Source of the DNA: a virus
Virus record (IMG/VR): IMGVR_UViG_3300027996_000129
Span: 1-28,550 of that record
Length of the DNA stretch: 28,550 bases
Reading direction: 5' to 3' (one strand)
The translations under genes were made by a program, and so were the position numbers. This document shows positions 1 to 28,550 of the stretch, one piece after another. The notes below the pieces were generated by a model. That model was given only the letters and a program-made list of their open reading frames with translations. It had not been told where the DNA came from and searched no databases. How positions within the stretch are numbered: the first letter of the stretch is position 1; every line of letters starts with the position of its first letter.

Positions 1-54
1 TCTAGATGGTTGTCTAAAGAATGGATGTTTATGGACTGATTCTAATGTACTCAT
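1..54 (-). CDS. Partial small gene, cut by the window edge
   Basis: The reading frame starts with ATG at 54 and stays open for 18 codons to the window edge, beginning MSTLESVHKH. Its ATG overlaps the TGA of the upstream gene as ATGA, the same coupling used throughout this operon. A purine-rich AAAGAAAGAT lies about 8 bases before the start. Too little is visible to suggest a function; the call rests on the overlap and the possible ribosome binding site. Confidence 0.5.
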   Translation of the reverse strand, partial: MSTLESVHKHPFFRQPSR

Positions 55-251
55 TGTTGATCTTTCTTTGGGACATATTGTTTGGTGTGATATTTTACAT
101 CCGGAAACGTCCGCTGGTACCACACTAACTTCTCATGAGTCTCTTCCCGTGAGTTTCTTAAAAACGTGGTACCATTATCCTGTAGCCAACCGGGCCCTAC
201 GCGCACATCACGTTTGAAATCTCCATGATGCCATATTCCGTATTTAGTCAT
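51..251 (-). CDS. Small phage protein, C-terminus related to its upstream neighbour
   Basis: A 66-residue basic protein of unknown function. The N-terminal half (MTKYGIWHHGDF, rich in W, G and D) matches nothing I recognise. The C-terminal half, from the KLVWYQR stretch to the end YVPKKDQQ, aligns with the end of the preceding 39-residue protein (KLNKWTER to FVPKRDQQ), so the two share ancestry there. The start ATG at 251 overlaps the upstream stop as ATGA and follows AGAGAGAT, a plausible ribosome binding site. The gene ends in the same CAACAATGA junction with which it begins. Confidence 0.75.
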   Translation of the reverse strand: MTKYGIWHHGDFKRDVRVGPGWLQDNGTTFLRNSREETHEKLVWYQRTFPDVKYHTKQYVPKKDQQ

Positions 252-367
252 TGTTGATCTCTCTTTGGTACAAATTGTTTCACGGCTGTATTAAATCGTT
301 CTGTCCATTTATTTAGTTTAAGTCTATCGGCTTCGAATCTTAGATGTTCTCTGTATTTGAGTTTCAT
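248..367 (-). CDS. 39-residue basic protein of the LSYRE-KRF paralogue array
   Basis: This very short gene encodes MKLKYREHLRFEADRLKLNK and a tail ending FVPKRDQQ. Its N-terminus matches the core motif K-x-L-[SK]-Y-[RK]-E-x-x-R-F of the next three genes upstream, and its C-terminus matches the gene downstream, so it looks like a shortened or hybrid family member. It joins both neighbours by ATGA overlaps (364-367 and 248-251), which fills what would otherwise be a gap and makes a real gene likely. The function is unknown. The high Lys/Arg content suggests nucleic-acid or acidic-protein binding, but that is inference. Confidence 0.7.
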   Translation of the reverse strand: MKLKYREHLRFEADRLKLNKWTERFNTAVKQFVPKRDQQ

Positions 368-588
368 TTCAAGTATCTTCTAGCCATGTACTGTGTATGT
401 TTAAGTAGTTCACGATTCATGTACGTCATGTATTTTGCGTTCATTCCAGCTTTTTCCTTGATGCTGAAGAAGCCTGATTTATCGTAATGATTAAGCCTCG
501 CCTGATCTTTTAGGAATCGTTTATACTCCCTGAATGATAGTTTTTTGGCCCCCTCAATTTTATTATGTTCGCTGTATGATATTGTCAT
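364..588 (-). CDS. Small basic protein of the LSYRE-KRF paralogue array
   Basis: A 74-residue protein with the family core KKLSFREYKRF at residues 15-25, a variable centre with NAKYMTYM, and the family C-terminus YMARRYLK. It has a 14-residue N-terminal extension absent from the 68-residue paralogue upstream. The start at 588 overlaps the upstream TGA as ATGA and the stop overlaps the next start the same way, so it belongs to a translationally coupled chain. I do not recognise the family. It is predicted helical and strongly basic, and has no signal peptide or membrane segment. Confidence 0.75.
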   Translation of the reverse strand: MTISYSEHNKIEGAKKLSFREYKRFLKDQARLNHYDKSGFFSIKEKAGMNAKYMTYMNRELLKHTQYMARRYLK

Positions 589-791
589 TCTTTAAGATAT
601 CTCCGTCTCATTAGTTCTCTCTGTCTAGTACGTTTTTTCACACAATAGTCCAAGAATTTGGTATCTGGTGAATTAGGTTGCCATGATGTAGAGAACATGC
701 AATGGTCGTATTGTTCTATCCAATAGTCAAGTTTATCCTGATCTTGTTGAAATCGTTTTGTTTCCCTGTATGATAGTTGTTTGCGTGTCAT
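585..791 (-). CDS. Small basic protein of the LSYRE-KRF paralogue array
   Basis: A 68-residue protein beginning MTRKQLSYRETKRF, with TKFLDYC in the centre and LMRRRYLKE at the end. I chose the ATG at 791 rather than the farther start at 833 because it makes an ATGA overlap with the upstream stop and places the family motif at the N-terminus. It is closest to the next gene upstream, sharing TKFL[QD]YC and the downstream K-R-rich helix. Function unknown; it serves as the template for judging the start of that upstream paralogue. Confidence 0.8.
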   Translation of the reverse strand: MTRKQLSYRETKRFQQDQDKLDYWIEQYDHCMFSTSWQPNSPDTKFLDYCVKKRTRQRELMRRRYLKE

Positions 792-1051
792 ATAAATGGT
801 GGTCCTACGTTGTATCTTCTTAGCATGTACCATCGTTTTCTGGTACAGTACTGTAAAAATTTTGTGTTGGTATCGTTTACTGTGCTGTTAAAGAGTGCTT
901 GGTTGTGTCTTTTAGTCCATTTCATGAGTTTTTCGAAGTCTTGATCGAACCGTTTTCGTTCTTTGTATGATAGTTTTTTAGTGTCACAACGGTGGTAGTA
1001 CCCGTTTGTTGTACCGTGCTCGGATGTATGCTCTGTGTTTATTGTATTCAC
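788..1051 (-). CDS. Small basic protein of the LSYRE-KRF array, uncertain start
   Basis: As written, the open frame starts at a GTG at 1051 (87 residues), overlaps the upstream gene by 68 bases, and has 22 residues that match no paralogue before the family core KKLSYKERKRF. TKFLQYC and YMLRRYN follow as in the paralogues. A GTG at 985-987 overlaps the upstream TGA as GTGA, exactly where the paralogue starts, but it is one base out of frame. The run of six A residues (974-979 on this strand) would restore MTLKKLSYKE if it held seven. A homopolymer error, slippage, or a real shifted start are all possible. The family assignment is firm, the start is not. Confidence 0.65.
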   Translation of the reverse strand: MNTINTEHTSEHGTTNGYYHRCDTKKLSYKERKRFDQDFEKLMKWTKRHNQALFNSTVNDTNTKFLQYCTRKRWYMLRRYNVGPPFI

Positions 1052-1190
1052 GTTGACGATATCTGAGGTACTGTTGTTGCCGGAAGTATTCGGGAGACGC
1101 CAGTAGATGGAAGGCTCCTGTTCCTCTGAAGTACTGGTCTCGCATGTAGAACAGTTTTTGAACAGCTTTGTTGTAATGATAGTTCATCAT
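984..1190 (-). CDS. Small basic Tyr/Arg-rich protein, distant array member
   Basis: A 68-residue protein beginning MMNYHYNKAV and ending in a Tyr/Arg-rich helix (YLRYRQREYNKHRAYIRARYN). I chose the ATG at 1190, which overlaps the upstream stop as ATGATGA, over a longer frame from 1280 that would lie wholly inside the upstream membrane-protein gene. It lacks the LSYRE motif, but its C-terminus (YIRARYNKRVLPPL) resembles the end of the next paralogue (YMLRRYNVGPPFI), so it is probably a diverged member. Function unknown. Confidence 0.7.
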   Translation of the reverse strand: MMNYHYNKAVQKLFYMRDQYFRGTGAFHLLASPEYFRQQQYLRYRQREYNKHRAYIRARYNKRVLPPL

Positions 1191-1396
1191 TTGAAGTACC
1201 AGACTTTTCCTTCTTGGTCTACACAGAATCCTAGAGGTAGTCTTGAAGGTACGATCATAGTCATGTTTCGTTCGGTGCATTTTTTGTTGTATGCTTCGAA
1301 TCTCTCTATAGACTTAGGCATCCCGATAACCATCACGAAACCTATCATGGTCACGACCAGTGCTGCTAGCATTATCAGTACTTTTGTTACGGTCAT
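1187..1396 (-). CDS. Small single-pass membrane protein
   Basis: A 69-residue protein whose residues 4-26 (a hydrophobic run beginning TKVLIMLAALVV) form one strong transmembrane helix or uncleaved signal anchor. A charged part (SIERFEAYNKKCTERN) and a short C-terminal segment with GFCVDQEGKVWYF follow. The start is supported by AGGAAGA about 8 bases upstream of the ATG. It lies between the methyltransferase and the basic-protein array. It could be an inner-membrane accessory or a host-interaction protein; it is too short and too basic at the N-terminus to claim as a holin. Confidence 0.75.
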   Translation of the reverse strand: MTVTKVLIMLAALVVTMIGFVMVIGMPKSIERFEAYNKKCTERNMTMIVPSRLPLGFCVDQEGKVWYFK

Positions 1397-1411
1397 TCTG
1401 TTTATTCTTCC

Positions 1412-1492
1412 TTAATGTATTTCATCATACCTGCACCGAGTGATGGTTGGATCATCCCATAGTTTAATGATGTATTTTGTTATTTTGTTCAT
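1412..1492 (-). CDS. Possible 26-residue peptide gene
   Basis: A short frame beginning MNKITKYIIKLWDDP runs from an ATG at 1492 that overlaps the stop of the methyltransferase gene as ATGA. It ends 15 bases before the next gene. The overlap is the only evidence beyond its position in an otherwise empty 92-base stretch. A second 17-codon frame (1402-1455) in another phase has equally little support. Treat as tentative. Confidence 0.35.
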   Translation of the reverse strand: MNKITKYIIKLWDDPTITRCRYDEIH

Positions 1493-2181
1493 ATTTTTGT
1501 TCCTATCAGCATGAATCTTGTATACATCTCGAATTTGTTTTGTCCTTCGAATAGTATATTCATTGGTGCTTGTTGTTTAAACTCTTGTAGTGTATTGACA
1601 CAGTTCACATGTTCTTGTGTGTATTCGAAGTAGTCATTAGATTGTAGTACGATTAGTTTGTTTTTGGGTAGTTTATCGAACCATTCATTGAAGTTCAGTA
1701 GGTGTTCACATATTGTATTCACGATGATATCGGGTTCGTCCTGCATATCGGCGATTGTTTGGTCACGTCTTGTTGTAGTGTACGTAGTTTTATTGTAGTC
1801 GAGGTCGTATATATCTGCTGTTGATGCTTTAAATTGCCAATTTGCTTTCACACGTTGTCTATTCATTAGTTCCGCGATTGGTGCGCATGTTGGTTCGATA
1901 TCGAATGATCTAATTTTTGCTGTATTGAATTCTGGCAGTTCGTACATCATAGCTGGCAGTAGTCCATACCATCCACCGAGGATAAAGATAGTTTTATTTG
2001 GTTCGATATGATTTATTAGTTCTTGTATCAGCCATTGTTTACTTTCGATTTGTGCTGCACTGAATGCCAATTCGATATTAGGTGGATTTGATTGATGTAG
2101 GATATGTGTTATATTGTTCATCAGGAGTTTATCCGGATAAATGCGTTGAAGTCCATTCAGGATGATTGATAGGTCTGTCAT
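1489..2181 (-). CDS. Putative SAM-dependent methyltransferase
   Basis: A 230-residue protein with a class I methyltransferase-like Rossmann core. It has a glycine-rich motif I after a hydrophobic strand (IFILGGWYGLL, residues 65-75), an acidic motif II region (SFDIEP, 92-97), a TADIYDLD stretch (121-128) and a motif IV-like strand DIIVNTICEHL (151-161). I chose the ATG at 2181, one base after the TAA of the upstream gene; a start at 2250 would overlap that gene by 68 bases. No strong ribosome binding site is visible, so coupling is likely. Small phage proteins of this type have unknown substrates. Among glycosyltransferase genes, methylation of a sugar or surface polymer is a reasonable inference. 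Confidence 0.65.
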   Translation of the reverse strand: MTDLSIILNGLQRIYPDKLLMNNITHILHQSNPPNIELAFSAAQIESKQWLIQELINHIEPNKTIFILGGWYGLLPAMMYELPEFNTAKIRSFDIEPTCAPIAELMNRQRVKANWQFKASTADIYDLDYNKTTYTTTRRDQTIADMQDEPDIIVNTICEHLLNFNEWFDKLPKNKLIVLQSNDYFEYTQEHVNCVNTLQEFKQQAPMNILFEGQNKFEMYTRFMLIGTKI

Positions 2182-2182
2182 A

Positions 2183-3094
2183 TTAATACAGGAATGGAGG
2201 GATTCTAGTTGGGTTAATGTCTGCCATTCGATACCATTCGCATTCATCATCGTACAGTTCTACGACTGGTAGTCCGATAGTTTTGAGTTCGTGTCTGAGT
2301 GCATTCAATTCTGTTTCCATATTAGGTTTATTATAATTGAAATCATTCATTGGATTGATACTAAATCGTGTTGATACCTTTTCCCAATGATCATCGAACC
2401 AATCATAGTCTATGATATTGTGGTAATCGAATTTCGGGTTCAAGAACAGGTTATATACGCCTTGTCTTGCGCCTAACATAGCGAAATCGCCCCATTTTTG
2501 ATCTCTTCCTATTGTGCACCATATCAACAATCGTGCGAGGTTCCCCCCTGATGCTGTAAGGATATCCTTTACGGGTTCGCCATTTTTGACACACATTTTG
2601 ATAACATCTCTGAACCCTGATCTGTATGCTTGATATGGTGTTCCACTGATCCAAGTTAATCCGGAGTACATATTTCCCATTGGTTGGTATTCGAGACCCC
2701 CGTAGCAGAAGTCTATTGAGTAGTTTTCATGTGTTGCAGCTTCATGCGTGTTGATATTCATTAATGTATGTTTATTCCAGCATTTAGCGCCACCGGTTCC
2801 ATATATTAGGTTATTCACGTTATTCTTTGCGGCCCACGAGTGGACGACATTTGGGTCTATTGCTGGTTCGAATTCGGTTTCATGGAAATCTGGTGTGATG
2901 ACATGATCACCATCGACTAGGATAAATCGTTCAGTTTCGGCTAGGTCTGCGGCACATTTATGCGCTGCGTCGAATCCTTTCACTCCATGTAATCGTTTAG
3001 CATGAGGGATTGTTTCGAGTAATTGGTTGTAGTTATGATCGGCTGCTGGTTCATCGTAGCTCAAGAACACCCAATCTAGGTCTAGTACTTTCAT
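2183..3094 (-). CDS. Phage glycosyltransferase, DGD type (GT-A-like)
   Basis: A 303-residue protein starting MKVLDLDWVFLSYDEP. After the first strand come KGFDAAH (39-45) and LVDGDHV (59-65), where DGD is the likely metal- and nucleotide-sugar-binding DxD motif of a GT-A fold. It shares SYDEP, KGFDAAH, a YGxGGxKxW loop, a SGTPYQAYRSGFR stretch and an IWCxxGRD motif with the protein at 13813-14775, so the two are paralogues. I chose the start at 3094 (ATGA overlap with the small membrane gene) over 3142. The acceptor is unknown. It is linked to the methyltransferase just downstream. Confidence 0.72.
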   Translation of the reverse strand: MKVLDLDWVFLSYDEPAADHNYNQLLETIPHAKRLHGVKGFDAAHKCAADLAETERFILVDGDHVITPDFHETEFEPAIDPNVVHSWAAKNNVNNLIYGTGGAKCWNKHTLMNINTHEAATHENYSIDFCYGGLEYQPMGNMYSGLTWISGTPYQAYRSGFRDVIKMCVKNGEPVKDILTASGGNLARLLIWCTIGRDQKWGDFAMLGARQGVYNLFLNPKFDYHNIIDYDWFDDHWEKVSTRFSINPMNDFNYNKPNMETELNALRHELKTIGLPVVELYDDECEWYRMADINPTRIPPFLY

Positions 3095-3225
3095 ATCATC
3101 ACCATTGATGTTATCACTGCGATCAGGGCTAGCAGTCCACATACTGTGATAATATCCAATCGTTTCATTTGACGTTTGAATTTCAGATCATCGAGTTCTT
3201 TTTGTTTTTTACGTTCAGATGTCAT
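3091..3225 (-). CDS. 44-residue single-pass membrane protein
   Basis: A short gene missed by usual length cut-offs. It has a charged N-terminal half (MTSERKKQKELDDLKFKRQM) followed by one hydrophobic helix (from about residue 23, with CGLLALIAVIT). Both ends are ATGA overlaps, with the upstream 44-residue gene and with the downstream glycosyltransferase. It has the same length and layout as its upstream neighbour, suggesting a duplicated pair. Predicted topology has a cytoplasmic basic N-terminus. Function unknown; a membrane anchor for the neighbouring glycosyltransferases is speculation. Confidence 0.72.
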   Translation of the reverse strand: MTSERKKQKELDDLKFKRQMKRLDIITVCGLLALIAVITSMVMI

Positions 3226-3356
3226 CTAAGGTGGTTCCAAATGAGTGTTGCTACTGCGAATATCATGATTCCTATCATGACGATTTTGTCTCTTCTGAGT
3301 CGTTTACGATCTCTTAGTTGTTGTTCTTGTCGTCTTTTTTCTTTATGTGTTACCAT
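3222..3356 (-). CDS. 44-residue single-pass membrane protein
   Basis: A partner of the following gene with the same design: a Lys/Arg/Glu/Gln-rich N-terminal half (MVTHKEKRRQEQQLRDRKRL) and a hydrophobic segment at about residues 25-40 (KIVMIGIMIFAVATLIW). Its ATG lies inside the 3' end of the upstream glycosyltransferase gene (14-base overlap) and its TGA overlaps the next ATG as ATGA. The conserved architecture of the pair and the double overlap support a real gene. No catalytic motif; function unknown. Confidence 0.7.
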   Translation of the reverse strand: MVTHKEKRRQEQQLRDRKRLRRDKIVMIGIMIFAVATLIWNHLR

Positions 3357-4044
3357 TGAATTGCTCCTTTAACCATTCGAAATTATTTATTCGAGCAAGT
3401 TCTTCTGGATTATTAGCGTTCGCTGATCCGTATTGGTGTCCATACACGGCTCCTTGTTTACTGAACAGCCCGTATTCTCCATTGCCGGTGTTCATCCACT
3501 GGTTCAATCTTTCTCGTGTTTCGTCTGGTTTATTCCCTTTGATGACATTTGCTGAGAGTTTGGTACACTCTCTGAATGCTGATTTCCATGTTTCGAATGG
3601 TGATGTGTCGTATACTGTTGTGCTTGCTATTATGGGCATAGCTTTAAATATTCCTGCGACGGTTGTTGTGAAGTCTACGATAACATCTGGATCAAAGGTT
3701 AACACATGTTTTTTATTGAATAGTTTAATACCACTGTATCCATATGTTAATTCGGTTACGGGGTTGTATGCTCTCATTACGAACACCCATTCGTCGGCAT
3801 TCAGGCTATAATCTGACTCGATATTGGGATCGATATCAAACATGAAGTCATCATTTACGACGGTATCGCCATCGACCACATAGAACCATTTGGTTCTGGA
3901 TCGTTTGGCTGCTTCATAGTGTGCCTGTGGAATACCTTGCACATCTTTAACCCTGATAGTATTAAATGGGAATCTTTTATTCAGCTTTTCCCAATGTTCT
4001 TCAGCGTTAGATTCTTGGTAACTTATGAATATAATATCAAACAT
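3343..4044 (-). CDS. Small phage glycosyltransferase, DGD type
   Basis: A 233-residue protein related to the two longer DxD proteins at 2183 and 13813 but shorter. It has MFDIIFISYQES at the N-terminus, YVVDGDTVV with DGD at residues 58-60, and a YGYSGIKLF loop followed by a C-terminal half with FETWKSAFRECTKL, matching the family's aromatic-xx-RxGxR segment. It is the first gene of the leftmost operon and is divergent from the SGNH gene. No ribosome binding site precedes the ATG, while a good -10 box ends only six bases before it, so the message may be leaderless. Sugar donor and acceptor unknown. Confidence 0.7.
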   Translation of the reverse strand: MFDIIFISYQESNAEEHWEKLNKRFPFNTIRVKDVQGIPQAHYEAAKRSRTKWFYVVDGDTVVNDDFMFDIDPNIESDYSLNADEWVFVMRAYNPVTELTYGYSGIKLFNKKHVLTFDPDVIVDFTTTVAGIFKAMPIIASTTVYDTSPFETWKSAFRECTKLSANVIKGNKPDETRERLNQWMNTGNGEYGLFSKQGAVYGHQYGSANANNPEELARINNFEWLKEQFNGNT

Positions 4045-4049
4045 GTTGT

Positions 4050-4078
4050 ATTATATATTAAATACGTTTAATAGTAAA
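4050..4078 (-). promoter_or_regulatory. Sigma70-like promoter in the divergent intergenic region
   Basis: On the minus strand TTTACT (4073-4078) is followed after 17 bases by a perfect TATAAT (4050-4055). The -10 box lies six bases before the start codon of the glycosyltransferase at 4044, so the transcript would begin at or next to the ATG. The region is AT-rich, so chance similarity is possible. The lone plus-strand gene must also be read from this 44-base gap, but no comparably good plus-strand box is visible. Confidence 0.45.
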
Positions 4079-4088
4079 GGATTATTTT

Positions 4089-5006
4089 ATGGATCGTATG
4101 TTTGTGTTAGGTTGTAGTTTCAGTAATTGGGTATGGCCATGTTGGGTCGATTTCATGTCGGGAGATTACAAGGTATGGAATGGTGCATTACGCGGACAGG
4201 GCCATCAAACGATGTACAGTAGGTTGATGGAGATCATCATGGATTTTGATTTAACCTCAGAAGACGTTGTTGTTCTACAGTTGACAGAGTTCGGGCGAAT
4301 TGATACTATTATGCCCTACACTGGTTGGATTGGTGGTGATCAGATTAAAGACTTCACCCATGAGAATTCCGGTGATATGGAATATGGTTGGGGTCCTGGC
4401 TGTGGAAGTATGGTAAATCACTACAACTACAAGCATAATGTTCAAGACAAGATGCAATCATTTTTTGACAACGGTTTCTTGAACCCTATTCATTGTACAC
4501 GATATGAGTCTCAATTGATTCTTGGCATGAAAATGCTTCTCGACCGTTTACCGTGTAGATACAGGATTATCACGATGTATGACGAAATGGGGATTAGTCC
4601 ACAAGTTTGGTCAGACAAGGTGATCCGGAAGAGTTTAGATGATCCTTATTTGGAGTGTGTTATAAATGCGATTGACAAAGAGTTACCTAGCATATATTCC
4701 ATGAATAAATTACATCCTGATAAGAGGGTAACGTACGTGAATTACGATGGGGCACGGCAAGAAGATGGTCATCCGAGTCCTGTGGCTGCGCGAGAGTTTG
4801 CAGAGAGAATGAGTACCAGTCTTGATGTTGAGATCAATGATGTTTACAATCAGGATATATTGGATCAATGGGAACCACTTATCTATGACCCTGAGTTCAG
4901 TTCGGAGACGTATGATAAGTGGTATCACGATCAGTTCAAGGGTCTTGGGCCATTGGTTAGCCTAAATCGCAATTTCCCGTTTGATTTTAATCCTTATCGA
5001 CGGTAG
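4089..5006 (+). CDS. SGNH/GDSL-like hydrolase, the only plus-strand gene
   Basis: A 305-residue protein with SGNH-family layout. It has FVLGCSFSNW near the N-terminus (Ser10 the likely nucleophile), a glycine and polar block NGALRGQGHQ (31-40), a strand VVLQLTEFGR (61-70) and a C-terminal DGHPSP (Asp226, His228) supplying the acid and base. Phage members of this family are usually of unknown specificity; esterase or acyl transfer on glycans is typical of the superfamily. TAAAGGA six bases before the ATG is a clear ribosome binding site. It converges with the epimerase gene, overlapping its 3' end by 20 bases. The opposite orientation in a co-oriented region suggests independent control or separate acquisition. 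Confidence 0.75.
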   Translation: MDRMFVLGCSFSNWVWPCWVDFMSGDYKVWNGALRGQGHQTMYSRLMEIIMDFDLTSEDVVVLQLTEFGRIDTIMPYTGWIGGDQIKDFTHENSGDMEYGWGPGCGSMVNHYNYKHNVQDKMQSFFDNGFLNPIHCTRYESQLILGMKMLLDRLPCRYRIITMYDEMGISPQVWSDKVIRKSLDDPYLECVINAIDKELPSIYSMNKLHPDKRVTYVNYDGARQEDGHPSPVAAREFAERMSTSLDVEINDVYNQDILDQWEPLIYDPEFSSETYDKWYHDQFKGLGPLVSLNRNFPFDFNPYRR

Positions 5007-6048
5007 TTTTAACATAATCGATTATTTCTTGTAGACTGCCGTATAGGTCTTTGGTTGGTTTCCATCCCGTGGTTCGGTACAATTTTGAGCTATCCCCATA
5101 TCGATATATTACATCGTTATCGAATGATTTGACGTATCTAATACGTAGTGAGTTAGGATCGAGATCAGGATATACTAGTGAATGAATTGCTCGTAATAGG
5201 TCTTCCATTGATAATCGCATACCACCACACACGTTGTATATTTGGTTTTTGCAAGCATTGATGTCGAGGGTTTCTGCCACTGCTGTCGCGAAGTCCACAC
5301 CATGTGTGAAGTCACGTACTTGTTTACCTGATCCATGCATTTCGATGGGTTCAGTTCCGCCTGATTTGAGACATTTCATGATGAATTCTGGTACGACATG
5401 GTTCATTGCTACTTCTTGTCCAGCTTTATCGACATACGTGCCGGGTTCTTCTCCTGTACCGATAGCATTGAATGGTCTAAGGATGGTGTATGGTAGTCCG
5501 TGTTGTAGTCGCGCACCTTCGGCGAAATACTCTGCTGCGAGTTTTTGGAAGCCATACATTGATCGTGGTGGTGGGTCCATTAGGGTTGAGTCTTCTGGTG
5601 TTGGGAATTCTTCTGTCATTTCGTACACTTGAGAACTTGTTATCAATGTGACCTTTTTGAGGTTATCGGTCAGGTGGGCATTGATGGCTGCGTCGAATAA
5701 GCTTGCGCAAATGCGTTCGTTCTCTGCCATCATATCGTATGCATGATCATTGAAGAAGCGTAGGCCCCCGATTAGTGCTGCGAGATGTATGACATGATCG
5801 ACACCAGCCATGACTTCTCGCATTAGATCGACATCTTTACAGTCGCCTTCGATGAATTCGTAGTGTGGGTGGTCATCGTGTGATCGTTTGATGTAACCAT
5901 ATTTGCTGTAGTTATCGATGCCACGGACTTTGAAGCCTCTGTCCAATAGGAGTTGGCATACGTATGTGCCTATGAATCCTGCTGATCCTGTTACGAGGAC
6001 AGTTCGGATGAAGTTTGGTCCGTTGCCGCCGATAATATTGAATGTCAT
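4987..6048 (-). CDS. NAD-dependent sugar-nucleotide epimerase/dehydratase (extended SDR)
   Basis: A 353-residue extended short-chain dehydrogenase/reductase. It has VLVTGSAGFIG (NAD-binding GxxGxxG, residues 21-27), GIDNYS ending the second strand, HLAALIGG (88-95), SSQVYE (138-143) with the catalytic serine, and YGFQK (165-169) with the catalytic Tyr and Lys, then the substrate-domain stretch RPFNAIGTGEEP. Length fits GDP- or UDP-sugar epimerases and dehydratases; the exact sugar cannot be read. It begins with a 1-base TAATG overlap with the upstream gene and probably supplies an activated sugar to the neighbouring glycosyltransferases. Confidence 0.88.
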   Translation of the reverse strand: MTFNIIGGNGPNFIRTVLVTGSAGFIGTYVCQLLLDRGFKVRGIDNYSKYGYIKRSHDDHPHYEFIEGDCKDVDLMREVMAGVDHVIHLAALIGGLRFFNDHAYDMMAENERICASLFDAAINAHLTDNLKKVTLITSSQVYEMTEEFPTPEDSTLMDPPPRSMYGFQKLAAEYFAEGARLQHGLPYTILRPFNAIGTGEEPGTYVDKAGQEVAMNHVVPEFIMKCLKSGGTEPIEMHGSGKQVRDFTHGVDFATAVAETLDINACKNQIYNVCGGMRLSMEDLLRAIHSLVYPDLDPNSLRIRYVKSFDNDVIYRYGDSSKLYRTTGWKPTKDLYGSLQEIIDYVKTTVDKD

Positions 6049-6344
6049 TAGTTCTTGCTCTCTACACGTTCGATGCGATAGTTTCCGTCGAGCCTTGCTT
6101 GTAGTTCGGCTATTGATTTATCTTCTAGGACAGGATCGGTACCCCAAAAGGTATCATTGTGCATCAATTTCAGTTGTTCTTCTAGTAGTGGCAGGGGTGA
6201 ATACACTGATTTGCTTGATGGTGCTACCCATAGGGCTTGCACTCTTCGTCCAATGAATTCACGTAAACCTTTGCGTGATGTTATGCGTTGTGCGATCTCT
6301 ACCTTCTCTTCTTTGGTCAGGTTGATCTTTTTATACTTTGCCAT
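6048..6344 (-). CDS. Hypothetical 98-residue protein
   Basis: A charged protein beginning MAKYKKINLTKEEKVEIAQR, with a basic central part (RKGLREFIGRRVQALWVAP), a segment with WGTDPVLEDKS, and a helical end. There is no signal peptide or membrane helix. Its start and stop make TAATG overlaps with both neighbours. It may be a small regulatory or accessory protein; I do not recognise a family. Confidence 0.7.
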   Translation of the reverse strand: MAKYKKINLTKEEKVEIAQRITSRKGLREFIGRRVQALWVAPSSKSVYSPLPLLEEQLKLMHNDTFWGTDPVLEDKSIAELQARLDGNYRIERVESKN

Positions 6345-6550
6345 TATTCACCTCTCAATTTTATGATAGCTTCTCTGAGTTTTGTAGAGTATTGATGGGC
6401 CGGTTCAAGAGCATCCAGTACAATCTCCAGCGCCTCTTTGTCTAACTGTGGCTTTTTATCCGGCTCAAGCATCTTCAAGCGTTCTTCCATAAGCTCAACC
6501 TTTCGCTCAAGCTGTGCCAATCTGGTTTGTGTCTCAGGTACGTTTGCCAT
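6344..6550 (-). CDS. Small coiled-coil protein
   Basis: A 68-residue protein whose residues 9-30 (TRLAQLERKVELMEERLKML) form a clear heptad coiled coil. A short Pro/Lys linker (EPDKKPQLD) and a second amphipathic helix follow. The fold suggests a dimer or trimer. It couples to the next gene by TAATG. The four genes at 6344-7043 appear slightly richer in G+C than their surroundings and resemble small genes of phages from other hosts, so this may be a transferred block; I have not calculated composition. Confidence 0.7.
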   Translation of the reverse strand: MANVPETQTRLAQLERKVELMEERLKMLEPDKKPQLDKEALEIVLDALEPAHQYSTKLREAIIKLRGE

Positions 6551-6570
6551 CTATATTTCTTTCAACCGGA

Positions 6571-6714
6571 TTATTGGAAGTGTTCAGCAACCAAAGCTGC
6601 GACCACAAAAATAACTGCACATGCGTAGGCGAGCTTCTGGATGAACGTTGAATTAACACCAGCGCCGACCAGAAGAATTATCGAAAATCCGGCAATTATC
6701 TGAAGTGCGGTCAT
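6571..6714 (-). CDS. 47-residue protein with two predicted membrane helices
   Basis: A short gene beginning MTALQIIAGFSIILLVGAGV, with a first hydrophobic helix at about residues 3-20, a brief polar turn (NSTFIQK), and a second helix with ACAVIFVVAALVA. GGAG lies about 11 bases before the ATG. The hairpin of two helices is compatible with a small holin-like or membrane-accessory protein, but no lysis genes are nearby, so the role is open. It occupies an otherwise empty 166-base interval. Confidence 0.6.
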   Translation of the reverse strand: MTALQIIAGFSIILLVGAGVNSTFIQKLAYACAVIFVVAALVAEHFQ

Positions 6715-6716
6715 GT

Positions 6717-7043
6717 TCAATAATCTCCATTTTTTGAGCATAGTAATACGGACAAGGCTTCCAGCGGTCGCCAGTGCGTTGGCTGGTTATCGTCACAACC
6801 GTCATCGCCGTAATACCTCCAACATGTATGTTCCCACGATCCAGCAGTATTCAGCGGCTCGTTGAACATCACGCGCAACTGAACAATAGCGCCGTCCTTT
6901 TTTGCAGTCTCAATCGGTTGCCACTTGCTAGGCTTTTCGGCCTCGTAGGCTTCGAGAACTTTAATCATGTGTTTTTCATCGAAATCGTCCCAATGCTCAC
7001 GATATTTTAGCATTGCGGCCCGTAATGCTTTTGGATCAATCAT
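6717..7043 (-). CDS. DUF551-like small protein
   Basis: A 108-residue protein, starting MIDPKALRAAML at 7043 where its ATG overlaps the upstream TGA as ATGA. The centre has WQPIETAKKDGAIVQL and the C-terminal part has PTHWRPLEAL. WxPIETAPKDG with a terminal PTHWxPL is the hallmark of the DUF551-like phage and prophage proteins. The function of that family is not established. A longer start at 7073 is possible but would overlap more. Confidence 0.78.
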   Translation of the reverse strand: MIDPKALRAAMLKYREHWDDFDEKHMIKVLEAYEAEKPSKWQPIETAKKDGAIVQLRVMFNEPLNTAGSWEHTCWRYYGDDGCDDNQPTHWRPLEALSVLLCSKNGDY

Positions 7044-8929
7044 ATTAATACCTCTGATGTTTTGACCATCCATCCTGAGTTTCTACGGGTGTAGGCGATG
7101 AAGTTTTCAAAGTCGTAGAAGTTGCCCATGCCGGGATGTTCGAACAGTATGTTGGTTTGTTTGTGTTCGAGTTCACCTGTACGTTCCCAATGATCCCAAT
7201 TGTATTTGAACTCAATGGCTTCTGCTACAGGTTTTTTATTAGTTGCCTGTTTCATGAATTGATATATCAATAGATCATGAATGCGTGGGTCTATTGGTCT
7301 GATCATAATGCGTGGGTCTATTGGTCTGATCATACTGTGACACATAGCCACGAGGACATCCATTAAATCCCGACGATGGTTGTTAATATATGTTAGCCAT
7401 TCTGGTCTTGATGTGATATAGAAGTTCACGTAATTATGATTCATCGCATAGACTTCGAATTCAGCGGTAATGGCTGACAACACGCTGTCGTTCCGGAAGT
7501 CTGTCAACAATTGGTCATAGAAATCGATATATGATATACCGTGATGATCATGCATATATCGTGAGATCAGGTGAGTGAAGCCGAGTGAATGCATACTATT
7601 GGTTATCCAATTGAACATCCATAGTTCGGCCATTTCTTCATGGGATATTGTACTGGTGGACGTGATCACGTCTTGATATTCAGGCACGTATGAACCGAAT
7701 GGAAGCTCTGAGTTATGTGTTATCATCCCGTACTTGGCTCGGTACGCTGGGTCATTCATTTCAGAGTTCTCTAATAGACTCAGTGGCAATGCTTCTACCA
7801 TGATACCTTTTTCGATCATAGTTGCGATGCCTTGCTTCCAGCTATCGAGTGTTTCCAATGGTAGTCCGGTGATCAGTTCGGTACTGACGACGACGTTATT
7901 TCGTTTAGCGATCTCCAGTATTTTATCGAGATCGCTGGTCTCTAGGTTACCGCGCTTGATTGCGTTCAGTGTTGGCTCATGTGTGCTCTGTAGGGCCACT
8001 GTGAAGCGTCTATTGATTGTTGATAGGGTGTTGGCTATCTGTAGCACAAGTTCGCTGTTGTTCTTGTTGTAGTTTGTATCGAACATCTTAGGATATCCGA
8101 ATTGTTTATTGGTACTGACGATATGTTCAGCGATACGTAGGTCACGATCTTTGAAGATACCGAAGTTCGCATCGGCGTTCACGATCATTTCGACTTCATG
8201 CACACCGAACCATGCGATCTCTTTCTTCACTCTATCGATGTCGAATTTCTTGAGTTTCTGGAAGGTTAGGCCACCCCAATCACAGAAGGTACATTGGAAT
8301 GGGCAACCTCTATTGGTTTCCATCACACCATTCAGTACGATATCGGTGTTGTTTTTGTATTCATTGATCAGGTCATCGAAGACGCCGGTCAGGTATGGTG
8401 ATGGGATAGTACCGAGATCATCGATGCGACCAGAGCCAGTGTTTTGTTTGATCTGGTGATCATCACGGTACACGATGCTTGGGATATCCTTGTGGTCAAG
8501 GCCAAGGGGATCAAGAAGACTGTCAAGGAGATCAGTGAACACGACTTCGCCTTCGTGGTGTACCATGAAGTCCACTTCGGGATTGGTGCGCATGAATACC
8601 TTCGCTTTGTCTGGATCATTTGGTATACCCGGACCACCAACGATGACAGTACAATCGGGGTACTGTCGTTTCACTTCCTCGATCAATTTGATGCTGTAAT
8701 TGTAGTTCCATGTGTATATACTGACCCCAATAACATCGGGGTCTTCAATCTTTTTTACGGCTGACAGGATTGGTTCTTTATTGAACAGTATGCCTTTCAG
8801 GTCGTAGTTATCGGTGATGCGGGTGAACTGCGAGGCATACGACCACAACAATCCCACACTGTATGGGATGTGTCTGAACTTGGAGCCGGGTAGACTTAGG
8901 CTCATTTGTACTAGGTACAGGTTTTTCAT
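7040..8929 (-). CDS. B12-binding-domain radical SAM enzyme
   Basis: A 629-residue protein. Residues 1-140 form a cobalamin-binding-like Rossmann domain (DVIGVSIYTWN, VIVGGPGIPND, HEGE) that lacks the DxHxxG motif, as most radical SAM members do. The radical SAM core begins at ETNRGCPFQCTFCDWGG, with the 4Fe-4S ligands C209, C213 and C216, and continues to about residue 400 with a TELITGLPLET strand. The C-terminal 200 residues are helical. Known relatives methylate unactivated carbons or make cyclopropane or ring changes; the substrate here is unknown. A perfect 9-residue duplication (MIRPIDPRI twice) lies near residues 532-549. Coupled by ATGA to both neighbours. Confidence 0.85.
   Translation of the reverse strand: MKNLYLVQMSLSLPGSKFRHIPYSVGLLWSYASQFTRITDNYDLKGILFNKEPILSAVKKIEDPDVIGVSIYTWNYNYSIKLIEEVKRQYPDCTVIVGGPGIPNDPDKAKVFMRTNPEVDFMVHHEGEVVFTDLLDSLLDPLGLDHKDIPSIVYRDDHQIKQNTGSGRIDDLGTIPSPYLTGVFDDLINEYKNNTDIVLNGVMETNRGCPFQCTFCDWGGLTFQKLKKFDIDRVKKEIAWFGVHEVEMIVNADANFGIFKDRDLRIAEHIVSTNKQFGYPKMFDTNYNKNNSELVLQIANTLSTINRRFTVALQSTHEPTLNAIKRGNLETSDLDKILEIAKRNNVVVSTELITGLPLETLDSWKQGIATMIEKGIMVEALPLSLLENSEMNDPAYRAKYGMITHNSELPFGSYVPEYQDVITSTSTISHEEMAELWMFNWITNSMHSLGFTHLISRYMHDHHGISYIDFYDQLLTDFRNDSVLSAITAEFEVYAMNHNYVNFYITSRPEWLTYINNHRRDLMDVLVAMCHSMIRPIDPRIMIRPIDPRIHDLLIYQFMKQATNKKPVAEAIEFKYNWDHWERTGELEHKQTNILFEHPGMGNFYDFENFIAYTRRNSGWMVKTSEVLI
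7281..7334 (-). repeat. Perfect 27-bp tandem duplication in the radical SAM gene
   Basis: Two identical, adjacent 27-base units (7281-7307 and 7308-7334) encode MIRPIDPRI twice in frame. The bases just upstream of the first unit also partly match, consistent with replication slippage. The duplication keeps the frame and lies in the C-terminal helical region, outside the radical SAM core. Confidence 0.95.
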
Positions 8930-10392
8930 GGTTGATAGTCTATGATGTTTCCGGTTCGTAGTAGAGATTTCATTTGTTTATACAGCACTGTGTTTTCCCA
9001 TTCGAAAATATTCAACAACAGTTCGTAGTTATGCAACAATGTTGGCAGCATATCCATGATCATCAGTTGCCATTCTTCGAGTGGTATTGCGTTCAGTGTT
9101 TTGGTCAGTTCAATGATAGCTAAATGGCGTTCTTGATCATCCTCGATATCATTATAGCTCTCGTCCCACCATTTGTCAAACGTTTTATATCCGAGCTTGT
9201 GTAGAACGGCCAACGTTTTGGCTGGGCTGTACAGCACGAATGGTTGAAGATTGGCGATAGGTTTGTATGTTTTCTCTGAAATGAAGCTGTTAGCATTTTC
9301 ATAGTTTGCGTCCTCGAAATATGTTTCGCTAACTAATTGATAGTATGCTTGATTATATAGATCGAAGTTGAAGTCGGCGGCACGATTGATACTGAGGTCA
9401 CAATCAAGTTCCAGACCCTCTTTATGTGTGGTATTATACCATTGTTCATATCGGGCTGCGGTGTCATCATCGAACCAATCACATCGTTGCCCTGCGAAGT
9501 TGGTTGCTACATCTGATCCGAGGCTGATAAGCCCATCGTCCTGCATTTGTTGTTCCATCAGGGTGAACACTAATACATATCTATGACTTCTCGGTGCTCT
9601 ATTCAGTGTGATATACTTGTGCGTTGGTCGTTGTTTGCGTCGATATTCGGTAAGCACGTGTCGTTGTTCGTCTGTGAGATTGATATCTCTGATGTTCAAT
9701 CCCAAATTCAAGTGTTTGGACAATTCATCTGCGAAATACATTGATTGTGTTTGTGTGCCATGATAAAAGAAATGTCGAACAGTTGATGGTTCTTCCATTG
9801 ATTCATTGAATCGAGCGTTGCCATCTCCTAGTAATATTTTCTCGGCAGGGATGTTGTTGTGTTTTGCCCATGTTTCCATTCGGTTCAGGCAGTGATTGTA
9901 ATTAGCACTGGCATCGCCTTCTAGCGCCACCATGAACATCAGGTAGCATTTAGGCACATCTGTTCTACGAATATATCGCATGATGTTTGGGTTGATTAGC
10001 TTCATGGTATCGAAGTAGTCGGTACCAATTTTGAAGAAGTCAGTATGTAGCGTATCAATGGGGTATATCCATTGTGGATGTTCTCCACGTTCCCATTGTG
10101 AGTACAGCCATGACATACTGTTTGTGTTGCCCGGCTTATAATATATGAAGCTGAACGGGTTAGTGTTCGGGTTTGCCCCTTTTTCCGTACACTCGAACAA
10201 GCTATCTCGGTATTGTCCGAAATTCTGTTGTGGCATGAACACGCTATCTTGTGGTGTTGGAACGTATGTAATTCCGGAGTGTGGTGCTAGCCAATGGTTA
10301 TCCCCGTAGTTCGGGAATCCTTGAGCGTTTGGCCATGCTCCACCTGGAGTATGGTATTCGTAAATCCAATTGATATCATTTTCTGTGAACAT
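8926..10392 (-). CDS. Fucosyltransferase-like phage glycosyltransferase
   Basis: A 488-residue protein. The middle has YITLNRAPRSHRYVLV (260-275), and the C-terminal half has FISEKTYKPIANLQPFVLYS (370-389), then LGYKTFDKWWDESY (400-413). The S/T-E-K-x-x-K-P-I block followed by a conserved hydrophobic strand is typical of the C-terminal nucleotide-sugar-binding part of GT10 fucosyltransferase-like phage proteins. The N-terminal 250 residues are specific and unassigned. It starts one base after the upstream TAA and ends in an ATGA overlap. The donor could be GDP-fucose or another GDP-sugar made with the epimerase; this is inference. Confidence 0.68.
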   Translation of the reverse strand: MFTENDINWIYEYHTPGGAWPNAQGFPNYGDNHWLAPHSGITYVPTPQDSVFMPQQNFGQYRDSLFECTEKGANPNTNPFSFIYYKPGNTNSMSWLYSQWERGEHPQWIYPIDTLHTDFFKIGTDYFDTMKLINPNIMRYIRRTDVPKCYLMFMVALEGDASANYNHCLNRMETWAKHNNIPAEKILLGDGNARFNESMEEPSTVRHFFYHGTQTQSMYFADELSKHLNLGLNIRDINLTDEQRHVLTEYRRKQRPTHKYITLNRAPRSHRYVLVFTLMEQQMQDDGLISLGSDVATNFAGQRCDWFDDDTAARYEQWYNTTHKEGLELDCDLSINRAADFNFDLYNQAYYQLVSETYFEDANYENANSFISEKTYKPIANLQPFVLYSPAKTLAVLHKLGYKTFDKWWDESYNDIEDDQERHLAIIELTKTLNAIPLEEWQLMIMDMLPTLLHNYELLLNIFEWENTVLYKQMKSLLRTGNIIDYQP

Positions 10393-10393
10393 G

Positions 10394-11935
10394 TTAATAG
10401 TTATCGCTTTCTGTTTTGCATATATTATAAAAGTCTTCCATCTCGGGGAACGCTTCTAAGAAGTTTGTACCTCTACGGGCATCGTGTTCTTCGACAAATT
10501 TGTAGAACCGTGCTCGATTGAGGTCTTGGCCAACGCCCTGCGCCTTGGGGTAGTTGCCATGGTATGTGATCTTGTTGGATAGATCAGTGAAGATTCTTTT
10601 TAGTTTATCTGCTTCGTGCACATTGAAGCCAAGGTTGTCTGACCATCCTGAGTGTCCGAGGTTCTGGTACATGAATTCCACGGCTGGCAACAGGTATTCT
10701 TCCAGAAGTTCGGGTGTGGCGATATGAGCGTCAAGGAAGTGTGGTGCTCTAACATATGGGATATCGATACCCACTCTGTCGTATCCGGACCCGTTGACTT
10801 CTCGACGGATGTTCAGGGTTTCGGAGTTATCTGTATATTTGATGCCGGTGCGATCATACACACCTTCCATGTATGCGCTATGATTGTACTTCTTCTTCAG
10901 TTCCAGCACCCACATCAGCAATCGTTTGAATGATGTGATGCTCATGATGTTGAACGCTGCCATGATGGTTATTCTGGCACGTGGAACTTCATCAAGGAAC
11001 TCATGGAAGTTCGAACGGAATTGGTTGAAGTCCATACCAAATCTGTTGTACTCGGCTCGTGCTCCCCAATTCTCTATACTTGTGAACAATGTGAACTTCT
11101 TCACACATCCACGTTCAGTAAGTCTGAATATCTTGAGCTTGAACTCTTCCCATAGCTCGGGCGGTGGACACAAGTTTGTGTTGATCGCGAAGTCCAGTTC
11201 GGGATTGGGGTTCTCTAGGAGGAAGTCAATGGTTCTCATTGTATCTTTGCTGAGTAGTGGTTCGCCGCCAGTGATGCGAAGTACCTTCATGTGCTTGTAT
11301 GCTTCGGGGAACCATTCCCACCAAGCGTCTTTGTATGGGTTCTCTTGATTGTTTGGGATGTTTGTTTTATCTGGATCAAGGCCATTGAATTCGAAGCCAT
11401 CTGATGATAGTTTATACGGACCATGTTGATTGATCTCTTCGGTCCATGTTGAGCTATATTGAGGGCTACAGTACCCGCACTTGAAGTTACATACGTTAGA
11501 GAAGCTTACCTCTACATATGATGGGTACACGTCTTCATCGCCATCCAGTTTAATGATCTCATTGCGATTGTTGAAGCTGAATGAGTCCAATGATTTATGG
11601 TATCGATCACTGAGTTCATTGGCGTCTTCGATGCGCCAGCAATAGTCACACTCGTCTGGCTTCTTATCGTTCAGCATTAATTTACGTTGTTCTTTCTTGA
11701 ACTCTGTGTTATGTAATGCTGCAGGGTTTGCTTGAATTTCTTCCAGTGGTATTTTATGTGCTGCGGGGTGATGGCATGAATGAGTGTGTCCCGTACCTAG
11801 ATGCATGGTTACCTGTGTCCATTTGGCAAGACACATCCCACAACCTGTATCATTCAGGAAGTCTTTCATGGTAAGAACGTTATCTTCCTCGTGAAAGGGG
11901 TCTCCGTTTTCTTGTAGTCTAAATTGGTGTGACAT
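10394..11935 (-). CDS. Radical SAM protein with N-terminal cysteine module (twitch-like)
   Basis: A 513-residue protein. The radical SAM signature is NVCNFKCGYCS (C149, C153, C156), followed by ITGGEPLLS (GGEP 223-226), the SAM-binding GGE motif. Before it is a conserved Cys/His module: C32, C35, C54-H-H, C96, C99 (GCGMC, SCHHPAAHKIP, ECDYCW). The C-terminus ends with an FxKFVEEHDxRRGTNF stretch. Phage proteins of this layout are annotated as twitch-domain radical SAM proteins; the substrate is unknown. It is a tandem paralogue of the next upstream gene, overlapping it by 17 bases. Confidence 0.85.
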   Translation of the reverse strand: MSHQFRLQENGDPFHEEDNVLTMKDFLNDTGCGMCLAKWTQVTMHLGTGHTHSCHHPAAHKIPLEEIQANPAALHNTEFKKEQRKLMLNDKKPDECDYCWRIEDANELSDRYHKSLDSFSFNNRNEIIKLDGDEDVYPSYVEVSFSNVCNFKCGYCSPQYSSTWTEEINQHGPYKLSSDGFEFNGLDPDKTNIPNNQENPYKDAWWEWFPEAYKHMKVLRITGGEPLLSKDTMRTIDFLLENPNPELDFAINTNLCPPPELWEEFKLKIFRLTERGCVKKFTLFTSIENWGARAEYNRFGMDFNQFRSNFHEFLDEVPRARITIMAAFNIMSITSFKRLLMWVLELKKKYNHSAYMEGVYDRTGIKYTDNSETLNIRREVNGSGYDRVGIDIPYVRAPHFLDAHIATPELLEEYLLPAVEFMYQNLGHSGWSDNLGFNVHEADKLKRIFTDLSNKITYHGNYPKAQGVGQDLNRARFYKFVEEHDARRGTNFLEAFPEMEDFYNICKTESDNY

Positions 11936-13376
11936 GTGCTATATCTCCATCTCCCTGATCCCAATCATTATCGTGGTATCCTTGTTGTGGGTATGACCAC
12001 TGTATTAGTTTATCGTGTTCGGGAAACGTTGTTGCGAAATCAGTTCCTCTACGTTTGTCGTATTCTTTCACGAATGTGACTAGATCGGTTTGATCTCGTG
12101 CATTTGTCTCTGGACGATCTCTGAGGTATTCACATAGCCTATCGATCTGATCTTTTTCTTCCAGATAGAATCTGGCTTTATCAGTTGGGCTTGTGTCACG
12201 CATATGAGCATCAATGAATTCATTGATGTGGTGTATGAAGATATCTTTTATGTAATCTGTTGCTAGTTGTGCGTTCAGGAACGGTGGCCAGCGCAGATAT
12301 GAGATCATCATTGGGATACGGTTCATTGCGTCTGATTCGTTGTAGTATGATCTAAGGTTCCAGATATCTTTCAAGAAGTCTTGGAAGGTGCCTAGGCTCA
12401 ACACATTGAAGGTTATCATGAAGTTCACACGTGCTTCGGTGTTCGCTAGTACCCGATGAACGTTCTTCATGAATCGAGTGTAGTCCATACCATAGCGGAT
12501 ATACTCAGCGGCATCGCCCTTGGCTTCACATGATGTATATATTTCGAAGCTATTGATATGTGGTGCGATATCGTTATGATACTGGATCAGTTTATTAATG
12601 AACTCTTCGGGAACATCAAGGTTGGTATTGATGGCAAGATTGAAGTCTTCACGTGGGTTCTCTTTTATGTACTCAAGCACCTTCCATGTGTTTTTGCTTA
12701 GTAGTGGTTCGCCACCAGTGATACGGAATGTGTTCAGGTCTTGGTATAGGTCGGGCCACCATTCCCAAAAGGCATCCACGTACACGTTGTCTTCGCGGTT
12801 TGGTAGTGGCATTCTTCCTGAGTCTTGTAACCAAGTCAGGCTCCCTGTCAACCACGAGGTTGTGTATGGACCATGTTGTTTTATTTCTTCCATCCATTTG
12901 GATGACACTTCTGGTGAGCAGTACGCACATTTGAAGTTACATGTGTTTTCGAATGCGACTTCAAGATAGCTTGGGTTGATGTTACCTGTTGCTTTAGCTT
13001 CCATGATCTTATCGAGGTATGGCATGCTCCATTGTTCATCGGTTGACTTATAGGTACGATCACTGATATGGTCTCCCTTTAGGTCTTCGATGTTCCAGCA
13101 GTATTCGCATTCTGGTGGTCGTTCACCGTCGAGCATTAGCTGTCGTTGTTCTTTCTTGAACTTTGTGTTGTGTAGTGCGGTTGGATTATCCTTGAGTTCT
13201 TCTGGTGGAATTTTGTGTGCCACTGGATGGTGACATGAGTGGTTCATTCCGTTCATAAGATACAGGGTAGTTTGCAACCATTTAGCCGTGCACATAGTAC
13301 ATGATGATTGTTCTACCTTGTCCATGCGTGTTTGCATGTTCTCGATGTTCAATTGGTTCTGTGATTTTTCAGTCAT
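11919..13376 (-). CDS. Radical SAM protein, paralogue of its downstream neighbour
   Basis: A 485-residue protein starting MTEKSQNQ at 13376, chosen over 13391 because it makes the 8-base ATGACTGA overlap that recurs at the next junction. The 4Fe-4S motif is NTCNFKCAYCS (C146, C150, C153) and the SAM motif ITGGEPLLS (GGEP 221-224). The N-terminal module C26, C29, C48, C90, C93 has exactly the same spacing (3, 19, 42, 3) as the paralogue, and ALHNTxFKKEQR is shared. The C-terminal half is more diverged, so the pair may act on different substrates or as a heterodimer. Confidence 0.85.
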   Translation of the reverse strand: MTEKSQNQLNIENMQTRMDKVEQSSCTMCTAKWLQTTLYLMNGMNHSCHHPVAHKIPPEELKDNPTALHNTKFKKEQRQLMLDGERPPECEYCWNIEDLKGDHISDRTYKSTDEQWSMPYLDKIMEAKATGNINPSYLEVAFENTCNFKCAYCSPEVSSKWMEEIKQHGPYTTSWLTGSLTWLQDSGRMPLPNREDNVYVDAFWEWWPDLYQDLNTFRITGGEPLLSKNTWKVLEYIKENPREDFNLAINTNLDVPEEFINKLIQYHNDIAPHINSFEIYTSCEAKGDAAEYIRYGMDYTRFMKNVHRVLANTEARVNFMITFNVLSLGTFQDFLKDIWNLRSYYNESDAMNRIPMMISYLRWPPFLNAQLATDYIKDIFIHHINEFIDAHMRDTSPTDKARFYLEEKDQIDRLCEYLRDRPETNARDQTDLVTFVKEYDKRRGTDFATTFPEHDKLIQWSYPQQGYHDNDWDQGDGDIAHVTPI

Positions 13377-13626
13377 TTTGTTTCTCACCATTCAAATAAT
13401 AGTCTTCATGCCATAGTGTTCCATCTTGATGCCACTGAATATATGCTGGGCCATCTACCCTATGTAACCTATCATTGACATAATATGAACGAGTTGCCAT
13501 TTGCCCCGTTCGCCACCATTCGGACTGCGCTGGGCCTTTGATACTGTGACGTTTGCCGTTCTTTGTGTGCGTTATCATGAACAGGGAATCGTCGCTAAAA
13601 TATTCAACTTTTGTTTTTTCAGTCAT
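13369..13626 (-). CDS. Small MORN-like repeat protein (HR-DGPA repeats)
   Basis: An 85-residue protein with three degenerate repeats of about 25 residues, each with an NG or ND turn and a GPA-x(2-3)-W core: KNGKRHSIKGPAQSEWW, VNDRLHRVDGPAYIQWH, then a partial YLNGEKQND. Repeats with RHRxDGPAxxxW occur in jumbo phages and giant viruses and resemble MORN or YwqK-type beta-hairpins; the role is unknown. Its start lies in an ATGACTGA overlap with the upstream gene and its own end forms the same overlap with the next gene. Confidence 0.72.
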   Translation of the reverse strand: MTEKTKVEYFSDDSLFMITHTKNGKRHSIKGPAQSEWWRTGQMATRSYYVNDRLHRVDGPAYIQWHQDGTLWHEDYYLNGEKQND

Positions 13627-13816
13627 TTGTTTTCATTTCAAAGTCTTTGTAATTTATGTCTATACAATTGGCCATGTCACGGTGATAGTGAAGGTGGCAA
13701 CGGTCACCCGGTCTGGAATTCCATCCCGGTTCGTCGTCAGGGGCTTGATGCTTGCACATCACACAAGGATTGCTGTGCGTCATTCGTATTGTCTTGAGTA
13801 GTTCTTCATCGGTCAT
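13619..13816 (-). CDS. Small Cys/His protein, possible zinc binder
   Basis: A 65-residue protein starting MTDEELLKTIR at 13816, where its ATG overlaps the TGA of the glycosyltransferase. It carries NPCVMCKH, then DRCHLHYHRDMANC, a set of Cys and His residues (C-x2-C and C-x-H-x2-H...C) compatible with one zinc site. A longer frame to 13927 would lie inside the upstream gene and is rejected. Function unknown; possible DNA- or protein-binding role. Confidence 0.65.
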   Translation of the reverse strand: MTDEELLKTIRMTHSNPCVMCKHQAPDDEPGWNSRPGDRCHLHYHRDMANCIDINYKDFEMKTND

Positions 13817-14775
13817 ATTACTGTACTGTCCTCGAACATTCTCTTGAGTTCCAATCCTGCTGCTTCTTGTTCTGTTACCATGATGCTGTACTTTGCCTTG
13901 TTGTCGAAGTGTACTGACTTGAACCACGCTGATTGTTGTTCATCGAGTTCAGCGACACGTAGCTGCATTAGATCATTGATCTCTTCATTAAGTCTGAGCA
14001 TGAATCTCTTGAGTGTGTGGGGGTCATTGAAGATAGCTCTATGCTGGTCCCATACTGTGTCGAAGTAATCGAACTCAGCTACGCTTGATGGTTCGAACTC
14101 TGGATCGAATGCTTTCACGGCACCCATCCTTGCTCCAATCATAGCGTAGTTACCGTGTAGGATATCTCGTCCCACTGAGCACCAGATGCTTAATCGTTCG
14201 AGGTTCGCTCTTGCATTCTTTTCATAGAACTTCCACTTGTCAACCTTATCGCCATTGTGTAGACTCATCTTCACGCCTTCGCGATACCCTGCGCGGAATG
14301 CTTGGAAGGGTGAGCCATTCACGTATACATCTGACCATATGCTTGCCATTTGTACGTACGTGGGCATCCAACAGAAGTCCACGCCGTTACCATCTTCGGC
14401 CAGTTCATGTGATGCCATGTTCAGGAGTTCATCGCGTGGCCATAGTTTCAGTCCACCGTTGCCATACGATAGACCATTGACCATGTTCAGACCTTTCCAA
14501 CTGTACACGTAATCGTGATGTAGTTCATCATCGATCATTACCTTTTGTAGCATGAACTCTGGATGGATGATGTTGTCTGCGTCTACTGTGATGATACGGT
14601 CGGTTGTTCCTGCTTCCCCTGCTGCTCTATGGGCTGCGTCGAATCCTTTGACATGGTGGACACGTTTAGCTGCTGGGTTTTTCTCTAGGAGATCGGCCCA
14701 ATGTTTCTCACAGTTTGGTTCATCGTATGAGATGTACACAACAGAAAAGTCCGATATATTGTACTCTTGCTTCAT
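13813..14775 (-). CDS. Phage glycosyltransferase, DAD type (GT-A-like)
   Basis: A 320-residue protein starting MKQEYNISDFSVVYISYDEP. KGFDAAHRAAG (43-53) and ITVDADNII (62-70, DxD 65-67) mark a GT-A-like donor site, and SYGNGGLKLWPRD, VNGSPFQAFRAGYREG and IWCSVGRD match the paralogue at 2183-3094. A C-terminal helical extension with an EEINDLMQLRVAELDEQQ stretch is not shared with the short paralogue at 3343. It couples by ATGA both upstream and downstream. Sugar and acceptor unknown. Confidence 0.74.
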   Translation of the reverse strand: MKQEYNISDFSVVYISYDEPNCEKHWADLLEKNPAAKRVHHVKGFDAAHRAAGEAGTTDRIITVDADNIIHPEFMLQKVMIDDELHHDYVYSWKGLNMVNGLSYGNGGLKLWPRDELLNMASHELAEDGNGVDFCWMPTYVQMASIWSDVYVNGSPFQAFRAGYREGVKMSLHNGDKVDKWKFYEKNARANLERLSIWCSVGRDILHGNYAMIGARMGAVKAFDPEFEPSSVAEFDYFDTVWDQHRAIFNDPHTLKRFMLRLNEEINDLMQLRVAELDEQQSAWFKSVHFDNKAKYSIMVTEQEAAGLELKRMFEDSTVI

Positions 14776-15341
14776 TTCCTTACCTCGAACGACGTTAGAT
14801 GTTTATCTATGTTACTGATCAATGTGATCTCCTGATTGACTCCTGCTGGAATCTCGTATAACTCTTTATTCATGACTACATCGCCGCCGATCCATTTCAA
14901 TGTGAGTAATGGTGGCTCATAGATATAGTTCCTTGGGACAACGAACACCCATACGACTGCATCTCTATTACCTGCACGTTTGTAGAAATCGTCCATGCCC
15001 TCAACGAGTACTTTGTTGCGGTTCTTCATGTATGTGAACTTCACCACGTAGTGTTCTCGTTGTTTGTCGATCACAGGTATCAGTGTTATGTTTTGTTTAT
15101 CGAACTTCCTTCTGAATGCTTTGTATTCGTCGGTGGTTGCCGCAACTAGTGTTGGCACATCATTGATTGAGATTACGCCGTAATTTTGTTGTGCTGCGAT
15201 AACGTCCCTGTATTCGTACTCCGTTGTTTCTAAAAATGGGATATCATTCAGGCTTTCATCTGGTTTGGATTCAGATGAGCATGCATGTATATCGCCCACT
15301 TGGTTATAGTATACCCTAAAAGTGTAGTCTTCGTCAAACAT
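14772..15341 (-). CDS. Hypothetical 189-residue protein
   Basis: A mostly beta-rich protein starting MFDEDYTFRVYYNQ, with a repeated run of aromatic and hydrophobic strands (VVWVFVVPRNYIYEPPLLTL) and an acidic N-terminal third containing ESKPDESLNDIP. No signal peptide, membrane helix or catalytic motif is evident. It starts inside the last 8 bases of the upstream small gene (ATGTTTGA) and ends in an ATGA overlap with the glycosyltransferase. I do not recognise the family. Confidence 0.7.
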   Translation of the reverse strand: MFDEDYTFRVYYNQVGDIHACSSESKPDESLNDIPFLETTEYEYRDVIAAQQNYGVISINDVPTLVAATTDEYKAFRRKFDKQNITLIPVIDKQREHYVVKFTYMKNRNKVLVEGMDDFYKRAGNRDAVVWVFVVPRNYIYEPPLLTLKWIGGDVVMNKELYEIPAGVNQEITLISNIDKHLTSFEVRK

Positions 15342-15561
15342 TTTTGTGCCTTACAATATAGAAATGGATTTCATTGGCCTGTGTGTACATATTATATTTC
15401 TCTTGTATATAGTCTTGTGCTTCGCGCTTGAACCGAAAAGACTTAACTTTGTAAGTATAGGGTCGGCCATTCTGCGAAGATACTATTCCCCACGTGGGGT
15501 CTGCTGGCTTCCGGGCGGGCCGCTTATCGTGATATCTGATGATGTACTTACCTTCTCGCAT
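15334..15561 (-). CDS. GKY-FRFKR family small protein, last in the array
   Basis: A 75-residue basic protein: N-terminus MREGKYIIRYHDKRP, centre SFRFKREAQDYIQEKY, end IHFYIVRHKNV. The first two blocks match the family; the usual EKxPxxxR end has diverged. It starts within the last 14 bases of the upstream paralogue. Function unknown. Confidence 0.78.
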   Translation of the reverse strand: MREGKYIIRYHDKRPARKPADPTWGIVSSQNGRPYTYKVKSFRFKREAQDYIQEKYNMYTQANEIHFYIVRHKNV

Positions 15562-15751
15562 GTGGTAACTTCTCTATGTATGCGACATTGTGTGGCGGGG
15601 GAGACTTTCTTCTGTTGATGTTACGTGCGTAATTCTCTGCTGGTCTCTTGAATCTAAAGTGGCCATGATATATCCACACACGTTCAGGCTCAAAGGTATG
15701 CGGATTGATCTGATGGCTCAAGATTTTGATGATGTACTTACCTTTTTTCAT
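15548..15751 (-). CDS. GKY-FRFKR family small protein
   Basis: A 67-residue protein starting MKKGKYIIKIL, with the central GHFRFKRPAENYARN and the end YIEKLPHARR. Its last four codons and stop share 14 bases with the start of the next gene: ...CATGCGAGAAGGTAA reads P-H-A-R-R-stop in one frame and M-R-E-G-K in the other. The pattern M[RK]xGKY, short beta strand, FRFKRxA helix, final FYIEK strand suggests a small alpha-beta domain. No match to a known family that I can name. Confidence 0.8.
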   Translation of the reverse strand: MKKGKYIIKILSHQINPHTFEPERVWIYHGHFRFKRPAENYARNINRRKSPPPHNVAYIEKLPHARR

Positions 15752-15965
15752 GAGGCATCTTTTCTATATAAAATTCGTATCCATCAAATACCGGAAATCC
15801 CACGCTTGCTAACAGGTGATCCAATTGGTTACGTGCATCGATAGCCAAGCGAAATCGGAAACAGCCGGGGCCATTTTTGTAGCCACCATAGTAACCCCAT
15901 TCGGATGGGTCTTCTCCGTGGTCTGGTGCTCTTCGGAATTTGATCACGTATCTACCTTTTCGCAT
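15738..15965 (-). CDS. GKY-FRFKR family small protein
   Basis: A 75-residue protein with MRKGRYVIKFRRAP, a longer Gly/Tyr-rich insert (EWGYYGGYKNGPG), CFRFRLAIDARNQ and the end YEFYIEKMPHEKR. I chose the start at 15965 because it restores the family N-terminus and gives the standard 14-base overlap; the frame from 15983 adds six unrelated residues. Its own end again overlaps the next start by 14 bases. Confidence 0.8.
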   Translation of the reverse strand: MRKGRYVIKFRRAPDHGEDPSEWGYYGGYKNGPGCFRFRLAIDARNQLDHLLASVGFPVFDGYEFYIEKMPHEKR

Positions 15966-16137
15966 AAGGCACCTTCTCCACATAAAACTTGTGATGGCCC
16001 TTACGTATCATACAATGTTGGCGTCTTTCTCTGGCATCAATTTCAGCATCACGTTTAAATCTGTACGTGGCAGAAAGAACATACCATTTAGTAGGATCAC
16101 TGTTGTGATACTTTATACACCACTTTGGTCTTCTCAT
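15952..16137 (-). CDS. GKY-FRFKR family small protein
   Basis: A 61-residue protein: MRRPKWCIKYHNSD, then SATYRFKRDAEIDARER and the end HKFYVEKVPYAKR. It starts in an ATGA overlap with the upstream paralogue (which ends KGKLGL) and ends in the 14-base overlap typical of this array. The YRFKRDA helix is the best conserved part, with basic residues on one face. Confidence 0.8.
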   Translation of the reverse strand: MRRPKWCIKYHNSDPTKWYVLSATYRFKRDAEIDARERRQHCMIRKGHHKFYVEKVPYAKR

Positions 16138-16352
16138 AATCCCAACTTCCCTTTACAATCTACCACAAAATATACCGTGTCCGCGTGTGAATAATCCTTC
16201 AATGCCCGAGTAGCATCTCGTTTGAATCGAAAGCTTGCGCCAGATATGACATAATAATCGTGCAAGACTGGATATGTCCATGTTCCCTGATCACTGTCCA
16301 CTGTTTTCATTTTAACCGTTAGGAATGCTATGTGATATCGCGGGGGTCTCAT
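16134..16352 (-). CDS. GKY-FRFKR family small protein, first in the array
   Basis: A 72-residue protein: MRPPRYHIAFLTVK, centre SFRFKRDATRALKDY, final strand VYFVVDCKGKLGL. The last residues KLGL and the following ATGAGA copy the end of the glycosyltransferase gene just upstream (AKLGL, then ATGAGA), so the junction seems to have been duplicated together with the gene. Its start overlaps that gene as ATGA. Function unknown. Confidence 0.78.
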   Translation of the reverse strand: MRPPRYHIAFLTVKMKTVDSDQGTWTYPVLHDYYVISGASFRFKRDATRALKDYSHADTVYFVVDCKGKLGL

Positions 16353-17227
16353 AACCCTAGCTTTGCCTCGTACTGCTCAATGATCTCATCTGTCAACCAA
16401 TCCTTCACATGATAATGGAATGGTCGGCTGATGTAATAGTTGTTTACGAACAGTTCACAGTTATCATTCATTCTGTTGTCTAGCCATAAGTCCCAATCAT
16501 CATCAAAATGGGTATTGGGTTCTGGCATCAGTTGTGCTAACATCTTCATGTGAACGAAGTTGAAGCCTTCAATGCATGGCTTGTACTCACGCTTCTTATC
16601 GAGTAGTCTGACTGCTAGGCCGTATGCTACATCGGTGCTGAACTCTTGCTGTCTGTATTTGCGGAGGAATTCATAGCTGTATTCTGACCAATTGTCTGCG
16701 ATCTCTTTGATAAGTTCAAAGAACTTCCAAGACTCATCGCCTTGTTTAAAGTAGGACATCGCACTGTATGCATTATACAAGTTGTTGTTCACGAATGTTT
16801 TGCGATAGAATGTCATGTCTGCCACTTGGTCTTGGAATGTTCGTACGTTGTCACAGATAGCCACGTCTTGGCGGTCTGCGATATGATCGATCAATGGCTC
16901 CATTTCATCGAAGTACAGCATGTCTGCTTCTGTCTTGATTGTTTCCTCGTATGGTGTAAGGTGCATGGATTTCCATTCGTTACGGAGTTTCCATTCACGA
17001 TCCCAATCATCATCACCCCATGGGTTTTGGATGACGTTATCGAATACCTTTTTGTACTTCTCAGGCATGTCATCTGGATCGGTGACCACGACACTGAGGT
17101 ATGGAGTTTCTTGTTGAGACAACCGTAGACTTAATGCGAGACCGTATGCTAGTCTCACGTAATCTTGTTTCTCGTTATTGATTGCGAAGGTTAAGTATCC
17201 GCGCTTACGTTTGTTTAAAGTAGACAT
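16349..17227 (-). CDS. Putative glycosyltransferase, GT8-like
   Basis: A 292-residue protein. The N-terminal strand YLTFAINNEKQDYVRLAYGL resembles the start of glycogenin/GT8-type enzymes. YLSVVVTDPDD (43-53) follows, then a helical stretch and KTEADMLYFDEM (98-109), in which the acidic triad E-A-D sits where GT8 enzymes have DxD. The C-terminal part is rich in aromatic and acidic residues with FNFVHMK. It shares the overall scheme with the protein at 18398-19207. The missing first Asp of DxD leaves activity uncertain. It starts inside the MGK gene at 17205-17375 and ends in an ATGA overlap. Confidence 0.62.
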   Translation of the reverse strand: MSTLNKRKRGYLTFAINNEKQDYVRLAYGLALSLRLSQQETPYLSVVVTDPDDMPEKYKKVFDNVIQNPWGDDDWDREWKLRNEWKSMHLTPYEETIKTEADMLYFDEMEPLIDHIADRQDVAICDNVRTFQDQVADMTFYRKTFVNNNLYNAYSAMSYFKQGDESWKFFELIKEIADNWSEYSYEFLRKYRQQEFSTDVAYGLAVRLLDKKREYKPCIEGFNFVHMKMLAQLMPEPNTHFDDDWDLWLDNRMNDNCELFVNNYYISRPFHYHVKDWLTDEIIEQYEAKLGL

Positions 17228-17375
17228 GTTTTCCTCTATGTTTCACCGATTCGTGATAGGTGATTTTGCCACTCCCTCTTCCGAATATGGTGAATGATTT
17301 CACTGGCCCAAGTCCAGAACGACGTTTCAGCATGTGTCGTTCTTGCCTTGCGTTATCTTTTAGTTGCTTACCCAT
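17205..17375 (-). CDS. MGKxxKDKxR-leader small protein
   Basis: A 56-residue protein beginning MGKQLKDNARQERHMLKRRS and ending VYFKQT. It is below normal length cut-offs. Its N-terminus matches the other four MGK proteins; the body, Gly/Ser-rich with SFTIFGRGSGKIT, matches none of them. Its ATG lies within the 8-base overlap ATGGGTAA at the end of the upstream gene, and its 3' end overlaps the glycosyltransferase start by 23 bases. Function unknown. Confidence 0.7.
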   Translation of the reverse strand: MGKQLKDNARQERHMLKRRSGLGPVKSFTIFGRGSGKITYHESVKHRGKHVYFKQT

Positions 17376-17613
17376 CTTTCACTATCCTGAAGCTTGGGGG
17401 ATCAGTTAGGTTTCCGGACCTCATTACGTCTGGTGTTGATTGTTCCTCAATAAATTTCCGTGCATCATATCTGGTTCTGAATCTAGGTTCTTGTTTGGTT
17501 ATCTTGACAAGTGGTGACTTGCCCTTGCGGTATGTGAGCCTTAAAGAATGATACATCAGTCCTTTGGTACTGGTTGTGTCCTTATCGATCACTAGATATT
17601 TGCCCGGTTTCAT
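17368..17613 (-). CDS. GKY-family small protein among the MGK genes
   Basis: An 81-residue protein with the GKY start MKPGKYLVIDKDT, a variable basic middle, RFRTRYDARKFIEE (family helix) and a final strand SFRIVKDG. It sits between two MGK-leader genes, linked by ATGA upstream and ATGGGTAA downstream, so members of the two small-gene families are interleaved. The longer middle segment (a basic loop with RKGKSPLVK) sets it apart from the tight array at 15334-16352. Confidence 0.75.
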   Translation of the reverse strand: MKPGKYLVIDKDTTSTKGLMYHSLRLTYRKGKSPLVKITKQEPRFRTRYDARKFIEEQSTPDVMRSGNLTDPPSFRIVKDG

Positions 17614-17858
17614 CTTGATATCTTCTTGGGTTTAGTCGAACGATCAACAGTCGCTGATGTGTTAATCCACACGGAAGCTGTTAGATTTCTGGTGTTGCCC
17701 CACGAGTACCCCCGTGGGCGGCGATTGAGGTATGATTTATTCGACGTGTAATTCGTGAAGTATTTCTTCCATCCACCGGGCTTTCTTGTCTTCTTCTCTG
17801 TCATGTTCCATTTTTGATTTCTTTGTTGGCGACGTTTATCTATTCTATGTTTCCCCAT
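17610..17858 (-). CDS. MGKxxKDKxR-leader small protein
   Basis: An 82-residue, very basic protein: MGKHRIDKRRQQRNQKW, then a K/R/G-rich part and a Ser/Thr-rich end (TASVWINTSATVDRSTKPKK). The leader is diverged (RIDKRR for KKDKAR). Its ATG lies within the last 14 bases of the preceding gene, whose stop codon is read from the leader's own codons. No domain recognised. Confidence 0.75.
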   Translation of the reverse strand: MGKHRIDKRRQQRNQKWNMTEKKTRKPGGWKKYFTNYTSNKSYLNRRPRGYSWGNTRNLTASVWINTSATVDRSTKPKKISR

Positions 17859-18099
17859 TGATCGTCACCTTTCCGTACCGAGTATTGAATGTGTTTGGCG
17901 GTTGTTTAGAACCACGTGACATTTTCATCTGTAAGGGAACATACGGCGCATAGAAGAATGCGGCGTCCTTCGCATTCCCACCAGCGTATTCCGTTTTCAG
18001 TGCATTGATACGTGTCCAGACCTGTGGGTTATCACAATATCTCTTGTAGGCGTCGTAGAACCCACGTTGTCTTGCCTTATCTTTTTTTGCTTTTCCCAT
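17845..18099 (-). CDS. MGKxxKDKxR-leader small protein
   Basis: An 84-residue protein: MGKAKKDKARQRGFYDAYKR leader, then CDNPQVWTRINALKTEYAGG and a C-terminal part with AFFYAPYVPLQMK. The body is unrelated to the other leader-bearing genes. It starts within the last 23 bases of the preceding gene, where the leader bases ATGGGAAAAGC also encode that gene's NGKSKKR end. Function unknown. Confidence 0.75.
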   Translation of the reverse strand: MGKAKKDKARQRGFYDAYKRYCDNPQVWTRINALKTEYAGGNAKDAAFFYAPYVPLQMKMSRGSKQPPNTFNTRYGKVTINGET

Positions 18100-18259
18100 T
18101 GCTGTCCTTGATAATGTATGTCCCGTTAGCCGTGGAATGTAGTTTGTAGGTGGTGGGCGGGTTGCCGGTGGATATCCAATCTCCCGACATTATCGGATTA
18201 CGTTGGCAGGATTTGTTGTATCGTTTTCGTCTCGCTTTATCTTTTTGTTGTTTTCCCAT
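18077..18259 (-). CDS. MGKxxKDKxR-leader small protein
   Basis: A 60-residue protein starting MGKQQKDKARRKRYNKSC at 18259; a frame from 18304 only adds a low-complexity ARAQGARAQGA stretch read from the neighbour's repeat and is rejected. The second half (GNPPTTYKLHSTANGTYIIK) looks like a beta-hairpin. Seventy bases overlap the preceding MGK gene in another frame, the longest overlap in the array, and the repeat-encoded helix of that gene runs into this leader. Confidence 0.72.
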   Translation of the reverse strand: MGKQQKDKARRKRYNKSCQRNPIMSGDWISTGNPPTTYKLHSTANGTYIIKDSNGKSKKR

Positions 18260-18405
18260 TGTATTTGCTCCTTGCGCTCTTGCTCCTTGCGCTCTTGCTC
18301 CCACATCCTATCGTTTTCAATTATCTCTTCATAAGTTAACCCTAATTGGTTGGGTCTATTTTTAAATCTGCGGTGCCTTGATTTATCTTTCTGATGCTTA
18401 CCCAT
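18190..18405 (-). CDS. MGKxxKDKxR-leader small protein with EQERK repeats
   Basis: A 71-residue highly charged protein: MGKHQKDKSRHRRFKNRPNQ, an acidic helix TYEEIIENDRMW, then the repeat EQERKEQERKEQ and a basic end. It starts at 18405, eight bases inside the end of the glycosyltransferase gene (ATGGGTAA). The EQERK repeat comes from a 15-base tandem duplication. Its tail after the repeat is an out-of-frame reading of the next gene's leader, suggesting extension into that gene by loss of an earlier stop. Confidence 0.72.
   Translation of the reverse strand: MGKHQKDKSRHRRFKNRPNQLGLTYEEIIENDRMWEQERKEQERKEQIQWENNKKIKRDENDTTNPANVIR
18265..18300 (-). repeat. 15-bp tandem repeat (about 2.4 copies)
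   Basis: Two perfect 15-base units (18271-18285 and 18286-18300) and a 6-base partial copy encode EQERK repeats in the MGK gene. The unit length is a multiple of three, so copy-number change keeps the frame. Confidence 0.9.
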
Positions 18406-19207
18406 ATAACTCTTCAAACCTCGATTGATACTGTTTGATCTGTTGCTTTTGTATCAAGTGAAGGTTCTGTCCGTGTAGTACCACCGGCCAAGGATCATTC
18501 GGATTGTTCAATACGATTTTCTCGTAGTCCAATGCTATGATCTCATCTTCCCAGCTATTGATCTGTTGTACTGGCAATGGTTTAATGAAGTTGTGTGCGG
18601 CACCGCCTATGATGTGGGCAGTGATGGTCATGATATAATCATTCCGTACGAGCTTGCTGCCCACGCCATATACAGAGGCATAATATTTATAATTCTGTTG
18701 TACTTCCTTTGCTAACTCATAGAATTCTTTTACAAACGGATTATGCTTCTTGAAATAGCATGCGGTGAACCAATACATGTTTGGGTACCCGATTCCGAGC
18801 ACGGTGTTCAACAGTCCCTCTGGCCATTGCGTTGCTTGTCTGGCTTTGCTGTTCATTAACATAGTCTCAGAGCATCCCCATATAGAATCCAGAGCACGGT
18901 TTTGTACTAGGTAGTCGGTGTCCAATACGAGGGTTTCATCGAATGGCGTGATGTCGAACACATCCAATCGATTGATGTTGAAATAGTCATGGTGTTTGCC
19001 ATCTTCGTATCGGCGGATGTTTCCTGCGTCGAAGTCAATGTTTATGATTTCATCGAAGCGATCAGTGTCGGGTGTTTCTGATTTATCACAGATCAACGCC
19101 ACCGGCACATCCATGAAATGTTTGACCAGTAATGCTGCTACTTCGGCTTGCGCTATGTAATCGAAGAAGCCGTTGTTCTTTGCGTAGAAGACAACACCTT
19201 TAGTCAT
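18398..19207 (-). CDS. Putative glycosyltransferase, GT8-like, with DTD motif
   Basis: A 269-residue protein. The N-terminal strand VVFYAKNNGFFDYIAQAEVA, then VPVALICDKS and the acidic motif TLVLDTDYLV (DxD at 96-98) fit a GT8/nucleotide-sugar transferase layout, with WFTACYFKKHNPF and a late HIIGGAAHNF block. It is related in scheme to the protein at 16349 but keeps the full DxD. It starts with an 8-base ATGACTAA overlap with the upstream gene and is followed by the MGK array. Acceptor unknown. Confidence 0.65.
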   Translation of the reverse strand: MTKGVVFYAKNNGFFDYIAQAEVAALLVKHFMDVPVALICDKSETPDTDRFDEIINIDFDAGNIRRYEDGKHHDYFNINRLDVFDITPFDETLVLDTDYLVQNRALDSIWGCSETMLMNSKARQATQWPEGLLNTVLGIGYPNMYWFTACYFKKHNPFVKEFYELAKEVQQNYKYYASVYGVGSKLVRNDYIMTITAHIIGGAAHNFIKPLPVQQINSWEDEIIALDYEKIVLNNPNDPWPVVLHGQNLHLIQKQQIKQYQSRFEELYG

Positions 19208-19553
19208 CTATTACCAACTCCTTGACATCATCCAAGTCTTGTTGTATATGTTGATGCTTATTGTACACGTCAGTCATCACAGCAAAATACTGATCAGTCA
19301 TGTCATCCATGAATGCTTGTAAATCCATTACTAGAATGGGGATGTTGTGATTGTCGGTGAGTACTGATGCATTAACGCCGGAACGTAATACCAAATCGAC
19401 AAAGTTCATCAATGTCGGTGTGATAGTGAACAACCCGCCGTCTCTACCAATCGCAAGTTTCTCTACTGTTAGTTGTTGTAGTAACTCACGTTGGTTGATG
19501 TGAAATTGTCGTGTTCGATATGCGTCAAACTTTGTTTTTGATTCGGATTTCAT
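19200..19553 (-). CDS. Conserved phage protein, 117 residues
   Basis: The N-terminus is basic (MKSESKTKFDAYRTRQFH), followed by QLTVEKLAIGRDGGLFTITP, a helix (NFVDLVLRS), then an acidic C-terminal helical part (DDMTDQYFAVMTDVYNKH). The Gly-Gly-x-Phe-x-x-x-P segment followed by a helix resembles small conserved proteins of T4-like marine phages of unknown function, recalled by pattern only. A strong ribosome binding site (AGGAG) lies eight bases before the ATG but is buried in a predicted hairpin. It is the first gene after the internal promoter, and so may set the expression of the small-gene operon. Confidence 0.68.
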   Translation of the reverse strand: MKSESKTKFDAYRTRQFHINQRELLQQLTVEKLAIGRDGGLFTITPTLMNFVDLVLRSGVNASVLTDNHNIPILVMDLQAFMDDMTDQYFAVMTDVYNKHQHIQQDLDDVKELVIDD

Positions 19554-19557
19554 GTTA

Positions 19558-19591
19558 CACTCCTGCTATATTTAATGATTATACAGGAGTG
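19558..19591 (-). promoter_or_regulatory. Hairpin covering the ribosome binding site
   Basis: On the minus strand CACTCCTG (19584-19591) and CAGGAGTG (19558-19565) form a perfect 8-bp stem with an 18-base AT-rich loop. The second arm contains the AGGAG of the gene at 19553. A transcript reading through from the virion genes would hide the site, while one starting in the loop would lack the first arm and leave it open. Confidence 0.7.
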
Positions 19592-19606
19592 CCCGATGTT
19601 TTACAA
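19578..19606 (-). promoter_or_regulatory. Sigma70-like promoter inside the hairpin region
   Basis: TTGTAA (19601-19606), a 17-base spacer and a perfect TATAAT (19578-19583) on the minus strand. The -10 box occupies the hairpin loop, so initiation about seven bases later would remove the first stem arm. The -35 matches four of six consensus bases. Confidence 0.6.
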
Positions 19607-19614
19607 TTTATTTA

Positions 19615-20550
19615 TTAGCTGCCGCCAGAAGACCATGTTTCGAATTCGGATACGGTAGGGGCTGTGGTTGTGTACAGGGATGACTTACGAGTTGACCATG
19701 TTGTATTTGCGCCAGCGGCAACGACATCATCAAAACCGGTGTAATCATCAGTAAGTGTACATTTTATACGAACCACGTTATTGGAAACTGTTGTGAACTT
19801 AGCTTCCACCAGAACCGAGTTTGCGGTATACGGCGATGCGCCAATGGTGGTGCCGGTGTAAATGGTTGCATATGTTCCCGTTAGGTCAGAGTGACCTACT
19901 GTGGTAGACGGGGTACCTGCATCGCCAGATCGATTAGTTGAACTTACGCCAAATGTGATTGTTCCAACACGGGCCGATAGCACTGTATTCCAATCATTAT
20001 CGTGAGCAGTTCCGATAGGATTGGTATATAATAGAATAATTTGACCACCACTATTAAAGAATGCTCTACCAGTATCTTCATCGGCAAAGGTAAAATCGAG
20101 TTCTTGTGCAATTTCAACACCCCACGATGTACCACGATCTGCGGTCAATGTGGTTCCGGAGGTAGTCTGTTGTGCTACATCTACGTCCAAATAGTTGGCA
20201 TTTGTTGATGTAACTGCGGCTGAAAGGTTATTAAGTGCAGTTAATCCGTCGATTGACCATGTTCCTGCTGCTGGAACAACGCCATCAAATGCGTCGGCGC
20301 GATCACCTGTTGATTGGGTTACTGAGTCCATATTTGGCAGAACGGCTGATCCGCCTTGGTGTTTGTCTGCTTTGTGAACCGCTGCCAAAATCGCGTTGAT
20401 TTCGGACGCTTGAATTGTTCCGGATACCGAAGCAACGGTAGATTGCCCATATCCTTTGTCTCCAGTGCCTGTTCCCAAGTATGAGTTCACGGTGGTCACG
20501 AACCCATTTAAGTCCGCTGCAGTTATTGTATTGCCTGTCGAATACGTCAT
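19615..20550 (-). CDS. Virion surface/tail protein
   Basis: A 311-residue protein rich in Thr, Ser, Gly and Ala and poor in charge, with many short beta strands. The N-terminal part (ITAADLNGFVTTVNSYLG, ASEINAILAAVHKADKHQGG) is helical and could be an attachment domain. The remainder resembles tail or capsid decoration proteins of marine myoviruses, including the FFNSGGQIILLY stretch that I recognise from such proteins. A TATAAATA late-promoter octamer lies 24 bases before the start, and TAAGGA is the ribosome binding site. It is the last gene of the virion module. Confidence 0.62.
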   Translation of the reverse strand: MTYSTGNTITAADLNGFVTTVNSYLGTGTGDKGYGQSTVASVSGTIQASEINAILAAVHKADKHQGGSAVLPNMDSVTQSTGDRADAFDGVVPAAGTWSIDGLTALNNLSAAVTSTNANYLDVDVAQQTTSGTTLTADRGTSWGVEIAQELDFTFADEDTGRAFFNSGGQIILLYTNPIGTAHDNDWNTVLSARVGTITFGVSSTNRSGDAGTPSTTVGHSDLTGTYATIYTGTTIGASPYTANSVLVEAKFTTVSNNVVRIKCTLTDDYTGFDDVVAAGANTTWSTRKSSLYTTTAPTVSEFETWSSGGS

Positions 20551-20573
20551 TGATAATCCTTATAATATACGCA

Positions 20574-20581
20574 TATTTATA
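20574..20581 (-). promoter_or_regulatory. T4-type late promoter octamer TATAAATA
   Basis: A perfect TATAAATA on the minus strand in a 31-base gap between two virion genes, correctly oriented with a TAAGGATTAT ribosome binding site and ATG just downstream. T4 late promoters consist essentially of this octamer, read by a phage sigma factor. Confidence 0.7.
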
Positions 20582-22495
20582 TTAGTTGATGTTAGCCCTT
20601 ACAATACTCATAACAGGGGCTACTTCGATTGAGTTCTTATCTTCTAATGCGCGGCCAATAACGTTCCATGGAGTGAAATCACCATCTGCAGATACACCAG
20701 CTTTTGCTAGACCTTCACCTGCACTCACAAGACGATCACCTTTTTTGATCGAACCTATTACATTAACGGGAACACGTCCTGCTAATGCTACGTATGGGTG
20801 TGTTTCGTCGTTACCTGCAGCCGAGTTCATCATGTAAGCTGGGTTTGTTGAAATAACACCAAATACATCATCATCGCTTGCGTCGGTAACCATCGTAATT
20901 TCTTCCTCACCACCTAATTTAACTATTGTACCAGGGGCATAAATGTGATCTGCTGCGAAACGTTCCGCCATATCAGCGTATTGTGCTGATGTTGCCACCC
21001 CTTGGAATGTGGTTGCCCATACTTCAAGGAATTTTAAGCCAGATGCGCCCAATGACCATGTGTTATCAGTATCTGGATCGATGTCTGTTCCTACTTGACC
21101 AAGAAAACTAATAACATCAGCAGTAGCATCCCCTAGATTAACAGAACCTTGCATGTCTGTCAAGCCCTGAAGCGTAGATGTTCCAGATACCGTCAATGAT
21201 GACAGTGTACCCAATGATGTAATGTTTGTCTGTGCTGCGGTTGACAATGTACCAAACAATGTGGTACCACGGATTTCGTTCCATACCAAACTGGCTGTAC
21301 CCAAGCTATATGTTGCGGTGGTTTCTGGAACGATGCCGCCTTTAACTATTGCTTGTTGGACCGCAGAGTCTAAGACTACCAGATCATCTGCTGCACCAAA
21401 CTTAACCCGCAAAGGGTACGCTTTGGTGGTAACAGAGTCATCGTAGTAACCGATATTGACACTAAGGTCAGTATTGTCGGTGTCAATGATACCGTAATCC
21501 AATGGATCAGCGAATGAGCCACGCAGTTTAATGTGCTGCGTGGTGTTGTGAACACCAAGTGTTGACGCCAAGCTCGATGCACCAATGTGGAATGTATCAG
21601 TTGGGGCTGCGTTTTTCACACCGATTCTTGCGGTGGATGCATCGAATGACATCATTGTGTCTGCGCCACCACTATCTGTGGTCACGATGGTGAAATCACC
21701 ATTTAATGTGGTGTTTGTAAGTGTTGCATTAGCGCCACTTAGTGCCAATGTTATGTCTGAGTCAGCACCGACGATCAAACCAGAATCATTCAGAATACTT
21801 AGCTGGCCAGATGTTGAGTCCGATTGGTCTGCTCTTAAGAACTGTGATGCTGCGAGGCTTCCTAATAGTTCTGCATTTGTTGCATCTCCGTGGAAACGAG
21901 CGCCAGATATCGTAGCATCTGCTACCATATTGTGTCCAGGTTTGATTGTTGTAAATCCGGCTATCGCACTATTAGGGGTAAATGTAGCATCTTTGGAGAC
22001 GATGCTCACTACCGTGTTCGCTACATAGTTTTTCACGACAACGTGGTCAGCTAGACCAGTGTCTTGGATCGTCTCAACAATTGCACCAGAAGTACCGGCG
22101 GCGGAAGTAAACGATGGTCCGATAATGACCCATGCGGACCCATCAAACACGTTCAATTGTGCATTGGTAGTATCCCACCACAAATCGCCTACAATTGGCC
22201 CTGAAGGGGCTGTTGCGGCTGCGGTGGATGAACTGATGTTCTTCCATTGGGTGCCATCATAAACGTTCAGGTTATTGTTTGTTTTGTCCCACCAAACTTG
22301 TCCTTCTAGGGGTGCTGATGGGGATGTTGTGTTGGAGAAATTCTCCAATAATGCGACCAAATCTTCATTCAGTGCTTCACCAAATCCTGAATAGTTTTTA
22401 CCGATTAGGGTAATACTGGTACTGGCGGTATCAATTGTGCCATCGCTGATGGTGGCTACTACGGTTCCGTCTGTTCTATTTACTGTGTATGACAT
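20582..22495 (-). CDS. Tail fibre/receptor-binding protein with C-terminal processing-like domain
   Basis: A 637-residue beta-rich protein. Near residues 64-125 are two copies of a short repeat (GQVWWDKTNNNLNVYDGTQW and GDLWWDTTNAQLNVFDGSAW). A long Gly/Ser/Thr-rich shaft follows. The C-terminal 130 residues, from ADMAERFAADHIYAPGTIVK through FGVISTNPAYMMN to GRVPVNVIG and KKGDRLVSAGEG, resemble the tail-fibre domain related to the peptidase G2/IMC autoprocessing family; autocleavage itself is not shown. The start follows AAGAG/GGAG. A near-consensus late octamer lies 28 bases upstream. Confidence 0.78.
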   Translation of the reverse strand: MSYTVNRTDGTVVATISDGTIDTASTSITLIGKNYSGFGEALNEDLVALLENFSNTTSPSAPLEGQVWWDKTNNNLNVYDGTQWKNISSSTAAATAPSGPIVGDLWWDTTNAQLNVFDGSAWVIIGPSFTSAAGTSGAIVETIQDTGLADHVVVKNYVANTVVSIVSKDATFTPNSAIAGFTTIKPGHNMVADATISGARFHGDATNAELLGSLAASQFLRADQSDSTSGQLSILNDSGLIVGADSDITLALSGANATLTNTTLNGDFTIVTTDSGGADTMMSFDASTARIGVKNAAPTDTFHIGASSLASTLGVHNTTQHIKLRGSFADPLDYGIIDTDNTDLSVNIGYYDDSVTTKAYPLRVKFGAADDLVVLDSAVQQAIVKGGIVPETTATYSLGTASLVWNEIRGTTLFGTLSTAAQTNITSLGTLSSLTVSGTSTLQGLTDMQGSVNLGDATADVISFLGQVGTDIDPDTDNTWSLGASGLKFLEVWATTFQGVATSAQYADMAERFAADHIYAPGTIVKLGGEEEITMVTDASDDDVFGVISTNPAYMMNSAAGNDETHPYVALAGRVPVNVIGSIKKGDRLVSAGEGLAKAGVSADGDFTPWNVIGRALEDKNSIEVAPVMSIVRANIN

Positions 22496-22522
22496 CTCTT
22501 GAATGCTCCAAATCTATATCTG

Positions 22523-22530
22523 TATTTATG
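22523..22530 (-). promoter_or_regulatory. Late-promoter-like octamer CATAAATA
   Basis: CATAAATA differs from TATAAATA by one base. It lies 28 bases before the tail-fibre ATG, overlapping the 3' end of the HNH gene, with the expected spacing to a late gene. Confidence 0.5.
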
Positions 22531-23236
22531 CCTTTGATACCCAATTATAATTTGGGAAATTTATACTCTCGATACGCTTTATCAACGTGATGTATTTGAT
22601 GTTATTTAGTTGTCTGTATGCTTCTCTAGCAGAAGGATACTCGATTCCGTCTATGATGACGGGTTTTGATATGGCTTTAAGACGAGCAGCTTCATCTACC
22701 GATTCGCGAGCTTTTCTCCATGATGCTTCAAATTGTTCTGGGTGTTCTTTGCGCCACCTCTCTCTGCCTTTTTTACAAGCTTCCTTGTGCCAATCTGGAG
22801 CTTGCATACCACTGTTCCATGACTTGACACCCAGCCCTTTTCCTTTCATTGATTCGGACATTTTTGCTATTGATTCTGACGTATGTGTAACCGTTTTAGT
22901 TTGTTCTCTCACTAATGCGAATATTCGTGAACAGGGCACATATTTTGCTGAATTGCTTTTATTAGTCATAGCGTGTAATGCGAACAACATAGAGCATTTC
23001 GCTTTTCCTGTTGTCATTTTAGTAAGTAACCAATGACAGATGAAGTGCTCGCGATGTGTTAGATACACTCCATTCCATGGATGCTTATGAAAGTTTGCAT
23101 ATTCAGGCCACATCGAAGGCGCTTTAGGTAGTATGTGATGGCGATTTGTAGTGTTTCGTGGCAATGCAGGTCTTGCTTTCGCTGCCTCGATTATGTTACA
23201 GTACCATTGCGTATATTTGTTAATGATAAATATCAT
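22526..23236 (-). CDS. HNH homing endonuclease with NUMOD motifs
   Basis: A 236-residue protein typical of phage free-standing HNH nucleases. KYTQWYCNIIEAAK precedes the catalytic NRHHILPKAP (His33-His34), and the second part PWNGVYLTHREHFICHWLL supplies Asn55 and the His61, His64 and His68 metal or catalytic ligands. TSESIAKMSESMKGKGLG is a NUMOD3-like DNA-binding element, and EYPSAREAYRQL a C-terminal helix-turn-helix-like NUMOD1/IENR1 motif. GGAGGG ten bases before the ATG is the ribosome binding site. It sits between two structural genes and has its own TATAAATA octamer, as seen for mobile endonucleases in T4-like phages. Confidence 0.85.
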   Translation of the reverse strand: MIFIINKYTQWYCNIIEAAKARPALPRNTTNRHHILPKAPSMWPEYANFHKHPWNGVYLTHREHFICHWLLTKMTTGKAKCSMLFALHAMTNKSNSAKYVPCSRIFALVREQTKTVTHTSESIAKMSESMKGKGLGVKSWNSGMQAPDWHKEACKKGRERWRKEHPEQFEASWRKARESVDEAARLKAISKPVIIDGIEYPSAREAYRQLNNIKYITLIKRIESINFPNYNWVSKA

Positions 23237-23294
23237 TGCTGGCGTCCCTCCAGACGTTAGAATAGGTGGAATTTCAGTTCGCGACCTATCATTC

Positions 23295-23302
23295 TATTTA
23301 TA
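23295..23302 (-). promoter_or_regulatory. T4-type late promoter octamer TATAAATA
   Basis: A perfect octamer on the minus strand across the 3' end of the structural gene, 58 bases before the HNH gene. It could drive the endonuclease late, or be the displaced late promoter of the downstream tail-fibre gene from before insertion. Confidence 0.6.
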
Positions 23303-23909
23303 TGATTGTCACAGAAATAGTTTGACATCTCACCGTGTAATCAATTTGAACTAATCTGTTCAAACTTTTCTGAATTGGATGGAATACAACGTGGGTTAAC
23401 AACTTACCAGTGTTTACTGTTCCTACCCAGCTTTTAAGACCCAATTCATCGAATACAAAATCTGAATCCAGATTTGCTGAGTTATCAAATGCTGTTTGCC
23501 CAGCAGGTTCACCGAAATCCAGCAAACTAGTGACAAATACGTCAGTGTAAATGTTTCCAGAGGTGTGATTGATTTCGATCTTGTTACGAGTGGTGTCCGT
23601 GTTCAAAGAACTGGTGTCATCGACCACTTTGTAGTAGGTTTGGTTATACAGGGAAGCATTCTGGCCAGTATTGTTGGCCGGAAGGTACGTGATCACTCCA
23701 GTAGGATCGACGGATGTGCCGCCATTACCTAATGCGAGTTCATGGATGAACCCTGTCGTTTTATTGCCGATACTTAAGGCCAATGCTTCTGAGAAATTCT
23801 CGTAGTGAATCGAATTGAAACCATCGAAAAATACCTCGTCCGTGTCTGGATTAAAGATTTTCACGTGGCCTTGTATTGTATTATTAGAATTTTCTATATT
23901 TGTTGACAT
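23298..23909 (-). CDS. Virion structural protein (GHVKIFNP family)
   Basis: A 203-residue protein starting MSTNIENSNN at 23909; the TTG at 23915 is less likely. Its N-terminal IQGHVKIFNPDTDEVFFDGF, then SIHYENFSEALALSIGNKT and FIHELALGNGGTSVDPTG belong to a family I recall from T4-like marine phages as virion structural proteins. The end is a hydrophobic beta strand region. The start lies in the 3' end of the GIY-YIG gene, with AGGAAAGG upstream. The remnant at 24643-24789 carries the same N-terminal domain. Confidence 0.68.
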   Translation of the reverse strand: MSTNIENSNNTIQGHVKIFNPDTDEVFFDGFNSIHYENFSEALALSIGNKTTGFIHELALGNGGTSVDPTGVITYLPANNTGQNASLYNQTYYKVVDDTSSLNTDTTRNKIEINHTSGNIYTDVFVTSLLDFGEPAGQTAFDNSANLDSDFVFDELGLKSWVGTVNTGKLLTHVVFHPIQKSLNRLVQIDYTVRCQTISVTII

Positions 23910-24643
23910 TTCCAACCTTTCCTCTCATTGCGTACTCTAGATGTTAATACGTTATTTGTTAGGCACCACCTGCTCAAATTAGTCACTGTCACCTGTTCTC
24001 CTGTAGGTGTTGTAACAATAAATGTTTTAGATGTATGTTTTGCTATATTTTCTTTTGCGGCGTTTGATGCCATTTGTTGTTTAGTTCTAATAGCTCGCTG
24101 CTGTCTTTCTTCATCTGAATGTTTGAAACCCGTTATTGGGTGATCCTTGCCGGTTTTACCATAATACGGGTTATTCTTCCCAGAACGCTGATGCTTCCAT
24201 ATTTCCTTGGTGGATTCTTTGACAGATCGACCAATTCGTTGAGCAGACCATATTTCTCGTGTTTCTGCTGATGGATTCCATCCTTTGCGACTTTCTTTCC
24301 ATTTGTCGCTGCGAGGAAATCTCTCTGAATGTTTCATGCCTTTCTTGCCACCGCCCGGCAATGGTATATCTGTTAAATTATAGTATCTTGAGTCAGCTTT
24401 ATGGCCTTCTTCTCGTTGAATGTTGCTTTCAAACTCGCGTAACTCTTTATTAGTTATTGCCCCGAACTCATGTAATATAGTTTTCTCGAACTTATCGGGA
24501 CCATAATGGGCTATATCTTCTTGAAGTCTTTTGCTGCTACCCAGATAGGCAGGATTATCGTTTTGATCAGAACCAGAGTAAAGATATGGCTCTATGCCGT
24601 TGTCTTTGTTGTGGTGATTAATCGTCAGGTATATACAAGGCAT
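23894..24643 (-). CDS. GIY-YIG homing endonuclease with NUMOD3 repeats
   Basis: A 249-residue protein. The GIY-YIG core is IYLTINHHN (4-12), LYSGSDQNDNPAYLGSSKRL (21-40, the YSG/YLG pair) and a DKFEKTILHEF strand, with ELREFESNIQREEG providing the metal-binding Glu. After a linker come several NUMOD3-type segments (KHSERFPRSDKW, SGKNNPYYGKTG, GFKHSDEERQQR) and a C-terminal TPTGEQVTVTNLSRWC helix-turn-helix-like motif. It resembles Seg-type phage nucleases. Its ATG overlaps the stop of the truncated structural gene (TAATG) and its end overlaps the intact relative by 16 bases. Confidence 0.87.
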   Translation of the reverse strand: MPCIYLTINHHNKDNGIEPYLYSGSDQNDNPAYLGSSKRLQEDIAHYGPDKFEKTILHEFGAITNKELREFESNIQREEGHKADSRYYNLTDIPLPGGGKKGMKHSERFPRSDKWKESRKGWNPSAETREIWSAQRIGRSVKESTKEIWKHQRSGKNNPYYGKTGKDHPITGFKHSDEERQQRAIRTKQQMASNAAKENIAKHTSKTFIVTTPTGEQVTVTNLSRWCLTNNVLTSRVRNERKGWKCQQI

Positions 24644-24789
24644 TATGCTCGTTTCTCCACTAAAATCTCTCCAGTTTCTGGGTTGAAAATCTTGATATGA
24701 CCCTCAACACTCAATGAACCTGTATCATCTGGCTTTGTTTCGATGATTTCTTGCTGAACTTTATCTAATTTACTATGTTCCATATTCAT
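24643..24789 (-). pseudogene. Truncated virion structural gene (48-codon N-terminal remnant)
   Basis: A 48-codon frame starting MNMEHSKLDKVQQEI, which ends SVEGHIKIFNPETGEILVEK then R-A-stop. The GHIKIFNPETGEI block matches the GHVKIFNPDTDEV start of the intact protein at 23298-23909, but everything after this point is missing. The stop TAA overlaps the ATG of the GIY-YIG gene, so the break lies exactly at the endonuclease boundary. The best explanation is loss of the rest by endonuclease insertion or by recombination between tandem paralogues. A genuine short protein made of only this domain is the alternative. Confidence 0.65.
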
Positions 24790-24791
24790 AT

Positions 24792-27700
24792 TTATCCCGG
24801 TATCCTAACTGTTCTGTCTTTAATAAACTGTGCTTGTGTTGATGTTGCATTTGCTAGCCCAGTGCCGTCTGTTGGCGAACTTGTGCCCAGATTGTACCAA
24901 ACGAAGTCATGTGCATCGATTATTACTTGTCTTGTGCTCATGTCCGTTACGTAAGTACCAGTGGCATGAGTATCTTTGATTCTGGTTCCGGCGGTGCCAC
25001 GAAGAATGTTGGTTAGCGTGTCAGTGCCGTCATCCTTGGCCCAGTACAAAATACGCTCACCCTCGATCATGACAATCCCCGGCACGTTGTTCGGAATATC
25101 CGGTGTTGGCAACGTAGAAGAATCTTCTACATAGATCGTGGTATCTGAGGCGTTGAGGTCGGCCCTCAGAGTGGTTTCGTCCGAATCAGAGATGCGGTAA
25201 TACGAAATGGTATCCAGTACATCCTTGAATATACGGAAACCAAGTGCTGATGATTTCACATCTTCTGAGAACGTGGTGATAACAACTTCGGAAGCTGATG
25301 TTAGAGTATACGCAGCGTCAAGGTTCACTTTAGATGCGTTCGGTGCGTCAACCAACATGAAGTCAGTACCAGGATATAACCTTGCGCCATCCAGTGTTAT
25401 GTATACATATTCAACCTTTGAATGGGTTCTATTCGCAGGAAGATCGAACGAGCTATCTGCATAAGGATCACCAATAGTTACTGTGGTACGTAGTTTCAAT
25501 GGATCGTGGTTACCAAAGGAGGTAACGGCCAATGATTGGCCCACCAAGCTCACTCCACCATCAATCACCAATGTGGTCGAATCACTCAGTGTGTATTCAG
25601 TGCTGGTATTGTTGGTCAATGTGATCAACGCGCCTGCTGTTGGTACAGTCACAAACGTCACAGACCGAACAGTTGAACCATCAAAAGGTGTAACTGTGTA
25701 ATGTGTTGTAAGTGTTTGAATAGCACCATCGACATAGACTTTAATGTCGGCATCAATCAGGGTTGCGAGGTTGTCGCCAGCGGATGTGGAGAAGCTATAG
25801 TTTGCAGTGGACCCATCGCTGGTGTAGTATGCATTCGTTCCCGGACGTAATCTGGTATCATTCAATTCTACCATGATGTTTGCTTCCAGCGGTCCATCAT
25901 ATTGAACTGCCTCTGTCAATGTGGTGGAGTATGCTGGCGATGCGTCTACTTGGGTAGTCGGGTACGTGAATGCGCGATCACCACTGTTGTTGAACACGTG
26001 GATGTGAATACGTGCGTTGGCGGCAGGGACTGACCCCAATGTTACTTGACTATTGGTGGTGTCTGCTGCCAGAGTGAACGATGTCTGACGAACGCCGTCA
26101 ACCAAAATCAATGCTTGCTGTGCGTATGCGATTGGCAATGGAATATGGAACACGGCGGTTGAGCCATCTCCTGTATAAATTCCTTCATGCATTAGGTCCA
26201 GACCAGTAGTGTCATGTGCATACATATACAGTGTGTCTGTTATCGATAATCCAGTTACCAATGTCAATACTTTAGTCGCACGGTTCAGTGTGTAATCAGT
26301 GGTTTCGATCAGACGACCATTTTCTTTTGTGAACACGAATACTTCATCATAAACCGTAAGAGAATCGCTCGGGTCATTGTACGAGAATGCCATAGTTGAG
26401 CTATCACTAATGTTGATGCTGTAATACATATTCATGCTGGTGTTCTTACCGCCCTGCTCTGCACCCGCCACTTGATATACCTGAATATCCAGTGTATCAA
26501 AGATACGCCCAGGTACCAATTCCTGTGGTGCATGCGAGGTGTATGAACTTACGAATTCATCACCATCAACAATGATGTCTTCTGGATTGGTTCCAAGCAC
26601 AGTGATCGTTGATCCATCTAATGAGAATTGGCTTTCCAAAATAGTATCCAGATAAACAGAACTTAACTGCATTTGCCCAACATCACCTATTTCGACAGGA
26701 TCGTATGGGAAAGAGTCAAAATCGGTTGCATCAAATCCTTCGTTCTCACTGAAGCTTAGTCCATCATAAATGGTACCGGGATAGTTGATGCCGTCAAACA
26801 ACTGACCTAGATCGCGTCCAAGAAGACCTGATGTTTCCTTGTAGTACGCCATTACTCGATCATTTGCGGCGGTGAAGTTCTCATCAGAGTACACACTCAT
26901 GTTCGTTGAGTCGAATGTTGTTCCCGAAGTGAAGGTGGTGTCAATCAGATATGCCTCTTGCTGATACGAGATGATATCCCCTGCGGTATATAAGGTCGCT
27001 GCCGCCCAGTCCACGATGTCGGATGTGTATGATACGCGGTCAAACTTAATCGTTGGTTTGATCTTACGAATCTCATCGTTGTCGATAATTGCAATAGCGG
27101 TTGCACCTGTTCCAGAGCCACCTGTAATCGTGATGACTGGTGCGCTCAAGAATCCTGTACCCTTTGTGGTCACAGTGATGGTCGATACTGCACCGGCACT
27201 AATCGTAGCCACGGCGACTACATCGGTGCGACCAATGATGGTTGCATCTGGTAGTAGTTCGTTGCCGTTGTTTGTTATTGCTGATCCATTGTATTGTGGT
27301 CCAAGAATGTATGGGTATTCTGGTTCCAAATCTGCATCGACTGTGATAAAGTATGCGTATGTTCCGCTTGGGTATTCCGGTGTGAACACAGTACGACCAT
27401 TGTATAGGTCCAGTGTTCCTAGACCTGATACGAATTCATAATCTTCGATGTATTTGCCATCGAATGAATCGCCGTCGTCTCGTGTGCCTGATCGTAGACG
27501 GTAACTCGTAGTGTTTCTAACAATGCCGCCTGAACCGTCTGAATTTTTATATCCGTACGGACCATAGATTGGGTATCCATCGAATGACCAACCAACAATC
27601 GGCGAATGCTGTGTTGATATTTTATTGTACAACAACGAAGGATCGCTGTGATAATGATATGCGCCATCTTCTTGAGGGTGGCCAGAGCCATCGTCAATGC

Positions 27701-28550
27701 CAACATGTGTTGATGCGTTTACTGCGTTCTCAGTATATGAGTCATCGCCAATAACCACAATGCGGCCAGTACTTGCGTTGAAGAATGGTACACCGTTTAC
27801 TGCCACACCAATTGATCCCAATGGAGTGGCTACTTTGAAGCCGCCGCCCACTGGAGTCTTTCTGAATTTGAAAACATAATCTTGCGCAACAACTGCGTTT
27901 GGATCATTATCGTTAGGGAAAGGCCCGTACGCATGTTCTGGCAACCCAGTACTCTTAATGTATACGTACGTTGCATCGTATGTCATTTCTGCATTAGATA
28001 CCGAACGCATTGATCGTGTATGAATGTTTGCTGCTAGTTCTTCAGCAACACCAACCGATACGACGGGTGCTGTCAAGTACCCTGATCCGCCGTCAGTTAT
28101 TACAATACTATCTACATAGTATGTGTGGTTGTCTCTCCATTCCAAATTCTGTGCTTGATCATGCAAGTCTCTGTCTTTGGTTTCCTCTCCACTAGGTGAA
28201 CGGAAACGTCCTAATGCCGAGTCATAATAACTAGGCAAATCGAAATCAGTTACATTACCAGACCAAGGATCAGTTTTATTATATGCACTAACATACTCGC
28301 GTATCTTTGTTTTATACGGCTTCACTTCATCAATGTAGTCTTTCACAAGGTCTTGGTTGCCGATTGTGTAACCCGATGGTTGGTTCAATTCGGATACGTT
28401 TTGTTTCACGGTGATGAAACTTGTTTTGAATAACCAATCCAAATTCTTCTGTTCACTCAGGATATAGTTCATCAACAACATGATGGATTTGTTCCAGTGT
28501 ATTCTCAAGTCATCGGTGAATAATTCATCAGACACTGATTGGAAGATATA
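24792..28550 (-). CDS. Large tail/fibre protein with YHYH domain, 5' end outside the window
   Basis: The frame remains open to the edge (codons Y-I-F-Q-S precede the GTG at 28535), so at least 1252 residues are encoded and the true start is outside. From that GTG, residues 1-85 are a helical part with LFTDDLRIHWNKS and VKPYKTKIREYV; ITDGGSGYLTAPVV near 146 and TTKGTGFLSAPVITITGG near 465 are related strand repeats. The YHYH domain has DGAYHYHSDPS (290-300) and GWSFDGYPIYGP (315-326). The rest is Thr/Ser/Asp-rich beta-repeat. YHYH proteins are found in environmental bacteria and phages without a confirmed function. Probably a virion adhesin or baseplate-linked protein. Confidence 0.78.
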   Translation of the reverse strand, partial: YIFQSVSDELFTDDLRIHWNKSIMLLMNYILSEQKNLDWLFKTSFITVKQNVSELNQPSGYTIGNQDLVKDYIDEVKPYKTKIREYVSAYNKTDPWSGNVTDFDLPSYYDSALGRFRSPSGEETKDRDLHDQAQNLEWRDNHTYYVDSIVITDGGSGYLTAPVVSVGVAEELAANIHTRSMRSVSNAEMTYDATYVYIKSTGLPEHAYGPFPNDNDPNAVVAQDYVFKFRKTPVGGGFKVATPLGSIGVAVNGVPFFNASTGRIVVIGDDSYTENAVNASTHVGIDDGSGHPQEDGAYHYHSDPSLLYNKISTQHSPIVGWSFDGYPIYGPYGYKNSDGSGGIVRNTTSYRLRSGTRDDGDSFDGKYIEDYEFVSGLGTLDLYNGRTVFTPEYPSGTYAYFITVDADLEPEYPYILGPQYNGSAITNNGNELLPDATIIGRTDVVAVATISAGAVSTITVTTKGTGFLSAPVITITGGSGTGATAIAIIDNDEIRKIKPTIKFDRVSYTSDIVDWAAATLYTAGDIISYQQEAYLIDTTFTSGTTFDSTNMSVYSDENFTAANDRVMAYYKETSGLLGRDLGQLFDGINYPGTIYDGLSFSENEGFDATDFDSFPYDPVEIGDVGQMQLSSVYLDTILESQFSLDGSTITVLGTNPEDIIVDGDEFVSSYTSHAPQELVPGRIFDTLDIQVYQVAGAEQGGKNTSMNMYYSINISDSSTMAFSYNDPSDSLTVYDEVFVFTKENGRLIETTDYTLNRATKVLTLVTGLSITDTLYMYAHDTTGLDLMHEGIYTGDGSTAVFHIPLPIAYAQQALILVDGVRQTSFTLAADTTNSQVTLGSVPAANARIHIHVFNNSGDRAFTYPTTQVDASPAYSTTLTEAVQYDGPLEANIMVELNDTRLRPGTNAYYTSDGSTANYSFSTSAGDNLATLIDADIKVYVDGAIQTLTTHYTVTPFDGSTVRSVTFVTVPTAGALITLTNNTSTEYTLSDSTTLVIDGGVSLVGQSLAVTSFGNHDPLKLRTTVTIGDPYADSSFDLPANRTHSKVEYVYITLDGARLYPGTDFMLVDAPNASKVNLDAAYTLTSASEVVITTFSEDVKSSALGFRIFKDVLDTISYYRISDSDETTLRADLNASDTTIYVEDSSTLPTPDIPNNVPGIVMIEGERILYWAKDDGTDTLTNILRGTAGTRIKDTHATGTYVTDMSTRQVIIDAHDFVWYNLGTSSPTDGTGLANATSTQAQFIKDRTVRIPG

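Follow-up and report, generated by a model that had tools for sequence, protein, structure and literature searches.

Overlapping coding junctions as candidate recombination joints in two small-gene arrays of a tailed phage

The DNA analysed here (the window) is a stretch of 28,550 nucleotides, IMG/VR virus record IMGVR_UViG_3300027996_000129, whose minus strand carries six small genes that we call the GKY family, A1–A5 and an outlying copy, a0 (Table 1). Judged by their sequences, A2–A5 are clearly paralogues and the array consists of tandem duplicates. Their codons have diverged but their residues are kept, as in proteins under selection, and this speaks against the reading that some of these frames are not genes and that their overlap is an artefact of ORF calling. 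We regard that reading as extremely improbable, even though a convincing database family is absent and relatives are found only within this phage. A3 has a second in-frame ATG upstream at 15983; the start at 15965 is preferred because it brings the A3 head into line with those of A4 and A5. An adjoining array is formed by the MGK family, unrelated to GKY, whose genes begin with the leader ATGGGN...GATAA.

Table 1 Genes and junctions of the GKY and MGK arrays (window coordinates; nt, nucleotides; aa, amino acids)
Feature	Position	Strand	Description
MGK-leader gene	18190..18405	-	MGKHQKDKSRHRR...; 8-nt overlap with preceding gene
MGK-leader gene	18077..18259	-	MGKQQKDKARRKR...; 70-nt overlap with preceding gene; tail NGKSKKR-stop
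MGK-leader gene	17845..18099	-	body resembles C-terminal part of Gp23; sister contig has an additional gene here
Haplotype switch stretch, 9 nt	18067..18075	-	GCAAGACAA; X compared with Y_A and Y_B
MGK-leader gene	17610..17858	-	MGKHRIDKRRQQR...; 14-nt overlap (17858/17845) with preceding gene
a0, outlying GKY gene, 81 aa	17368..17613	-	head MKPGKY with GGC (+1 stop absent there), tail RIVKDG
MGK-leader gene	17205..17375	-	MGKQLKDNARQER...; 8-nt overlap with a0
A1, GKY gene, 72 aa	16134..16352	-	head MRPPRY, tail CKGKLGL; 4-nt overlap on each side; profile match in sister contig
A2, GKY gene, 61 aa	15952..16137	-	head MRRPKW, tail EKVPYAKR
A3, GKY gene, 75 aa	15738..15965	-	head MRKGRY, tail EKMPHEKR
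A4, GKY gene, 67 aa	15548..15751	-	head MKKGKY, tail EKLPHARR
A5, GKY gene, 75 aa	15334..15561	-	head MREGKY, tail RHKNV, without tail motif; followed by unrelated gene
Unrelated 189-aa gene 3' of A5	14772..15341	-	8-nt overlap with A5
A2/A3 14-nt stop/start overlap	15965-15952	-	ATGCGAAAAGGTAG: ...PYAKR-stop / MRKGR
A3/A4 14-nt stop/start overlap	15751-15738	-	ATGAAAAAAGGTAA: ...PHEKR-stop / MKKGK
A4/A5 14-nt stop/start overlap	15561-15548	-	ATGCGAGAAGGTAA: ...PHARR-stop / MREGK
Motif-less GKY junctions, 4 bases	17613-17610, 16352-16349, 16137-16134	-	
Motif-less GKY junctions, 8 bases	17375-17368, 15341-15334	-	

The initial annotation had described three junctions at which the same 14 bases end one GKY gene and begin the next, and all three (3/3) are found on the minus strand where it placed them. 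One frame reads P-[HY]-x-x-R-stop and the other M-[RK]-x-G-[KR], the frame of the downstream gene being the +1 frame in each case. At the remaining five junctions involving GKY genes the overlap is 4 or 8 bases and the motif is found in 0/5. The likeness of the three junctions is greater than chance, but as homology, because the genes are paralogues.

Overlap is the rule in this genome. Among 40 minus-strand genes listed by hand, their starts likewise set by hand, 29 of the 39 neighbouring pairs overlap, by 4 nt (ten pairs), 8 nt (six), 14 nt (four), 23 nt (two), 1 nt (two) and, once each, by 17, 22, 68, 70 and 94 nt; for one of them, 987-788, the window has no open frame, which leaves its two junctions uncertain, and the 68- and 94-nt overlaps possibly reflect wrong starts. 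The fourth 14-nt overlap lies in the MGK array. According to the available part of PMC10666635, phase-1 overlaps (-8, -11, -14) are commoner than phase-2 overlaps among co-directional pairs in prokaryotes, and those of -14 are rarer than those of -4, -1 and -8. The initial annotation did not know this array design to be described; by the same account, overlap as such is already a described design and -14 a known, less common kind. Together with the clear paralogy, these observations favour a plain, old tandem duplication, in which the junctions would be inherited by descent and the overlaps would be the usual compression of a phage operon with no role as joints. We consider this explanation possible but rather doubtful, on evidence from codons and from the MGK array given below.

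The three overlaps were also proposed to constrain heads and tails mutually, and this holds within the shared bases. The tail motif is present in 3/3 genes that precede a GKY head whose codons 4-5 read GGTAR, and in 0/3 of the other GKY genes, a co-occurrence that is observed directly but is partly so by construction, because the overlap forces NAT and NGG-stop. The [HY] codon must be NAT, and all three tails (3/3) have AGG as the arginine codon ahead of the stop, although AGG makes up 5% of arginine codons in 12 larger genes. The constraint does not extend to E-K-x-P, which lies outside the overlap and whose residues survive synonymous changes (GAG/GAA, CCT/CCA); therefore the start of the next gene does not explain E-K-x-P, and for this part the idea that tails such as EKxPxxxR are kept partly because they encode that start is not supported. 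The rare AGG before the stop at all three junctions, with the downstream gene in the +1 frame, might instead mean that AGG-TAR promotes a +1 frameshift by which neighbouring GKY proteins are joined. We think this very improbable, as NGG is already forced by the overlap with GGT and every downstream gene starts right there with an ATG of its own.

The GKY junctions have the co-directional stop/start overlap of translationally coupled pairs, and the operon may be coupled. A distance of -8 to +6 nt is taken as indicative of termination-reinitiation in the available part of PMC10666635, and at -14 the GKY junctions lie outside this range; for this reason we propose coupling rather than assign it. 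A Shine-Dalgarno motif within the upstream gene is common in coupled pairs, though not essential, and support for one is weak here: the junction energies are -7.1, +0.2 and -2.9 kcal/mol, none of which beats shuffled sequences at p<0.05 with a generic anti-Shine-Dalgarno sequence that may not be the host's. Both points slightly lower our confidence in the reading proposed below. A possible role of EK as a ribosome-binding site was dropped on the same comparison (p 0.28, 0.80, 0.31).

Codon usage sets the heads apart from the bodies. At same-residue positions the heads of A3–A5 have identical codons in 14/14 pairs, against 25/71 in the bodies of A2–A5; these pairs are not independent, and a column permutation of the A3–A5 head against the rest gives p = 0.004. 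The identity includes codons 6-9, outside the overlap (8/8), while the head of A2, which lacks a 14-nt junction, matches the A3–A5 head codons in just 3/10, and the tail of A5 agrees in 0/4. Silent positions thus look randomised in the bodies and not in the heads, which argues against old duplication, since age by itself would erode both. Head codon identity could also come from selection at the nucleotide level on the translation-initiation region (an unfolded, A-rich start or coupling signals) and not from exchange; indeed, it is the first nine codons that show the strongest identity. This seems unlikely to us, given that the heads of A1, A2 and a0 belong to the same operon and share little of that identity, and that the Shine-Dalgarno signal does not exceed shuffles.

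Relatives of the GKY genes were found only in a near-identical contig, IMGVR_UViG_3300023210_000034 (the sister contig), which carries the same array with GKY DNA identical to that of the window. The GKY head pattern picked out nine stretches among viral contigs, of which one, the sister contig, was confirmed, and the junction DNA pattern matched the sister contig alone. A GKY profile that recovers all six genes in the sister contig found relatives in 0/40 viral records, many of them fragments and the set lacking a positive control; these were the encoders of relatives of a 513-aa protein (11935-10394, taken for a putative radical-SAM type) with the sister contig left out. Annotated phages gave no match to DNA 14772-17227 or, by tblastn, to the A2 protein (the one GKY protein of six used), and a scan of genome contigs gave 16 stretches with 0 confirmed. 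Among viral contigs the 189-aa gene that follows A5 likewise has a relative in the sister contig only.

Databases offer few clues to function. The GKY proteins have no Pfam match above cut-off and none in PADLOC or among PDB sequences; A1 has a sub-threshold match to DUF5004, and matches in PHROGs are weak only, the best being A5 to phrog_10284 (E 0.0025). An AlphaFold2 model of A3, built from four rows (pLDDT 72.8), has no Foldseek match at E<=0.001. A second structure comparison placed 8g9s chain A first (Z 6.9 over 65 residues, rmsd 2.6; next 4.6), from an entry titled as type I-C CRISPR-Cas3 and a chain that we take to be an anti-CRISPR. We do not build on this likeness, because the tool itself notes that unrelated folds commonly give Z < 8.

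This phage has overlapping neighbours whose heads resemble each other, whereas 40 stretches of related contigs, near-duplicates among them, have none; a scan of neighbours for similar heads gave six matches in 2,654 pairs, every one in the window or the sister contig. When heads were compared across all distances of up to 2.5 kb, this phage gave nine matches, five of them overlapping pairs, and the 40 related stretches 99 matches with 0 overlapping pairs, most of which look by eye like out-of-frame readings of repetitive genes. A further array in the window, the B family (1280-364), has 4-nt overlaps, and a search for its relatives returned the sister contig only.

The claim that an added copy joins seamlessly is borne out in the neighbouring MGK array, where it is seen directly, and not in GKY. 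Across 11,325 nt the sister contig is 99.76% identical to the window, yet it has one MGK gene more. The window haplotype (X) follows the first sister copy (Y_A) until GCAAGACAA and switches there to the second (Y_B), so that one gene has been gained or lost exactly at the MGK leader: the exchange is confined to nine bases at the end of the common leader, with stops and starts unbroken, a precision that also argues against the plain inheritance of old junctions. Haplotype X occurs in two places, the window and contig 3300023210_000048 (99.97% over 3,806 nt), in both of which the gene before the switch ends in NGKSKKR-stop inside the leader; the tail of the sister's extra gene, HGKTSKR, likewise lies within the next leader. 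Haplotype Y is known from one contig, whose start is at this place, and is a mosaic or a strain-switched assembly, because 14 further X/Y mismatches cluster at 18023-17712. The MGK leaders differ at silent sites (GGT/GGA/GGG, AAA/AAG), and since these are not homogenised their conservation looks protein-level. In-frame tandem repeats of 21 nt and 15 nt stand at two MGK junctions.

One body of the MGK array recalls part of the major capsid protein. The product of 17845..18099 matches PF07068 (Gp23 major capsid family) as a C-terminal fragment only, scoring 28.9 bits (window) and 30.2 bits (sister contig) against a curated cut-off of 24.4. The sister's extra gene, a candidate N-terminal fragment, reaches 17.0 bits, under that cut-off, and is 40% identical over 40 residues to Gp23 of contig 3300023210_000048.

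We propose the following reading, which we hold to be moderately probable: the genes arose by tandem duplication, and the coding junction between them serves at the same time as a joint for recombination, as seen once for MGK and extended by us to GKY. The paralogues, small and basic accessory proteins of a tailed phage, would be encoded in tandem in a tightly overlapping and probably translationally coupled operon. The repeat unit of A2–A5 would span the junction and take in the stop, the four codons before it (the outermost only in part), the next ATG and the first codons after that, and the downstream head would supply the stop of the upstream gene in the +1 frame (GGT-A[AG]), so that one stretch of DNA serves as stop and start. 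Recombination between two copies of this stretch may then add, remove or swap a gene with both frames intact, which might carry a selective advantage, and the MGK array would follow the same principle with another leader. Against such joints, 0 GKY copy-number variants occur in the records found, and the tail is absent from 3/6 GKY genes.

More speculatively, such junctions may act as "gene sockets", in which a repeated short coding module ends one gene and starts the next, recombination plugs in, removes or swaps bodies with frames kept, and arrays make new chimeric small proteins, for instance capsid-protein pieces behind a common basic leader; we find this conceivable but would not count on it. 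If true, a stop/start repeat in coding sequence that also serves for recombination would give phages a simple means of making and reshuffling their many small orphan genes with operons left whole. One example is provided by the two MGK haplotypes, whose breakpoint falls inside a stretch of nine bases, and in any gene-dense phage one could ask whether copy-number breakpoints fall at common starts.

Searches of the open-licence literature for tandem paralogues with overlapping starts in phages gave no paper that was relevant by title. The PeSLs of T4-type phages, the subject of Arbiol et al. (2010) and Comeau et al. (2014), are reportedly mobile cassettes of an early promoter and a stem-loop or terminator between genes. 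As generally described they are regulatory elements, whereas the joint here is coding sequence and the overlapping genes leave no intergenic space. Coupled overlapping pairs, as treated in the available parts of PMC6728339 and PMC10666635, likewise have bases common to stop and start; here, unlike there, the same overlap recurs between paralogues and the junction is kept as DNA. Another comparison is with the Start-Associated Sequences (SAS/ESAS) of Cluster K mycobacteriophages, for which the available part of PMC3203893 gives a 13-bp motif, GGGATAGGAGCCC, directly upstream of starts. In both cases a repeat marks the starts of numerous phage genes that belong to different families, but the repeat of this phage starts with the ATG or within the tail, inside both coding frames, one such repeat is a site of gene gain or loss, and by eye no common motif of the SAS type precedes the six GKY starts. 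Finally, marine T4-like phages lose, and probably gain, whole blocks of their orphan-gene regions: in the available part of PMC4503421, the deletion of the ORFanage region of cyanophage S-PM2 removes a many-gene block and is explained by mispackaging, whereas in this phage a single gene is gained or lost, with the switch at a common leader.

The six GKY paralogues, five of them in a row (A1 to A5) and one outlying (a0), encode proteins that can be aligned end to end, share a central [FY]-R-[FT]-[KR] block (6/6) and have calculated pI values of 9.2 to 10.8. The initial annotation had described three junctions at which the same 14 bases read as the end P-[HY]-x-x-R-stop of one protein and the start M-[RK]-x-G-[KR] of the next, and we confirm this identical overlap, with both readings, at A2/A3, A3/A4 and A4/A5. 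It is absent from the five remaining GKY junctions: the starts of A1 and A2 lie in 4-base overlaps, the end of A5 overlaps an unrelated gene by 8 bases, and a0 has overlaps of 4 and 8 bases. According to a published survey (PMC10666635), long phase-1 overlaps (-8, -11, -14) outnumber those in phase 2 several-fold, and long overlaps overall are rarer than those of -4, -1 and -8. Since -14 is among these phase-1 overlaps, the GKY overlap is of a known length, and it is its repetition between paralogues that needs explaining.

Small-gene features of the two arrays, in window coordinates
Feature	Coordinates	Strand
A1 to A5, five small paralogues between two larger genes	16352-15334	minus
a0, sixth GKY paralogue	17613-17368	minus
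MGK array, five genes with a common leader	18405-17205	minus

A2, A3 and A4 each combine the tail P-[HY]-x-x-R with a GKY head directly downstream that has GGTAR, which holds the +1-frame stop for the upstream gene, at its codons 4-5; A1, A5 and a0 have neither. For six genes the chance of such a 3-3 division is 1 in 20. This co-occurrence arises partly by construction, because with a 14-base overlap the tail must contain NAT and NGG-stop. The tail proline, the choice of arginine and the preceding E-K are not forced. The tail arginine codon is AGG in all three cases, a codon accounting for 5% of arginine codons in 12 larger genes, and the head glycine codon is GGT where a stop must form and GGC in a0, where none is needed. 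The proposal that such tails are conserved partly because they encode the next gene's start is not supported for E-K-x-P: these codons are not among the bases that the two genes share, and they have changed synonymously, so that the overlap does not account for them. The idea that EK serves as a Shine-Dalgarno sequence was tested and found no support.

Codon identity was compared at same-residue pairs only, with the first ten codons as the head and the expectation taken from codon usage. In the heads of A3, A4 and A5 all 14 pairs have identical codons (6.0 expected), against 25 of 71 in the bodies of A2-A5 (32.8 expected); by column, head versus rest in A3-A5 gives p = 0.004. Agreement in these heads extends beyond the overlap, to codons 6 to 9 (8/8 pairs). 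Tails of A2-A4 have identical codons in 12 of 16 pairs (7.4 expected), head pairs involving A2 in 3 of 10 and tail pairs involving A5 in none of four. Silent sites thus appear randomised in the GKY bodies and not in the junction heads. Exchange at the junction explains the head identity, which selection on the start region could also have caused. Beyond the sister contig (IMGVR_UViG_3300023210_000034), whose GKY DNA is identical to that of the window, GKY relatives were found neither in viral contigs, 40 related viral records and annotated phages nor in one bacterial genome scan.

Junction exchange finds a direct counterpart in the neighbouring MGK array, whose genes share a leader starting M-G-K. 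The sister is 99.76% identical to the window over 11,325 bases and carries one MGK-array gene more, and the window gene at 18099 combines the leader of the first sister gene with the body of the second. The haplotype switch falls inside GCAAGACAA (18075-18067), across which the upstream stop, downstream start and frame are all intact. A false assembler join is judged unlikely because the longest exact run common to both leaders, in register, is ten bases. Two sequences have the short form, namely the window and IMGVR_UViG_3300023210_000048 (hereafter _000048), a contig from the same sample as the sister (99.97% over 3,806 bases); the long form, with the extra gene, was found once. Fourteen further mismatches between window and sister cluster at 18023-17712, with none following until 12786; either the long form is therefore that of a different strain, or the sister contig passes from one strain to another. 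The assembly of the phage from the sister's sample is interrupted at the MGK array, between the end of _000048 and the start of the sister, and both contigs contain an identical stretch of 104 nt; such a break would be expected where two strains differ.

The MGK leader has the consensus MGKHQKDKARQRR, with M1, G2, K3, D7 and R10 invariant in six aligned leaders, and its DNA contains the +1-frame stops GGTAA, CATAG or GATAA. Preceding genes in the window end inside the leader, with overlaps of 8, 23, 14 and 8 bases; another, at 18405-18190, runs on for 70 nt into the next gene in a different frame, so that the next leader doubles as its tail (WENNKKIKRDEN...). Tandem repeats with unit lengths divisible by three (15 nt x2.5 at window 18301-18265; 21 nt x2 at L003:270-312 in the sister) lie at or just before MGK-leader starts, within the preceding gene's tail. 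In the MGK gene at 18099-17845 the body scores above the cut-off against the final part of the Gp23 profile (28.9 bits, cut-off 24.4), and the sister's extra gene matches the profile's start at 17.0 bits, below the cut-off; against Gp23 of _000048, the sister's two genes show identities of 34% (67 residues) and 40% (40 residues). The MGK leader thus precedes segments similar to portions of a different gene. In the sister, the neighbouring genes at L003:72-329 and L003:307-561 hold diverged Gp23 fragments in capsid-gene order, the C-terminal piece being present in both haplotypes and the N-terminal piece in the extra gene. Possible roles for small proteins of this kind are as decoys or assembly modulators, or they could be relics.

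The virus record comprises 28,550 bases, and most of its genes lie on the minus strand. Weak matches to the largest protein it encodes occur in 472 phage records, for the most part from cyanophages (in the best rows, 37% identity across 19% of the protein), and a contig whose end lies in the MGK array encodes a major capsid protein of Gp23 type (321 bits), which together suggest a T4-like phage. Overlaps occur in 29 of 39 neighbouring pairs, four of them of 14 bases, in a hand-made 40-gene list of which one entry is not open, which leaves two junctions uncertain. A third small-gene array, at 1280-364, has 4-nt overlaps and three paralogous members (KKLSYRE family). Within its span, at about 987-788, window and sister have different bases at the start codon of a gene and an A run that differs in length by one base; in the window the gene is therefore not open from that start. 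An adjacent pair at 13376-10394 is alike in DNA (73-77% over 81-160 nt), probably through an old duplication, and is putatively of radical-SAM type, going by cysteine motifs.

The likeliest explanation, held with moderate confidence, is an operon of tandem duplicates in which the coding junction is also the recombination site of the copies, as seen once in the MGK array and as we infer for the GKY family. Copies of the array genes would recombine at the coding stop/start junction, and translation of overlapping neighbours may plausibly be coupled. The survey takes -8 to +6 as indicative of reinitiation (PMC10666635); the GKY overlap of -14 falls outside this range, which slightly lowers our confidence in the recombining-junction explanation. 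No description of such an array was found in searches of an open-licence literature library, which is not proof of absence. T4-type phages carry mobile regulatory cassettes, and these are similar to the array repeats here. In Cluster K mycobacteriophages, start-associated repeats (PMC3203893) also resemble them. Unlike in both of these systems, the repeat here lies within the coding sequence of both genes.
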